NCBI RefSeq assembly: GCF_032197885.1
Contig: NZ_CP134159.1
Coordinates: 2,108,001 to 2,172,000 of the forward strand
Direction of reading: 5' to 3'
Source of the DNA: Levilactobacillus namurensis
GTDB lineage: Bacteria; Bacillota; Bacilli; Lactobacillales; Lactobacillaceae
Length of the DNA stretch: 64,000 bases
Part shown: positions 1 to 64,000 of the stretch, one piece after another
Position numbering within the stretch: the first letter of the stretch is position 1
How the letters are laid out: every line of letters begins with the position of its first letter
The notes under the pieces: model-generated
Databases searched by the model: none
The model's input: only the letters and a program-made list of their open reading frames with translations
Told to the model about the DNA's origin: nothing
Position numbers and translations under genes: made by a program

Positions 1-164
1 AGCCCCTCCTGTTCCCAGTCATCCCCGTCATGCCCCGGAATATAATAAACCCGTTGAAGCTTGGTGAGGACGGGACGGTAACGGTTGAACAAGAGACGAA
101 GTGCCGGTGAGTTGGGATCCCGTTGAATCGTGGCAATTAACTGGTCATCATTAAACGTGGTCAT
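1..164 (-). CDS. Sigma-70 family factor, SigH/ComX-like (N-terminal part only)
   Basis: The first 54 codons of a gene that runs off the left edge. The visible protein starts MTTFNDDQLIATIQ and carries a stretch like sigma region 2 (LLFNRYRPVLTKLQ, then DDWEQEG). In lactobacilli a SigH/ComX-like factor follows rae1, rlmB, mrnC and cysS, which is the order here. The ATG is preceded by AGGAGG with 7 nt spacing. That ribosome binding site lies inside the 3' arm of an 18-bp hairpin, so expression looks gated. Factors of this type control competence-like genes; the target set cannot be read from the window. Confidence 0.75.
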   Translation of the reverse strand, partial: MTTFNDDQLIATIQRDPNSPALRLLFNRYRPVLTKLQRVYYIPGHDGDDWEQEG

Positions 165-212
165 AAAAAAGCCTCCTAGCTAAACTGAATATTCTCAGTT
201 TAGCTAGGAGGC
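165..212 (-). terminator. 18-bp perfect hairpin with U-tract, also hiding the sigma factor RBS
   Basis: Positions 171-188 and 195-212 are perfect reverse complements around a 6-nt loop. Read on the minus strand the stem is followed by six T residues and then the ATG at 164. It has the form of an intrinsic terminator between rae1 and the sigma gene, but the AGGAGG that serves the sigma gene is part of the 3' arm. Confidence 0.85.
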
Positions 213-238
213 TCCGGGAAATGAAGCGAACGAACGTT

Positions 239-805
239 TTACCGTCGTTTCTTCTTCGACTTTGATCGCCCAATCGATTCTGGTTGGTCCATCAATTGAT
301 CCCGTAATTTTTCCAGTTTATAGAGTTGCTGATCGTTCCAGGGGGACTTACGCACCAGACCGCGGTCCGCAAATTCACGGGCCGTCTGGTTGACCTCGTT
401 CTTGGCCCGTTCAATGTCCCGTAACAGTTCCCCCGCCGGAATCCGCAGCGCGCCTTCCGAGAAGATGGTCCATTGCTCGGCCTGGTCACTGGTCGCGACC
501 GTAACCTGGGTGAAGCGGGTCTGAAGTTCCTTGGCCAGCTTTTCGATATAGCTGTCGGCCGTCTCATCCCGGTTGGTCCAGATGACCTGTAGATCATACT
601 GCTTATAACTCTTCGAGATGCCGGGCACGTACATGGCATCGAAGACCACGTAAATCTCCGCATCCCGTAACTTATGATAATTAGCCAGCATGTTGAGCAA
701 CTGGTCGCGCGCCTCCGGTAACCGATCATTTAGCTTTAGCCGGTTGAGTTCAGGCCAGTTGCCGATCATGTTGTACGCATCGACAATTAGAATATCTTTT
801 TTAAT
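239..805 (-). CDS. rae1: Rae1/YacP-type NYN-domain ribosome-associated endoribonuclease
   Basis: A NYN (PIN-like) domain protein of about 188 aa. In Bacillus this family cleaves mRNA in the ribosomal A site. The N-terminus reads KKDILIVDAYNMIGNWPEL, which contains the acidic active-site Asp of the family, and the tail is Lys/Arg-rich (GRSKSKKKRR). The first ATG in frame (767-769) falls after that Asp and would remove it. Extending upstream gives no ATG, GTG or TTG before a stop; the natural start position is an ATT at 803-805. Either a rare ATT start is used or a 1-nt change in the GGG at about 806-811 has broken the frame from an ATG further up (MGEE-IKKDIL). It lies 26 bp after rlmB. Confidence 0.75.
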   Translation of the reverse strand: MKKDILIVDAYNMIGNWPELNRLKLNDRLPEARDQLLNMLANYHKLRDAEIYVVFDAMYVPGISKSYKQYDLQVIWTNRDETADSYIEKLAKELQTRFTQVTVATSDQAEQWTIFSEGALRIPAGELLRDIERAKNEVNQTAREFADRGLVRKSPWNDQQLYKLEKLRDQLMDQPESIGRSKSKKKRR

Positions 806-831
806 TTCCCTCGCCCATTTCTGCTAAAAGC

Positions 832-1590
832 TTAGTGTTGTACCGGGTGCCGCGAGTTAAAGCCTTGGTACATCAAGAGTCCCGCCGCCACACTGGCGTT
901 CAGACTTTGGACCGTGCCGACCATCGGGATGGTCAACGTCTGGTCGACCGTTTCCTTCAGCAAGCGCGAAATGCCCTTACCTTCGTTCCCGATGATCAGA
1001 CCCACGGCGCCCTTGGCGTTCCAGTCTCGGTAATCGGTCCCGGCCATGTCGGTCCCAAAGATCCACATGCCCCGCTTCTTCAAGTCATTGACCGTGTTGA
1101 CCAAGTTGGTCACCCGGGCTACGGGCACCGTTTCGATGGCGCCCGTAGAGGTCTTAGCAACCGTGGAGGTCAAGCCGACCGCGCGGCGCTTGGGGATAAT
1201 CACACCGTGCACGCCACTGGCATCCGCCGTCCGTAAGATGGACCCCAGATTATGGGGGTCCTCGACGTTATCCAGGATCAAGAAGAAGGGTTCCTCGCCC
1301 TTCTTCTGGGCGTTGGCGTAGAGGTCATCGATACTGGCGTAGTCAAAGGCTGCAACCCCTAAGGCGACCCCTTGGTGGTTCTGGTGGTCCGTCAACTGGT
1401 CCAGCTTCTGCTTCGGCACTTCGGAGATGACCAGGTGCCGCCGTTGCGCCAGCTGACGAATCTCATCGATGGCTTCCGACTTCAACCCGCTCTGCAAGAA
1501 GACCTTGTTGATGGCCTGCTGACTGCGCAGAGCCGCCACGGCTGGGTGGCGCCCAATCACGAAATCAATCTGTTCGCGTTCTTCTGTCAT
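832..1590 (-). CDS. rlmB: 23S rRNA (guanosine-2'-O-)-methyltransferase RlmB, TrmH/SPOUT family
   Basis: 252 aa from the ATG at 1590 ([18 protein letters not shown]). Family members methylate the 2'-OH of a guanosine in 23S rRNA using SAM. The N-terminal substrate-binding domain carries the GRHPAV start, and the three SPOUT motifs are all present: NVEDPHNLGSILRTAD, LIIGNEGKGI and IPMVGTVQSLNASVAAG. The ATG overlaps the mrnC stop as TAATG, so the two are translationally coupled. A start 12 codons further upstream is open but would lie inside mrnC and has no ribosome binding site. Confidence 0.93.
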   Translation of the reverse strand: MTEEREQIDFVIGRHPAVAALRSQQAINKVFLQSGLKSEAIDEIRQLAQRRHLVISEVPKQKLDQLTDHQNHQGVALGVAAFDYASIDDLYANAQKKGEEPFFLILDNVEDPHNLGSILRTADASGVHGVIIPKRRAVGLTSTVAKTSTGAIETVPVARVTNLVNTVNDLKKRGMWIFGTDMAGTDYRDWNAKGAVGLIIGNEGKGISRLLKETVDQTLTIPMVGTVQSLNASVAAGLLMYQGFNSRHPVQH

Positions 1591-2000
1591 TATTCCGTTC
1601 GCCCCGCTTCCACTTGTTGGATGCACCAGTTGCTGAGTTCATCGACCCGATCCTGCCGACCACTGAGGTCGAGGTAGCCCATCAAGGCTTCAAATCCGGT
1701 GGAGATCCGGTAGGTCACCACGTCAGTATTCTTGGCATGGGTGTAACTCTTCGCGTTCCGGCCCCGTTTGAAGATGGTCCATTCGTCATCGCTTAGGATG
1801 CCATCCTGTTCCATCAAGGCAATCAAGGCTGCTTGCGCCTTAGCCGAAACGTAGTGGGTCGCCGTGCGTTGTAAATGGTTGGGCTTCGCGAGTCCTTCCT
1901 TGATCAGGTGCCGCCGAATGATCACTTCGTAGGTGGCATCCCCCAGGTAGGCCAACGCCACCCCGTTAAGTTGCTGATAATCAGTTGCTGTATTTGTCAT
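1590..2000 (-). CDS. mrnC: Mini-ribonuclease III (23S rRNA maturation)
   Basis: 136 aa with a single RNase III catalytic domain and no double-stranded RNA-binding domain, as in Mrn[10 protein letters not shown] holds the first acidic motif and GFEALMGYL the second. In Bacillus the enzyme trims both ends of 23S rRNA precursors. The ATG at 2000 is served by AAAGG seven nt upstream and overlaps the cysS stop (TAATG). An ATG six codons further up (MAKGKL) has no better signal. Order cysS-mrnC-rlmB-rae1 is a conserved Firmicutes translation operon. Confidence 0.93.
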
Positions 2001-3412
2001 TAATTTACCTTTCGCCAACGCGTCCCTTGGGGCGTGTCTTCTAGAATAATTCCTTGATTCTTCAATTGTTCCCGAATCTCATCACTACGCTGGAAATTCC
2101 GGCCTTGCCGCGCTTGGACCCGTTCCTGGATCAACGCTTCAATGTGGTCGTCATCCAACGCCGTTGCGGCGGTTAATTTTACACCGAAGACGTCCAACAA
2201 TTCAACCAGTGTCTGGCGCATGAACTCAACGGTCCCCTTGAAGACGACCGGCCGTTCCGCGTAGACGTTGCCTAAACGGGCCAGATCGTAAACCTTCGAG
2301 ATCCCATTTTGCACGTTGAAATCGTCGTCCATGGCGTCGATGTAATCCGCGACTAATTGGCGTGTTTCCTGTTCCGTCTTGGGGTCGTTGCCGTCTTCGG
2401 CGTCCTTGAGCCGATAGCCCATGTTGTCGTACGCCGTCTGTAGCCGTTCCAAGTTCCGGGCTGCGGTGTCCATGTTGGTCTGCGTGTACTGAATCGGCCG
2501 CCGGTACTGGGTGGTCGCCATGAAGAAGCGCAACGTCTGTGGGTTGACCTTCTGAATCAGGTCGTGGACCGTCACAAAGTTCCCCAAGGACTTACTCATC
2601 TTCTGGTTCTCATCGCCAACCGTGACGAACCCGTTGTGCAGCCAGTAATGCACGAACGGCTTGCCCGTTTCCGCCTCACTCTGCGCGATCTCATTCTCAT
2701 GATGCGGAAAGGCTAAGTCCTCGCCCCCACCATGGATGTCGAAGGTGTCTCCCAGGTAGTGGGTCGACATCACGGAACACTCGATGTGCCAGCCCGGCCG
2801 ACCCGCGCCCCAAGGCGAAGGCCAAGAGATTTCGCCCGGCTTAGCACCCTTCCACAGCGCAAAGTCGATTGGATCTTCCTTGCGCGCCGTCTCTTCATCG
2901 TTGGTGTGTTGGGAAGCCCCTTCTTCGAGTTCCGCAATGTTCTGATGTGACAACTTCCCATAGTCCGCAAATTTGTGGGCCCGGTAATAGACGTCCCCGG
3001 CGACCGGGTAAGCGTAGCCCTTGGTGATCAAGGTTTCAATGAAGCTAATAATCTCTGGAATAAAATTCGTGGCGCGTGGATTGGCCGTAGCGGGTTGAAT
3101 GTTTAACGCCGCGGTATCTTCCTTGTACGCCTTGATGAACTTATCCCCCAATTGGGGCACGGTAATGCCTTCCTTGTGGGCCTCGTTGATCATCTTGTCA
3201 TCGACGTCCGTAAAGTTGGAGACGTACTTCACTTGGTATCCCCGGTATTCAAAATACCGCCGAATGGTATCAAAGGCGATTGCACTGCGGGCGTTCCCAA
3301 TGTGGATGTAATTGTAAACGGTCGGGCCACACACGTACATGTTGACCACCCCTGGTGTGATGGGTTCAAATGTTTCTTTCTGACGTGTCATGGTATTAAA
3401 AACTTTGAGCAT
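2000..3412 (-). CDS. cysS: Cysteinyl-tRNA synthetase
   Basis: 470 aa class I aminoacyl-tRNA synthetase that charges tRNA-Cys. Visible signatures are Cys28 in CGPTVYN, the HIGH-type motif IHIGNARS at about 36-43, the zinc and substrate site [17 protein letters not shown], and [16 protein letters not shown] lies 7-8 nt before the ATG at 3412. It heads an operon with mrnC, rlmB and rae1, each overlapping or nearly overlapping the next. In many relatives gltX and cysS are adjacent. Here a small gene, two repeats and an insertion sequence lie between them. There is no T-box-like leader. Confidence 0.97.
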
Positions 3413-3451
3413 CCCGAGGCTCCTTTCACGTTTCTCATCAATATTAGTTCC

Positions 3452-3460
3452 ATTGTAGCA
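3452..3460 (-). promoter_or_regulatory. Extended -10 promoter candidate for cysS operon
   Basis: On the minus strand TGCTACAAT lies about 45 bp upstream of the cysS ATG: a TG-extended -10 (TACAAT). No good -35 is visible 16-18 bp upstream. Confidence 0.4.
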
Positions 3461-3588
3461 TAACCACCCCGAAACCTAGAAACTGAAAGTGGCGGAACTC
3501 ACCGCGCTGACGGTTTCTTTACAAAATCATTGAAAAGGTTGACCGTTACGCCCAACTGGAAACTGGTCTTCGGTCGACCACCGTTCCG

Positions 3589-3807
3589 TTAAAATCCCAA
3601 GGGTCCCGGAAAACCACCGCGCTGAATCGACTTTAATTCCCGCTGAAACTGGTCCACGTAGGCGCGCAACGAGGCCGCGTCAACTTCCAGGTTCCCCGCC
3701 TGGTGACTCGCCGTGACCCGACCATCCTCAATTAACCGCTGCAGACTAGCCGGCGTATGCTTCATCCCATTTTGCTGTAAAAACCGTAACGCTGCTTGCT
3801 GATCCAT
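3589..3807 (-). CDS. Small helix-turn-helix-like protein of unknown function
   Basis: 72 aa from the ATG at 3807, which has GGAGG 7 nt upstream. The frame stays open for 38 more codons, but those run into an intergenic repeat element and look non-coding. The protein (MDQQAALRFLQQNG..., LIEDGRVTASHQAG..., ASLRAYVDQFQ) has the layout of small excisionase/MerR-like DNA-binding domains: a helix, a turn, an RLIEDGRV-type recognition segment, and a final helix. No partner gene is adjacent. The role is unknown. Confidence 0.6.
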   Translation of the reverse strand: MDQQAALRFLQQNGMKHTPASLQRLIEDGRVTASHQAGNLEVDAASLRAYVDQFQRELKSIQRGGFPGPLGF

Positions 3808-3864
3808 CTGCCATCCTCCTCTGAAATTCAAAGCTCTGTTTAGCTGATACACTGATCGTACCAT

Positions 3865-4021
3865 CCGCCTTACCGGGCGTCCAGACAGGGCTGGAACGCC
3901 GTGGGCGCAACTTCGAGCCAAAGAGCGGTCTCGAAGGTTGACCTTATTCTAAGCTGGCTGAGAAACGCCAACTAAGAATAATTTCATGGCTGAGCCCTGT
4001 CTGGACGCCCTCACGGCTCAC
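3865..4021 (-). repeat. Structured intergenic repeat, class I, copy E1
   Basis: 157 bp. Read on the minus strand it begins GTGAGCCGTGAGGGCG and ends CGCCCGGTAAGGCGG. The closing helix is 18 bp and perfect (3875-3892 with 3993-4010). Inside are two hairpins, the second with CTTCGAG/CTCGAAG arms and the conserved GCTCTTTGG loop shared with copy E4. It is head-to-head with copy E2. Confidence 0.85.
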
Positions 4022-4063
4022 AATAGTGGCATACATTAGCTATCAATCAGGTGAAATACTAAC

Positions 4064-4220
4064 GTGAGGCCCCGGTAGCCGATAGGGCTCAGCCGGTGAC
4101 ATTGGCGTTGGCTGAGGGGGCTTCTCAGCCTAGGCCAAGGCCGAGTTTCAAGACTCACGGGTTGGGTGAGGCTTGAAATCGTGCCCACGGGCGTCACGGC
4201 CCTAGCGGCTGCCGGGGCCG
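4064..4220 (+). repeat. Structured intergenic repeat, class II, copy E2
   Basis: 157 bp beginning GTGAGGCCCCGG. The 22-nt arms 4068-4089 and 4198-4219 pair with only three imperfect positions. Inside are a hairpin centred on GGCTGAG...CTCAGCC and one with GTTTCAAG...CTTGAAAT arms, followed by the family motif CGTGCCCAC. It is 42 bp from E1 and points away from it. Closely related to copy E3. Confidence 0.85.
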
Positions 4221-4264
4221 GACTGACAACGCGGCTATTCATTTTCCCAAACAGGTAAAAATCA

Positions 4265-4310
4265 TACAAAAAATGTTACGACTCGCCCGAAGGCTAGCCG
4301 TAACATTTTT
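4265..4310 (-). terminator. Intrinsic terminator, originally that of gltX
   Basis: A 10-bp stem (4271-4280 with 4299-4308) encloses an inner GCC-CGAA-GGC hairpin and has A-runs on both sides, so it could work on both strands. On the minus strand it would directly follow gltX if the insertion element 4312-5774 were removed. Confidence 0.8.
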
Positions 4311-4311
4311 A

Positions 4312-5774
4312 GGTTCTACAATATCTGTTGTTGGTAATAGATTTTTATCTATTACTGATGACAGATTTTTTGTTTATCATTAGAATAAAAAAGCGGACAT
4401 CTCCCGTCCGTTAACTTGCTCCCACCACAGAATTAAGTCAAGAAAGGAAATGCCCTATGTCAAATGATACTACGAAAATGTTGTTAGGAATAGATGATGA
4501 ACACTTAATAATTGAGGAAGGACAAGTGGGTGATGATGGAGTGATTCGATTGGTGGGGTCCCTAAACTACACCCCCAAGGCATGCCGCAATTGTGGGATT
4601 ATCAATGATCACCAAATTATTGGCTATGGTTGGCGGAAGACCACCATTAGATTCGCAAAAACATTGGGCAGCACCGTTATCCTGTGTCTCAATCGGCGAA
4701 ACTTTCACTGTAAGGCTTGTCATACCAATTTCCTGGCGCAGACGAATGCGGTGCCGAAACACTGCACGATTTCAAATACGACCCGCAAACAATGCTTAGA
4801 AAAACTGACCGAACCGGTTTCGCTCAAACACATTGCCGATGAGTTATCCACTTCGGATTCATTCGTTGGTCGGCAGCTCTTGCGCGCTGAACGGGACTTT
4901 CAAACCAACTGGCACTATTTACCAAAAGTTCTCCTCATGGACGAAGTTAAAAGCACTAAGAGCGCCACCGACGCGATGAGCTTTGAATTTATGGATGCGG
5001 AAACCCACGAATTGATCGACCTGTTACCCTTTAGGACCATTTATCAGCTTCAAAAGTATTTCCAGCATTACGACCAGGCTGCGCGAGAAAATGTGAAAAT
5101 TATCGTCACCGATATGAACTATACCTATCCCAAATTGGTGGGGCAGATCTTTCCGAACGCCATCGTTGTCATCGATCCGTTCCACTTGGTTAACGCTTTA
5201 AATCGAGCTTTTAATAAGACGCGGGTGCGCCTCATGAAAACCCTGGCGACTTCCTCACGCGAGTATCACGCCCTAAAACGCTATTGGAAACTATTATTAA
5301 CGCCGGAAAATCACCTCAACTACGAAGCTTTCCGTAAGTGGACAAACTTCCCTTATCCAGCGACTGCCACTGATGTGGTTGATGCTTTATTGGACATTGA
5401 TCCCGAGCTCAAGCAAACTTACAACGTGATGAATCGGTTACGTGAAACCATCAAAAACCGTGATTGGCCCAACTATAATCAAGTATTCCATCACTTAGAG
5501 GGCTGCTCGGAAGAGATGTTGGCAACCCTCCAGACCCTAGCGACTCATCATGATGAAATTGGCAATACCTTTACTCACCATTACACCAACGGGCCCTTAG
5601 AAGGTTCAAACAACAAGATTAAAGTCATTAAACGCACTGGATTTGGTTACCGAAACTTCTTCAGATTCCGGCTAAGAGTGCTGTTCGCTTTTCGAGTTCA
5701 TACAAAAAGAGCTCTAATCACCAAGTGATTAGAACTCCAATATTTTGTTCACCAACAACAGTTGACGAAGAACC
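4312..5774 (+). mobile_element. ISL3-family insertion sequence, complete, 1463 bp
   Basis: The ends are imperfect inverted repeats that both start GGTTCT and share CTGTTGTTGGT. The element is flanked by a perfect 8-bp target duplication CATTTTTA (4304-4311 and 5775-5782), the size typical for the ISL3 family. It encodes one intact transposase. Duplication and intact frame suggest a recent insertion. The target is the edge of the gltX terminator. Confidence 0.95.
4457..5728 (+). CDS. ISL3-family transposase
   Basis: 423 aa, full length for the family. The N-terminus carries a zinc-ribbon-like pair (CRNCG at about 43-47, then CKAC) and a helix-turn-helix segment (SLKHIADELSTSDSFVG). The DDE catalytic acids are visible in LMDEVKS, IIVTDMNY and NGPLEGSNNKIK. 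The C-terminal signature is TGFGYRNFFRFRLRVL. GAAAGGAAA precedes the ATG by about 7 nt. No frameshift or stop, so the element is probably mobile. Confidence 0.96.
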   Translation: MSNDTTKMLLGIDDEHLIIEEGQVGDDGVIRLVGSLNYTPKACRNCGIINDHQIIGYGWRKTTIRFAKTLGSTVILCLNRRNFHCKACHTNFLAQTNAVPKHCTISNTTRKQCLEKLTEPVSLKHIADELSTSDSFVGRQLLRAERDFQTNWHYLPKVLLMDEVKSTKSATDAMSFEFMDAETHELIDLLPFRTIYQLQKYFQHYDQAARENVKIIVTDMNYTYPKLVGQIFPNAIVVIDPFHLVNALNRAFNKTRVRLMKTLATSSREYHALKRYWKLLLTPENHLNYEAFRKWTNFPYPATATDVVDALLDIDPELKQTYNVMNRLRETIKNRDWPNYNQVFHHLEGCSEEMLATLQTLATHHDEIGNTFTHHYTNGPLEGSNNKIKVIKRTGFGYRNFFRFRLRVLFAFRVHTKRALITK

Positions 5775-5792
5775 CATTTTTAGATTACTTCA

Positions 5793-7283
5793 TTAAGCAC
5801 CCAGTTGGTCCAAGGTTTCTTGGATGTGCTTCAAAGCCGTTTCCCGACCCACCAATTCGATGGATTCTGGTAATTCTGGCCCGTGCATTTCGTGGGTGAC
5901 GGCGATCCGAATCGGCATCCAAAGTTGCCGACCCTTGATACCCGTCTGTGCTTGAACCTTCTTGATCACGTGGAAGATTTCTACGGAGTCAAACAGGTCC
6001 AACTTGGCAACTTCTTCAGCGAAGGCCTTTAAGACCACTGGCGCCGTTTCGTTGCTGATTTCAGCCAACGCATCGCCCTCGACCTTTTCTGGTTCTTCAA
6101 AGAAGACCGAAGCCATGTCGTTGATTTGCGCCATGTAGCTCATTTGCCGCTTGTACAGGTTGATCAACTGACGCGCCCATTCGATTTCGGACGTGCTTGG
6201 GTTGGCTGGCAAATTACCGGCCTTGATCAACTGCTTCATGGCTAAGTCCGCGACCGTACTCTCGTCAGCGTCCTTGACGTAACGGTTGTTCAACCATTCC
6301 AGCTTATCCATATCGAAAGTGGCTGGCGACTTGCTCAAGCGCGTCTCGTCGTACATCTTGATGAATTGCTTACGCGTGAAGATCTCGTCTTCGCCGACCG
6401 GTGACCAGCCCAACAACAGAATGAAGTTGAACATGGCTTCTGGTAAGTAACCCAGATCCCGATATTGTTCGATAAATTGTAAGACAGATTCGTCCCGCTT
6501 GGACAACTTCTTACCCGTGTCCTTACTGATGATCAAGCTCATGTGGCCGAACTTAGGTGCTTCCCAACCAAAGGCTTGGTAGATCATCAATTGCTTAGGC
6601 GTGTTGGCTACGTGGTCATCGCCCCGGAAGACGTGACTGATTGCCATCTTGTGGTCATCAACCACCACGGCAAAGTTGTAGGTTGGCATCCCGTCACGCT
6701 TAGCGATGACGAAGTCCCCACCAATGGTATCGGAGTTGAAGGCCACGTGACCCTTAACCATGTCGTCCCATTCGAAGACTTCATTCTTAGGAACGCGGAA
6801 CCGGATAACCGGCTTCAAGCCCTTAGCCTTAGCGGCGTCGATAGCGGCTTGCCGTTCTTCATCGGACATGCCGGCATATTCGTATTCGTAATGTGGCATT
6901 TCGTTCCGGGCCTTTTGAGCTTCCCGGTCAGCTTGCAGTTCTTCTTCAGTCCGGTAAGATTCGTAAGCCTTACCTTCGTCCATCAGTTGTTGGATCAGGG
7001 GCGTGTAAATGTCACGCCGTTCGGATTGCCGGTAAGGACCGTAATCCCCACCAACATCGGGACCTTCGTCCCAATCCAGACCCAGCCACTTCAAGTTGTC
7101 CAACTGGCTCCGTTCACCGTCAGCGATGTTCCGCTTAGTATCCGTGTCTTCGATCCGAATAATAAACTTACCTTTGTTGTGGCGGGCAAACAGATAATTG
7201 AAAATTGCCGTCCGCGCGTTACCGATGTGCAGATGTCCAGTGGGGCTCGGAGCATAACGAACCCGAATCGCATTTTTAGCCAA
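5793..7283 (-). CDS. gltX: Glutamyl-tRNA synthetase
   Basis: 496 aa class I synthetase. HLHIG lies at residues 17-21 (after RYAPSPTG) and KLSKRDES near residue 260. In lactobacilli this enzyme usually also mischarges tRNA-Gln for the GatCAB amidotransferase; that is family knowledge, not seen here. The start codon is TTG (7281-7283), with AGAGG about 10 nt upstream. Its terminator has been moved 1.5 kb away by the ISL3-family insertion just after the stop codon. The 5' leader contains a CGCCGG/CCGGCG hairpin at about 7313-7340. Confidence 0.97.
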
Positions 7284-7443
7284 ATTGGTTGCGCCTCTTT
7301 CTCGTTTTTTTGGTTAGCGCCGGGTCTCTCCGGCGTCTAACGACATGTTTTAAGTGTACAATGCCTACCACTAAAAATAAAGGGGTAGACTGGGATTGTT
7401 CCGAACTCGCAACTCGTGCCCAATGAAATAGTGGTATTAATCC

Positions 7444-7603
7444 GGTCCCGCCAGCCGATTGGCAGGGCCGTGACGCCAGTGGGCACGACTTTGAGCTTCG
7501 CCAAGAGCGCGAATCTCAAAGCTCGGCCTTAGCCTAAGGCCAGCAAACCACTGGCCTAACGCTAATGTCACCGGCTGGGCCCTATCGGCTGACGGGACCT
7601 CAC
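7444..7603 (-). repeat. Structured intergenic repeat, class II, copy E3
   Basis: 160 bp; on the minus strand it begins GTGAGGTCCCGTCAGCCG and shares with E2 the runs CAGCCGATAGGG and GGTGACATTAGCGTT (E2: GGTGACATTGGCGTT). The closing arms, an internal GGCCAG/CTGGCC hairpin and the GCTTTGAG/CTCAAAG hairpin are all recognisable. Head-to-head with E4 across 41 bp. Confidence 0.85.
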
Positions 7604-7644
7604 GTTGGTGCACAATACTGCGTGACATAATTGATCATGCTAAC

Positions 7645-7801
7645 GTGAGCCGTGAGGGCGGCCAGCTAGGGCTCAGCAGTGAAATTTGACTTGGACGACG
7701 TTTTTCAGTCGGCCTAGTCAAAGGCCCAGCTTCGAGACCGCTCTTTGGCTCGAAGTGGTGCCCACTGCGTTCCAGCCCTAGCTGGCCGCCCGGTAAGGCG
7801 G
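7645..7801 (+). repeat. Structured intergenic repeat, class I, copy E4
   Basis: 157 bp, same length and same head and tail as E1. The 18-bp closing helix is perfect (7656-7673 with 7774-7791) although its sequence differs from that of E1. Hairpin 3 arms are CTTCGAG (7730-7736) and CTCGAAG (7749-7755). It ends 25 bp before the stop codon of the convergent PIN/TRAM gene. Confidence 0.88.
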
Positions 7802-7825
7802 GTGACCTTCACCAGTTCTGAGCCG

Positions 7826-8974
7826 TTAGTTCTTCCGGTTCTTCTTAGGTTTTTGATCTTCGATGCCCCGGTCGGAATGAACTGGTTTGGCAAAGATCAT
7901 TCGGCCCGCGTCGGTCTGAATGGCACTGGTGACCACCACGTCAAGTTGCTTGTTAATGAAGTACTTACCGTCTTCGACCACCACCATGGTACCGTCGTCG
8001 AGGTAAGCGACCCCCTGCTGCCGTTCCGTCCCGTTCTTAACCACCATCACGTGTAAGTTCTCCCCGGGAATGACCCGTGGCTTCAACGCGTTCGCTAACG
8101 AGTTGATGTTTAAGACCTGGACGTTTTGGAACTGGATGACCTTGTTCAAGTTGTAATCGTTGGTGACGATCACCCCACCGTTCTTCTTGGCCAGGGCAAT
8201 CAACTTACTGTCTACTTCGGGAATATCCTCAAAGTCGCCTTCGTACATCTCAATGGGCATCACGTGTTCATTTTGCAGCTTGTTCAAGATATCCAAGCCC
8301 CGTCGGCCCCGGACCCGCTTCACGGAATCACTAGAGTCCGCAATGTACTGTAATTCATACAGGACAAAATTGGGGACCAACAACGTTCCTTCCAAGAACC
8401 CCGTCTTCGCTAAATCATAGATACGACCATCGATTAAGATGTTTGTATCTAAAATCTTATAGTGGTGAAAATTCGGTTCAGGTTGCTTATCAATGACCTT
8501 CTCACTGGCTTCTTCGGCCGCCTTCTTGCTCCGTGACTGGAACAGCTTACGCCATTCTTCGCCCCGGATCTTGCTCAGACGCGTTCCCAACCGAAAGCCA
8601 AAGTACCCCAGCAGAATCATCAAGATCCACGGGATAATCGTACTGATCAGTAAAGATGGCACCCGGAACAGGAATTGCGAGATCAACAGCGCTAACGCCA
8701 GGCCCACAATCGTCAACAGACTCCCAAAGATAATCGTCATGGGGTCCTGCTTGTTCAGGTAGCCTTCCACCCGACTGATCAGCCGCAGGAAGCTCTTCGC
8801 AAAAATGGCCCCGAGAATGAGAAAAATAATAGCACCAAGCAAAATATTAACAATAACGTTATCAACGAGAAGACTCTTCACTCCAAAGAGGAGCCAAGTC
8901 CGTGGTAGGTAAGCTGCGCCTAGCACACCGCCAATGATTGCAAAGATCACTAATACGACTGTTCGTTTATGCAT
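7826..8974 (-). CDS. yacL: Membrane-anchored PIN/TRAM domain protein (YacL-like)
   Basis: 382 aa. Four hydrophobic segments fill roughly residues 5-130. A PIN nuclease domain follows, opening with KILDTNILIDGRIYDL and carrying further acids in SSDSVKRVRGRRG and TNDYNLNKV. The C-terminus is a TRAM RNA-binding domain (GENLHVMVVKNG...). The build suggests a membrane-tethered RNase; the substrate is not known to me. A strong GGAGGTGA lies 6 nt before the ATG. The order radA-yacL-gltX is common in Firmicutes. Confidence 0.9.
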   Translation of the reverse strand: MHKRTVVLVIFAIIGGVLGAAYLPRTWLLFGVKSLLVDNVIVNILLGAIIFLILGAIFAKSFLRLISRVEGYLNKQDPMTIIFGSLLTIVGLALALLISQFLFRVPSLLISTIIPWILMILLGYFGFRLGTRLSKIRGEEWRKLFQSRSKKAAEEASEKVIDKQPEPNFHHYKILDTNILIDGRIYDLAKTGFLEGTLLVPNFVLYELQYIADSSDSVKRVRGRRGLDILNKLQNEHVMPIEMYEGDFEDIPEVDSKLIALAKKNGGVIVTNDYNLNKVIQFQNVQVLNINSLANALKPRVIPGENLHVMVVKNGTERQQGVAYLDDGTMVVVEDGKYFINKQLDVVVTSAIQTDAGRMIFAKPVHSDRGIEDQKPKKNRKN

Positions 8975-9010
8975 GTTTCTTCACCTCCCTTCAAAGGGGA
9001 CTTGCACCCC

Positions 9011-10384
9011 CTAGACTCCTAAGGCCAACTTCAACGTTTGGCGTAAAGTCGACACACCGACCACGTCAATCCCCGTTGGTGGCGTCCATCCCTGTAAATT
9101 ATTCTTCGGCACAAAGATCCGCTGGAAGCCTAACTTCTTGGCTTCGGCGACCCGTTGTTCGATCCGGCTGACCCGCCGAATCTCACCGGTCAATCCCACT
9201 TCGCCCACGAAACAATCCGTTGGGGCGGTGGCCGTATCCCGGTAACTCGATGCGATACTAATGGCGATTGCCAAGTCGATGGCCGGCTCGTCCAGCTTAA
9301 CGCCCCCGGCCGCCTTCAAGAAGGCGTCTTGGTTCTGGAGCATCAGGTTAGCCCGTTTCTCCAGGACCGCCATCAACAGGGAGACCCGGTTGCGGTCCAA
9401 GCCACTCGCCGTGCGTTGGGCATTCCCAAAGACCGACGGCGTAATCAATGCTTGGACTTCGACCAAAATTGGCCGGGTCCCTTCCATCGAGACCACGATT
9501 GCCGAACCCGTCGCGTCCTTCAAGCGTTCCTCCAAGAAAATCTCCGAAGGATTGGCCACTTCGTAGAGGCCCCCCTCGCGCATCTCAAAGATGCCCAGCT
9601 CGTTGGTCGAGCCGAACCGGTTCTTGACCGCCCGCAGAATTCGGTAGGTGTGATGCATGTCCCCTTCGAAGTATAGGACCGTATCCACCATGTGTTCCAG
9701 AATCTTCGGACCAGCGATGGCACCGCCCTTAGTCACGTGACCCACCACAAAAATCGTGATGCCGTTGGTCTTGGCAATCTGCATCAATTCACCGGTGACC
9801 GCTCGGATCTGGGAGACCGACCCAATTGCCGACTCGATGCCGGGCGCCTGCATGGTCTGAACCGAATCAATCACCACGTAGTCCGGGTGCATCTCTTCAA
9901 TGTTAGCTCGGATACTGGCCATATCCGTCTCGGGATACAGGTAGAGGTTGTCGGCGTTGACCACCAACCGGTCCGCCCGCATCTTGATCTGGCTGGCACT
10001 TTCTTCTCCGGACACGTAGAGGACTTTTCCCCCGGTCGCACTCAGTTGACCGGAGACCTGCAGCAACAGCGTTGACTTTCCAATTCCGGGATCTCCCCCG
10101 ATAAGGATCAGGGAACCCGGAACGATGCCGCCCCCTAGTACCCGGTTAAGTTCCTCCATCTGAGTCTTGACCCGGGTCTCGGTCGTGTGTTTAACTTCGC
10201 GCATCAATTGTGGCCGTGAATGTTCGCCAGTCACCGTGACCCGCGTCGACTGGGGTTTCGCCACCGGCGTCACGACTTCTTCGACCATGGTATTCCACTC
10301 GCCACAGTTGGGACAACGCCCCAAATACCGGGGTGAGCTGTAATCACAATTCTGACAAACATATTTAGTCTTCGCTTTAGCCAC
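9011..10384 (-). CDS. radA: DNA repair protein RadA
   Basis: 457 aa. RadA is a RecA-like helicase that promotes branch migration in recombination. Seen: a four-Cys zinc finger at the start (CQNC at 10-13, CPNC at 24-27), Walker [11 protein letters not shown], the KNRFG motif, and a C-terminal Lon-like domain with [12 protein letters not shown] chose the GTG at 10384, because AGGGGG lies 6 nt upstream of it. The ATG two codons earlier would touch that ribosome binding site. Confidence 0.95.
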
Positions 10385-10477
10385 GTGCATCCCCCTAATC
10401 TCGTATTCTTTCTACTGTATATTCTAGCATACCCAGCGGGTCTTCCCCCACTAGTCCGTTACGGCATTTGCAAAGTC

Positions 10478-11020
10478 TTAACGTTCGTCGCTCGACCCAA
10501 AGCCTCCCTGCCGTTGGGCCTGAGGAACCTGTTCGGCATCGGCCAGTCGAAACGGCATGAAGATGCCCTGGGCAATCCGTTGACCCTTGCGAATCGTGAC
10601 GTCACTGAGGCCCACGTTGACCAGTTGAACGAAGATTTCCCCTTCGTTTTTATCATTATTATAGTAGTCGGCATCGATCACCCCGACCCCGTTCGGCAAG
10701 ATCAAGTTATGCTTCAGCGGATTACTGGACCGGTTCGCCAGCAGCAAGACCTCATCCGGTTGCATGTACGCCTTGATCCCCGTCGGTACCAGGTACGGCT
10801 TTAAGTCGTGTTGTCCCGCCGTGAGTTCCGCCGTCGTCAGGGGGTCCCGGTGCCGTAGCCGCTTAAAGGCGTGCAAGACGTCGTGCCGCCAAATGGAGGG
10901 TAACGTAAAATCCTCGGCACATTCAAAATCATAGCCGGCCGATTGTTGGGTCGTCCGGTAAGGTAGGTGGAGCCCCTGGTCAGCGTACTTACTGACTACT
11001 TCAAATCCTCGTTGCTTCAT
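10478..11020 (-). CDS. dut: dUTP diphosphatase
   Basis: 180 aa trimeric dUTPase that hydrolyses dUTP to dUMP and keeps uracil out of DNA. The conserved motifs are AGYDFECAED, NRSSNPLKHN, GVIDADYYNN, GQRIAQGIF and the C-terminal RQGGFGSS. An insert after motif 1 (WRHDVLHAFKRLRHRD) makes it longer than the classical 145-150 aa form, as in several lactobacilli. AGAGG is about 9 nt before the ATG. Transcribed towards radA across 93 bp. Confidence 0.93.
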   Translation of the reverse strand: MKQRGFEVVSKYADQGLHLPYRTTQQSAGYDFECAEDFTLPSIWRHDVLHAFKRLRHRDPLTTAELTAGQHDLKPYLVPTGIKAYMQPDEVLLLANRSSNPLKHNLILPNGVGVIDADYYNNDKNEGEIFVQLVNVGLSDVTIRKGQRIAQGIFMPFRLADAEQVPQAQRQGGFGSSDER

Positions 11021-11124
11021 CTTATTCTTCCTCTCTATCCACTGATTGAGAATCGACTCTCTTAACTAGGATAAGCATCCCGCCACCAGATTACCAGTAA
11101 AAGCTTTCCATCCGTGAAAAGCAG

Positions 11125-11153
11125 TTGACAAGCCGCCGGTGATAGACCAAAAT
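11125..11153 (+). promoter_or_regulatory. Promoter of the acetyltransferase-like gene
   Basis: TTGACA (11125-11130) and CAAAAT (11148-11153) are 17 bp apart; the gene starts at 11190. Confidence 0.55.
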
Positions 11154-11189
11154 CAAGGGGAGTCCTTAGACAAGAAGGGAGCCCTTACC

Positions 11190-11522
11190 ATGGCATTACG
11201 GGAAGAACCTGGTCGCCTCACGATTCTAGACGACAACCGGTTAATGGCTAGTCTGCACTACCTGACCCTTTCGGCGGACAGCTGGGTCCTCGAACAGATC
11301 TTTGTCCGTCCCAACCAGCCCGTCAGCCTAGCTGTGGAGCTGATTAAACGTTTTACCCAGCTCGTCACAGCTGCTCAGGTCACCATCAAGTTACTGGACC
11401 CATACGCCAAACGTTACTTTGCGGCGCATCCCGCGCCAACGTTGGTGGCCGCCCACCAGCTTCCCGTCCAGGGAGCTACTGCGGTCCGGCCAGTCGCCCT
11501 TACAGCGCACCCCACGGAATAG
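11190..11522 (+). CDS. Small GNAT-like N-acetyltransferase (YjdJ type)
   Basis: 110 aa from the ATG at 11190 (MALREEPGRLTIL), which has AGGGAG 8 nt upstream. The protein shows the compact GNAT layout: a beta strand with RLMASLHYLTL, a central strand (SWVLEQIFVRP), a long helix, and the late motif LLDPYAKRYFAAHPAP typical of YjdJ-type single-domain proteins. The acyl acceptor is unknown. It stands alone. Confidence 0.7.
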   Translation: MALREEPGRLTILDDNRLMASLHYLTLSADSWVLEQIFVRPNQPVSLAVELIKRFTQLVTAAQVTIKLLDPYAKRYFAAHPAPTLVAAHQLPVQGATAVRPVALTAHPTE

Positions 11523-11722
11523 GCGTCACGGGGAGCGCCATCGTCCCCAGACATTCTAGGCTAAAAAAACTAGAAAGAAGGCACGGCTGCTACTGAAGTT
11601 TCCCTAGCCCCCGTCCAGAATGTCTCCTTAACCATCACTCATCAGACCCGCGGCTAGGCGGGCGCGGTCCGACCGTCATCAACGGCCACCGTCACTTAGT
11701 TATCAGTAGCAGTCACGCATCC
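11523..11722 (+). promoter_or_regulatory. Structured leader upstream of rpiA, pseudoknot-like
   Basis: This 200-bp gap contains two interleaved complementary pairs: 11549-11557 with 11617-11625 (9 bp, AGACATTCT/AGAATGTCT), and 11587-11596 with 11703-11712 (10 bp, CTGCTACTGA/TCAGTAGCAG). The order A-B-A'-B' is a pseudoknot topology. The last arm ends 10 nt before the rpiA ATG, and no clear Shine-Dalgarno sequence is present there. A short alternative stem (TTCTAG/CTAGAA) competes with the first pair. Confidence 0.4.
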
Positions 11723-12409
11723 ATGGATCAAAACGCATTAAAGGCCCTCGTTGGCCAAGAAGCCGTTAAGTACGTCGAAGACGGCATGATTTTAGGCATC
11801 GGCACCGGCTCAACCGTTCGGTACATGATCGACGCCCTGGGGGAACGGGTCGCTAAGGAAGGCCTCCACATCGTTGGGGTGGCCACTTCCGACCGGTCCG
11901 CTAAGCAAGCCGAATCGCTGGGCATCACCATCAAGCAGCTCGACCAAGTGGACCACATTGACCTCACAATCGATGGCGCCGATGAAATCGACGACAACTT
12001 CCAAGGCATCAAGGGTGGCGGGGCCGCCCACCTCTGGGAAAAGATTGTGGCCATCAACTCCACCAAGAACATGTGGATCGTAGACGAAAGCAAGTTGGTC
12101 CACCACTTGGGCAAGTTCCCGTTACCCCTGGAAGTCATTCCGTTCGGCTCCACGCACGTCTTGGAAAAATTAGACGGGATGGGCTTACACCCTGAATTCC
12201 GGATGACCGAAGACGGTCACCACGTACTGACCGATTCGAAGAACTACATTATCGATCTGCACCTGGGACGCATTGACCACCCCCACGAACTGGCCAACAC
12301 CTTGAACGGTATCGTGGGCGTCGTGGAACACGGCCTCTTCTTAGACCTGGTCAACACCGTTATCGTGGGTCGTCAGGACGGTCCCGAAGTCTTAAACGCT
12401 CGCGACTAA
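11723..12409 (+). CDS. rpiA: Ribose-5-phosphate isomerase A
   Basis: 228 aa enzyme interconverting ribose 5-phosphate and ribulose 5-phosphate in the pentose phosphate pathway. Seen: the phosphate loop [10 protein letters not shown], the catalytic IDGADEID, and the [11 protein letters not shown] loop. The ATG at 11723 has no convincing ribosome binding site; the preceding bases are part of a possible long-range stem. It is a single-gene unit with its own terminator. Confidence 0.95.
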
Positions 12410-12468
12410 ACTTCTTATCATCAGGTCACCCGCGTTTATCAATTTGTTAATCATAACGTCACTATCTC

Positions 12469-12498
12469 GAGCCTGGGCCAACCGCCTAGGCTCTTTTT
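12469..12498 (+). terminator. Terminator of rpiA
   Basis: GAGCCT and AGGCTC arms with an inner GG/CC pair, followed by TTTTT. Confidence 0.85.
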
Positions 12499-12556
12499 GG
12501 GCATCCACGACTATCTGGCGGTGTCGCACATACGTTTAGTTAAAGTATAGATTGTG

Positions 12557-12602
12557 CGCCTTACCGGTTGGCTCTGAAGAGGCTGGCCGTCCGGTAAGGC
12601 GG
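12557..12602. repeat. Remnant of the structured repeat family (E6)
   Basis: An 11-bp perfect inverted repeat, CGCCTTACCGG (12557-12567) and CCGGTAAGGCG (12591-12601). These are two class I tails facing each other with almost no core between them, so this looks like a collapsed or deleted copy. Confidence 0.6.
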
Positions 12603-12643
12603 ATGACAGAGAGAATGTTCAATCTTCAACGTCACATTAATTC

Positions 12644-12676
12644 AAAAAAAGACCTCACCCCAAACGGGATAAGGTC
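12644..12676 (-). terminator. Terminator of the candidate small RNA
   Basis: 11-bp stem with a GTTT loop and a U7 tract; no coding gene on this strand ends here. Confidence 0.8.
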
Positions 12677-12848
12677 GCAGTGGCGGCTTGCATGAATAAG
12701 ACCGTCAAATGTCTTTTAGCCATGGTGAAAGCCAACCAATTGTATGATTACTCATACCACGGACTCAAGGTCCAATAAGGCTTGCACCTTATAAAGTGAA
12801 TTCTAGCAGTCTCACGTTGCTATTTCCAATTAGAATCACCGAGAGATA
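12644..12848 (-). ncRNA. Candidate small RNA with its own terminator, unidentified
   Basis: No gene lies here. Read on the minus strand the stretch ends in a strong hairpin (GACCTTATCCC-GTTT-GGGGTGAGGTC, 12651-12676) followed by seven T. Upstream it can fold further: GGTGCAAGCC with GGCTTTCACC, an inner GGAC-CTTGA-GTCC hairpin, a GTATGA-GTAA-TCATAC hairpin, and AAGAC/GTCTT near the end. At about 200 nt the size would suit 6S RNA, but I cannot match it to a known family. The 5' end is a guess. Its promoter is not clear. Confidence 0.5.
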
Positions 12849-12867
12849 CTATTTTGTGTGCGCTCAA

Positions 12868-13029
12868 TTTAGCCGTGAGGGCGGCCCTGAAGGGGCTCAG
12901 TGGTGTCGTTTGGGTTATTCGGGGTTCTTTCCCGGATTACCCAAAGGCCGAGCTTGAAGACCTGGCACTTTCAGGGCTTCAAGTCGTGCCCACCACGTTC
13001 CAGCCCCTTCAGGACCAACCGGTAAGGCG
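12868..13029 (+). repeat. Structured intergenic repeat, class I, copy E5
   Basis: 162 bp. The head GCCGTGAGGGCGGCC and tail ACCGGTAAGGCG match E1 and E4. The closing helix (GGCCCTGAAGGGGCT with AGCCCCTTCAGGACC) and hairpin 3 (CTTGAAG 12953-12959 with CTTCAAG 12977-12983) have different sequences from E1 and E4 yet still pair. This copy is single, not in a head-to-head pair. Confidence 0.82.
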
Positions 13030-13067
13030 AATACTTCCACAATCTGCCCTTGACTAAACATAGGAAA

Positions 13068-13105
13068 GGAGTTTGGGACAAAACGCCCAAACTCCTGTTA
13101 TTTTT
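13068..13105 (+). terminator. Terminator-like hairpin
   Basis: GGAGTTTGGG and CCCAAACTCC (10 bp perfect) around ACAAAACG, then TGTTATTTTT. It follows repeat E5; no gene upstream on this strand ends nearby. Confidence 0.55.
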
Positions 13106-13134
13106 GATGATAACACTACGGTGCTGAAACATGC

Positions 13135-13172
13135 GACCCAAGGCAGCTAGCTCCGCTTAACCGCCTTGGGTC
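13135..13172. repeat. Inverted repeat downstream of the membrane protein gene
   Basis: GACCCAAGGC (13135-13144) and GCCTTGGGTC (13163-13172) are perfect complements. No T-run follows on either strand, so a terminator role is uncertain. Confidence 0.5.
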
Positions 13173-13198
13173 CCACTCTCAATCTTAGTCTATTTGGC

Positions 13199-14122
13199 TT
13201 AACGAACCTCTGAATTTTCGACGGCCGGGCGGGCGTCCCACCAGTCCCGCACCCGGTGAACGGCCAGTAGTGACCCCAAGAAGAAGGCCGCGGCGAGTCC
13301 CGCCGATAGGGGCAGTACCCTAAACATATCTGCTGGCAGGACCAACGCCAATAACGGAAAGGCGTAGGCGGCCGGGAGCTTCAAGCGTAAAACCTGTAGC
13401 CAGATAAACACTAGCGGCAACGTAACCAGCGTCGCGAGTGCCCAGGTGCCAATCAGGACGTGGACCGCAAAGCCCAAGGTCGCCGCCCCAGTCAACGCCA
13501 GCCACTGCCGTCCCGCTAACTTAGCGGTGTACTGTGGTTTCTGCAAGACTTCAAAGAAGACCACCAATACCGGTGGAATCCCCGCCATCTGAGGGACCCC
13601 TGCTAACCAGACACCCGCGACCCAGAGACTGACCAGTACCACGAATAGCCCCATATGCCGACCTTGAATGGGCTCTCCGGCCGCACTCTGTCGGAATTGT
13701 CCTTGGGCGTAGACTCCCAGCATCAGGCATAACGTGAAAATCAGAATGGCCGCGATAAAGGACCAGTGAGTCGCGTTGATAATGATGGGCAACAACCCAG
13801 TCGCAAATGACGGCGCTAAATTGGATTTCAGGCCCCACAACAGGACCAGCATCAGGAGCAACCCTAACCAAATTTTCGCCGGGTACGCCCAGGGAAGCTG
13901 GTTGATCAAGAACCCAATGATGGCCGTTCCCGAAGGCGCCAGGAAGATCTTACTGGGTTGATGAATCCAACTTGGATTCTGGTAGATCCAAGTGCCGGCG
14001 GTCAATGCCCCGATTTCCGGTAGAATCAATTCTTGATCGTGTAAGATGGTGGCACTCACCACCATCAGCAGCACAAAGGCAAACCCCAATCCATAATGGC
14101 GTACTTCTAATCGATGACCCAT
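13199..14122 (-). CDS. Multi-pass membrane protein of unknown function
   Basis: 307 aa, mostly hydrophobic, with about nine likely membrane segments spread from residue 10 to 290 and a short charged C-terminus (VHRVRDWWDARPAVENSEVR). A soluble-looking patch (GTWIYQNPSWIHQPSK) follows the first segment. I do not recognise the family with confidence; it faintly recalls HPP-type integral membrane proteins. AGGAGG lies 7 nt before the ATG. It is a single-gene unit with its own promoter. Confidence 0.7.
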   Translation of the reverse strand: MGHRLEVRHYGLGFAFVLLMVVSATILHDQELILPEIGALTAGTWIYQNPSWIHQPSKIFLAPSGTAIIGFLINQLPWAYPAKIWLGLLLMLVLLWGLKSNLAPSFATGLLPIIINATHWSFIAAILIFTLCLMLGVYAQGQFRQSAAGEPIQGRHMGLFVVLVSLWVAGVWLAGVPQMAGIPPVLVVFFEVLQKPQYTAKLAGRQWLALTGAATLGFAVHVLIGTWALATLVTLPLVFIWLQVLRLKLPAAYAFPLLALVLPADMFRVLPLSAGLAAAFFLGSLLAVHRVRDWWDARPAVENSEVR

Positions 14123-14174
14123 AACTTCCTCCTAACGCCCGCAGGCTTTCATGATTTTTTGCAAACTGCCTAGC

Positions 14175-14203
14175 AGTGTACCATAGATGAAAGCTCGTTT
14201 CAA
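14175..14203 (-). promoter_or_regulatory. Promoter of the membrane protein gene
   Basis: On the minus strand TTGAAA (14203-14198) and TACACT (14180-14175) are 17 bp apart. Confidence 0.55.
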
Positions 14204-14340
14204 AAATGACTTTCTAAATGTAAGCTGTTCCACTATTTTTCAAAATGAGAAGTGTCGCCTTTCCATTTACGCGTTCTGGTCGACCGTCACCCGATCGATG
14301 GTCAACCTTGCTTACCGGCCATGAGTTTTCCAGAACCCAT

Positions 14341-14368
14341 TCAAAAGATGAGAAGATTGGAGTACAAT
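14341..14368 (+). promoter_or_regulatory. Promoter candidate for pepC
   Basis: TTCAAA (14341-14346) and TACAAT (14363-14368), 16 bp apart, about 28 bp before the GTG start. Confidence 0.45.
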
Positions 14369-14395
14369 GATAAAATAGTGAGGAGAGTGAAGATA

Positions 14396-15730
14396 GTGAG
14401 TAAAGAAATCACTGCAGCCCAAACCGCTGCGTACCAAAAAGAACTAGCGAACGATACCAACGCTCAAGTGTTGGAACGGGCCGTTAGCCATCAAGGGATT
14501 TTAGCAACTGCCGCCGACTTTGCGTCAGACCGGGATATGACCCCCGTCTTCTCCATTGACTTGGATACCGGTAAAGTTGCGAACCAAAAGCAAAGTGGCC
14601 GGTGCTGGATGTTCGCCGCATTAAACACCATGCGGCACCACCTTGCCGACCTCTTCAAGTTAAGCGACTTCGAATTATCCCAAAACTACACCAACTTCTG
14701 GGACAAGTTCGAAAAGGCTAACTACTTCTACGAAAACGTCTTGGCAACTGCCGACCAACCAACGTCTAGCCGGAAGGTTGCCTTCTTAATGGCGACCCCC
14801 CAACAAGACGGTGGTCAATGGGACATGCTGTGCGCCATCATCGAAAAGTATGGGATCGTGCCTAAGTCCGTTATGCCTGAAACTTACAACAGTTCTAAGT
14901 CCAGCGAGCTCAACAAGACGTTGAACTTGAAGCTGCGGAAGGACGCCGTGGTCTTACGGAAGTTAGTGGCTGATAACGCCAGTGCTGACGATATCGCCGC
15001 TGCTAAGGACAAGATGTTAAAGGAAGACTACCGCATCTTAAGCTTTGCCTTAGGCGAACCCGTCTCCGAATTCGACTTTGAATACCGCGACGATGACAAG
15101 AACTACCACATCGACAAGGGCTTGACGCCGAAGAGCTTCTTCGACAAGTACGTGGGCTGGAACTTATCCGACTACGTCTCCATCATCAACGCCCCTACTG
15201 CTGACAAGCCTTACAACCACACCTACACGGTGGAAATGTTAGGTAACGTCGTGGGTGGTCGTTCCGTTAAGCACTTGAACGTCTCCATGGCTGACTTCAA
15301 ACAACTGGCCATCAAGCAGCTCCAAGCGGGTCAATCCGTCTGGTTCGGTTGTGATGTGGGTCAAGAATCTGACCGGCAAAAAGGGATCATGGATCCTAAC
15401 TACTACCACCAAGACGACCTCTTCAACGTGGACTTCGACCTTTCTAAGGCTGACAAGTTGGACTACGGCGAAAGCATGATGACGCACGCCATGGTCCTGA
15501 CTGGTGTCGACCTGGTCGATGGTCAACCTACGAAGTGGAAGGTTGAAAACTCTTGGGGTGAAAAAGTCGGAACTAAGGGTTACTTCGTGATGAGTGACGC
15601 TTGGATGGACAAGTACTGCTACCAAGTCGTGGTCAACAAGCAATTCCTGCCTGATGACTTACGGAAGATTCAAGAGACGGAAGAACCAACCGTCTTAGCC
15701 CCTTGGGATCCAATGGGTGCGTTAGCTTAA
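14396..15730 (+). CDS. pepC: Aminopeptidase C (cysteine bleomycin-hydrolase family)
   Basis: 444 aa, the usual PepC length, from a GTG at 14396 (SKEITAAQTAAYQ) with AGGAG 10 nt upstream. PepC is a cytoplasmic hexameric aminopeptidase that degrades peptides imported during growth on proteins. The papain-like triad is visible: Cys70 in QSGRCWMFAALN, His in MMTHAMVLTGV and Asn in VENSWGE. The frame extends 48 codons upstream, but that part overlaps the promoter and has no ribosome binding site. Codon use is that of a highly expressed gene. Confidence 0.96.
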   Translation: MSKEITAAQTAAYQKELANDTNAQVLERAVSHQGILATAADFASDRDMTPVFSIDLDTGKVANQKQSGRCWMFAALNTMRHHLADLFKLSDFELSQNYTNFWDKFEKANYFYENVLATADQPTSSRKVAFLMATPQQDGGQWDMLCAIIEKYGIVPKSVMPETYNSSKSSELNKTLNLKLRKDAVVLRKLVADNASADDIAAAKDKMLKEDYRILSFALGEPVSEFDFEYRDDDKNYHIDKGLTPKSFFDKYVGWNLSDYVSIINAPTADKPYNHTYTVEMLGNVVGGRSVKHLNVSMADFKQLAIKQLQAGQSVWFGCDVGQESDRQKGIMDPNYYHQDDLFNVDFDLSKADKLDYGESMMTHAMVLTGVDLVDGQPTKWKVENSWGEKVGTKGYFVMSDAWMDKYCYQVVVNKQFLPDDLRKIQETEEPTVLAPWDPMGALA

Positions 15731-15750
15731 TCTGGTTGAACGTTAAACGA

Positions 15751-15812
15751 TTCAAAACAAGCGGCATAGGTGTGCTCCAACGGAGTGTACCTATGCCGCT
15801 TGTTTTGAATTT
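15751..15812 (+). terminator. Terminator of pepC, 21-bp perfect stem
   Basis: 15751-15771 and 15789-15809 are perfect complements with a CTCC/GGAG mini-stem in the loop. The stem itself contains A4 and T4 runs, so it can end transcription on both strands. Confidence 0.85.
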
Positions 15813-15834
15813 ATCTATTAGGTAGATTGCAAAT

Positions 15835-16764
15835 TTAATCCGAATTTTTGGACAAATTGGTCAGCATAACCTGATACGGTGTTTTCCAGTCAAGTATTTT
15901 AAGCGGTCGCTGGTTAATTTGGAGTAACGTCGTCGTTAAATCTTGAGCACTAATGTGCTCAAAACGAGTCCCCTTAGGATAAAAATAACGTAAATTCCGA
16001 TTAAAGCGTTCATTACTACCACGTTCAGCTGGCGTATAAGCATGACAGTAATAGGTCTTAATACCATATTGTGATTCAAATGATACTAGCCCACTAAACT
16101 CAGTACCACGGTCCACAGTAAAACTGTGCACCGGTCCATTAAAAGTGGTTAGGAACTTAGTCAGTGCTTCATTAACACTCGCTGTCGTTCGGTCCTTTAA
16201 CCGATATGCCCAAAGGAACCGTGATTTTCGATCGATTAAAGTTAATAAAACTGCCTTACTATGCCCACGAGGACCAACGACTGTATCTAGTTCAAAATCG
16301 CCGATGCGATTACGTTGATTAATCATCATGGGACGCTGTTCAATTGATCGCCCCAAAGATTGATTATATTTGGATCGTTGGTCAACGTTACGCCGTTGGC
16401 GTACGCCATGTTCAGGTAGATCATTCAAGGAGAAATCAATTCTCCCCTGATTTAGCCAATTATAAATAGATTTAGTAGCTAGTTTAAATTCGTGAGCAAT
16501 CATTCCTGGTGACCAGCTTAGACGTAAATGGTTGAGAATTTTTTGCTTTAACTCATCGCTCAGCTTAGTTTTCCGACCACATCGTGATCGCTTGTATTCG
16601 GCATCTGTTTGTGCTAATTCAGCCTGATAAGGTTGACATCGAGATAATTCATAAGAAATTGTTGACGGTGATCGGTTCAGCCGAACGCCCATTTGGATAT
16701 TGGACAGCCCTAGTTCACAAAAGGTTTCGATTTTAATTCGTTCGGAATAGGTTATACTAGACAA
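15835..16764 (-). CDS. IS30-family transposase
   Basis: 309 aa. The N-terminal helix-turn-helix (GLSNIQMGVRLNRSPSTISY) is followed by a second one (SWSPGMIAHEFKLATKSIYN) and a DDE core with FELDTVVG, FTVDRGTEFSG and ERGSNERFNRN. The start is TTG at 16762-16764 with TAGGAG 8 nt upstream. The IS256-family element was inserted 31 bp before the start and separates the gene from the IS30 end where its promoter should lie. The gene is complete but its expression may be lost or altered. Confidence 0.95.
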   Translation of the reverse strand: MSSITYSERIKIETFCELGLSNIQMGVRLNRSPSTISYELSRCQPYQAELAQTDAEYKRSRCGRKTKLSDELKQKILNHLRLSWSPGMIAHEFKLATKSIYNWLNQGRIDFSLNDLPEHGVRQRRNVDQRSKYNQSLGRSIEQRPMMINQRNRIGDFELDTVVGPRGHSKAVLLTLIDRKSRFLWAYRLKDRTTASVNEALTKFLTTFNGPVHSFTVDRGTEFSGLVSFESQYGIKTYYCHAYTPAERGSNERFNRNLRYFYPKGTRFEHISAQDLTTTLLQINQRPLKILDWKTPYQVMLTNLSKNSD

Positions 16765-16803
16765 AAGATCAGCTCCTAAAAGATGGGTTTGTGGTAAACA
16801 CCA

Positions 16804-18155
16804 GGTAGCGTCAAGAATCTTGTGTAAATGAAATGCCTTCGTACATATAATATGTATCTAACTTAAATAAATGATGCTTCCAAGGTGTCCTGTAGTCCTT
16901 TGAACCCTCGGTGGATCCGCTTCAGAGACTTCTCGTTATAAACATTAAACTGAGAAACCAGGAAGCGATCCAGTGAATCTTCCGTTGGAAATTGTTCTTT
17001 GTGGTGGGTGGTGCGCTTGAGATGCTTATTAAAGTTCTCAATCAGGTTAGTGGAGTATAGTGATTGCCGGATAGCTGGTGGAAAGTCCATGAAAGTGAGT
17101 AAATTCGGCATTTTAAGCAGATCTTTGATTAATTTGGGATAGGTCTGATGCCAGTTGTTGGCGAACTCATTCAGTTTCAGTTCGGCTGCTTCACGGTTGG
17201 CGGCCCGATGAACTTGTTTAAAGTCACTGATCACGGCCTTGCGGTCTTTCACACGAACTTTGTTCATCAAATTACGCCCAACATGAACCAGGCAACGTTG
17301 TCGTTTAGCTTTGGGAAAATGCCGATTTAAGCCTTCATCCAAACCAACTAAACCATCGGCCACAAACAACAGCACATCTTTGACACCTTGCTTAATCAGG
17401 GTTCCCAGCAGTTCAGTCCAGATTCCAGTCGATTCCGTTGGCGCCACTTGGTAGTTCAGCACTTCTTTCGTACCATCTGGACGAATGCCAATCGCAATAT
17501 GAACGGCTTCTTTTTGAACGGTATCCCGCTTTAACGGCAAGTAAGTGGCATCTAAGAAGATGGCCGCATATTGTGAAGCCAGTCGCCGTTGCTGGAAAGC
17601 TTGAACCTGTTCATTGACGGCTTTAGTCATGTTGGAAACCGTGGCTTTGGAGTAGTGAGCACCGTACATTTTCTCAATGAGTTCGGCAATTTCAGCAGTG
17701 GTAATTCCCTTGGTATCCAACTGAATGACCGTTGTTTCTAAATTATCACTGTGCCGACCGTAGGCTGGCAAGGTATGATTTTCAAACCGGCCATTGCGAT
17801 CTCGAGGAATGGTTAAGCTAAGTTGGCCGTACTTCGTATCAAACGAGCGCTCATAACTGCCGTTGCGGTTATTACCAGTGTTAATCCCAGCGTATGAGTA
17901 GCGTTCGTAACCCAAAAACTCTGCCAATTCGGTTTGAAGCAGCTGGTTAATCGCAATTTCGAGGTGGTGACGAAAAACTTCGTCCAAATCTTGCTTTTGG
18001 GCTAGTGCAGCGATAATTTCTGTGGTAAGTTCATTCATGGGGAATGCCTCCTGTGATGTTTTCTGTGGTTACTAAATATCATAAGGGAAGGCATTCCCTA
18101 TTTCTATACAATTCAGAAATCTTTTATGCATTTACACAAGATATTTTACGCTCTC
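16804..18155 (-). mobile_element. IS256-family element, complete, 1352 bp, nested in IS30
   Basis: The terminal repeats share AGCGT and then ATCTTGTGTAAATG at both ends. A perfect 8-bp target duplication AAACACCA flanks it (16796-16803 and 18156-18163). Insertion into another mobile element makes it the younger of the two. Confidence 0.94.
16863..18038 (-). CDS. IS256-family (mutator type) transposase
   Basis: 391 aa, full length. It opens MNELTTEIIAALAQKQDLDE and contains the family's FLGYERY near residue 41. The DDE acids lie in AIFLDATYLPL, LLFVADGLVGLDEGL and YSTNLIENFNKHLKR. AGGAGG is 8 nt before the ATG. No frameshift. Upstream, GGGAATGCCT and AGGCATTCCC form an inverted repeat near the start codon. 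Confidence 0.96.
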   Translation of the reverse strand: MNELTTEIIAALAQKQDLDEVFRHHLEIAINQLLQTELAEFLGYERYSYAGINTGNNRNGSYERSFDTKYGQLSLTIPRDRNGRFENHTLPAYGRHSDNLETTVIQLDTKGITTAEIAELIEKMYGAHYSKATVSNMTKAVNEQVQAFQQRRLASQYAAIFLDATYLPLKRDTVQKEAVHIAIGIRPDGTKEVLNYQVAPTESTGIWTELLGTLIKQGVKDVLLFVADGLVGLDEGLNRHFPKAKRQRCLVHVGRNLMNKVRVKDRKAVISDFKQVHRAANREAAELKLNEFANNWHQTYPKLIKDLLKMPNLLTFMDFPPAIRQSLYSTNLIENFNKHLKRTTHHKEQFPTEDSLDRFLVSQFNVYNEKSLKRIHRGFKGLQDTLEASFI

Positions 18156-18307
18156 AAACACCATTTTAAAGGAAGCTGATCTTTTTTGTCCGAACAGCGT
18201 TCGGATTAATTTTACAATCTACCATTATGTTAGAATTCCCACCGAAATCAACAATGTTATAAATCTAACGCCCCTCATAATAAAGTAGCTATTCTATACC
18301 GTTAACG

Positions 18308-18712
18308 CTAGTGGAGACTATTCGCCTTAATATCCTTTGATGGAATTAGGGCGATAATCAATATTCCCAAGAGGCATCCAAATTGACCAACGTCATTTAT
18401 AACGTCTTTAACAATATCATTGCTTACACCTACAGATATTCCCCAAACAATTATTGGTAATGTAAAAAGTATTACTGCAAAGTATGGTGAAATTCTGGCG
18501 TCATTAAACCGTCTAATAGTAAGAGATAGGCTTGGGATAAACAGTAAAATATAAGCAATGGCCTCGTATAATGTACTGTTTAAACTCGGAAGAATCCACG
18601 ATAATCCCGAAAGCACAATTGATATAGTAATAAACAATGTAAAGAACTCGGAACGTGTTGCACGGCCATGAAAATTCACCATGTTTCTAAAAAAAGAAAT
18701 ATACGATTTCAC
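18308..18712 (-). CDS. DUF805 family membrane protein
   Basis: 134 aa from a GTG at 18712 (KSYISFFRNMVNFHGRATRS) with AGGTGG 7 nt upstream. The GRATRSEFF motif, three to four hydrophobic segments and the LTIRRFNDARISPYF segment are the DUF805 pattern. Function is unknown. The gene is AT-rich compared with most of the window and lies beside the nested insertion sequences, so it may have been acquired. A TTG ten codons earlier is in frame but has no ribosome binding site. Confidence 0.75.
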   Translation of the reverse strand: MKSYISFFRNMVNFHGRATRSEFFTLFITISIVLSGLSWILPSLNSTLYEAIAYILLFIPSLSLTIRRFNDARISPYFAVILFTLPIIVWGISVGVSNDIVKDVINDVGQFGCLLGILIIALIPSKDIKANSLH

Positions 18713-18734
18713 TTTTCTACCACCTACTTTTAGG

Positions 18735-18821
18735 TTAATCAAATAATGTTACCGATGCAACGTCCGCCTGGGTTATACCCGCATTCAAACGATATCGTTT
18801 TAACTTATTAAATAATTCCAA
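18735..18821 (-). pseudogene. Vestigial XRE-type regulator fragment, 28 codons
   Basis: A strong GGGAGGGG lies 6 nt before a TTG. The frame reads LFNKLKRYRLNAGITQADVA and then SVTLFD before a stop. The sequence matches the first helices of XRE/Cro DNA-binding domains (RxxxGxTQxxVA) and stops before the recognition helix. Either it is the remnant of a regulator or a short leader peptide. It ends 22 bp before the DUF805 start and is probably on the same transcript. Confidence 0.45.
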
Positions 18822-18856
18822 AGTTATCCCCTCCCAATTAGAAACAACAAATTCTT

Positions 18857-18894
18857 ACATAGAAAGCACCATATCAAGCAAGCGCTTTCTATGT
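18857..18894. promoter_or_regulatory. Inverted repeat with a cre-like core upstream of the XRE fragment
   Basis: ACATAGAAAGC and GCTTTCTATGT are perfect 11-bp complements. On the minus strand the inner part reads AGAAAGCGCTTGCT, close to a CcpA cre site. It may be an operator or a weak terminator. Confidence 0.35.
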
Positions 18895-19258
18895 TTTAGT
18901 ATACATATACCTGTCTGTAATTTGTAGTCTCTTCTAGTCTTCACTATTAAGCTTGTCATTTAATAAAATTAGATTATTACAAAATTACATTTTCAAAAAA
19001 GTGGATGTCTCAACAACTTTAATTAGCACTTAGTTTAATCTGTTCATAAAATCCGAAATATTCAAAAATTCGAGAATTACATATAACCAGACTAGCGTAA
19101 TGAAAATACAAGTTGTATTTTTAAATATCGAAAGGATCTCATTGAATACTCTACATATCCCTAAGTAAGCATAAAACGGCAAAGTATCGAAATCTCTAAA
19201 AAGATTCTTTCGATACCTTGCCGTCTATTTATACCAAAGCGTTTGCTTAGTTATCCAA
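18895..19258. other. AT-rich intergenic stretch, no gene seen
   Basis: About 360 bp between the accessory patch and the serine hydrolase gene. No reading frame with a ribosome binding site is visible on either strand. Its only clear element is the hairpin at 19176-19224. Confidence 0.5.
19176..19224. terminator. Bidirectional hairpin downstream of the serine hydrolase
   Basis: ACGGCAAAGTATCGAAA and TTTCGATACCTTGCCGT pair over 17 positions with one mismatch. It lies 35 bp after the stop of the minus-strand serine hydrolase gene. Confidence 0.65.
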
Positions 19259-20488
19259 TTATTTAAGGTGCTTAGCGGCGTTGACCCGTTCAAAGAGGTC
19301 CATGGCCACTTGTTCCGTTGACCACTTGGGATACATGGTCTTCTTCTTAAAGTTATTTGAGAGGAGAACCACGCCCGTCCGGCCATTCCGGCTCATCACG
19401 AACGTACTTTCATAATAGTCCCCCATCCCGTGACCGTAATACCCTAACTGGTCGAAATGGTACATGCCACCCGTGTAATGCAGATTCGTCGTGGCCTGGT
19501 GCAGGACTTGGGCCCCCGCCGGCGTTGGCAAGAGCGTGCCCTGAATGATGGCCCGTTCTGCTCGAAAGAGGTCCCCAGCACTCATGGTCGCATTCCCAGT
19601 CGCAATCTGCGCCGCCATATCCGTCGCACTCGGCGTATGCGGATGTGTGTACTGCCGCGGTGCCGTCCCACCGTATCCTAAAATCCGGTGCTTAGCGGAC
19701 CGCCGTAGTTGCGCGAAACTGGTATGATTCAAGTCCAACGGCGTGACTATCTGCTGATAGAACAACCGATAATAGGATTGATGGGTCACCTGGTGTAAGA
19801 TTCCCGCCAATAACACGTAACTGATGGGTTGATAGTCAAACCGGCCCAGCTTAGCCGGCACAACTTGCGCATTTTGAGCGGCGTACTGGTAGGCTTGCTT
19901 TTCCGTTAAGGTTGTGGTGGGCGCCATGTTGCCCGTGAGGCCCCCCGTCATATCCAGCATTTGCCGAATCGTTACCTGGTCACTGTGCTTGATCCGGGGA
20001 TAATACTGGCTCAGCTTATCCGTCAACCGTAACTGGCCGGCTTGAACCGCCCGCATCACCAGTTGCCCGGTCAACGATTTCTGAATCGAGTTGATCAAGT
20101 ACTGGGACTTGACCGTATTTTTCCGGTTCCGAGCCCGGTCAGCGTATCCATAAGCTTTCTGGTACACGACCCGGTCATTCTTCACCACTAACGCGGTCCC
20201 CACAAACTTTTTAGCCTTCAGTTGGCGCGTGATTTCCGCGGTCAAAAGCGGCGTCTGTTGCCCCTTATTCGCCCGGTCGAAGGCGGTGACTTGGTGGCGC
20301 CGCGCAGCCTTACTTTCCGCCGCATCCTTAGCCAAGGCTGTCCGGGTAGCTTTCGCATGTTGCCGGTTAGTTGCCGTTACTTGTTGTTGGTCATTGGCAT
20401 CGAGCTGATGCATCCCGTAAACCAGACCGCCGATTCCCAAAATCACGACGATCAACATCACCCAATGTCCTAGATTTCGTTTATTCAA
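19259..20488 (-). CDS. Membrane-anchored serine hydrolase, beta-lactamase/DD-peptidase fold
   Basis: 409 aa from a TTG at 20488 (NKRNLGHWVMLIVVILG) with GGAG 6 nt upstream; an ATG five codons earlier is possible. One N-terminal membrane segment puts the enzyme outside the cell. The class C-like fold shows the SxxK motif in LINSIQKSL, a Tyr region in YQPISYVLLAG, and a late GYYGHGMGDYY segment where the third motif lies. Substrate is unknown: a cell-wall peptide or ester is plausible. It has its own promoter. Confidence 0.82.
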   Translation of the reverse strand: MNKRNLGHWVMLIVVILGIGGLVYGMHQLDANDQQQVTATNRQHAKATRTALAKDAAESKAARRHQVTAFDRANKGQQTPLLTAEITRQLKAKKFVGTALVVKNDRVVYQKAYGYADRARNRKNTVKSQYLINSIQKSLTGQLVMRAVQAGQLRLTDKLSQYYPRIKHSDQVTIRQMLDMTGGLTGNMAPTTTLTEKQAYQYAAQNAQVVPAKLGRFDYQPISYVLLAGILHQVTHQSYYRLFYQQIVTPLDLNHTSFAQLRRSAKHRILGYGGTAPRQYTHPHTPSATDMAAQIATGNATMSAGDLFRAERAIIQGTLLPTPAGAQVLHQATTNLHYTGGMYHFDQLGYYGHGMGDYYESTFVMSRNGRTGVVLLSNNFKKKTMYPKWSTEQVAMDLFERVNAAKHLK

Positions 20489-20527
20489 TTTTTTCTCCCC
20501 CATTTGGAACCCAACTCTTACTTCCAG

Positions 20528-20555
20528 ATTATACAAAAAAGTTGGGTAAAAACAA
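20528..20555 (-). promoter_or_regulatory. Promoter of the serine hydrolase, inside the gpmA terminator
   Basis: On the minus strand TTGTTT (20555-20550) and TATAAT (20533-20528) are 16 bp apart. The -35 lies within the terminator stem of the preceding gene. Confidence 0.65.
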
Positions 20556-20584
20556 TCATTTGTCCTGATTGTTTGTCCCAACTT
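20534..20584 (-). terminator. Terminator of gpmA
   Basis: AAGTTGGG/CCCAACTT outer arms and an AACAATCA/TGATTGTT inner pair, followed by TTTTTT on the minus strand. Confidence 0.85.
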
Positions 20585-20603
20585 AAGGTTATTATAAAAA
20601 CCG

Positions 20604-21275
20604 TTATAAAAGCGTTTTTTTCAAGATTTTCAAGTGGTCGTCAAACTCGTAGCGAATGGGTTCCCCGTTCGCAACCTCGACCTGACTAATGTCGGCGTCG
20701 GGGACCCGATCCAAGTACTTGATCAGGGCCCGTAAGGTACTGCCATGGGCAACGATCAATTGATTCTGCCCCGCCAACAACCGAGGAGCGACCTGGTCGA
20801 CCCAGTACGGCATCAGCCGGTGGTAAGCCATCTCCAGACTTTCTCCTCGAGGCTCGATGTGCGGGCCGAAGCGGTCGTAGCGCCGGTCTTGGTCCACCTG
20901 CTCCAAGAGGGGCGGGACCACGTCAAAGCTCCGCCGCCAGATCTTCACTTGTCGGTCCCCGACCTGGTCGCGGACCTGGTCCTTATTGTGGCCTCGTAAC
21001 GCACCGTAGTGGCGCTCGTTCAGTCGCCAAGATTTATACTCCGGAATATATAACTGGTCGATCTGCTCCAACACCAGGTTGGCCGTCACAATGGCGCGCT
21101 GAAGCATCGACGTGTGCAACGCCCCAAACTGCAGTCCGGTCCGGGCAATCGCTTGCCCCGCAATGCGGGCCTGTTCGCGACCCTTGGATGTCAGCGGAAC
21201 GTCGCTCCATCCCGTAAAGACGTTATCTCGATTGGCGACACTTTCGCCGTGCCGTAAAATCACTAGCGTTGCCAT
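20604..21275 (-). CDS. gpmA: 2,3-bisphosphoglycerate-dependent phosphoglycerate mutase
   Basis: 223 aa glycolytic enzyme converting 3- to 2-phosphoglycerate. It shows the catalytic [17 protein letters not shown] (His9), the [11 protein letters not shown] segment, the [10 protein letters not shown] segment and the second catalytic His in [15 protein letters not shown] at 21275 has GAGG close upstream. It is shorter than the 230-250 aa common for GpmA, so a paralogue of the main enzyme is possible. Single-gene unit with terminator. Confidence 0.88.
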
Positions 21276-21398
21276 CAATCCTCATCCTCTCTTACTGCTT
21301 ACAGAGCCTATGATACCATAGCCGCTAGTCGAAACTAAGCCAACCTGTTCGTTTTTTCACGACAAGTGCTGGTCGCTTCCCAAAACGCCGGCGATTCG

Positions 21399-21442
21399 AA
21401 AAACCGGCCCTTCCCATTAAGATTCCTGGGAAAAGCCGGTTA
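21399..21442 (-). terminator. Terminator of the AEC transporter gene
   Basis: AACCGGCTTTTCCCAG and its partner ending GGGCCGGTTTTTC; ends 16 bp after the stop codon. Confidence 0.75.
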
Positions 21443-21457
21443 GACGATTTTTAAGCC

Positions 21458-22405
21458 TTAAGCCACGTGCTGCACAATCACCATCAAGATTGGAATCACC
21501 ACTAAGCTCAACAACGTGGTCTCCGTCACCATGATGGCCGCGTAATCCGAGTCCGCATGGTACAGCTTAGAGACTACGGGTGCATTGGTCATCACCGGCA
21601 TCGCCGCCTGTAAGATGAAGACTTGCTTCATTAATAGCGGCATCCCCGTTGGCAGAACCAAGCAGCCCATCAACACGGGAGCGACGATGAAGCGTCCCAG
21701 CAAGATGCCTAGGCTATCCCGGTTCACCCGAATATTCTGCAAGCCCGCGCCCGCAATCGCCGTTCCAATGAAGATCATCGACAACGGAATCGTCAAACCG
21801 CCCACGTACTGGAAGTCTTGCATGATCCAGTGAGGTAACTGAATGTTTAGCAGGACCAAGATGACCCCCACGATGAAGCCTAACAGGGGCGGTGAGAAGA
21901 TCTTCTGCAACGTGGTCTTCAGGTTAAATTGACCCGCTCCCTGGCCATCGCGTTGAATCAGATAGACCCCAAGCGTCCAGAAGAACGTGGTGTTGGCCAT
22001 GTAGTAGACCAGCACGAATGGCAGACTTTTGGGCCCGAACAACGCTTCGTTGACCGGTAGCCCCACAAACACCGTGTTCGAATTCAAAAACATGGACTCA
22101 AATAATCCCCGGTGTTTAGGATTGATCCGAAACAGATGGAACGCAATGATCGATAGCCCGAACATGATCAGCATCGATAGGACCGGAAAGCGCAGGTCAG
22201 GCAAGGTCTCTTTCAACGTTGTCGCCGAAAACTTGGTCGTAATCGTACTAATCATATAAGCCGGTAACGCAATCTGGGTGACCAAGCGGGCAATCAACTT
22301 AGGTGCTTGATCGTCAAACCACCCACGCCGGGATAACACGTAGCCCAGCCCAATCATCACGAGAATAATCAAAACACCCGAAACACTTCGAATGAATACG
22401 GCCAT
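21458..22405 (-). CDS. AEC-family permease (auxin efflux carrier/malate permease type)
   Basis: 315 aa with about ten membrane segments in two halves, starting MAVFIRSVSGVLIILVMIGL. The half-turn motif ALPAYMISTI in the first half and APVVSKLYHADSDYA in the second are AEC-like. Members in lactobacilli move malate or other carboxylates; the substrate here is not shown. AGGGGGG lies 6 nt before the ATG. A good cre site upstream suggests carbon catabolite control. Confidence 0.88.
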   Translation of the reverse strand: MAVFIRSVSGVLIILVMIGLGYVLSRRGWFDDQAPKLIARLVTQIALPAYMISTITTKFSATTLKETLPDLRFPVLSMLIMFGLSIIAFHLFRINPKHRGLFESMFLNSNTVFVGLPVNEALFGPKSLPFVLVYYMANTTFFWTLGVYLIQRDGQGAGQFNLKTTLQKIFSPPLLGFIVGVILVLLNIQLPHWIMQDFQYVGGLTIPLSMIFIGTAIAGAGLQNIRVNRDSLGILLGRFIVAPVLMGCLVLPTGMPLLMKQVFILQAAMPVMTNAPVVSKLYHADSDYAAIMVTETTLLSLVVIPILMVIVQHVA

Positions 22406-22464
22406 ATTTGGCCCCCCTCGCTAATCGTAAGAAAAAAATTAAACTTTCTTAAGTCGTCCCAATT

Positions 22465-22473
22465 ATTATAGCA
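22465..22473 (-). promoter_or_regulatory. Extended -10 promoter of the AEC gene
   Basis: TGCTATAAT on the minus strand, about 60 bp before the ATG. The -35 is weak (TTCACA, 15 bp spacing). Confidence 0.55.
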
Positions 22474-22495
22474 TGCCACCCAATTTGTGAATTAT

Positions 22496-22509
22496 CGTAA
22501 CCGTTTACA
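22496..22509 (-). promoter_or_regulatory. CcpA cre site upstream of the AEC gene
   Basis: TGTAAACGGTTACG on the minus strand matches the cre consensus at nearly every position. It lies about 23 bp upstream of the extended -10 element, overlapping or just above the -35. Confidence 0.55.
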
Positions 22510-22546
22510 AGTGTTGCCTTTACGCGTCTTCTTTTTTCTTGACAGT

Positions 22547-22607
22547 CCGTTAAAGTCCGGCCCCATCCCCTTTAGCGCTTGCGGGATGGCTAAGGTATCT
22601 TAACGGT
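22547..22607. repeat. Nested inverted repeats between the divergent AEC and LCP genes
   Basis: CCGTTAA and TTAACGG arms enclose CCATCCC and GGGATGG arms. It may be an operator or an RNA structure; nothing decides between these. Confidence 0.4.
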
Positions 22608-22710
22608 CAAACCATTTACGAAAGGCGAAATCTATGGTCTAATAAGTGCATTAAGGCAATCGTTAGACTCAGGGGTTTGCTTAAATTCCCGTTAAGGACT
22701 GCCCCGCCCT

Positions 22711-22739
22711 TTCCAATCGGCCCGGTTCCGTTCTATAAT
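22711..22739 (+). promoter_or_regulatory. Promoter of the LCP gene
   Basis: TTCCAA (22711-22716) and TATAAT (22734-22739) with 17 bp between. Confidence 0.55.
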
Positions 22740-22773
22740 GGGAAAAGATTTTGACAAAGATGAGGAAATTAAA

Positions 22774-23871
22774 ATGCCCAAAAATAATGAAAGTAACCGG
22801 CAACGGTCACCGGAGGACTTCGAACAAGTCTATGATCGGCGTAGCGACTATAACTCACACTTCAAACATCCCCAGGTTCATCCCCACCGCCCACTCCTGT
22901 GGGTCATCGTGGCAATCCTGCTGGTCTTCCTAGGGGGCGGACTAGCTTACGGTTACCACGCTTGGACCTCGGCCAAAAAGACCTTTGACCAGACCTACCA
23001 GTCTTCTGGTGTGTCCAAGAGCCGTAACATCTCGGCCGTGTTAAAGGAAAACAAGCCGTTCTCGATTCTCCTCCTGGGAACCGACACGGGGGCTCTGGGA
23101 CGGTCTGACGTGGGTCGGACCGATACCATGATGGTCGCCACCATCAACCCCACCACGGAAACGGCCTACCTGACCAGTATTCCCCGGGATACCCGGGTAA
23201 CGGTGGGCTCCGGCGCGAACGCGTCCATCCAGAAGATCAACGCTGCCTACACGATTGGCGGGCCCAGCGGTGCGGTACAGACCGTGGAAAACCTGTTAGA
23301 TGTGCCGATCGACTTCTACGCCATCGTCAACATGGGCGGGCTGGAAAAGATGGTCAACGCGGTGGGTGGCGTCGACGTGACACCGCCACTGACCTTCAAG
23401 TACGCCCAAGCCGACGTCAAGAAGGGCGTCAAGACCCACTTGAACGGGAAGCAGGCTCTATCGTACTCCCGGATGCGCTACGATGATCCCCAAGGCGATT
23501 ACGGCCGGCAAAAGCGGCAACGCCAAGTTCTCCAGAAACTAGTGGTCAAGGCGGCGGGGTTATCCTCCATCACCCGGTACCAGCAGATTCTAACGTCCCT
23601 CAAGGGGAACCTGAAGACGGACCTGAGCTTTGACGATCTGATGCAGATTCGGGCTAAGTACGGTGACGCCTCGCACCACATCAAGTCAGAGACCTTACAG
23701 GGGGACGACGCCATGATCGATGGAATCGCCTTCCAGGTCGCGCCGAATAAGGAACTTAAGCGTGTTTCTAACCACATTCGGAAGACCCTAGACCTCGAAC
23801 CAACGACCAAGTTCACCACGGACGCGTTAAATGCTTCGCAGGATACCACCGGAACGGGAACTGGTTACTAA
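22774..23871 (+). CDS. LytR-CpsA-Psr (LCP) family cell-envelope ligase
   Basis: 365 aa from the ATG at 22774 (MPKNNESNRQRSPEDFE), with GAGG 8 nt upstream. A cytoplasmic tail of about 45 aa, one membrane segment (LLWVIVAILLVFLGGG) and an extracellular LCP domain follow. Core motifs: LLGTDTGALGRSDVGRTDTM, TSIPRDTRV, NAVGGVDV and SYSRMRYDDPQGDYGRQKRQ, with the Arg/Asp residues that bind polyprenyl pyrophosphate. LCP proteins attach teichoic acids or polysaccharides to peptidoglycan. A tagA gene lies 12 kb away. Confidence 0.93.
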   Translation: MPKNNESNRQRSPEDFEQVYDRRSDYNSHFKHPQVHPHRPLLWVIVAILLVFLGGGLAYGYHAWTSAKKTFDQTYQSSGVSKSRNISAVLKENKPFSILLLGTDTGALGRSDVGRTDTMMVATINPTTETAYLTSIPRDTRVTVGSGANASIQKINAAYTIGGPSGAVQTVENLLDVPIDFYAIVNMGGLEKMVNAVGGVDVTPPLTFKYAQADVKKGVKTHLNGKQALSYSRMRYDDPQGDYGRQKRQRQVLQKLVVKAAGLSSITRYQQILTSLKGNLKTDLSFDDLMQIRAKYGDASHHIKSETLQGDDAMIDGIAFQVAPNKELKRVSNHIRKTLDLEPTTKFTTDALNASQDTTGTGTGY

Positions 23872-23887
23872 TTCAATCACGATTGAC

Positions 23888-23918
23888 AAAGACTGAGATT
23901 TTTTCTCAGTCTTTTTTA
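23888..23918 (+). terminator. Terminator of the LCP gene
   Basis: AAGACTGAG-(A/T loop)-CTCAGTCTT followed by TTTT. Confidence 0.85.
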
Positions 23919-23984
23919 TTTGCCAAATTCCCCGTTTCTCACGGCTTAGCCCCACTGACGATCAATTTTCCGCAAAATTAGGGG

Positions 23985-24013
23985 TTGCCAGCGCGCGGCG
24001 AATCCCGTAATAT
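23985..24013 (+). promoter_or_regulatory. Promoter of the zinc-binding lipoprotein gene
   Basis: TTGCCA (23985-23990) and TAATAT (24008-24013), 17 bp apart. Confidence 0.7.
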
Positions 24014-24038
24014 CTAAATAGTAATTATTACCATTTAG
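24014..24038 (+). promoter_or_regulatory. Zur-box-like operator
   Basis: A 25-bp near-perfect palindrome with the core TAAATAGTAATTATTACCAT then TTA. It fits the Bacillus-type Zur box (TAAATnGTAATnATTACnATTTA). It starts directly after the -10 element, so a bound repressor would block initiation. Confidence 0.75.
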
Positions 24039-24058
24039 AAATAAGGAGTGTTTTCAAC

Positions 24059-24982
24059 ATGTTTGCACGTTTTCCGCGTCTTACCCATCTCTGGCGGTTG
24101 CTTCCCCTACTGGCCATCTTGTTGCTAGCCGGGTGCCAGTCCACCCAGAAATCCGCCGCCTCACGGACCAGCACCACGAAACCGATCCACGTAGTCACCA
24201 GCTTGGACTTCTACGGCGAAGTCGCTCAGGCCGTCCTAGGCCAACACGGGACCGTCGACACCATCATCAAGAGTGCCAGTGTGGACCCCCATGATTTCGA
24301 ACCCACCCCACAAAACGCCACGACCGTGAGTCACGCGACCCTGGTCCTGGGTAACGGACTGGGCTACGACGCTTGGCTGGGCAAGCTGGTCGCCAGTGAC
24401 CAGAACGCCCCCAAGTATCTACGCGTGGGCGAAGATGTCCTGGGCTTAAAGACCGGGGCGAACGAACACGTCTGGTACCGTCCAGAAACCATGCCCAAGC
24501 TCGCCACTGCATTGGCCCAGCAATTCGGTAAACAGGCCCCCAAGTACCGGACCTATTACCAAAAACGGGCTCGGGCCTACCAGCAACAGCTCAAGCCCCT
24601 CCAACGCCAGATTAAGCAATTACAACGTTCCCGGCAGACGCAACCGGTCATTGCTAGCGAACCCGTCTTCGATACCGCGCTACAGGCCCTGGGGTATCAC
24701 CGTATCAGCGACCGGTTCGAAAAGGCCGTGGAGAACGGTACGGACCCCGCTCCCCGGGACCTACAGCGCCTGCAAACGGCGATCCGTCACCGTAAAGTGG
24801 CCTTCTTGGTCAACAACCAACAAGCCAGTTCTCCCACGGTCAAGCAACTGGTCCGCCTCGCTAAACAATCGCAAGTCCCCGTCCTGAACGTGACCGAGAC
24901 CAAGCCCCAGGGTCAGACCTACGTGGAATGGATGTCCCAGCAATACACGAACTTAGCCCGGATTCAAGCCGACCAGCACTAA
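24059..24982 (+). CDS. Zinc-binding lipoprotein of a metal ABC transporter (ZnuA/AdcA class)
   Basis: 307 aa. A lipoprotein signal (LLPLLAILLLAGC, Cys26) leads into a cluster A-I metal-binding protein. Likely ligands: the His of PHDFEPTPQNA, an EHVWYRPE His, the Glu/Asp of ASEPVFDTALQALGY. AAGGAG lies 10 nt before the ATG. A Zur-type operator at the promoter supports zinc over manganese. No ATPase or permease gene is adjacent, so it must work with a transporter encoded elsewhere. The following EAL gene has its own ribosome binding site. Confidence 0.9.
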   Translation: MFARFPRLTHLWRLLPLLAILLLAGCQSTQKSAASRTSTTKPIHVVTSLDFYGEVAQAVLGQHGTVDTIIKSASVDPHDFEPTPQNATTVSHATLVLGNGLGYDAWLGKLVASDQNAPKYLRVGEDVLGLKTGANEHVWYRPETMPKLATALAQQFGKQAPKYRTYYQKRARAYQQQLKPLQRQIKQLQRSRQTQPVIASEPVFDTALQALGYHRISDRFEKAVENGTDPAPRDLQRLQTAIRHRKVAFLVNNQQASSPTVKQLVRLAKQSQVPVLNVTETKPQGQTYVEWMSQQYTNLARIQADQH

Positions 24983-25069
24983 TGTTGACCGAAGCCCCAT
25001 TACTCATAACCGTCAAAACTGTGCTAAAGTAGAGGTGAACGCATCTTCGTACAAAGGAAGTGAACCACC

Positions 25070-25726
25070 ATGCCGACCTATCGTTTTTTCGTCCAACCCC
25101 AAATCGATCAGGACGCGCAACGGGTGATTGGATATGAGGCCCTCTTACGTCAACAGGTCAACCGAAACTGGGTATTACCCGCCTCATTTACGGCGATTTC
25201 GGTGACCGACCAGATCAAGCTGTTAGCTGAGACGGCCACGATGTTAAACGTCGCCGCCAGTCAGCAAACCCTGGCCTTCAACCTCAACAACGCCCAATTT
25301 CACGACCCCCGGACTCTGGGGGCCATCGTCCTCTTCAAAAAGCAATTCACTAACGTGGACTTGACCATTGAATTGACCGAAGCCCCCCAGCTGGACGAAC
25401 TAACGCGCTTTAGCACGGTCCTGCACCAATACGGTATCCAACTGATCATCGACGATGTGGGCACCGGTTCCAACACGTACGCCAACATCCGGAACCTCCT
25501 CCCCTTCGTGGACGAAATCAAGTTTGCCATGCAGAACCTGCGGGCCACCCATCGTGACCAGCGGATTCCTTACGAACTGGCCTTCTGGTCCCAGATTGCC
25601 CGAACGTTCCGGTTACGGATGATCTTGGAGGGAGTCGAAAACGCCGCCGACCAAGCACTGGCCAAGCGGTTCGGAATCTCCATCCACCAAGGGTACCTAT
25701 ACGGTAAACCCAGCTTACCAGCTTAG
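25070..25726 (+). CDS. EAL-domain protein (cyclic-di-GMP phosphodiesterase type)
   Basis: 218 aa consisting only of an EAL domain. The signature is GYEALLR (Glu23). Other metal and catalytic positions seem to be kept: FNLNNAQ (Asn), IELTEA (Glu), IIDDVGTG (both Asp), DEIKFAM (Lys), LEGVEN (Glu) and HQGYLYGKP (Gln). Loop 6 departs from the usual DDFGTGYSS. It could hydrolyse c-di-GMP or act as a binder. No GGDEF gene is in the window. AAAGGAAGTGA precedes the ATG. Confidence 0.87.
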   Translation: MPTYRFFVQPQIDQDAQRVIGYEALLRQQVNRNWVLPASFTAISVTDQIKLLAETATMLNVAASQQTLAFNLNNAQFHDPRTLGAIVLFKKQFTNVDLTIELTEAPQLDELTRFSTVLHQYGIQLIIDDVGTGSNTYANIRNLLPFVDEIKFAMQNLRATHRDQRIPYELAFWSQIARTFRLRMILEGVENAADQALAKRFGISIHQGYLYGKPSLPA

Positions 25727-25740
25727 GTTTAGGATAATTA

Positions 25741-25776
25741 AAACGGCCTCAGGATTTTTCCTGAGACCGTTTTTTC
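25741..25776. terminator. Bidirectional terminator between the EAL gene and the PTS operon
   Basis: AAACGGCCTCAGGA and CCTGAGACCGTTT arms, T6 on the plus strand; the convergent PTS operon ends 27 bp further on. Confidence 0.85.
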
Positions 25777-25802
25777 ATGCCATCTGTTATTCTTAACCAG
25801 TC

Positions 25803-26624
25803 CTAGTTTAACAACCCCAGTGCATAGCCCACCAGACTAATAACCAGTACACCGCCCAACAACCAGGACGGCTTCACGTGGTGGCGTAGTAGCCAGACGC
25901 AGCCTAGCGTCAAGACCAAGGGAATTAGCCCCGGCATCAGTTGGTTGAGAACTTTCTGCAAAGTGTAATCCGTATGGGTGCTGGTGGTCCAGCTGAATTG
26001 CAACTGGACCCGAACCCACCGCGGGACTAAGGCACCCATGACAAACATCCCCACGATGGAGGCGCCCAACGTCAGCTTCTGGAGAATCCCACTGCCCAGA
26101 TAATCGATCACGTGCAGGCCCTGCTGGTACCCCCAGCGCTGGGCCCACCAGCGAAAGCCTAACCGGACTAAGTTCCACGCGATAAAGAAGACCAGCGGGC
26201 CCACGATGCCAAAGCCACTTAGCGCCAGGCTGGCCGCAAAGGCACTCAAAATTGGGCGCCAAGTTCCCCACCACACGGGGTCCGCCACGCCAGCCAACGA
26301 GCCCATCATCCCCACTTTCATGGCGTTAATATCCGCCGCTGAGACGGCGTCCCCCCGGGCATGTTGCTCCTCTAAGGACAGGGTCACCCCGGTAATCAAC
26401 GACTGCATGTAGGGCATGGTGTTGAAGGACGCCAGATGCCGGGTCGCCGCGGCTTGTCGGTCTGCTTTATCCGCATATAACCGCTCGATGGCGGGAATCA
26501 TGATATAGCAAAACCCCAAGTTCTGGAGGCGCGGGTAGTTCCACGCGGCCTGTTCCAGACCAGAGCGGCCAAAAATCTTCAATTGATCTCCCAGCGTTAA
26601 CGTCTGGGGTGTTTTGGTTGGCAT
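25803..26624 (-). CDS. Mannose-family PTS, IID membrane component
   Basis: 273 aa, last gene of a IIA-IIB-IIC-IID operon. The N-terminal half is amphipathic (FGRSGLEQAAWNYPRLQNLG), then GVADPVWWGTWRPILSAFAA, and hydrophobic segments near the C-terminus, as in IID proteins of the mannose/sorbose/hexosamine class. AGGGAGG lies 8 nt before the ATG, and the gene starts 12 bp after IIC. With IIC it forms the sugar channel in the membrane. Confidence 0.93.
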   Translation of the reverse strand: MPTKTPQTLTLGDQLKIFGRSGLEQAAWNYPRLQNLGFCYIMIPAIERLYADKADRQAAATRHLASFNTMPYMQSLITGVTLSLEEQHARGDAVSAADINAMKVGMMGSLAGVADPVWWGTWRPILSAFAASLALSGFGIVGPLVFFIAWNLVRLGFRWWAQRWGYQQGLHVIDYLGSGILQKLTLGASIVGMFVMGALVPRWVRVQLQFSWTTSTHTDYTLQKVLNQLMPGLIPLVLTLGCVWLLRHHVKPSWLLGGVLVISLVGYALGLLN

Positions 26625-26636
26625 CGTTGACCCTCC

Positions 26637-27443
26637 CTACAAGTCGTCTAATTCCCGGTCGAGTTCATCTTCCGTGGTGTCCCCAGATTGGCCTCCCGTC
26701 GGCGGTTGCGGTCCCCGCCCCGTGGGTTGAATCGAGACATAAATCAAGGCTAGCGCCACGCCAATCATGCCTAACGCAATCAGGCTGAGATGCTGATCCG
26801 TGGCAAGCGCGAAGCCCAGGAAGAAGAACGGCCAGACCTGCTTGGTCGCCATCATGTTGATCACGATAGCGAAGCTGACCACCGCCAACATACTGGCGGC
26901 GACCCGCAGGCCCCCGTGAACGGAGGTGGGCAACCACTGGTACCCTTGACGGAGAACGGACGCTGGAATCAACAGCAACACCGCCGTAGGCAACATGACC
27001 CGCAGGCCCTGCAACGCCGCGCTATACAGGTGTAACCGCGTGATGCGGTGCAGGTCCCCCACCGCCGCGGCCTGATCCGCTTGGGCAACCAACGGGACGA
27101 TCAAGCGGCGTAAGAGCCGGGTCAAGACCTGTCCGACCCAGGCTAGGGGTAACGCTAAGATCACGCCCGCAGCCACCGGCAAGTGCGCCGGGCCACTGAC
27201 CCACCAAGCCGCAACTACAGCGGCTAACGCGGGGTCTGGGGCAACGGCCGCACCGATATTCATCCAGCCCAGTGTGACCAGCTGTAACGTGGCTCCTAAC
27301 GTCACGCCACTTAACGGTTGGCCTACCGCCAGGCCCACCAAGGTACAGGCCACGATAGGTTGCTGGAATTCCCACTCGTCGGCGACGCCCTCGATTCCCG
27401 CGAGAAAGGCAATGATTAAGATAGCAATGATAGCTCCGGTCAC
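26637..27443 (-). CDS. Mannose-family PTS, IIC membrane component
   Basis: 268 aa from a GTG at 27443, placed 7 nt after GGGAGG; a TTG five codons upstream is in frame but overlaps that site. About seven membrane segments. Family signatures are AGIEGVADEWEFQQPIVAC and TLGATLQLVTLGWMNIGAAV. The C-terminus is hydrophilic (GGQSGDTTEDELDRELDDL). The sugar carried is not evident from sequence. Confidence 0.92.
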   Translation of the reverse strand: MTGAIIAILIIAFLAGIEGVADEWEFQQPIVACTLVGLAVGQPLSGVTLGATLQLVTLGWMNIGAAVAPDPALAAVVAAWWVSGPAHLPVAAGVILALPLAWVGQVLTRLLRRLIVPLVAQADQAAAVGDLHRITRLHLYSAALQGLRVMLPTAVLLLIPASVLRQGYQWLPTSVHGGLRVAASMLAVVSFAIVINMMATKQVWPFFFLGFALATDQHLSLIALGMIGVALALIYVSIQPTGRGPQPPTGGQSGDTTEDELDRELDDL

Positions 27444-27520
27444 GATGACGCCTCCCAACTTCTGTCATGATGTTCTCACAAAAATACCCCGCCCGGAACG
27501 ACCCGAGTGAGGTATGCACC

Positions 27521-28030
27521 CTAATTCGCCGTTAACCCTTGCTTCGTAGCTAACGTTAAAAATGCCTGTTGCCGATCAGTCGGCACCGTCTGCGTATAGA
27601 CGTTCACGCCCGCCGCAACCAACTGCTGGGCGGCGGTCACGTCCGCCGTATCCGCCGCGACACTGGGGGTCAACATGGTCTTATGAACCGTGTACGCCAG
27701 ATTCCCCACGTTCACACCGGTCTCAGTCAGGTCAATGCCCTGAGCCGCTAACTCGGCCATTTCTCCCAACGTTTCCGTTAAGACTAGCGGCCGAAATTGG
27801 TCAAACCGGGCATCCCGATAGATCTGAACCATCTTCGCCACCGTAATCACGTTGGCTTTGACCTCCGGTGGCGCGGCCTGCATAATCAATAATTTACGTA
27901 AGTGGTCTTGAGCCACGTTGTCGGAGACGACCAGGATTCGGTTGGGCCGAATCGCCTTGGTCCACACGGTCGCCACCTGGCCATGCAAAAGCCGGTCATC
28001 CACGCGTGCCAGTTGAATCGCCATTGTCAT
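27521..28030 (-). CDS. Mannose-family PTS, IIB component
   Basis: 169 aa cytoplasmic phosphocarrier. LARVDDRLLHGQVATVW holds the phosphorylated His (His16). The start overlaps the IIA stop by four nt (ATGA); a second ATG two codons on (MAIQLARVDD) is equally possible. IIA and IIB are separate polypeptides here, unlike the fused IIAB of many mannose systems. Confidence 0.94.
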   Translation of the reverse strand: MTMAIQLARVDDRLLHGQVATVWTKAIRPNRILVVSDNVAQDHLRKLLIMQAAPPEVKANVITVAKMVQIYRDARFDQFRPLVLTETLGEMAELAAQGIDLTETGVNVGNLAYTVHKTMLTPSVAADTADVTAAQQLVAAGVNVYTQTVPTDRQQAFLTLATKQGLTAN

Positions 28031-28446
28031 AGTAAGTCGTCATCTCCCGTGTCCATCTGTAAATCTAAGTGCCGAATGCCCCCCTGTGCCGCGCGCTCAA
28101 GGTGCGGGATCACATCGGCTAGTGGCTGTTGTTGCAACGCTAGGGCTTCGATCAACATCGGTAAGTTCAAGCCTGCCAGTAGGCCGTACTGATCCGGGTG
28201 TTCCGCTACGATGCGACTCGCCGCGTTAAACGGCGACCCGCCCCACAGATCAACCAGAAACAACACGCCATCGTTCGGCTGCATTTCTTGAATCGCGAGT
28301 CGGTAGTGGCTAACCAGGTCTTCGACCCCTTCTTTAGCGGCCAACGGTACGGCAACGACTTTCTGAGCCTTACCGAAAATCATTTCGGCACTCTGTAGAA
28401 TGCCCCGGGCAAACTCCCCGTGACTGGTTACGATTATGGCCAGCAT
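28027..28446 (-). CDS. Mannose-family PTS, IIA component
   Basis: 139 aa, first gene of the operon. IVTSHGEFARGIL contains the phospho-accepting His9, and LFLVDLWGGSPFNAAS is the second family motif. It takes phosphate from HPr and passes it to IIB. AAGGGG lies about 7 nt before the ATG. Upstream are an extended -10 and a partial cre site. Confidence 0.94.
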   Translation of the reverse strand: MLAIIVTSHGEFARGILQSAEMIFGKAQKVVAVPLAAKEGVEDLVSHYRLAIQEMQPNDGVLFLVDLWGGSPFNAASRIVAEHPDQYGLLAGLNLPMLIEALALQQQPLADVIPHLERAAQGGIRHLDLQMDTGDDDLL

Positions 28447-28487
28447 CCTGCCACCCCTTCACTTTTTCCGTTATTTAGTCTGAATTC

Positions 28488-28512
28488 AATATAGCACAAA
28501 AGAGCGTTTCCA
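28488..28512 (-). promoter_or_regulatory. PTS operon promoter with a partial cre site
   Basis: On the minus strand TGGAAACGCTCTTT (28512-28499) resembles a cre site in its first half and is followed by an extended -10, TGCTATATT (28496-28488). No clear -35. Confidence 0.4.
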
Positions 28513-28522
28513 GCCACCACCC

Positions 28523-29143
28523 CTAAGAATTTTGTGCCAGTTGCACCATCGCTTGTGGCGTCAAGAAACTGACGTCGGGCGTTAGGTTCGTGGGCCGCGT
28601 TCCGTTCCACGCGGCAAAGCCGAATTGCACGTGGGCCGCGTGAGCCGCTTGTTGATCGTATAAGGTATCCCCCACGTAAACCGTGTCGGCCGGCTTCACG
28701 CCTAGCCGTTCCATCGCGAGTAAGATACCATCGGGTTCCGGCTTGCCGTGGGCCACATCTTCGGCCACCACCTTCACGGTAAAGTAGTCATCCAACCCTT
28801 CGCTCACCACGTCGCGATCGTATTCGAATTGTCGCTTCGAGGTCATCACGGCTAACCGAGACCCTAACGTCATGAGTTGTCCGAGCGCTGTCTTAACGCC
28901 GGCGTAGACGGCTACCGTGTCCCGGTACTCTTGCGTTCGCGGCCCCCACAACTTCAAGACCGCTGGCCAATCCGGTACCTTCAATCGTAACAACGCATCC
29001 TTACTGGGAATCCCGAACATGGTCGCCAGTTCCGCGTAGGGCTTCTCGATGCCCCGTTCGTGGAGAATCGCTTGTAGTGACTTCATGTACATGGCTTCCG
29101 TGTCGAGTAACGTTCCGTCAATATCAAAGATAAAATTTTTCAT
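28523..29143 (-). CDS. HAD-superfamily hydrolase, phosphoglycolate-phosphatase-like
   Basis: 206 aa. Motif I is FIFDIDGTLLDTE (nucleophile Asp7), motif II AVMTSKRQF, the Lys region AHGKPEPDGI, and motif IV VYVGDTLYDQQAA. A helical cap lies at about residues 15-80, as in subfamily IA phosphatases (Gph, PgmB, YjjG types). The substrate cannot be named. GCGAGG is about 9 nt before the ATG. It ends just before the PTS promoter region. Confidence 0.85.
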   Translation of the reverse strand: MKNFIFDIDGTLLDTEAMYMKSLQAILHERGIEKPYAELATMFGIPSKDALLRLKVPDWPAVLKLWGPRTQEYRDTVAVYAGVKTALGQLMTLGSRLAVMTSKRQFEYDRDVVSEGLDDYFTVKVVAEDVAHGKPEPDGILLAMERLGVKPADTVYVGDTLYDQQAAHAAHVQFGFAAWNGTRPTNLTPDVSFLTPQAMVQLAQNS

Positions 29144-29181
29144 TTTGCTTGCCTCGCTTCCGGTTTTTCCGTCATCCCACT

Positions 29182-29213
29182 AAAAAAGGATGCGACCCCG
29201 TGAGGTCCCATCC
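29182..29213 (-). terminator. Terminator of the MATE gene
   Basis: GGATGGGACC-TCAC-GGGGTCGCATCC followed by T6 on the minus strand. Confidence 0.85.
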
Positions 29214-29235
29214 CTAGTGTAGCATGCTTTTTTGA

Positions 29236-30660
29236 TTACGACTCAAACTTCGGTGCGGGAACCGTACCATCGGCTGGCACCGGCGTTCCCGATTGGTGGT
29301 CGTCTTGGTCGTTAATGACCTCTTCAGAACGTTGCAGGTTCCGCAACTGCCGAACCGCCCGAATCCAGGATGGCACCAGAATTGCACAGGAGCCCAGCCA
29401 AGCCAGTGGTTCCGCGGAAACGGCACCGGCATACCCGAAGGCCCCCACCATGAACAGTGCGGCGAAGACCCGCATGGTCAATTCTCCGACACCGGCCAAC
29501 GTCGGTAAGACCCGCCGACCCAGGCCCTGCAGGGTGTTTCGGATAATGAACAGCACACTCAATAACAGGTAGGTGCTTCCGATGATGTTAAAGTAGGTCT
29601 GTGACAGTTGAATCACGTGTTCGTCGGCCGTCCCAATGATCAACGTGACGATAGGCCGTCCAAAGAAGATCACCAACGCACCGGCTGCCACGGCAAAGGT
29701 CCCAGACAGCCACAGGGTCTTCTTGACCCCTTCTAGGATCCGGCCGTACTTGGCCGCCCCGAAGTTTTGGGCTGCGAAGGTCGCCATAGTGACCCCGAAC
29801 GAAGACATCGGCAACGAGCAGAGTTGGTCGACCTTAGAAGCCGCCGTCGAGGCCGCCACAGAATCCGTCCCTAAGGAGTTCAAGGCCGCTTGCATCACCA
29901 TGGTCCCAATCGCGATGATGGAGAGCTGGAAACCCATTGGCATCCCAGTTGAGAAGTGGTCCCAGAGTTCCTTCACGTCGACCCGGAAATCGTCCCAGGT
30001 GATGTGTAAGAGCGGAATTGACCGGACAATGTAGGCGATACATAGCAGCGAAGCGACGACTTGTGAAATCACGGTCGCCCACCCAGCACCGGCCACTCCC
30101 ATATGGAAGACCAGAATGAACAGAAGTTCCAAGGCCACGTTGACCACGGTCCCGATGACCAAGAAGATCAACGGGGTCCGCGAGTCGCCTAAGGCCCGGA
30201 TGATGTTCGACAGCAAGTTGAACGCCATCGACGCGAAGATTCCGGCAAAGATGGTCCGAATGAAGATCCGGGCGTTCACGTAAATGGACGCTGGCGTCTG
30301 CATTAATTTCAAGATGGGATCCACGAAGGTCAACGACAGAATCGTTAACAGGATGGTCATCAGAATCGAGATGACAATGCTCGCGGCAAACGACCGCCGC
30401 ACGCCGCGCAGATCTCCGGCACCGTACCGGGTAGCCGTGATGATGGCGAGGCCGGCGGTAAGTCCTTGCGCAAAACCAATGATCAAGAAGTTGATCGAGC
30501 CAGTCGCCCCAACGGCCGCTAAAGCCTTGACGCCCAGTGTCTGTCCGACGACCACGGTGTCCGAAACGTTATATAATTGCTGGAATAAATTCCCAATCAA
30601 CAGTGGGATGGTAAAGAAGAAAATGAGTTTGAGGGGACTGCCCTTGGTTAAGTCGTTCAT
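29236..30660 (-). CDS. MATE-family efflux transporter
   Basis: 474 aa from the ATG at 30660 (MNDLTKGSPLKLIFFFTIPL), with AAGGAGGT 10 nt upstream. Twelve membrane segments in two six-helix halves. The segments LYNVSDTVVVGQTLG and, in the second half, SAAASKVDQL-like residues with FAAQNFGAAKYGR fit the DinF/MepA branch. It would export cationic compounds using an ion gradient. The substrate is unknown. The 20-aa tail is hydrophilic. Confidence 0.9.
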   Translation of the reverse strand: MNDLTKGSPLKLIFFFTIPLLIGNLFQQLYNVSDTVVVGQTLGVKALAAVGATGSINFLIIGFAQGLTAGLAIITATRYGAGDLRGVRRSFAASIVISILMTILLTILSLTFVDPILKLMQTPASIYVNARIFIRTIFAGIFASMAFNLLSNIIRALGDSRTPLIFLVIGTVVNVALELLFILVFHMGVAGAGWATVISQVVASLLCIAYIVRSIPLLHITWDDFRVDVKELWDHFSTGMPMGFQLSIIAIGTMVMQAALNSLGTDSVAASTAASKVDQLCSLPMSSFGVTMATFAAQNFGAAKYGRILEGVKKTLWLSGTFAVAAGALVIFFGRPIVTLIIGTADEHVIQLSQTYFNIIGSTYLLLSVLFIIRNTLQGLGRRVLPTLAGVGELTMRVFAALFMVGAFGYAGAVSAEPLAWLGSCAILVPSWIRAVRQLRNLQRSEEVINDQDDHQSGTPVPADGTVPAPKFES

Positions 30661-30684
30661 AAAAATGCCGACCTCCTTATTCAA

Positions 30685-30932
30685 ATAATAGGTATCAGGT
30701 CAAAACCACAAGGCATCCACTATACCGCCATCAGCCAGCTTTGTCTGTAAATATGCTCACGCGATTTTCCTGACAATTTAATTCCCTATACTACGCGCCG
30801 AAAATACTTTTGGAAAGGTCAAATTAGCCTGAAAACGATTGCGTGCTGGAATTGTTACCTGTTTGTCACAAATTCATTCAGGGTTGGGTCTCGCTTGCCA
30901 ATTAATCACCCCATGCGGGTAAAAAAGACCGA
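30685..30932. other. Intergenic stretch, no gene seen
   Basis: About 250 bp between the MATE gene and the tRNA-Leu terminator. I see no coding frame or repeat, and no promoter I trust for the MATE gene. Confidence 0.5.
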
Positions 30933-30933
30933 T

Positions 30934-30970
30934 AAAAAAAGTCTCCCAAGCACTTTGCTTGGGAAACTTT
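30934..30970 (-). terminator. Terminator of tRNA-Leu
   Basis: TCCCAAGCA-AAG-TGCTTGGGA stem followed by T7 on the minus strand. Confidence 0.85.
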
Positions 30971-30985
30971 TCTGTAAACCTCTGA

Positions 30986-31070
30986 TGCGGCCAAGAAGAT
31001 TCGAACTTCCACCGGGATTACCCCGACAAGATCCTTAATCTTGCGCGTCTGCCAATTCCGCCATGGCCGC
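30986..31070 (-). tRNA. tRNA-Leu (AAG)
   Basis: 85 nt class II tRNA with a long variable arm. Acceptor GCGGCCA pairs with TGGCCGC, T-loop GTTCGAATC, anticodon loop TTAAGGA within CAAGA/TCTTG, so the anticodon is AAG. CCA is not encoded. Confidence 0.95.
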
Positions 31071-31087
31071 ATTAACTCACAAGAAAT

Positions 31088-31116
31088 AGTATACCAAATG
31101 ATTTTCACACTGACAA
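31088..31116 (-). promoter_or_regulatory. Promoter of tRNA-Leu
   Basis: On the minus strand TTGTCA (31116-31111) and TATACT (31093-31088) are 17 bp apart, 18 bp before the tRNA. Confidence 0.75.
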
Positions 31117-31149
31117 TATTTTTTGCAAGTTATTTTAAATTAATTCATT

Positions 31150-32034
31150 CTAGGCATCGGTCAGGACCGTGGCGCCCTGCTGATCTACCGGGATAATCCG
31201 CAGACTCCCCGGTAAATTCTTCTCCGCCAGCTTATGGCGTAACAACGTTAACTTTCCAGAATCGCCTAACGTGACCACGGTTGGTCCCGCCCCACTGAGG
31301 TAGGTGCCCACGATATCTAACTCGTGAGCCGCTTCGCGAATCTGGTCTAGCTCAGGAACCAGCTGCGAACGGGCCTGCTCATGGAACTCATCACGCTCGA
31401 TCATCCGGGCCGCTAGTTCCCAATTCCCCGCTAGCAGCGCCGCAACCAACACGTTGGCCACGCTGCTGGCGTGCACGGCCGTCTTAAAGTCGACCGTGGC
31501 GGGTAACGCCGCCCGGCTCTTCCGGGCCAATAACTTCTGTCCCGGAATAAAGACCAGGGCGGATAGATTAGCCGGTAACGGTAACGACAGCGCGTCCGCC
31601 CGCCCGTCGTTGACCGTGGCCACGGCAGCCTGTCCCATTAAGGCGGGCGCCACGTTATCTAAGTTACCGCCAATTTTGACCGCCCAGTTCAGTTGATTGG
31701 CGATGGAAAGGTCCATCTCCCCCAGCTCATTGGCAATCTTGATGCCGGCAATGATGGCACTGGTGGAACTCCCCAGCCCCCGGGAAACCGGGATGTCCGA
31801 CATCACCGTCAACTGGTGGGCCTGCAGCTTAGGGTTCACCTTTAAGGCCGCTTGGACCATCAGGTTATGCTCATCGCGGGGAATCTCCGTCCCCAACGCG
31901 TGATTGACCCGCCACTCTTCCGTCCGTTCCTCGATAATGACCGTCAGATACAGGTGTAGGGCGGCCCCAATCGAGTCGATACCGGGGCCCAGGTTCGCGG
32001 CCGTTGCCGGTACCCGAATAATTGTTTTACCCAT
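31150..32034 (-). CDS. thrB: Homoserine kinase
   Basis: 294 aa GHMP kinase that phosphorylates homoserine for threonine synthesis. Seen: the N-terminal VPATAANLGPGIDSIG, the ATP loop PVSRGLGSSTSAIIAG, and the third motif YLSGAGPTVVTLG. AAGGAGG lies about 10 nt before the ATG. No hom or thrC gene is next to it; the neighbour upstream is the unrelated SprT-like gene, 16 bp away and probably cotranscribed. Confidence 0.95.
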   Translation of the reverse strand: MGKTIIRVPATAANLGPGIDSIGAALHLYLTVIIEERTEEWRVNHALGTEIPRDEHNLMVQAALKVNPKLQAHQLTVMSDIPVSRGLGSSTSAIIAGIKIANELGEMDLSIANQLNWAVKIGGNLDNVAPALMGQAAVATVNDGRADALSLPLPANLSALVFIPGQKLLARKSRAALPATVDFKTAVHASSVANVLVAALLAGNWELAARMIERDEFHEQARSQLVPELDQIREAAHELDIVGTYLSGAGPTVVTLGDSGKLTLLRHKLAEKNLPGSLRIIPVDQQGATVLTDA

Positions 32035-32050
32035 TTATTTTTTGCCTCCT

Positions 32051-32533
32051 TCAATCTTTAGGCCGCGTCGCCGCCGTGACCACGCCCGTCCAGCGCAGCC
32101 GTCCGCGACACCGACCACAGACCATCCTGGTCACGTCCACCCGGCGTAACCGGTAGTACCGCTGCTGACAGGTCGTACAGACGTAGACCTGCCAATGCCG
32201 CAATCGCGGCGTCGCGGGGGCCGGGGCGGGCGCATACCGCAACCCGCCAACCTGCCGGAGAAGACGTTGAAAAGCCTTGGTTCGGTGCTGACCGGACTGT
32301 CCGGCTAGATGCAGATGGTAGTGACACAGTTCGTGCTTAATCACGCCCTCCAAGGTCGCCTGGTCGTGCTCCGTTAACATCCGCGGGTTGATCTCGATGT
32401 CGTGATCCCGCAGCCGATAACGGCCACCAGTCGTCCGCAAACGGGCGTTAAAATACGCGTGATGCCGGAAGGGATGCCCAAAGAACTGCTGTGAGAGTTG
32501 CTCGACTAACCGCTGTAGCGCTTCATCGGTCAT
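32051..32533 (-). CDS. SprT-like zinc metalloprotease-family protein
   Basis: 160 aa from the ATG at 32533 (MTDEALQRLVEQLSQ), with AAAGGGG 8 nt upstream. VIKHELCHYHLHLAG carries the HExxH zinc motif, and the C-terminal half holds a zinc ribbon (CTTCQQRYYR and CGRCRGRLRW). The bacterial SprT role is unclear; eukaryotic relatives cleave DNA-protein crosslinks. An upstream start 11 codons earlier is in frame but lacks a site. Confidence 0.88.
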   Translation of the reverse strand: MTDEALQRLVEQLSQQFFGHPFRHHAYFNARLRTTGGRYRLRDHDIEINPRMLTEHDQATLEGVIKHELCHYHLHLAGQSGQHRTKAFQRLLRQVGGLRYAPAPAPATPRLRHWQVYVCTTCQQRYYRLRRVDVTRMVCGRCRGRLRWTGVVTAATRPKD

Positions 32534-32601
32534 GCAACCATCCCCTTTCAACCTCACGATTGGCAAGCAGGCGCTCCACCTTCGTGAAGCGCCCGTCGGC
32601 C

Positions 32602-33036
32602 TTACATTTGACTCGTCATAATCCGTTGGGTCATGGCGGTGACTTTGCCCATAGCTTCCTCTTGTTGCTGCTCAGCAGCGTTAAAGGCGGCTTCATCGAC
32701 CGTCTGGTCCGCAGGATGAATACTATCTGTCATGGCTTGGCATCCCTCAGTGTAATTCCGGAAAGCCGTCACCAAATTTTTGTGTTTCCCCAAAATTTTA
32801 ATCGGGGCTTGGGCCTGTTCCAACTGCGCCAGCTTGGCTTGGTAGCCATCGGTTCCCTTTTGGAAGTGGTCCGCCACCGCCGCCAGATCCGCCACGGTCA
32901 ATTGGTCGACCGTGTGCGCGTCTAAGGCCTGCCGAATCTTTTCAAAATCAGCGTTCATGTCGTTGGCTTCGTCTTCCGTTCCTTGTAGGACCTTCGACAA
33001 TACACCAAAGTACACGTTTGGATTTGTTTTTCGCAT
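32602..33036 (-). CDS. Conserved helical protein of unknown function
   Basis: 144 aa, acidic and almost entirely helical by composition, with no membrane segment or signal. It opens MRKTNPNVYFGVLSKVLQGT and contains alternating Glu/Gln/Ala stretches (AAFNAAEQQQEEAMGKV) that suggest a helical bundle. TAGGAG is 8-9 nt before the ATG. It follows nadE by 18 bp and is likely cotranscribed with pncB-nadE, but no NAD-related motif is visible. Confidence 0.75.
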   Translation of the reverse strand: MRKTNPNVYFGVLSKVLQGTEDEANDMNADFEKIRQALDAHTVDQLTVADLAAVADHFQKGTDGYQAKLAQLEQAQAPIKILGKHKNLVTAFRNYTEGCQAMTDSIHPADQTVDEAAFNAAEQQQEEAMGKVTAMTQRIMTSQM

Positions 33037-33054
33037 CTTGACTGCTCCTAAATT

Positions 33055-33888
33055 TTAGTTGTCTCGCCAGAACGTATCGTACACGTTGACGGGTAAGTGC
33101 CGCTTGTGGGCCGTCTTACGATACCAGTTCTCAATCGTCGTAGCCGCTTGTTCACTGACCGGCTTCCCTTCCAGGTAGTCGTCAATGTCTTGGTAGCGGA
33201 CCCCTAAGGCTACCTCATCCGGTAAAGCCGGACGGTCGTCTTCCAGATCGGCCGTTGGGACTTTTTGGTACAGGTGTTCCGGCGCACCCAGGAACCGCAG
33301 CATGGCCGCGCCCTGACGCTTATCTAGCCGCCATAACGGGCAGATGTCCGTAGCGCCATCCCCGTACTTGGTGTAGAATCCGGTCACCGCTTCGGCCGCA
33401 TGGTCGGTCCCCACGACGGCCCCGTTCCGGGCACCGGCGATCGCGTACTGGGCGATCATCCGCTGGCGGGCCTTGATGTTGCCCTTGTTAAAGTCACTGA
33501 TGGTGTCGCCGTTAGCCGTCACAGCCGCTTCCATGGCGTCCGTGGCGGGTTGAATGTTGACCCGTTCCACCACGTCAGCGTTCATGAAGTCGATGGCCGC
33601 CATTGCGTCAGCTTCGTCGGCCTGTTCACCGTACGGCAACCGCACCGCGATGAACTGGTAGTCCGACTGTCCCGTCTCCCGCCGTAACTCCGTGACCGCT
33701 TGTTCGGCTAAAGCCCCCGCTAATGTCGAGTCCTGACCACCGGAGATTCCTAAAACTAAGGTCTTCATGAATGAATAGTGGCGTAGGTAATCCTTTAAGA
33801 AGTCCACACTCCGCCGAATCTCCGTCTCCGGATCAATGGTCGGTTGGACCTTGAGCGCCTCAATGATTTCTCGTTGCATGTCGCGCAT
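33055..33888 (-). CDS. nadE: NH3-dependent NAD+ synthetase
   Basis: 277 aa. It converts nicotinate adenine dinucleotide to NAD+ using ammonia; no glutaminase domain is present. The PP-loop [15 protein letters not shown], the [20 protein letters not shown] region and the C-terminal [10 protein letters not shown] are clear. GGGGG precedes the first ATG by 8 nt; a second ATG lies three codons on. It follows pncB by 28 bp, so the two form a nicotinate salvage unit. Confidence 0.95.
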
Positions 33889-33916
33889 CGTTCTTACCCC
33901 CTCAAATAATCCCGCG

Positions 33917-35383
33917 TTATTCAGGCATCTTCTGTACGTAACTGTGAATCTGCTTGATGATCTCCATCTTCTGGTCCCAACAAGCTTGGGAGAGGTCGAC
34001 CGGATACTTCTGCGGGTTCAAATCCCGCTTGTATTCCGGCCACAGATTGGCCAAGGCGCCCCGGGCACGATCCCGGACCGCGGACAGAGCGGGCAACTTG
34101 TAAACCAACTGACCATCCTCGAAAATCGACTGCAAGAGTGGCCGGGCGTTGAAGTCCGTGACCGTCTTGTTGATGTAGGTGTAACTTGGGTGGAACATGA
34201 AGAGGCTTTCGTAGTTCCGGGGGTCTTCACTCGACAGCGCCACGTAGTCTCCTTCCGTCTTCCCATCCGTCTTCTTGGTGATCCGCCAGACTTGCTTCTT
34301 CCCAGGCGTCGTTACCTTCTCGGCGTTGTTCGACAGCTTGATCGTCGGTTGCATCTGCCCATGGTTGTCTTCGATGGCGACCATCTTATAGACGGCGCCC
34401 AGGGCTGGTTGGTCAAAGGCGGTGATCAGTTTAGTTCCGATCCCCCAGACATCGATTTTGGCATCTTGCATCTTCAAACTTTGAATCGTCTTTTCATCTA
34501 GGTCGTTGGAAGCAAAGATCTTCGCGTTCGGGAAGCCTGCTTCGTCCAACTTTTGCCGGACCCGCTTCGACAGGTAGGCCATATCGCCAGAATCGATCCG
34601 AACACCCTGGAAGTTGATCTTATCGCCCATCTCCTGGGCAACCTTAATGGCATTCGGCACCCCACTCCGTAAGGTGTCATACGTGTCCACTAAGAAGACG
34701 CAATCGTGATGGGTCTCCGCGTAAGCCCTGAAGGCGGAGTAGTCATCGCCGTAGGTCTGCACCAACGCGTGGGCGTGCGTGCCACTGATGGGAATCCCAA
34801 AGAGCTTGCCGGCCCGAACGTTAGACGTCGCGTTAAAGCCCCCGATGTAGGCCGCCCGGGTCCCCCAGATGGCTGCGTCGAATTCTTGAGCCCGGCGCGT
34901 CCCGAATTCCATCAGCGCATCGTCACCGGCCACGGAACGAATCCGGGCGGCTTTAGTCGCCACCAGCGTTTGATAGTTCAGGATATTTAAAATGGCGGTT
35001 TCGACTAATTGACAGTCGGCTAATGGCCCTTCAACCTGTAGAATAGGTTCATGGGCGTAGACCAGTTCCCCTTCGACCGCTGAACGAATCGACCCCGTAA
35101 ACTTAAAGTTTGCCAGGTAATCCAAGAAGTCGTCGGAATAATCCTCCGCTTCCCGCAAATACGCAATATCGGTTTGGGAAAAGTGCAGATTTTGGATATA
35201 ATGAACAACGTGCTCTAACCCTGCGTACACGGCATACCCGTTGTGAAAGGGCATGTCGCGGAAGAAGACTTCAAAAACCGCTTTTTTGTCGGCGATGCCT
35301 TCTTCAAAGTACGTCTGAATCATGTTGATCTGGTAGGCATCCGTGTGCAGAGTGTAACTGTCATCAGGATACAAAGTTGTCAT
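33917..35383 (-). CDS. pncB: Nicotinate phosphoribosyltransferase
   Basis: 488 aa, first enzyme of the Preiss-Handler pathway, joining nicotinate to PRPP. Seen: [16 protein letters not shown] at the start, [20 protein letters not shown] with the phosphorylated-His neighbourhood [15 protein letters not shown], and [19 protein letters not shown] lies about 9 nt before the ATG. It leads the pncB-nadE unit; no de novo nad genes are present in the window. Confidence 0.95.
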
Positions 35384-35451
35384 AATTCTTTACTCCCTTA
35401 GCTAGTTTTCAAGCTGAATGTGAGACAGATTTTCATGCAATAATCTCTTAC

Positions 35452-35460
35452 ATTTTAGCA
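35452..35460 (-). promoter_or_regulatory. Extended -10 promoter of pncB
   Basis: TGCTAAAAT on the minus strand about 70 bp upstream of the ATG, without a clear -35. Confidence 0.4.
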
Positions 35461-35542
35461 TGAAACCCGCAATTCAGCCCAATATTTCATATCAAACCTC
35501 AGAGTGACTTTATCCTCCGAACAATCGAAAGGAGTCCTTGCC

Positions 35543-36271
35543 ATGCAAACGACATTTCCGACCGTTTCTGTGTTAAATGTTCCGTTCATTAAGGCCTCAC
35601 GGGCCCAATTCCTGTCGACCCTCCAGGCCCGCATCGACCACCAGCAAAACACCTTCGTGGTGACCGCTAATCCAGAGATTGTGATGTACGCCCACCAACA
35701 CGCGGACTACCTCCGGCTGCTGCAACACGCAGACTTCGTGACCCCCGACGGCGTGGGCATCTTAGACGGCGCCAAGATCCTAGGCGACCCGCTTCCCGAA
35801 CGCATCACTGGCTTCGACACCATGACCGCTCTGTTGACTTGGGGCAGTGACCACCACAAAGCGGCCTACTTCGTGGGAGCCAAACCGGAAGTCATCGACT
35901 TTCTCCGCGACATTCTCCCCAGTCACTACCCGGGGTTGAACATCGTGGGGCTCCGCGACGGGTACTTTACGGACGAACAGACCGTTGCCGACGACATCGC
36001 TGCCAAACAACCGGACATGGTCTTCGCGGCCCTGGGCTTCCCCAAGCAAGAACACTTCATCGCGACCCACCGCCAAGCCGTAAACGGCCTGTGGATGGGG
36101 GTCGGCGGGAGCTTCGACGCGCTCGCCGGGACGGTCCCTCGAGCTCCTGAATTCTGGCAAAAACATCACTTGGAATGGGCCTACCGGACGCTTAAGGAAC
36201 CTAAACGGCTTAAACGGATCGCCGTGATTCCCCGCTACCTGCGTCTGGTTCGCCAGCAGGCTAAGCACTAG
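35543..36271 (+). CDS. tagA: WecG/TagA/CpsF-family N-acetylmannosaminyltransferase
   Basis: 242 aa from the ATG at 35543 (MQTTFPTVSVLNVPFIKAS), with AAAGGAG 8-9 nt upstream. The family transfers ManNAc to GlcNAc-PP-undecaprenol, the step that commits lipid carrier to wall teichoic acid linkage units. Motifs: VVTANPEIVMYA, ADFVTPDGVGIL and FAALGFPKQEHFI with GVGGSFDALAG. It stands alone, divergent from pncB, with no other tag genes nearby. Confidence 0.92.
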   Translation: MQTTFPTVSVLNVPFIKASRAQFLSTLQARIDHQQNTFVVTANPEIVMYAHQHADYLRLLQHADFVTPDGVGILDGAKILGDPLPERITGFDTMTALLTWGSDHHKAAYFVGAKPEVIDFLRDILPSHYPGLNIVGLRDGYFTDEQTVADDIAAKQPDMVFAALGFPKQEHFIATHRQAVNGLWMGVGGSFDALAGTVPRAPEFWQKHHLEWAYRTLKEPKRLKRIAVIPRYLRLVRQQAKH

Positions 36272-36324
36272 ATGATTACATTCCTAATTTTTCCATAAAC
36301 ATCATAATATTGACTCGCTTACAA

Positions 36325-36370
36325 GAATACCTCCCCTAACGACCGTGGGCCGCTAGTGGGAGGTATTCTG
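36325..36370. terminator. 12-bp perfect hairpin between tagA and the GntR gene
   Basis: AGAATACCTCCC (36325-36336) and GGGAGGTATTCT (36359-36370). The T-rich tail is poor on both strands; position between convergent genes supports a terminator. Confidence 0.6.
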
Positions 36371-36380
36371 AGTTATTCGG

Positions 36381-37082
36381 TTATTTTTCTAGGTAGAACT
36401 CAAAGCGTTCACCCACGTACTGGGTCCGCACGTACTCAAACGGCGTCCCGTCTTGCAGGTAGGTCACTTGCCGCAAACGCAAGATGGCGTCGCCCCGCTT
36501 GATCTTCAGATATTCAGCAATCCGTTCGGACGCCGACATCGCGGAGACCGTCTGTTGTGCCTTTCCGGGAATCAGCTTTTTCTTATCTTCCAGTGCCCGG
36601 TACAAGGAGCTGGTGACTTCCTTCTTATTCAAGCCCTTGACCAGCCGATCCGGGACCGTTGCGACTTCAAAACAAATGGGCACATCATCTCCGTACCGAA
36701 TCCGTTCCATCCGCAGGACCACGTCGTCTTCACCCAGCTTCAGCTTCTCGGCTTCACTCAGGGAAGGGTTCATCACGTGGTACGAAATCGTCTTGCTGGA
36801 GGGTTGCTTGCCCTGCGCCAGCATCAGGTCCGTAAAACTCGTGACCCCGGACATTTTCTCTTGGACCTTCTGGTTGGCCACGTAGGTCCCGGAACCCACT
36901 TGACGTTCCAGAATCCCTTCGTCGACTAAGGTCTGAATCGCCTGCCGCAGTGTCATCCGACTCACATCAAAATCGCGTGAGAGCTCCCGTTCGGACGGGA
37001 TCCGATCCCCCACTGCCCACTTACCGGCCTCAATCGCCCGCTTAATGTCATTATGAATTTGAATATAAATCGGTGAACTCAC
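36381..37082 (-). CDS. nagR: GntR-family (HutC subfamily) repressor, NagR/YvoA type
   Basis: 233 aa. A winged helix-turn-helix (RELSRDFDVSRMTLRQAIQT) is followed by a UTRA effector domain (SLSEAEKLKLGEDDVVLRME to RTQYVGERFEFYLEK). Position right after nagA and a TGGTCTATACCG operator at the nagA promoter make it the NagR type that senses GlcNAc-6-phosphate or glucosamine-6-phosphate. I set the start at a GTG (SSPIYIQIHN) 12 nt after AAGGG; the ATG four codons earlier abuts that site. Confidence 0.87.
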   Translation of the reverse strand: MSSPIYIQIHNDIKRAIEAGKWAVGDRIPSERELSRDFDVSRMTLRQAIQTLVDEGILERQVGSGTYVANQKVQEKMSGVTSFTDLMLAQGKQPSSKTISYHVMNPSLSEAEKLKLGEDDVVLRMERIRYGDDVPICFEVATVPDRLVKGLNKKEVTSSLYRALEDKKKLIPGKAQQTVSAMSASERIAEYLKIKRGDAILRLRQVTYLQDGTPFEYVRTQYVGERFEFYLEK

Positions 37083-37118
37083 AGCAACCAACATCCCTTC
37101 TAAAACTTGTGTAATTGT

Positions 37119-38261
37119 TTAGTGTTTATCATGCGCAAATCTGCGACCTAAACTGTAGGTCGCCATCAGGTGCAGGTCCGCCGTCAGCAGATTGAGATCC
37201 GCATCCCGACCGACCGTTAATTTTCCTTTTTGGTCCAAGCCAAACTCGGCCGCCTGGTTCACGGCACTCATTTGTACGGCGTCGTTCACGTCGCAGCCCG
37301 TAAAGGCGATCACGTTACGGAACGCTTCGTCGTACCGTAAGACGGAACCCGCCAGGTTACCGCTTTCGAGCCGTGCCTGCCGGTCCTTGACGATGACCTT
37401 CTGCCCACCGAGCTCGCTGACCCCTTCCGACATCCCCTTGGCTCGCATGGCGTCCGTCACCAGTTCCAACCGGTGTGGGCCCTTTTGCTGATAGGCCAAC
37501 TTTACCATGTCCGGAACGATATGGAACCCATCACAGATCAACTCACAGTACAGGTTATCTTCCAACATCGCGTGCCCGGTGACTCCCGGCTCACGATGGT
37601 GGAGTCCCCGTTGTGCGTTGTACAAGTGGGTCACGTGGGTCGCCCGACTGGCTAACAATTGTGCCCGCGTCGCGTTCGAGTGCCCCACGGACGGGACGAT
37701 ACCGTGCGCCAAGCAATAACTTTCGAACTTCTGCGCACCCGCGTCTTCGGGCGCATAGGTAATTAATTTGACCCGGTTACCCGACAACTGGTTCCAATGG
37801 TCTAACAACTCGACGTCGGGATCCTTAATGTACTTTTCCGGTTGGGCGCCCTTGAAGACGGCCGCGATAAATGGGCCTTCCAGGTGCACTCCCTGAATAA
37901 TCGGATTCCGTTCAGCAGCCACCGCGATTCCCCGCATCGCGTGATCGATGGCTTGATTCGACTGGGTCATGGTCGTCGGGAACAATGACGTAATTCCTTC
38001 ATAAACCATATGGTTAACCATCTCGTTGATTTGGTCGGGGTCTCCATCCATACTATCATAACCATAACCACCATGGCTATGCACATCAATAAATCCCGGG
38101 ACAATCGTCCGTCCCGTCACCACGTGGACCTGGTCTGCGGGTAGCGGGCGAAAATCCGCCACGGGACCCACGGCTTCGATCTTTTGGTCGAAACGAATGT
38201 ACCCGTCTGGAATCACGGTCTCACCGGTGTAAATCTTTGCATGTTTTAAGACAATACTCAA
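37119..38261 (-). CDS. nagA: N-acetylglucosamine-6-phosphate deacetylase
   Basis: 380 aa amidohydrolase that releases acetate from GlcNAc-6-phosphate, feeding amino-sugar use and wall recycling. Seen: the metal site FIDVHSHGGYGYDSMDGD, VHLEGPFI, VGHSNATRAQ, VTHLYNAQRGLHHR and LVTDAMRAKG. The start is TTG (38259-38261) with GGAGG 8 nt upstream. nagR follows after 36 bp. The promoter is overlapped by an operator, so the operon should be self-regulated. Confidence 0.95.
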   Translation of the reverse strand: MSIVLKHAKIYTGETVIPDGYIRFDQKIEAVGPVADFRPLPADQVHVVTGRTIVPGFIDVHSHGGYGYDSMDGDPDQINEMVNHMVYEGITSLFPTTMTQSNQAIDHAMRGIAVAAERNPIIQGVHLEGPFIAAVFKGAQPEKYIKDPDVELLDHWNQLSGNRVKLITYAPEDAGAQKFESYCLAHGIVPSVGHSNATRAQLLASRATHVTHLYNAQRGLHHREPGVTGHAMLEDNLYCELICDGFHIVPDMVKLAYQQKGPHRLELVTDAMRAKGMSEGVSELGGQKVIVKDRQARLESGNLAGSVLRYDEAFRNVIAFTGCDVNDAVQMSAVNQAAEFGLDQKGKLTVGRDADLNLLTADLHLMATYSLGRRFAHDKH

Positions 38262-38300
38262 TGGCTCTTCCTCCTCAGGTTGGTCTTAGCCTACATGCTG

Positions 38301-38329
38301 ATTATAATCGGTATAGACCAGAGTTGCAA
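38301..38329 (-). promoter_or_regulatory. Promoter of the nagA-nagR operon
   Basis: On the minus strand TTGCAA (38329-38324) and TATAAT (38306-38301), exactly 17 bp apart. Confidence 0.8.
38309..38320 (-). promoter_or_regulatory. NagR operator (dre-type site)
   Basis: TGGTCTATACCG lies between the -35 and -10 boxes of the nagA promoter and matches the GntR/NagR/DasR half-sites TGGTCTA and TAKACCA. Binding would block RNA polymerase. Confidence 0.75.
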
Positions 38330-38336
38330 GAACCAG

Positions 38337-39137
38337 CTAAGCGTTTTCGTGATCCCGTTGAACGGTCGCGTCGATACCCTTAACCACGGCGGTCATCAAG
38401 CCCGCCTCTTCCATCGCCAATAAACCGGCTACGGTACTGCCACCGGGTGAGGCTACCTGGTCGATCAGAGCGAACGGAATCTTGTCGCTCTTAAGGACCA
38501 TCTGTGCCGAACCCAACGTGGCCTGGGCGGCAATCTGGGTCGCCTGTTGCTTGGATAGCCCATACTTCACTCCGGCCCGACTTAAGCTATCGATGAAGAA
38601 GTCGATGTACGCGGGGGAACTCCCGGCCAGGGCACTGAAGATACCGAATTGGTCTTCGTTCAACGTCGTAGTGCTTCCCAGTACATTGAAGACGTCCTCA
38701 GCAGTGGTCCGCGCGGCGCCCGTTAATTCAGCGTTAGCGGCCACGGCCGTCATCCCCGCGCCAATCTCGACGTTGACATTCGGAAGGGTCCGTAGAATCG
38801 GTTGTTGGTCCCCCACCAACGTGGCCATCTTAGTCAACGTTAGGCCCGCCACGATGGAGATCAAGGTCTTCTGGGGCGTTAGGACTGGCTTGATTTCCGT
38901 TAAGACGGTCGCCGCAACGTTGGGCGTCACTGCCAAGACCACCAAGTCACTGGCAGCTACCAGGTCGGCGTTACTGGTGACCGCCGTCAAGCCTAGCCGT
39001 TGCGCGTACGGCTGGTAGTGGGCCGCTTGGTGGCTATGCACCACGATATCAGCCGGCGCGAACGCCCGGGCCTTCAGCAGACCGCCAATGATGGCCTGAG
39101 CCATCCCGCCAACACCAATAAATCCAATCTTTGTCAT
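38337..39137 (-). CDS. proC: Pyrroline-5-carboxylate reductase
   Basis: 266 aa from the ATG at 39137 (MTKIGFIGVGGMAQAIIGG), with AAGGAGG 9 nt upstream. It reduces pyrroline-5-carboxylate to proline with NAD(P)H. Rossmann motif GFIGVGGMAQAI, the VVLAVTPN strand end, RTLPNVNVEIGAGMTAV and the C-terminal QVASPGGSTVAGLLAMEEAG family signature are present. The start is 1 nt after the stop of the S9 peptidase gene, suggesting coupling of peptide hydrolysis with proline metabolism. Confidence 0.95.
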   Translation of the reverse strand: MTKIGFIGVGGMAQAIIGGLLKARAFAPADIVVHSHQAAHYQPYAQRLGLTAVTSNADLVAASDLVVLAVTPNVAATVLTEIKPVLTPQKTLISIVAGLTLTKMATLVGDQQPILRTLPNVNVEIGAGMTAVAANAELTGAARTTAEDVFNVLGSTTTLNEDQFGIFSALAGSSPAYIDFFIDSLSRAGVKYGLSKQQATQIAAQATLGSAQMVLKSDKIPFALIDQVASPGGSTVAGLLAMEEAGLMTAVVKGIDATVQRDHENA

Positions 39138-39138
39138 C

Positions 39139-41103
39139 TTATTCGTCCTCCTTAGTGGCCGGTAGATGTTCCCGGAACCACTGATCAATTCGTTTTAACC
39201 GTTCAACACGCAAATGCGGCAGCCCCGACCGGGAGAGCTCGTGATTCGACTGGGGGAATAGGACCAGCTGGGTCTCGACCCCCGCTTCCTTCAACCCCAC
39301 GAAGAATTCCTCTCCCTGCCCCGTCGGACACCGCAAGTCTTCCATGCCATGCATCACCAGGATGGGCGTGTGCGCTTGCTTAACGTACGCTAACGGGGAA
39401 AAACGCCAGAGTGCTTGGATATTGCGCATATCCTGCTTCAGCTCCCACGGGGTAAAGTAATACCCAATGTCACTGGTCCCGTAAAAGCTAATCCAGTTGG
39501 CAATCGACCGCTGAGTCACGGCCGCCGCGAACCGGTCGGTGTGGGTCTCGATCCAATTGGTCATGAAGCCGCCGTACGATCCGCCCGTCACACAGAGTTG
39601 GTGCGGATCAATCGTTGGGTCCAGGGCTAAGGCCGCATCGGTCCCACGCATCAGATCCGTAAAGTCGCCGTCACCGTAATGACCCAAAACCGCCGTCTCA
39701 AAGTCCTGGCCATAACTATTTCCGCCCCGCGGGTTAATGGCGATTACGCCATATCCCCGACCGGCCAAGTACTGCAGCTCATGATAGAACCCGTACCCGA
39801 AGTCGACCTGGGGGCCACCGTGGACGTACAAGACCGCTGGATGCTGTGGCTTACCCGCGACTGGCGCGAAGTACCAGCCTTCGATGGGCCAGTCCTGAGC
39901 GCCCTTAAAGGTAAAACGTTGTCCCGTTACCAACGTCCGTTGGGCCTCGTAGGTCGCGTTGGGATTGATCAACTCGCGTTCGGTCCCGGATGGTACATCG
40001 AGGACCTTTAGCCGACTGACGCTGGTCATGGTACTTTCCGTAAAGACGATGGTGTACTGATCAATCACCGCGAAGTCGGTAATAGCCCGGTCACCGGTCA
40101 ATAGCGGCGTGACCCGGTCCGATTCAAGGTCCTGGGCCATTAGTTCTAACCGGCCGTGGGTGTTTTCCAACGTCACCACGGTCTGGTCATTCAGCCACGC
40201 AACGTAGCGTCCCGATAACCGTTGCTGACTGTCCATGGCCACCATGTTGCCCACTTCCACGTCACGGGGCGCGGTCAGGTCGCGAAGCTTAGGCTGTTGA
40301 ACGTCCGTCACCCACGCATGGTACTGCGACACGTTGGGGACGTGGTTATCCTGGCCCCATAGCAGGACCCGGTGCCCATCGCTAGCCAATTGTCCCTGGC
40401 TAAACGAACCGGCAGTCAGTGCCGCCGTCAAGAGGTGATCCGGGCCACCCGTGAACGGGTGCCAATAGACCCCTGCGCTAAAGTCGTGTTCATCATGGGG
40501 CAACCGTTCGGCATCGTAGAGGAGCCCTTGGGTGGTCGCCGCCGTCACGGTAAAGTCCGTGGCCCGTTCAAGCACCACCGTCTGATCCCCCGTAGCCAAC
40601 TGGTACCGAATCGCCTGATGGATCACGTGTTGGGGCAAGATTCCCCGACCATTTTGTTGATACCGCAGGCAATCGACCACCTGGACGGCCGGGCGCGCGG
40701 GGGTCGCGGGACTATCCTGTGGAATCCGATCAACTTGAAAGTAGACGTTCCGCCCGTCCGCAGACCACAGCAGGTGGTGCACGTCAGCATCGCCGTGGGT
40801 CACCTGGACGGCTGCCCCACCGGTCGTTGCCATCACAAAGAGCTGGGCGTGGTCGTGAATCACCCCGCTAAACGCTAACTGCTGACCATTCGGGCTCAAC
40901 GTTAACTGGTGAACATCGACCCCCACGGGACTCCACCGTCGCCGGTCCTCGCCATCGCTTAAGCGGACACTGGCAATCATGGTCTGCCGCGCATTGGCCG
41001 ACTGGTCTAGGCGTGTTTCCAAGTAGTAGACCCGCTGACCATCACTGACTGGTTGGGCCAACGGACGCATGGCGAACAGGTCTTCCGGTTCTACGACTGT
41101 CAT
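39139..41103 (-). CDS. S9-family serine peptidase (acylaminoacyl-peptidase/DPP-like)
   Basis: 654 aa, cytoplasmic. Residues about 30-390 form a beta-propeller with repeats such as LTLSPNGQQLAFSG and LLWSADGRNVYFQV. The C-terminal alpha/beta-hydrolase domain carries the nucleophile in CVTGGSYGGFMTNW, the Asp in MHGMEDLRCPTGQ and the His in FPQSNHELSRSG. AGGGGG lies 9 nt before the ATG. It likely trims oligopeptides. Cotranscribed with proC. Confidence 0.92.
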   Translation of the reverse strand: MTVVEPEDLFAMRPLAQPVSDGQRVYYLETRLDQSANARQTMIASVRLSDGEDRRRWSPVGVDVHQLTLSPNGQQLAFSGVIHDHAQLFVMATTGGAAVQVTHGDADVHHLLWSADGRNVYFQVDRIPQDSPATPARPAVQVVDCLRYQQNGRGILPQHVIHQAIRYQLATGDQTVVLERATDFTVTAATTQGLLYDAERLPHDEHDFSAGVYWHPFTGGPDHLLTAALTAGSFSQGQLASDGHRVLLWGQDNHVPNVSQYHAWVTDVQQPKLRDLTAPRDVEVGNMVAMDSQQRLSGRYVAWLNDQTVVTLENTHGRLELMAQDLESDRVTPLLTGDRAITDFAVIDQYTIVFTESTMTSVSRLKVLDVPSGTERELINPNATYEAQRTLVTGQRFTFKGAQDWPIEGWYFAPVAGKPQHPAVLYVHGGPQVDFGYGFYHELQYLAGRGYGVIAINPRGGNSYGQDFETAVLGHYGDGDFTDLMRGTDAALALDPTIDPHQLCVTGGSYGGFMTNWIETHTDRFAAAVTQRSIANWISFYGTSDIGYYFTPWELKQDMRNIQALWRFSPLAYVKQAHTPILVMHGMEDLRCPTGQGEEFFVGLKEAGVETQLVLFPQSNHELSRSGLPHLRVERLKRIDQWFREHLPATKEDE

Positions 41104-41164
41104 GACAAATAACCCCCTATTTTTGGCTCACTCAACAAACTGGTCCAGAGCAATTGTTAAGTTG

Positions 41165-41193
41165 ACTGTAGCGAAAATTAGCTGACTTGTCAA
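41165..41193 (-). promoter_or_regulatory. Promoter of the S9 peptidase-proC operon
   Basis: On the minus strand TTGACA (41193-41188) and TACAGT (41170-41165), 17 bp apart. Confidence 0.75.
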
Positions 41194-41224
41194 TTTTCCG
41201 GTGCCCGGCTGACGGCCCAAACGA

Positions 41225-41260
41225 CAAAAAAAAGACGATACCGTCAACCGGTATCGTCTA
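41225..41260 (-). terminator. Terminator of the tRNA-Tyr/tRNA-Gln transcript
   Basis: AGACGATACC/GGTATCGTCT arms followed by a T8 run on the minus strand. Confidence 0.85.
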
Positions 41261-41279
41261 TCCGAGGTGGTTCTCCTGA

Positions 41280-41351
41280 TTGGGCTAGCTGGGTTCGAAC
41301 CAGCGCATCACGGGATCAAAACCCGTTGCCTTACCACTTGGCTATAGCCCA
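41280..41351 (-). tRNA. tRNA-Gln (TTG)
   Basis: 72 nt; acceptor TGGGCTA/TAGCCCA, T-loop GGTTCGAACC, anticodon loop TTTTGAT inside ACGGG/CCCGT. CCA is not encoded. Confidence 0.95.
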
Positions 41352-41358
41352 ATAAAAA

Positions 41359-41441
41359 TGGAGGGGAGTGGATTCGAACCACCGAACCCGAAGGAGCGGA
41401 TTTACAGTCCGCCGCGTTTAGCCAGACTTCGCTACCCCTCC
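41359..41441 (-). tRNA. tRNA-Tyr (GTA)
   Basis: 83 nt with a long variable arm; acceptor GGAGGGG/CCCCTCC, anticodon loop CTGTAAA inside GCGGA/TCCGC. Seven bp upstream of tRNA-Gln on one transcript. Confidence 0.95.
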
Positions 41442-41475
41442 AAAAAATGAATCGTCGTAACGAATCAACTTCACT

Positions 41476-41504
41476 ATCATACAAAATTCTGCATAAACCG
41501 TCAA
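41476..41504 (-). promoter_or_regulatory. Promoter of the tRNA-Tyr/tRNA-Gln transcript
   Basis: On the minus strand TTGACG (41504-41499) and TATGAT (41481-41476), 17 bp apart. Confidence 0.75.
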
Positions 41505-41522
41505 GCTTTTTCGGAAACTTTT

Positions 41523-42338
41523 TTAACTTAACGTCATAATTTTTAACCGGTGCCGCCATTCCGTCATGAAATCGGGGGCGTCCCACTCGTTGAGCCGCCG
41601 GTTATGGTAGCCCAGCGCCTGATTCAAGTACGTGACAGCCCCCAAGTGTTGGGGCCAAAAATGCCGGTGGAGGTGGCCAAAGAGCACGTACGGGACCTGA
41701 TAGGTCGCCGCTAACTGTCCGAGTCGCGGGCTGCCCATCAAGGCGTTGGCCATGTTCCAGAACCGGTCGTCTGCGGTGTAGCGGATAAACTCCCGTCGCG
41801 GCACAAAGTGCGTCATCAAAAAGACCTGCTTGTTCGCTCGCCGAGCCTGGACTAGTTGTGCTTGAATCTGGATCAACACCCGGTCCATTCGCTCATCATC
41901 ACTCATCGGCTGGGTGATCGTACTGTCGATCCAAAAGGCCCGCTTCCAGGCCAAAAAGTTGCGGCCGGACAAGTTATCCGCGTACTGATAATCGTACCAG
42001 CCGTTGTTGCCGATAATTCGCCAATTGGTTCCCGGAAGATCGTAGAATTGATGATGCAGGTACAACGGCGATAACGGCGTCTCTAAGGCCGCGTAACTCA
42101 CATCGTGCAACATGTCATGGTTCCCGGCAATAAACCGCACCTGAGCCGGCGCTAAGAGCGTCTGGAGCTGCTGGACGATAGCCAACGACTGATTAAAGTG
42201 GTTGGTCAGGTCACCGGCAATCAGGTACAACGCCACGTTTTGGGCCTTTAGGTAGGCGGCTTGCTGGGGGAGTACCGTGGCGGGGTCCACCTGGTTAACA
42301 TCAAAATGCAGATCACTGATTAACGCGACTCGCGCCAT
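41523..42338 (-). CDS. Calcineurin-like metallophosphoesterase
   Basis: 271 aa. The dimetal motifs are in order: ALISDLHFD, LIAGDLTNHF, FIAGNHDMLH, LMTHFVPRREF and LFGHLHRHFW. This is a cytoplasmic phosphatase or nuclease of the calcineurin superfamily; no second domain or neighbour suggests the substrate. GGAGG lies 7 nt before the ATG. Confidence 0.88.
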   Translation of the reverse strand: MARVALISDLHFDVNQVDPATVLPQQAAYLKAQNVALYLIAGDLTNHFNQSLAIVQQLQTLLAPAQVRFIAGNHDMLHDVSYAALETPLSPLYLHHQFYDLPGTNWRIIGNNGWYDYQYADNLSGRNFLAWKRAFWIDSTITQPMSDDERMDRVLIQIQAQLVQARRANKQVFLMTHFVPRREFIRYTADDRFWNMANALMGSPRLGQLAATYQVPYVLFGHLHRHFWPQHLGAVTYLNQALGYHNRRLNEWDAPDFMTEWRHRLKIMTLS

Positions 42339-42357
42339 TTTCTCGCCTCCTTAAAAC

Positions 42358-42399
42358 CAAAAAAAGTGCGCCACTAGTTTTACCTAGCGTAGCACTTTT
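42358..42399 (-). terminator. Terminator of dtpT
   Basis: AAAGTGCTACGCTAG with CTAGTGGCGCACTTT and a T7 run on the minus strand. Confidence 0.8.
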
Positions 42400-42415
42400 G
42401 ACGGATTATCGGGAA

Positions 42416-43894
42416 TTATTTAATCCCCGCCATTAAATTCTTAATTGGTTTAACCAGCGCGAACATGATCAACCCGGCGACAATCGCCACGATGGCCACA
42501 CCCATAAAGTACGCAACTTCATTTTCTGGCGTGTACAACTTAACGATTTGCGCGTTGACGGCTTGCCCGGCAGAATCGGCCAAGAACCACATACTCATCA
42601 TTTGCGACTGGAAGGCCCGTGGCGCTAACTTCGTCGTCACGGAGAGCCCAATTGGTGAAATCAGCAATTCAGCGATTTCCACCACGGCCCAGCTACCGAC
42701 CAACCATAATGGGCTGACCAGTGAATTGGTGCCGAATAAGACCACTGGAATCACCATGATCAAGTAGGAAGCCCCGGCAAACAACATCCCGGTAGCGAAC
42801 TTCGCTGGTGAACTTGGTTGCTTCTTCCCCCACTTGTTCCACAGCATCGCAAAGATTGGCGTGTAGATCAAGATGAACAATGGGTTCAGTGATTGATACC
42901 AAGATGGCGAGATGTGCAGGCCTAAGAAGTTGTTGTTGGTCTGGTTCGCAGCGAACAAGGCTAACACTGACGAGCCTTGTTCTTCGATGGCCCAGAAGAT
43001 GGCTGCGGCGATAAACAGGCCCAGGTAAGCCCAGACGTGCTTCCGTTCTTGTGCCGTAACTTTCTTACTGGTCAAGAAAATCACGAAGTAGACCACTGGC
43101 GTTGCCAACGCGATGATTGACAGCAAGACCACGAAGTTGTTCAGGTTCAAGGCGTGCAACAGGTACATCAGAACTAGGATTAAAGCGAAAGCTACCAAAC
43201 CGACGATGACCCGGCCGCTTAGCTTCTTCATGTCACCTGGTTCCAACGGATCAGTTGGGTACAGGCTATCCTTGCTAAGGTACTTCTTACCCCCGACCCA
43301 GTATTGGATCAGACCCAAGAACATCCCGATTGCGGCTAAAGAGAAGCCCAGGTGGAAGTTGTAGTTCATTCCCAGCCAACCGACCAGTAATGGTGCCACT
43401 AACGACCCTAAGTTAATCCCGAACACGAAGATGGTGAACCCGGAGTCCCGCCGACTGTCTCCAGCAGCGTACAAGCTCCCAACCATTTCAGAAACGTTGG
43501 GCTTTAACAATCCAGTCCCTAAAACAATCAAGAGGATCGAGACGAACAGGGCCATTTTACCTGCGGGGAGGGATAAGGCGATGTGCCCGAACATAATCAG
43601 CACCCCACCAATGAAGACGGTCCGGCGACTTCCCCAGACCCGGTCACTTAAGTAGCCCCCGAGGACGGATGATAAGTAAACCATTGATCCGTAAATGGAC
43701 ATGATGGATGCGGCAGTTCCTTGATTGAATCCTAAACCACCCTTGGTTACTGAATAGTACATGTAGTAGATCAGGATGGCCCGCATTCCGTAGTAACTAA
43801 ATCGTTCCCACATTTCGGTGAAGAACAGCGTGGACAATCCACGTGGTTGGCCAAAGAACGACTTGTCTTGGCTAACGTCCGACTTGTTATTCAA
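42416..43894 (-). CDS. dtpT: Di-/tripeptide:proton symporter DtpT (POT family)
   Basis: 492 aa from a TTG at 43894 (NNKSDVSQDKSFFGQPRGL), with GGAGG 10 nt upstream; longer starts lie in the untranslated leader. POT signatures are FFTEMWERFSYYGMRAIL in helix 1, GGYLSDRVWGSRRTVFIGG, and FTIFVFGINLGSLVAPL. About 14 membrane segments. It imports di- and tripeptides, feeding PepC and other peptidases. The promoter is consensus-like. Confidence 0.95.
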   Translation of the reverse strand: MNNKSDVSQDKSFFGQPRGLSTLFFTEMWERFSYYGMRAILIYYMYYSVTKGGLGFNQGTAASIMSIYGSMVYLSSVLGGYLSDRVWGSRRTVFIGGVLIMFGHIALSLPAGKMALFVSILLIVLGTGLLKPNVSEMVGSLYAAGDSRRDSGFTIFVFGINLGSLVAPLLVGWLGMNYNFHLGFSLAAIGMFLGLIQYWVGGKKYLSKDSLYPTDPLEPGDMKKLSGRVIVGLVAFALILVLMYLLHALNLNNFVVLLSIIALATPVVYFVIFLTSKKVTAQERKHVWAYLGLFIAAAIFWAIEEQGSSVLALFAANQTNNNFLGLHISPSWYQSLNPLFILIYTPIFAMLWNKWGKKQPSSPAKFATGMLFAGASYLIMVIPVVLFGTNSLVSPLWLVGSWAVVEIAELLISPIGLSVTTKLAPRAFQSQMMSMWFLADSAGQAVNAQIVKLYTPENEVAYFMGVAIVAIVAGLIMFALVKPIKNLMAGIK

Positions 43895-44008
43895 ATTAAT
43901 AATACCTCCATTGCATTTCCTAAAACGTTTTTTTATGCTCCGTAAGGCATAACGGTTAGACCCGATTATGCACGGTGTCTCATAAGCCTTTAATAAAACA
44001 TAGTGATA

Positions 44009-44037
44009 ATTATAAGACATGAAACGTTATTACGCAA
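44009..44037 (-). promoter_or_regulatory. Promoter of dtpT
   Basis: On the minus strand TTGCGT (44037-44032) and TATAAT (44014-44009), 17 bp apart, giving a leader of about 110 nt. Confidence 0.75.
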
Positions 44038-44480
44038 CGGTTTTCCTAATAAAAGCGCCATCAAAGAGCCCGCAACAGCGGTGTGACAATGAATAAAAAA
44101 TTAGGTATCTCATGCAATCCTCTTATTTTTTATTCATTTATCATTCACAAAGTTTGAACTTATCATTTGCCGAACACAACCGGCCATTAATTGGTGTACT
44201 TTTCGCCCCCTCTCGCCTTAGCTGGAAAGATTTTGGGGGCCACCGGTCCATTCTGCTTAACACACCTTCTCTGGACCCCTAGCGGGCAACTAGGCCCGTT
44301 ATGTTCCACTGACGATTGTTTGTGGCGGTGTCGGCTAGCCGTTAGCTACCTGGTGTTGGGAAATACCAGCAGCACCGCTGGTCACTTTCTTCCTATGATG
44401 TTAGCTAAATTTCTCCGCAAGGCCACGCCCACTGTCTTCTTATAATCCTGGCTTGAAGACGATTACCCCCAGTGGATAAA

Positions 44481-44529
44481 AAAACTGACGAAATCCGTGT
44501 CCCTTGCAGCACACAGTTTCGTCAGTTTT
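44481..44529. terminator. Bidirectional terminator-like hairpin
   Basis: AAAACTGACGAAA (44481-44493) and TTTCGTCAGTTTT (44517-44529) are perfect complements flanked by A- and T-runs. Confidence 0.75.
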
Positions 44530-44592
44530 CTTTTCAGGACTAGCGTTGCGCGCTAGGTCCCAAAATTAAGGTTAAACTTTCGGCAGATTGAT

Positions 44593-44644
44593 GACGTCGC
44601 TGATTTCCCCGTCGGTAGCCTGGCCACCGGTAATCAGCGACGTC
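44593..44644. repeat. 13-bp inverted repeat downstream of the IIB-like gene
   Basis: GACGTCGCTGATT (44593-44605) and AATCAGCGACGTC (44632-44644), with a CCGGTGGCCAGGCTACCGAC loop. It starts 25 bp after the stop codon on the minus strand but no T-run follows. Confidence 0.55.
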
Positions 44645-44669
44645 CATAAAGCATTAAGAGAGGGCGACT

Positions 44670-44990
44670 CTAAGCGACCACTGGGGTTGCGGCAAGTTGA
44701 TGCATTGCAAACTTAACCAGGGCTTCGCTGTTCAGCCAACCATAAATATCATTCGGAATAACCGCCGTTTGAACGGCTCCCTGCTGGTCCAGGTCCGTTG
44801 CTGCCTGGTAGGCAGCTTGCGGCGTGTACAGTACAAGCGCTTGTTGACTTAACAGTTCAGGCGTCAAGTCAGCCAGGCCCACCGCCGTAAACTTCAAGTT
44901 GGCGTGCCGGGTTTCTGCGACCCGCTTGGCTTCTCCTAAAAACAACCGACTGGTAATCCCCCGTCCCGAAACTAGCAATACATTCTTCAT
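44670..44990 (-). CDS. PTS lactose/cellobiose IIB-like protein lacking the active-site Cys
   Basis: 106 aa from the ATG at 44990 (MKNVLLVSGRGITSRLF), with AGGGAG 10 nt upstream. Size and pattern match cellobiose-type IIB proteins: the N-terminal strand-loop, LVLYTPQAAYQA, and IPNDIYGWLNSEALVKFAM at the C-terminus. The phosphorylated Cys normally ends the first strand (LLVCxxGxxT); here that position is Ser. No IIA or IIC gene is near. It may be a regulator or a decayed phosphocarrier. Confidence 0.7.
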   Translation of the reverse strand: MKNVLLVSGRGITSRLFLGEAKRVAETRHANLKFTAVGLADLTPELLSQQALVLYTPQAAYQAATDLDQQGAVQTAVIPNDIYGWLNSEALVKFAMHQLAATPVVA

Positions 44991-45192
44991 GATCTGGCAT
45001 CTCCCTTTGATATCTTTCAATATATTAAGAATATCACTAAGCATTGTAGACCACAACCCCTATTCATAAAAATCAATATTTATATTCGTGGTATGATTTG
45101 CGGTATATCAGGGTTTTTCAGACTAGACCAATTATCACTCCGTGTCTATACCAATTTTAAAGAAGTTGATCTGCGTACACCTAAATTTTTGC

Positions 45193-45226
45193 ACAAAAAA
45201 AGTTCAAACCAAATGGTTTGAACTTC
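45193..45226 (-). terminator. Terminator of the rRNA operon
   Basis: AGTTCAAACC (45201-45210) and GGTTTGAACT (45215-45224), followed by T7 on the minus strand, just after the last tRNA. Confidence 0.85.
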
Positions 45227-45232
45227 ATCAGA

Positions 45233-45305
45233 TGCCGGCTGAGGAATTCGAATCCCCGCCCCTCGGTTTACGATACCGATGCTCTACCAGCTGAGCTAAG
45301 CCGGC
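45233..45305 (-). tRNA. tRNA-Thr (CGT)
   Basis: 73 nt; acceptor GCCGGCT/AGCCGGC, D-arm AGCTCAGCTGGTAGAGCA, anticodon loop ATCGTAA inside TCGGT/ACCGA. CCA is not encoded. Last gene of the rRNA operon. Confidence 0.9.
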
Positions 45306-45329
45306 ATACTTGCTGTAAATCCAGCATAA

Positions 45330-45402
45330 CTCCGGCAGGCGGGCTCGAACCGTCGACAACCTGATTAACAGTCAGGTGCTCTACCAACTGAGCTATGCCG
45401 GA
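45330..45402 (-). tRNA. tRNA-Asn (GTT)
   Basis: 73 nt; acceptor TCCGGCA/TGCCGGA with G discriminator, anticodon loop CTGTTAA inside CCTGA/TCAGG. Directly follows 5S rRNA. Confidence 0.95.
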
Positions 45403-45409
45403 ATAATCG

Positions 45410-45525
45410 CGTGGCAACGTCCTATCCTCGCAGGGGGCGATCCCCCAACTACTTTTGGCGTGCTGAAGCTTAACTTCTGTGTTCGGCATGGGAACAGGTG
45501 TATCCTTCAGGCTATCGCCACCACA
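45410..45525 (-). rRNA. 5S ribosomal RNA
   Basis: About 116 nt. On the minus strand it begins TGTGGTGGCGATAGCCTGA and includes the universal CCCATGCCGAACACAGAAGT segment. The ends pair (GTGGTGGCGATAG with the closing CGTTGCCACG region). Confidence 0.95.
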
Positions 45526-45590
45526 CTATAAGAGAACTTATTCTCTCAAAACTAGCTACTACCAATTATCTTCTTGAGAACACCATTACT

Positions 45591-48506
<2,916 letters not shown>

Positions 48507-48672
48507 ATTTATCACGACGTGATAAACGATTAATCGAGTATTAGCGATTTAAACTAATTAAAAAACTCAAAATAAACGCGGTGTTCTCGGTTTAATTATC
48601 TTAATAATTAAAGGAAAATAATTGATAGTATCTAGTTTTCAAAGAACAAATTCTATGATGCTTTCGCATCAA

Positions 48673-48745
48673 TGGAGAATAACGGAATCGAACCGTTGAC
48701 CCCCTGCTTGCAAAGCAGGTGCTCTCCCATCTGAGCTAATTCCCC
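48673..48745 (-). tRNA. tRNA-Ala (TGC), rRNA spacer
   Basis: 73 nt; acceptor GGGGAAT/ATTCTCC, anticodon loop TTTGCAA inside CCTGC/GCAGG. Lies between 16S and 23S. Confidence 0.96.
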
Positions 48746-48764
48746 ATATCGACCTTACGGTCAA

Positions 48765-48839
<75 letters not shown>

Positions 48840-48919
48840 AAAAAAGCACATAAGGCTTTGAGGGTAGACCCCTCAAAACTGACCATTGTTTCAACAAAGT
48901 ATGTGTAGCCTCCGTATAT

Positions 48920-50490
<1,571 letters not shown>

Positions 50491-50681
50491 TAAAGATGAT
50501 AAGCTCGAATAGCTCATCGATTGTTGTTACATTTTTAAAGCGAATTGACTTCGCAAATATTGCTTCGGGTTTGAATCTAAAATTCAAACCGCCCTACACA
50601 TATTCGGTTTGTCGAAACAATGTTCAGTTTTCAAAGGTCTACCAAGTTATCAGAAGCAATTGCTCCGTGACAACTTTTAAA

Positions 50682-50710
50682 GTATATCATGTCGGTTAAA
50701 ACCTGTCAAC
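50682..50710 (-). promoter_or_regulatory. rRNA operon promoter, proximal
   Basis: On the minus strand TTGACA (50710-50705) and TATACT (50687-50682), 17 bp apart. Confidence 0.85.
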
Positions 50711-50793
50711 AACTTTTTAAATTTAATTTTGAATGTTTATTCAAAATCCTGTTTATCAAGTTTGCCGCCAAAGTTATCTCGACAACATAAATC

Positions 50794-50822
50794 ATTGTAT
50801 CAGTTGACGTTTGCAGCGTCAA
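50794..50822 (-). promoter_or_regulatory. rRNA operon promoter, middle
   Basis: On the minus strand TTGACG (50822-50817) and TACAAT (50799-50794), 17 bp apart; 112 bp upstream of the proximal one. Confidence 0.8.
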
Positions 50823-50899
50823 GCACAAATTTCAAATTTGTATGAACATTCAGAAACTTGTTATTTATGCAATTGGCTGTCCTCGCGACAACAAATAAT

Positions 50900-50928
50900 A
50901 TCTTATCAATCATTCTCTAACGGGTCAA
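50900..50928 (-). promoter_or_regulatory. rRNA operon promoter, distal
   Basis: On the minus strand TTGACC (50928-50923) and TAAGAT (50905-50900), 17 bp apart; 106 bp upstream of the middle one. Confidence 0.65.
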
Positions 50929-51013
50929 GCCTTTTTTCAGTTAAATCCTCAATTTATCAAAAAAGGACCGTCAGCCGCAGCTTGGGTCCTTCTGATCCTA
51001 TTCCTATTCTAAA

Positions 51014-52045
51014 CTATCGATACCGCCGAACCGGGGCCCGCTGCGCACGAGCCGACAACTTAGCCAAAAAGTCATCCAGTAGCGTCTGCATTGTGGTCTC
51101 ATCCGTCGCATCCGTCAAGGCGACCTTGGTACGGGCTGCGTGAGGGATACCCTTGAGGTAATAAGCAACCTGATTCCGGAAATCCATCGGCCCTTCCTGC
51201 GGTCCCTTAGCCACACATAATTCGTGCAGATGGGTCTTCGCCCAGCCGATCTTCTGCTCAGGCGTTGCTTCCGGCAACAGGTCCCCCGTTGCCAAGTACT
51301 GATTGATCCGCTTCAGCAACCATGGATTTCCCATAACCGCACGGCCAATCATCACCCCATCGGCGCCGACCTCCGTTAACATCCGTTTCGCGTCTTCAGG
51401 GGTCCGCACATCCCCGTTACCCATAAAGGGAATCGTCAGGTGCGCGGCCACCCGTGATAAGAGGTTCCAGTCGGCCTTCCCCTGGTACATCTGCTTCCGG
51501 GTCCGTCCGTGCATAGCCACCGCACTCGCACCACCCGCTTCAGCCGCTAAAGCGTTCTCCACGGCGTACAAATGCCGGTCGTCCCAGCCAGTTCGCATCT
51601 TGACCGTTACCGGCTTATGTACAGCGGCCACCACGGCAGCCACCATATCGTGGACTTTATCCGGATCCAAAAGCCACTTGGCACCGGCTTCCGTATTGAC
51701 GACCTTGTTCACGGGACACCCCATATTGATATCGATAATGTCCGCTGGCGTCTGTTGGTCCACAAACTGGGCCGCTTGAACTAAAGTTTCTTGGGTGCCA
51801 CCGAAAATCTGGATACTCATCGGGTGTTCTCGTGGATTGACCGCCATCATGGCTAACGTCCGCTGGTTCTGGTAGTGAATCCCCTGGCCAGAGATCATCT
51901 CACACTCAACCAGACCCGCGCCAAACTCCTTACAGATGACACGAAAGGCAACGTTCGTCACCCCAGCCATAGGCGCGACCACGACTCGGTTGGGAATCGT
52001 GACTTGACCAATCTTCCAGGGAGTATTCAAGTGTTCTTGAGTCAT
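51014..52045 (-). CDS. dusB: tRNA-dihydrouridine synthase B-type
   Basis: 343 aa FMN enzyme that reduces uridines in the tRNA D-loop. The TIM-barrel opens VVVAPMAGVTNVAFRVICKE; IDINMGCPVNKVVNTEAGAKW, VKMRTGWDD, AVAMHGRTRKQMYQG and GNGDVRTPEDAKRML follow in order. AGGAG is about 10 nt before the ATG. The start lies 4 bp after the hslO stop. In several lactobacilli lysS follows dusB; here the rRNA operon follows instead. Confidence 0.95.
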   Translation of the reverse strand: MTQEHLNTPWKIGQVTIPNRVVVAPMAGVTNVAFRVICKEFGAGLVECEMISGQGIHYQNQRTLAMMAVNPREHPMSIQIFGGTQETLVQAAQFVDQQTPADIIDINMGCPVNKVVNTEAGAKWLLDPDKVHDMVAAVVAAVHKPVTVKMRTGWDDRHLYAVENALAAEAGGASAVAMHGRTRKQMYQGKADWNLLSRVAAHLTIPFMGNGDVRTPEDAKRMLTEVGADGVMIGRAVMGNPWLLKRINQYLATGDLLPEATPEQKIGWAKTHLHELCVAKGPQEGPMDFRNQVAYYLKGIPHAARTKVALTDATDETTMQTLLDDFLAKLSARAQRAPVRRYR

Positions 52046-52049
52046 CGGG

Positions 52050-52937
52050 CTACTTCTCCTGGGCCTGGGTCATGATCTGCCGTAGGTCGTCTTCTGAGAA
52101 TTGATACTTCTCCCCGCAGAAGTGACACACGGCTTCGGCCCCGTGATCCTGTTCAATCATTTCCTTAATGGCATCTTTCGAAACCGAGGCCAAGGCCTTG
52201 GCAAACCGGTCCTTCGAGCAGTCACACTTGAACGCCACTGGCATCTTCTGCAAGATCTGAACGTCTTCATCCGTAAACAACAGCTTAAGAATGTCTTCCG
52301 GTGTCTGCCCAGCCAACAGGAGTTCTGAAACCATCGGCATCGACTTCAACCGTTGTTCCAAGCGAGAAATGGCTTCGTCCGAAGCTCCCGGCATGACCTG
52401 AATCATGAAGCCCCCCGCAACCTTGACCGTATTATCGGGCTCTACGAAGACGGAGACTCCGACCGCACTCGGAATCTGTTCGGACTTTGCCAGATAATAG
52501 GTAAAGTCCTCTCCCAATTCGCCGGAAACTAACGGAACTTGCCCCGTGTAGGGCTGACCAAGGCCTTGGTCCTTAGTCACCGTCAGCATGCCAGCCGTCC
52601 CGACAGCCTTCTTCACATCCAGCTTATGCTTGGTGTTCAAAGGCAAGCTGGTGTGCGGGTATTGGAGGTACCCCTTAACGGTCCCGTCCGCGTTACCATC
52701 CGCCATAATGGCGCCAACCGGTCCGTGCCCGTTGACCTTAACCGTCAGCTTTTCCTTCCCCTTAAGTAACGAGGTCGACAACAGGAGGGTCCCAATTAAG
52801 GTCCGCCCTAAAGCTGCTGTGGCCGTACTCCAGGTATCGTGCCGGCGTTGGGCTTCCGCCACCGTATCCGTGGCATCGACCACGTAGGCCCGAAACATCC
52901 CATGATCAATCAAACTCTTGACTAAATAATCTGCCAT
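52050..52937 (-). CDS. hslO: Hsp33 redox-regulated chaperonin
   Basis: 295 aa chaperone activated by oxidation. The C-terminal zinc switch is complete: FKCDCSKDRF (CxC) and AVCHFCGEKYQF (CxxC). The N-terminal domain starts MADYLVKSLIDHGMFRAYVVD. It lies downstream of ftsH with a terminator-like hairpin between them and is coupled to dusB. Confidence 0.95.
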   Translation of the reverse strand: MADYLVKSLIDHGMFRAYVVDATDTVAEAQRRHDTWSTATAALGRTLIGTLLLSTSLLKGKEKLTVKVNGHGPVGAIMADGNADGTVKGYLQYPHTSLPLNTKHKLDVKKAVGTAGMLTVTKDQGLGQPYTGQVPLVSGELGEDFTYYLAKSEQIPSAVGVSVFVEPDNTVKVAGGFMIQVMPGASDEAISRLEQRLKSMPMVSELLLAGQTPEDILKLLFTDEDVQILQKMPVAFKCDCSKDRFAKALASVSKDAIKEMIEQDHGAEAVCHFCGEKYQFSEDDLRQIMTQAQEK

Positions 52938-53035
52938 CTTATCTAACTTCCCTTCAATATCATTCCGTTAAATTCCGTGAGCGCCTTATGCGTTCCGCTT
53001 CTACCATGCCTAACCTTACCAGAAACCTTTCAAAT

Positions 53036-53076
53036 TGCAAACAACAAAGGGACCGGAAGATAACTTCCAGTCCCTT
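53036..53076 (-). terminator. Terminator of ftsH
   Basis: GGGACTGGAAG-TTAT-CTTCCGGTCCC followed by TTTGTTGTTT on the minus strand. Confidence 0.75.
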
Positions 53077-53087
53077 GGCATTGCTGC

Positions 53088-55232
53088 TTATTCTTCAGAA
53101 TGGTCATGTGGCTCAGCCGTAGACTGTGAATTCTCTGCATCGTGATCAGCACTCTGATCAGATACACTGGTTTCATCAGTCTCGCTGTTCGACGCACTTG
53201 AATCGGCCGACGTCGAGGCCAGCTTAGCTTCCGTAGAAGCATGGCGAGCCGCTTCACGGCGTTCCAATTCACGCTTAGACTCTTCAAACGTGGCAGCTTT
53301 TTCACTTGGAAATTCATTGTTATCGTTAGTTTCCGGCATCTTCCCCGTATTAAACAAACTGAGAATCTGCTTTTCATCCAACGTTTCGTACTTCAGCAGG
53401 GCTTCCGCAATAATCTTGTGTTCCGCCTTATGCTCTTCCAAAATCTTCCGTGCCGTATCATGCGCTTCATTAATGATGCGCCGAACTTCACTGTCGATTA
53501 AGTTGGACGTGTGTTCAGAGTAGGCAGGTTGGTTGTAGTAACCGGCACCAGCGAATGGTTGGCCACCAGAACTCTCCAACGCCACCGTTCCGACCGCGTC
53601 GCTCATCCCGTACTGGGTAACCATGGCCCGCGCAATCTGCGTGGCTTGCTCAAAGTCATTGGAGGCTCCGGAGGATTCAGAATGGAAAATCAATTCTTCG
53701 GCCGTCCGACCACCCATTAACCCGGCAATCTGTTCCATGGCATCCTTCTTGGACATCAGCATCTGGTCTTCCCGTGGCAACATGATGGCGTATCCGCCGG
53801 CACGTCCACGAGGGACGATGGTTACCTTGTGAACCACCCGTGCGTCGTTCAGAACTAACCCCACAATGGTGTGCCCAGCTTCGTGGTACGCCACCGTCTT
53901 GCGTTCTTCCGGACTCACGACCCGGTCCTTCTTGGCTGGCCCCGCAATGACCCGGTCTTCCGCTTCGTCTAAGTCGGAAGCATCGACCTGCGTCTTATTC
54001 CGCCGGGCTGCCAATAAGGCCGCTTCGTTCAACAGGTTTTCCAAGTCAGCCCCGACAAAACCAGGGGTCTGCTTGGCAATTTCCTTCAGATCAACATCGT
54101 TAGCCAACGGCTTGTTCTTGGCGTGAACCTTCAAAATCGCTTCACGACCCTTAACGTCCGGACGACCCACTAAGATCTTCCGGTCAAACCGTCCTGGCCG
54201 TAACAGCGCTGGGTCCAAAACATCGGAACGGTTCGTCGCGGCCATGACAATGACCCCTTCACTTCCCGTGAACCCGTCCATTTCAACCAGTAATTGGTTC
54301 AAGGTTTGTTCCCGTTCATCGTGGCCACCGCCCATGCCGGCACCCCGTTGACGACCAACCGCATCAATTTCATCAATAAAGATGATGGATGGTGCGGCCT
54401 TCTTGGCCTGCTCAAACAGATCCCGGACACGGCTGGCCCCGACACCAACGAACATTTCCACGAAGTCTGAACCAGAGATCGAGAAGAAAGGAACGCCAGC
54501 TTCACCGGCAACCGCCTTCGCTAACAACGTTTTACCAGTACCAGGAGGACCCTCTAGTAAGACCCCAGACGGGATCCGGGCACCTAATGATACAAATTTA
54601 CGTGGATTCTTCAAGAACTCGACCACTTCGACCAGTTCCTGCTTTTCCTCTTCCTCACCAGCAACGTCTGAGAACCGTATTTTGTTCTCTTTGCTGTCCG
54701 CTGGCTTGGCTTTGCTCTTCCCAAAGTTCATGACTCGGCCATTGCCGCCGCCTTGGCCGGCTTGACCCATCATCATGTAGAAGAAGAAGAAGAAAATCAC
54801 GAGTGGTGCGACGTAAACCAAGAGGTTAATCCAGAACCCGCTTGACTCTTCCGCTTTAGTGTTCATTTTGACATTGTGCTGCTTAGCGGTCTTGTCAATC
54901 TCAGAAACCGTCGAGTTATTAGTCAAGACTTGCGTCGTAAAGCCAGTCACAGCGGTGCTTTGACTGCCACCTAGACTGAACCCGGTGTTCGTGGTCCGCT
55001 TTTGCGCGTTCCGGTACTCACCGGTAATCTTGTAAACGCCCCCCGAAGGTTGAATGGAGAAGTTCTTAATCTTATTCGCATTCAGATCTTTGACGAACTG
55101 ACTCGATTGGATTTCTTGGGATTGTGAGCTGGTGTTGTTCCCGTTGAACAGGTAAACCACACCGATGATCAACAAGAAGATCACAATGTAAAACAGGCTA
55201 TTGCGGAATAGTCCGTTTCGTCGATTATTCAT
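53088..55232 (-). CDS. ftsH: ATP-dependent zinc metalloprotease FtsH
   Basis: 714 aa from the ATG at 55232 ([17 protein letters not shown]), with AAGGAGG 6 nt upstream. Two membrane segments (near residues 10-30 and 130-150) flank an extracellular domain. The AAA part has Walker [14 protein letters not shown] and Walker [12 protein letters not shown], and the second region of homology; the protease has HEAGH. The last 75 aa are a Ser/Glu/Asp-rich tail. FtsH degrades membrane and regulatory proteins. Confidence 0.97.
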
Positions 55233-55345
55233 GTCGTGCCTCCTTACCTCACAGTTCCCAACCTGACACACAGATAGGAACGAAAATTAGAGCTTATGCC
55301 CTTTAACTAAATTAGATGTTATCACAATTGACTATCGTTGACTAA

Positions 55346-55888
55346 TTATTTATCCGAATAGACTTCCGGCTTCAAAACCCCGACGTAAGGCAGGTTCCGA
55401 TATTTCTCTTCGTAGTCCAGCCCATAGCCCACCACGAATTCGCTAGGGACGTTAAACCCAACGTAATCCGCCTTGGCTTCAACCACGCGGCCACTAGGCT
55501 TGTCCATCAACGTGCAGACCTTAATGGACTTCGCCTTCCGGTCGCGTAACAGGTCCTCAAGGTACTTCAGCGTCCGCCCGGTATCGATAATGTCTTCAAC
55601 TAACAAAACATCACGCCCCGCAACGTCCGTATCCAGATCCTTCAGCAAGGTAATTGTTCCGGAAGAGGAAGTCCCCCCATGGTAACTGGAGATATCAATA
55701 AAGTCGATTTCAGCATAGATATCCATGTCCCGGATCACGTCGGTCATGAACAGGATGGCCCCTTTCAGGACACAAATGATCAATGGCGTCTTATCACGAT
55801 AATCCTCCGTCAGTTGTGACCCCAGTCGTTTGCAGACCGCGGCGATGTCTTCTTCGCTGTATAGGACCTTTTCAATATCGTTGTTCAT
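55346..55888 (-). CDS. hpt: Hypoxanthine phosphoribosyltransferase
   Basis: 180 aa purine salvage enzyme. The PRPP-binding motif is [17 protein letters not shown], with [15 protein letters not shown] and the C-terminal [26 protein letters not shown] lies about 7 nt before the ATG. The start overlaps the end of tilS by 17 nt, as in the conserved tilS-hpt-ftsH arrangement. Confidence 0.96.
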
Positions 55889-57269
55889 CTTTTTCCCCTT
55901 TCACCGATTCCGGTTGGTATCCAATATGATAAGTTGTTGTCTGTTGCCGGTGCGGCCAGACCGCCCATTTCACACCCAGCGCCGCCAGGACCTCGCCCTG
56001 AGCGGTTACCAGGACTGGAACTTGCGTCCGTTGCGTCTGCGGCACCTTCGCGTTAATCAGCGCTCGCCGTACCGATTGATGATGTCCGTCCGCCAACCGC
56101 AACCGGTCCGTTGTTCGCCACGGCCGAACCATCAAGGGCAATTGACTTGCGCTCAAGCTAAGGGTTCGGTGGGGCGAATCGTGATTGGGGGCTGACTGAA
56201 AGACGCCAAGCAGATAGCCGTTACCGACCGTCTGCCATTGGTTCAATACTACCATAAAACTAATTTGTTCCGGTGGATTTTTCACGAATTTTTGCGGTTG
56301 CCAGAACAGAAACATCCGGTAACGCTTTTCTAGAATCCATCCGTTACTAAAAACGATTTGCCCCGTGGGGCGCTGAACGTGCCGCAAGAGTTTAAGGGCT
56401 TGGTCTAAATGACTAGGGGCCGTCGACAGCTGGGGCGCCGTCTGCTTGATCAAGCGGCCCAACAACAGCCGTTGTTCAGCTAACGGTCGCTCTAAGAGTG
56501 GCGCGACTTGTCCCGTGACCGGGTGGCGATTCGTGATGATGGTCGCCAACGTCTGATCCAAAGAGCGATCCGCCACGGCCAAGACCGCGGCTAGTTGAGC
56601 GCCGTAGTCCTGTAAGTGGGCGACCACCTGGGGGTTCTCTGCCGTCAGTACCGGCAGTACCCGATGCCGGATGCGGTTCCGGCTCGCTGTCAGGTCCTGA
56701 TTGGTCGCATCTTCGTACCACGGCACCTGGTGCTGCTGCGCGTATTGGCGGAGCTGCGCCTTGGTGAAGGGCAGTAACGGGTGTCGGACCTCCCCGGTAC
56801 CCAACGGCCGACTCGCCGCCATCCCGGTTAGCTGGGCAAGGTTGCCGCCCCGCAGAAGTTTGAGGAGAATGGTCTCGGCCTGCTCGTCAGCTTGGTGGGC
56901 CGTTGCGACCCAGGTGGCCGCTTGCGTCGTCAGGGCGGTCGCAAAGAACCGGTAGCGAAAAGCCCGGGCGGCCGCTTCGATCCCCGTTTGTGGATGCTGG
57001 GCAACGGGCCAATGGCGGACTAGCACCGGCAAGCCCCGATCCGCACACCATTGCCGGAGGAACGCCTCCTCCGTTCGACTCTGGTCCCGTAACTCGTGGT
57101 TCACGTGGACCACCGTCAACGGCCCCCGTTCAGCGGCCGGCAAGGTTCGCAACAGGGCTAGGAGCACCATTGAATCCACCCCGGTCGAGACCGCGACTAA
57201 TCCCGGTTGGGGGTGGTGGTCCCACCCCTGGGCGTGCCAATTCTGTCGAAATGCCGTTTCTAGAGACAC
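55872..57269 (-). CDS. tilS: tRNA(Ile)-lysidine synthetase
   Basis: 465 aa. It modifies C34 of the CAU tRNA-Ile to lysidine so that the tRNA reads AUA. The PP-loop reads [14 protein letters not shown], a Thr replacing the first Gly of the usual SGGx[21 protein letters not shown] and the C-terminal substrate-binding region follow. The start is GTG (57267-57269) with AGGGGGG 9 nt upstream. Confidence 0.94.
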
Positions 57270-57289
57270 CGGCCATCCCCCCTTTAGGT

Positions 57290-57322
57290 AAATAAAAAGG
57301 GCCGCAACTCGTGCGGTCCCTT
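57290..57322 (-). terminator. Terminator of the S1-domain gene
   Basis: GGGACCGCACGAGTTGCGGC then CCTTTTT on the minus strand. Confidence 0.75.
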
Positions 57323-57348
57323 TCTGATTTCAGTATCCGTACAGGAGA

Positions 57349-57903
57349 CTAGCTCCGCCGACCGCCACGGCCGCCACGCTTGCCTTCCGTATTCCGCTTG
57401 ATCGTCGTAAGACGCTCTTCGCTTTGCTTCAAGAAGCCGGACATCATGTCGTCAAAGTTCTCCTTGTGGTTCGAGTGATGACTTGCGAAACGTCCGTTCG
57501 CTGAAGAATGGTGTGACCGCGGACCGTTATTCTCAAAACGCCGGCCGCCATGCCCGTGGTCCCCGCCATTATTATGGAAGTTTCCCCGGTGGTCATTGCC
57601 GCCCCGGTGGTCGCCGTGTTCACGCCGATCGCCAGTGTGGGGCCGATGACTGTGCTCAGAAGCCGGATGATCCGTCGCCTTTCGAATCGACAACCCAATC
57701 TTACCGTCATTTCCAACGGTCAATACCTTGACCGTTACCTCGTCCCCAACGGATAACACGTCGTGAATGTCCTTCACGTACCCGTCAGAGATTTCACTAA
57801 TGTGGACCAACCCGGTCTTGTGGTCACCTAAATCAACAAATGCGCCAAAGTTCGTAATTCCAGAGACCTTTCCGGAAACTTTAGCTCCAACCTCGATTGC
57901 CAT
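57349..57903 (-). CDS. S1 RNA-binding domain protein (YabR-like) with a His/Gly/Arg-rich tail
   Basis: 184 aa from the ATG at 57903. Residues 1-75 are an S1 domain (GAKVSGKVSGITNFGAFVDL, then VHISEISDGYVKDI). Residues about 80-150 are low-complexity and rich in His, Gly, Asn and Arg (DRREHGDHRGGNDHRG and similar), followed by a short helix (FDDMMSGFLKQSEERL) and a basic GGRGGRRS end. YabR-type proteins are linked to RNA metabolism. The tail could bind RNA or metal. AAGGAGG is 12 nt upstream. Confidence 0.85.
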   Translation of the reverse strand: MAIEVGAKVSGKVSGITNFGAFVDLGDHKTGLVHISEISDGYVKDIHDVLSVGDEVTVKVLTVGNDGKIGLSIRKATDHPASEHSHRPHTGDRREHGDHRGGNDHRGNFHNNGGDHGHGGRRFENNGPRSHHSSANGRFASHHSNHKENFDDMMSGFLKQSEERLTTIKRNTEGKRGGRGGRRS

Positions 57904-57937
57904 AAACAAGAAGTTCCTCCTTAAAATAAGTGCTTTC

Positions 57938-57946
57938 AGTATAACA
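57938..57946 (-). promoter_or_regulatory. Extended -10 promoter of the S1-domain gene
   Basis: TGTTATACT on the minus strand, about 35 bp before the start codon; -35 weak. Confidence 0.4.
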
Positions 57947-58073
57947 CAATTTCTCCCAATGCCACACGCCAAAACTTGAAAAGACTTGTCCCAAGTTCGC
58001 CCCTGCATCGCGACCGAATCAGTTTGGGGACGTTCGGGAACGTTCTGGGTCAATTCTAACCCCTTGCCGCCCA

Positions 58074-58110
58074 TAAAAAAAGCCCGCGACTCCCTAGGGA
58101 ATCCCGAGCT
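58074..58110 (-). terminator. Terminator of the mfd-to-divIC block
   Basis: GCTCGGGATTCCC-TAGG-GGAGTCGCGGGC-type stem followed by T7 on the minus strand, 6 bp after the divIC stop. Confidence 0.85.
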
Positions 58111-58115
58111 CACGT

Positions 58116-58529
58116 CTACTTCGCCGTGACATCATTTGCGTGATCTCCCGGTAAACTATAGATGGTTTCATTAGACTTCGAATAATAGTACTTCGACCGA
58201 ATCAACTGACCCAAATAGTCTTGGTCATTCAGCTGCTTCACCTGGGCCTTCAAATCGGCATTGGTGTGCTTGGCCTTGGCTAACTGCCGCTGACTGGTCA
58301 CGACCTGCTGATCGACCTTATGGCGACTCGCGTTGGTTCGTACCAACTGGACCCCCAGGATTAAGATGAAGAAGGCAAAGCACGCGATGATCCGCAACGC
58401 CCGTTTGGCCCGTCGCCGACTCATCCAGTTACGCCGGTGCTTGGCCGCGGCATGTTGCCGGTCCAGCAATCGCGTGTAATCGTTTTCTAAGCGTTCAACT
58501 TTTGCCGTATGCGGTTGTTTGGTTGCCAT
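58116..58529 (-). CDS. divIC: Cell division protein DivIC/FtsB family
   Basis: 137 aa from the ATG at 58529 (MATKQPHTAKVERLENDYTR). A basic cytoplasmic region, one membrane segment (IIACFAFFILILGVQLV), then an extracellular coiled coil (VVTSQRQLAKAKHTNADLKA...) and the C-terminal YLGQLIRSKYYYSK family segment. It works with FtsL and DivIB at the septum. A GTG three codons earlier is an alternative start. Confidence 0.92.
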   Translation of the reverse strand: MATKQPHTAKVERLENDYTRLLDRQHAAAKHRRNWMSRRRAKRALRIIACFAFFILILGVQLVRTNASRHKVDQQVVTSQRQLAKAKHTNADLKAQVKQLNDQDYLGQLIRSKYYYSKSNETIYSLPGDHANDVTAK

Positions 58530-58632
58530 GTTCTCCACCCCACTAGAGTTGACCAGATTTATTAACTTGAGTATAGCAAGTTCCCGTTGGCCCGTCTAGC
58601 GCGTTCAGCAGAATGTAAACCATTCGTTACAA

Positions 58633-58914
58633 TTATTCGTTTGCGGATTGCCGAAAGTCTTGGGCGTATTCCTCTTTTACGATGGTGTACATCCGTTCGG
58701 CGTCTTCCTTCTTGGTGGTCTCCAACAACTCGTTAACTTTGACGGTTAACGTTTTATTCCCAAACTTAATCACTAATTCGTCGTTCGTGGCGACGTTGCT
58801 GGACGACTTAGCCACCTTATCGTTGATCAGGATTCGTCCCTTATCCGCGATTTCCTTAGCGACCGACCGCCGTTTGATGATTCGTGAAACTTTTAAGAAT
58901 TTATCTAAACGCAT
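58633..58914 (-). CDS. rqcP: S4-domain protein RqcP (ribosome quality control)
   Basis: 93 aa S4 RNA-binding protein ([20 protein letters not shown], then [17 protein letters not shown]). RqcP binds stalled 50S subunits and helps RqcH add alanine tails. GGAGG lies about 8 nt before the ATG; the gene begins 1 nt after the flippase stop. Length and position between flippase and divIC are as in Bacillus and other lactobacilli. Confidence 0.94.
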
Positions 58915-58915
58915 C

Positions 58916-60496
58916 TTATTTACCTCCGTGTAACCGTAATTTTTGCCAAAAACGTAAGAGTCGATCCGCGTGCGGCAACGTTAGCCATTCACGAACCGTC
59001 AATAACCGACTCCCCAAAGCCGTTGTCAGGAACAGGATCACACCCACCGGAATCGTCAGCATCACTATCCCACCGGCGGCGCCTCGTCCCACCATCAAGC
59101 CGGGCCACCAGGCCGCAAGCCCGTGCAACAGGAGTTGTAAACCAACCACCATCAAGGCGACACAGCCCAATAGCTTGCCTAGAAACGGAAGGGTCCAGAT
59201 ACCTGAACGCAAGCCCACCGGTGACCCGTACCAGATCACGCCAGCCATGACCAGTAGGCTACCGACCGTGACCCAGCTCGCACCCAGACCACCCCAGTGC
59301 AGCACTGCCCAGTGGTTAACTAGCCCCTTGACGACCAGTCCACTGCCCAAGGCCACCACCGTCAAGCGGTACTGGTCTTGGCTTTGCAGGACACTATTAT
59401 AAGTTTGAATCAACGTCGCCAATACGATGCTCAACATGTACACGGCTAACATCGTTGTTCCCTGCTGATTTCCAAACAATAAGTGATTGATCCAGGGCAT
59501 CAAAGTCATGAGTCCCGCCGCTGCGGCCGACGCAATCACTAGGGCAATCCGCATCATGGTGGTGGTCAGGCGTTTGAACTCCCGTTGCCGCCCCCGCTGC
59601 TGGGCGGCCGTTAATGCCGGCAGCAACGAGGTCGCAAAGGCCACCGCCACCACTAGACCCAACTGAACCAATGGCTGGCCGCGGTCGTAGACCCCCTTGA
59701 GATCCTTCGCCGCTAGGTCACTCAGCCCCCCAGCGACCAACCCGTTCTTCACGGTAAAGGAGTCGATGAGTTGTAACAGGACCATCATTGCCGTTAAGAG
59801 GCACAGCGTCCCGCCCTCAACCAACAGTCGCCGACCGATGCGTGGGACCCGAGCCACCCGGGGTTCCCGCGGTCGGCGCCACCGCGGCAAGACCAGCCAC
59901 GCTGCGACCGCCGCTAAGGCCCCGCTACTCATGGCCCAGGTGCCCATCCGGTAGACCGACCACTGCTGAACTGTGGCCCAGCTGGCCACCAGTAGAATCA
60001 CGGCGACCCGGACAATCTGTTCGACCACCTGTGACCGGGCCGTCGGCAACATCTCAAAGCGTCCCTGGTGGTAACCGCGTGTTACGGACAGGTCAGGCAT
60101 CAACAGGAACATCCAGGCCACCGTTCGGATCAGCGGCGTCAACTGGCCATCCCCCATCCCCCGGGCAATCCAGGGGGCGCCGACCGTCAAACCCACAAAT
60201 AGGCTGCCGGCCAACCCCCAGGTCCACCGGTAGACTTGCCGCGCAACTTGTTGCTGAGTGGGCAGGTCAGGCGCATCCGCCACCAACTGAGAAATGAACA
60301 CCGGTAACCCGCTTAACGCGAAGGTCATCCCAATCCCGTAAAGCGGATAGACCTGCTGGTACACGTAAAAACCGGTGTTGCCCACCAGGTTCTGGAACGG
60401 AACCCGGTAGACGGCGCTCAGTAGTTTAGCGATAAACGCCGCGAGCGATAGGATCAACGCTCCCCGTAACGTGGTCTTCGCGTTGTGGTGTTCCAT
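58916..60496 (-). CDS. MOP-superfamily polysaccharide/lipid flippase (SpoVB/YabM-like)
   Basis: 526 aa from the ATG at 60496 ([20 protein letters not shown]), with AAGGAGGGGG 6-7 nt upstream. About 14 membrane segments. The N-terminal [20 protein letters not shown] is typical of the SpoVB/MurJ-like group. It probably flips lipid-linked cell-wall precursors; the exact lipid is unknown. It follows mfd by 116 bp and is cotranscribed with rqcP and divIC. Confidence 0.92.
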
Positions 60497-60612
60497 GGGT
60501 TCCCCCTCCTTCAAGTCTGATTAAGCCAATAAGTCCTTAGCTTAGCACAGGACGGGGCCCCAGCTTTTAATTTCTATGATTCTTAAGAAACTCTTGTCTG
60601 GTCTCCCAGGCA

Positions 60613-63600
60613 CTAATCCGCCTGATCCGCGGCCTGTTCTGCTTGCGGAGCCGTGGTCTGCACCACGATATCCCGCAAGGCCGTCATGAAGTGGTAAACC
60701 TGGGGCAACCAATCATCCACCTGCATATTCGGTTGAATGACCAGCTTAATGTGTAGCCGATCCCCGTTGACCGTCACGGTCGCTTTAAGCTTCGTGGCCG
60801 CCAAGGCTTTGAAGACGTCTTCGCCGCCCAGGATGTCGGTGCCCTTCTTGGAGACCGTCACGAAGACGTCCCCGTTGACCCGCCGAATCTTATCGACTAA
60901 GGCCAAGTCCGCCGCCAACTTCAACTGGCCAATGGTCAAGAGTTGCCCCACCGGCTTCGGGTATTCCCCGAACCGGTCGATCAGGTCCGCTTGAATCTCG
61001 GAGACCTCGTCGTCGCTTTCCAGCTGGCGAATGCGCTTGTACATCTCGATCTTCTGTTGCTCATCTTCAATGTAATCGCTAGGAAGGTAAGCTTCCACAC
61101 CCAACTCGACCGTGGTATCGGTCTTGGGTTGGACCTGCTTGCCCCGCTTCTTGGCCACTGCATCGCTGAGCATCTGGGTGTAGAGGTCATACCCCACGGA
61201 ATTAATGAACCCGTGTTGTTGCTTTCCCAACAGGTTCCCCGCACCCCGAATAGACAGGTCCCGCATGGCAATCTTGAAGCCCGAACCCAGTTCCGTAAAG
61301 TCCTTGATGGCTTCCAACCGCTTCTCACTGACTTCCGTCAACACCTTATTGGGCTGATAGGTAAAGTAAGCGTAAGCCACCCGGTTGCTCCGCCCGATGC
61401 GTCCCCGCAACTGGTAGAGTTGCGAGAGGCCCATTCGGTCGGCATTTTCAACAAACAGGGTGTTGGCATTCGGAATATCGATTCCCGTTTCAATAATCGT
61501 CGTGGTCACCAGCACGTCGTACTCGCCCCGCAGGAAGTCGAAGAGGACCCCTTCGAGTTGCGTTTCCGTCATCTGACCATGGATGTAGCCAATCTGCGCT
61601 TCGGGGACCAGCGCCTGCAACTGACTCACGGTCTTCTCGATGTCGTCGACTCGATTATGCAGGTAGAAGACCTGGCCACCCCGTTGCATCTCGCGCCGGA
61701 TGCCGTCTTGAATCGCCCCGGCATTCTGTTCCATCACGTAGGTCTGAATCGGGAAACGGTTAGCTGGCGGCGTTTCGATGACCGACAAGTCCCGCACACC
61801 CAGCATGGACATATGCAGGGTCCGCGGAATCGGCGTCGCAGTCAACGTCAGTACATCCACGTTGGCCTTCAGTTGCTTCAGGCGTTCCTTATGCTTAACA
61901 CCGAACCGTTGCTCTTCATCGACTAGGACCAGGCCTAAGTTTTTGAACTTCACGTCCTTCGACAATAGGCGGTGCGTCCCGACCACGATATCCAACTGAC
62001 CACTCTCCAGGTCCTTAATGGACTGGTGGATCTGCTTGGTGGTTCGGAAGCGGGAGAACATCTCAATATTGACCGGATAGCCTTCGAAACGGTTGACCAT
62101 GGTGTCATAGTGTTGTTGCGCTAGGATCGTGGTGGGCACCAGAAAGGCAACCTGCTTACCCGCTTCAACGGCCTTAAACGCCGCCCGCAACGCCACTTCG
62201 GTCTTACCGTACCCCACGTCACCGACTAACAAGCGGTCCATCGGCCGGGGCTTTTCCATATCGTGCTTAACTTCGTTGATCGATCGCAGCTGATCCGGCG
62301 TCTCGGGATAGGGGAAACTGTTGTCAAAGTCAGTCTGGAGACTATCGTCAACGGGAAAGGCGTACCCCTTCTCCGCCGCCCGCTTCGCATACAGGTCGAC
62401 CAGCTCGTCGGCGATGTCTTCAATCTTGGCCGCGACTTTCTTCTTGGTCTTGGCCCACTCGGAGCCCCCCAGCTTGTTGATCCGCGGCTTCTTATCTTCC
62501 GAGGAGACGTACTTTTGAATCAGATTCAATTGGGTGACCGGGATAAATAACTGCGCGTTATCCTGGTAGTCGATGGTCATGTAGTCCTGGTGGACCCCAT
62601 CGACCGTCAGCGTCTGCATCCCGATGAACTTCCCAATCCCGTGGTTCACGTGGACCACGTAATCACCGGGCTTGAGGTCCGTGTAACTCTTCAACCGCTC
62701 GGCATTGGCCATGCTTTGTCGCCGTGGGCGCTTCTTGGTCACCTTCTGGAACATCTCGGCTTCCGTGATGACCACCAGGTTCGCTTCTGGTAATTCAAAA
62801 CCAGTCTGCAACCGTTCAGGAACTAACTGGGTCACTCCCGGTTGGAGGTTCTCCCGCTTAGTCAAGACGGCCTGGATTTCAAAGTCGTCGAGCGTTTTTT
62901 CCGTCTTCTCCAGCCGCTCTTCGTCTTGAACCAGCAAGACCACGGCCTGCTTTTGCTTATGCCAGCGGTCGATTTCCGTCTTCATCACCGGCAACTGGCT
63001 GAAGAACTGCTGCATCGCCCGCGTCGTGACGTTGGTCACCGCCACGAACCGCAAACTGCCCATCCCCTTCTGGAACAAAGAGAGCATGATCTGCGCGTGG
63101 GGGTCATCTCTAACGATGGGGCGTAACTCACCACCGAACGTCTGATGGGCGAAGATCTGGTGGTGGGCCAATTTATCCGTGGCCCAGTTCGCTTCGTCTT
63201 CTAACAGCTGCCGTTCGCCGTCTTGCAACCGGGCGTAATCGCCAAACATCGCGATACCGTCTTGAGGCAGGTAATCGAGAATCTGGTGATGGTCCGGGAA
63301 AAGGTAGTCCGCAAACTCCATCAGTTGCGGATCGACCGACCCTTTGCGCAAGCCATCAATCAAGGGTTGAATCTGTCCGGTCAACGTCCCGGCATCCTTA
63401 GGCGCCAACGTCGCCGTCTGCGTCTTTAATTCAGCAGTCAACGCATCCGCCCCCGCCTGCCGTTCAGCGGCGTTCAGGATGAAATCCGTGGCGGGCAAGA
63501 CTTCGACCGACTCAATGTTTTCAATACTCCGCTGGGTCGCCGGGTCAAAGTACCGCAGGGAATCAACTTCGGTATCGAAGAAGTCCAAACGCACGGGATA

Positions 63601-64000
63601 ATCCGCTGCGAGCGGGTAAATGTCCACGATGGACCCGCGAACGGCAAAATCCCCGGGGCCTGCGACCAGCTTTTGATGGGTGTACCCCATCGCAAACAGG
63701 CGTTTTTGCAGATCCTCGAGGTCGTAATCGCCGCCTACCTTCACGGTAAAGCGGGCTTGGGCAAAATTATCGGGGGCGGGTAAGAACCGCCGTAAGCCCG
63801 ATAGTGCGGTCACCACCACCACGGGCCGGTCGCTTTGAAGCGCCCGGAGCGCGTTGATGCGATCCGCCCGGTATTCGGGAGAACTGGTCGCCACTTCCGC
63901 AGCTAGCAGCTCCTCGACCGGAAATTCAAAGAGTTCGTCTTCAGTTAAAAGGTTCGCCAAGTCATCGACCAGTTGACCTGCGTGGTAGAGGGTGTCCGTC
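60613..64000 (-). CDS. mfd: Transcription-repair coupling factor Mfd (5' end outside window)
   Basis: At least 1129 codons; the frame is open to the right edge, so the TTG at 63960 is not the start and roughly the first 45-50 residues are missing. Order of domains: UvrB-like N-terminal modules, the RNA polymerase-interacting domain (LKPGDYVVHVNHGIGKFIGM), the translocase with Walker A LLVGDVGYGKTEVALRA and DEEQRFGV, the TRG-like RGRIGRSNRVAYAYF, and the C-terminal TRCF domain (LGVEAYLPSDYIEDE). It removes stalled RNA polymerase and recruits UvrA. Confidence 0.97.
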   Translation of the reverse strand, partial: TDTLYHAGQLVDDLANLLTEDELFEFPVEELLAAEVATSSPEYRADRINALRALQSDRPVVVVTALSGLRRFLPAPDNFAQARFTVKVGGDYDLEDLQKRLFAMGYTHQKLVAGPGDFAVRGSIVDIYPLAADYPVRLDFFDTEVDSLRYFDPATQRSIENIESVEVLPATDFILNAAERQAGADALTAELKTQTATLAPKDAGTLTGQIQPLIDGLRKGSVDPQLMEFADYLFPDHHQILDYLPQDGIAMFGDYARLQDGERQLLEDEANWATDKLAHHQIFAHQTFGGELRPIVRDDPHAQIMLSLFQKGMGSLRFVAVTNVTTRAMQQFFSQLPVMKTEIDRWHKQKQAVVLLVQDEERLEKTEKTLDDFEIQAVLTKRENLQPGVTQLVPERLQTGFELPEANLVVITEAEMFQKVTKKRPRRQSMANAERLKSYTDLKPGDYVVHVNHGIGKFIGMQTLTVDGVHQDYMTIDYQDNAQLFIPVTQLNLIQKYVSSEDKKPRINKLGGSEWAKTKKKVAAKIEDIADELVDLYAKRAAEKGYAFPVDDSLQTDFDNSFPYPETPDQLRSINEVKHDMEKPRPMDRLLVGDVGYGKTEVALRAAFKAVEAGKQVAFLVPTTILAQQHYDTMVNRFEGYPVNIEMFSRFRTTKQIHQSIKDLESGQLDIVVGTHRLLSKDVKFKNLGLVLVDEEQRFGVKHKERLKQLKANVDVLTLTATPIPRTLHMSMLGVRDLSVIETPPANRFPIQTYVMEQNAGAIQDGIRREMQRGGQVFYLHNRVDDIEKTVSQLQALVPEAQIGYIHGQMTETQLEGVLFDFLRGEYDVLVTTTIIETGIDIPNANTLFVENADRMGLSQLYQLRGRIGRSNRVAYAYFTYQPNKVLTEVSEKRLEAIKDFTELGSGFKIAMRDLSIRGAGNLLGKQQHGFINSVGYDLYTQMLSDAVAKKRGKQVQPKTDTTVELGVEAYLPSDYIEDEQQKIEMYKRIRQLESDDEVSEIQADLIDRFGEYPKPVGQLLTIGQLKLAADLALVDKIRRVNGDVFVTVSKKGTDILGGEDVFKALAATKLKATVTVNGDRLHIKLVIQPNMQVDDWLPQVYHFMTALRDIVVQTTAPQAEQAADQAD

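Follow-up and report, generated by a model that had tools for sequence, protein, structure and literature searches.

REP sequences and BIMEs, which go with RAYT transposases, are palindromic intergenic repeats arranged in couples, and GOLLD, ROOL and HEARO are large RNAs with an ornate conserved structure. Covariation between paired positions is the standard proof of RNA function. Among small interspersed repeats that fold tightly are RUP and the modular BOX of Streptococcus pneumoniae, for which PMC3049150 describes terminal inverted repeats that pair in the fold, enrichment between convergent genes, slow present-day insertion and a proposed IS partner. The MITEs described in the same source are AT-rich. 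Prokaryotic MITEs as characterized in PMC10969869 are short and non-coding, carry terminal inverted repeats, occur in many copies and include internally deleted forms.

The repeat family of Levilactobacillus namurensis described here works like BOX/RUP and other MITE-type repeats, as these are presented in PMC3049150 and PMC10969869, and shares the properties listed above for both, apart from the proposed IS partner and the AT-richness. Compared with BOX/RUP, by description only, it has other hosts, with copies in 11 genera of one bacterial family; it consists of two outward-facing three-way-junction arms, shows inversion in place, and no IS partner was found for it. Unlike the MITEs of PMC10969869 it is GC-rich (arm GC is mostly 0.55-0.65), has a conserved fold that is far more elaborate, and no related IS was identified. 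We do not file it as a MITE, since no target-site duplication could be detected and no partner is known.

The window, a stretch of 64,000 nucleotides of the chromosome of this organism (genome label G000), contains five copies, for which an earlier note made from the sequence had given a length of about 157-162 bp. All five were recovered where that note had placed them. Coordinates, strands and fold assignments, with scores from the covariance model (CM) and reference to the sister genome G024, are as follows.

3865..4021, minus strand: E1 arm, subtype A, left arm of couple 1 (fold; CM match 173.6 bits)
3866..3875, minus strand: element end motif of couple 1 (CGGTAAGGCG read on the minus strand)
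4022..4063: 42-bp centre between the heads of the couple 1 arms
4064..4220, plus strand: E2 arm, subtype B, right arm of couple 1 (fold; CM match 84 bits)
7444..7603, minus strand: E3 arm, subtype B, left arm of couple 2 (fold; CM match 74.6 bits)
7604..7644: 41-bp centre of couple 2, which forms its own hairpin (CTCACGTT...AACGTGAG)
7645..7801, plus strand: E4 arm, subtype A, right arm of couple 2 (fold; CM match 187 bits)
7791..7800, plus strand: element end motif of couple 2
12557..12601: stub with both element ends (CGCCTTACCGG...CCGGTAAGGCG) and no interior; G024 has the same stub
12649..13064, plus strand: about 416 bp including E5, absent at the orthologous G024 site (insertion here or deletion there)
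12868..13029, plus strand: E5 arm, related long-centre type, single (fold; CM match 135.6 bits)
13020..13029, plus strand: element end motif at E5

The earlier note was silent on strand. E2, E4 and E5 read on the plus strand and E1 and E3 on the minus strand, and E1-E4 pair up divergently as couple 1 (3865-4220) and couple 2 (7444-7801), whose heads are separated by 42 and 41 bp, respectively, and each of which has one recognisable end. E1 and E4, with E5 as a relative, belong to subtype A, and E2 and E3 to subtype B. The GTGAG head that had been ascribed to all copies is not found in E5, which has TTTAG. Each copy forms the proposed three-way junction, in which an internal loop separates a long closing stem from a short one and two hairpins follow; folded from its single copy, E1 differs slightly from the common arm fold in its lower part. 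Against dinucleotide shuffles the window stretches gave z values of -9.3 (couple 1), -10.4 (couple 2) and -5.8 (E5), and shuffles folding as well numbered 0/100, 0/100 and 0/200, respectively. Adjoining the E5 region, at 13065-13180, lies another repeated block, in which TTCTTGACGATAACGATACGGTGCTGAAACGTGCGACC... follows a terminator-like hairpin; this block also adjoins elements at loci L120, L130, L134, L164 and L167.

A covariance-model search of this genome and of other Lactobacillaceae, which the earlier note had proposed, uncovered a large family. With model R1, built from 27 A-type arms, we identified at least 133 arms in G000 (best 150 of 1211 candidates scored); sequence searches of the genome gave at least 44 matches to E4 and at least 36 to E2. 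The arms group into 84 loci, of which 36 hold a single arm. Neighbouring arms form 49 pairs, 48 of them divergent and one tandem, with centres of 38-63 bp or 96-303 bp. The A arm has the order [P1]-CA-[P2]-AAA-[P3 hairpin][P4 hairpin with an unpaired A]-[P2']-GTTCC-[P1'], in which the closing stem has 18 pairs and P3 and P4 abut directly; B arms have a different second joint. At 58 of the 84 loci no ORF of at least 80 aa overlaps the element by more than 80 nt, and the overlapping ORFs at the other 26 (up to 402 nt) are assumed to be spurious. Genes beside the elements read in all directions. Based on a crude ORF picker, which at three loci chose a neighbour overlapping the element by 21-56 nt, the neighbouring genes are convergent at 29/84 loci, compared with 31/231 other gaps.

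The arms belong to larger units with defined ends. The tail 11-mer CCGGTAAGGCG occurs 130 times in the genome and its backward control 3 times. Allowing one mismatch, 107 of the 133 arms have the end motif at their tail, no arm has it at its head and 26 lack it on both sides, so that arms with a recognisable end face outward without exception. Outside the motif, conservation fades after about 14 bases (97 ends). The unit plan is thus one of terminal inverted repeats around CGCCTTACCGG...CCGGTAAGGCG enclosing two arms that point outward from the centre. Both ends are recognisable within 250-800 bp at 29 of 83 loci tested; ten of these units, with a short centre, measure 393-409 bp, and those with a long centre mostly 416-646 bp. 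At L164 the ends form a 24-bp stem, 23/24 identical as an inverted repeat, that closes the whole 400-bp unit (z -14.4). The earlier note had named a match to a transposon end as an outcome that would speak against its interpretation, and this is partly the case, as many units carry terminal inverted repeats. Derivatives include an end-only stub and forms that have lost a hairpin. Among the 29 two-ended units, flanks shared no word above shuffled pairings as a target-site duplication would; old insertions could have lost it.

Among 100 of the 130 end-motif places, we surveyed for autonomous copies and found neither such a copy nor a partner gene in one 2-kb segment between ends and at nine places around solitary end motifs. 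The 2.0-kb segment between a left and a right end motif (C1:334458-336466; L389 2459-4466) encodes an MFS transporter of 413 aa (PF07690), with no second forward ORF of at least 80 aa beside it. This gene is possibly cargo, or it may be an insertion into an element.

The family extends through much of the Lactobacillaceae. Blast searches were positive in 33 of 58 genomes, comprising 33/35 within the genus and 0/23 from other families of the order. The covariance model identified arms in at least 34 of 151 genomes of the family, belonging to 11 of 40 genera (best 19 candidates per genome scored), and six genomes scored more deeply contain 13 to 136 arms each. Across 299 Bacilli genomes a match was found only in this genome, with the best 10 candidates of each and strict filters by which weak matches can be lost. 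A junction-pattern search of named genomes gave at least 120 stretches; the 80 listed come from Levilactobacillus, Lapidilactobacillus, Companilactobacillus, Lactiplantibacillus, Schleiferilactobacillus, Lacticaseibacillus, Loigolactobacillus and Lactobacillus MAGs. Plasmids and phages had no match to couple 2 by blastn, and viral contigs none to the exact junction pattern.

The gap between the PIN gene and gltX is a site found both with and without a unit among relatives. It spans 545 and 537 bp where it holds a couple (G000 and G024, respectively); in 26 of 30 genomes (30 of the 35) it is 153-303 bp long, gave no model match and is too short for a couple. In two of the other genomes, the gaps of 532 and 713 bp (L384 and L388) hold relatives of the repeat, recognized by eye in the former and as a weak match in the latter, so the occupied gltX site is not unique to the sister pair. 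The flanks have diverged and the exact junction is not recoverable. Since the gap is occupied in some genomes and short in others, units have been gained at, or lost from, gltX-type sites within the genus, and slowly so.

Comparison with the sister species is based on 19 stretches of G024. We tried 31 of the 84 loci, and 27 of the 31 were placed by their flanks. The arm is still present in G024 at 24 of these 27 comparable sites, which argues for movement that is slow or has come to a halt. The interior of couple 1, which was placed separately, is gone in G024, and at other sites one genome or the other lacks parts of arms. At the 21 loci where the arm is more than 85% identical, orientation relative to the flanks is unchanged in 12 and inverted in 9. 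In a strict set, where no other compared G024 arm matches better than the ortholog, 10 are colinear and 6 inverted (L115, L119, L135, L158, L160 and L164; L160 narrowly, with 0.91 vs 0.90), and the inversion at L164 was confirmed by base-by-base alignment. Both orientations at one site were seen between the two species only.

Taken together, we favour with moderate confidence the reading that the repeat is mobile DNA of Lactobacillaceae, a MITE-like element that is non-autonomous and in which the folded arms act as DNA, and put its probability at roughly 0.5. The folded strand, as extruded or single-stranded DNA, would be what an enzyme recognises. This enzyme, supplied in trans, would have inserted the units and perhaps also flips them at their terminal repeats, with template switching helping to keep the stems perfect. 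The copy number, the outward ends, the end stem of L164, the gltX gap, the flips, the derivatives, the excess of convergent gaps and the occurrence in other genera argue for such an element. Points against it are the lack of a target duplication, of an autonomous copy and of a partner, the retention of most sites in the sister species, the GC-rich arms, the relatives at L384 and L388, and an excess of G-U over A-C in other genomes, which would fit RNA too. A more tentative and somewhat doubtful extension is that the repeats represent a new class of mobile element, in which the folded three-way-junction DNA strand is the substrate of recombination and the two outward arms are read by a widely shared putative enzyme that inserts units without target duplication and flips them at their terminal repeats.

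The flips have two competing readings, an enzyme acting at the terminal repeats and template switching in replication. According to the second, the repeats would be passive palindromes, i.e., once-mobile or duplicated inverted repeats that are kept perfect and flipped by template switching with no dedicated enzyme or function. Template switching is reported to homogenise the arms of inverted repeats and to invert their spacer (PMC8604942) and has been proposed as a source of compensatory changes (PMC8794818). Inversion in place and hairpin-sized deletions are what it would leave. At L118 and L138 five P3 pairs changed together relative to G024 while the rest of the arm is similar; these two loci, which may be conversions or replacements between copies, contribute 11 of the 13 double Watson-Crick changes between orthologs, and the other orthologs have mostly one-sided changes. 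Such block changes, the rarity of G-U and the in-place inversions are marks of DNA-level template switching or recombination.

The base-pair changes themselves bear on the same question. Across the 27 A-type arms of G000, pairing is kept in 98.3% of 1512 pair cells, and double changes occur at 25 of 56 pairs; sliding the partners by 1-3 columns lowers the paired share to 31-47%. The structure was derived from one of the aligned sequences, which favours it. Arms from other genomes of the genus and family (66, of which 65 are distinct, from 44 of 67 loci) are paired in 95.7% of 3379 cells, against 37-45% in the slid control, with double changes in 54 of 56 pairs; fitting to the model biases this alignment in its favour, and its cells count sequences rather than events. 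When A and B arms were aligned jointly the outer stem came out wrongly aligned, and pairs were not counted from that alignment. The compensatory changes seen in five copies by the earlier note are therefore borne out, and covariation remains very strong in larger alignments. In 97 A/E5-type rows from this genome (79 of 84 stretches used, the rest overlapping or duplicate; one arm counted twice and four missing) there are 177 G-U and 48 A-C cells. A single loop-closing column pair accounts for 84 of the G-U cells, and few or no G-U or A-C intermediates occur at many covarying columns, as expected of passive palindromes. The earlier note had concluded that selection acts on the structure and that plain DNA duplication does not account for it. 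Conservation of the structure stands: of 33 ortholog pairs, the 22 that are best matches differ between the sister species at 39/2420 stem positions (1.6%) and at 52/1020 unpaired ones (5.1%). The selection claim as worded was too strong for a repeat family with rare G-U pairs, block exchange of hairpins and in-place inversions, and double changes alone do not prove selection since template switching also yields them.

Three observations weigh against passive palindromes and make them rather unlikely. The 18-pair closing stem of A arms is near the 24-bp ends of L164 in length, yet none of the 107 arms with an end has turned individually; whole units turn. The junction and the unpaired motifs persist across 11 genera. 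Finally, stems change less than the flanks of the ortholog pairs, which differ at 1678/44399 positions (3.8%).

We consider it unlikely that the arms would act in transcripts as structured RNA, either as small RNAs or as mRNA ends, a view that the sequence comparisons nevertheless favour in several respects: the covariation, the unpaired motifs conserved on one strand and the slower change in stems. A purely double-strand origin is expected to give equal numbers of G-U and A-C, and RNA a larger share of G-U; the observed counts fall between these two expectations. Among the 55 best of the 66 arms from other genomes, G-U outnumbers A-C by 84 to 16, yet G-U makes up only 2.9% of 2918 cells. Consensus scans detected no promoter- or terminator-like site at couple 1 (3800-4320) or couple 2 (7380-7850), the neighbouring genes have no fixed direction, and the units flip. 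The ornate structure is like that of GOLLD, ROOL and HEARO, but the comparison with Rfam suggested by the earlier note gave no match at gathering score in Rfam 15 and only implausible weak ones at a relaxed threshold. On balance the folded-DNA mobile element remains the reading we prefer, with RNA as a less probable acting form.

A role as chromosome-organising sites kept away from the terminus is very unlikely. In G000 only 1 of 84 loci, where 25 are expected, lies in the 29% of the chromosome opposite dnaA (C1 0.93-1.72 Mb), but in G003 the equivalent region holds 44 of 136 arms, with 40 expected, and we rejected terminus avoidance as a general rule. It is scarcely credible that these are REP/BIME-type repeats moved by a Y1 (RAYT) transposase: they are likewise high-copy intergenic palindromes in couples, but the arms are far larger, 157-nt junctions rather than short hairpins, and Y1_Tnp (PF01797) had 0 matches in G000 and in the arm-bearing G005, G016, G071, G076 and G077, so RAYT mobilisation was rejected for this genome.

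At least 100 arms are present in several genomes of well-studied food bacteria, with no Rfam match and no published account found in full-text literature searches. The family offers a natural test bed for how far covariation can arise from DNA-level template switching or recombination. Should an enzyme indeed read the fold, it would constitute a new structure-guided recombination system, and one found in organisms that are harmless.

The mobiliser candidates considered were Y1 transposases and an ISL3-family insertion sequence of the window, located at 4313-5774 between couple 1 and gltX (transposase 4457-5728, PF01610). The latter is missing at the orthologous G024 site, where the two flank alignments share 9 bp, the overlap expected from a target duplication. 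Elsewhere in the genome, L112 and L113 are identical couples 6.7 kb apart, with an identical 2.4 kb stretch to their left and right flanks that diverge soon after the compared stretch. Given the identity of the whole left stretch and the differing right flank, they look like a segmental duplication rather than two insertions.
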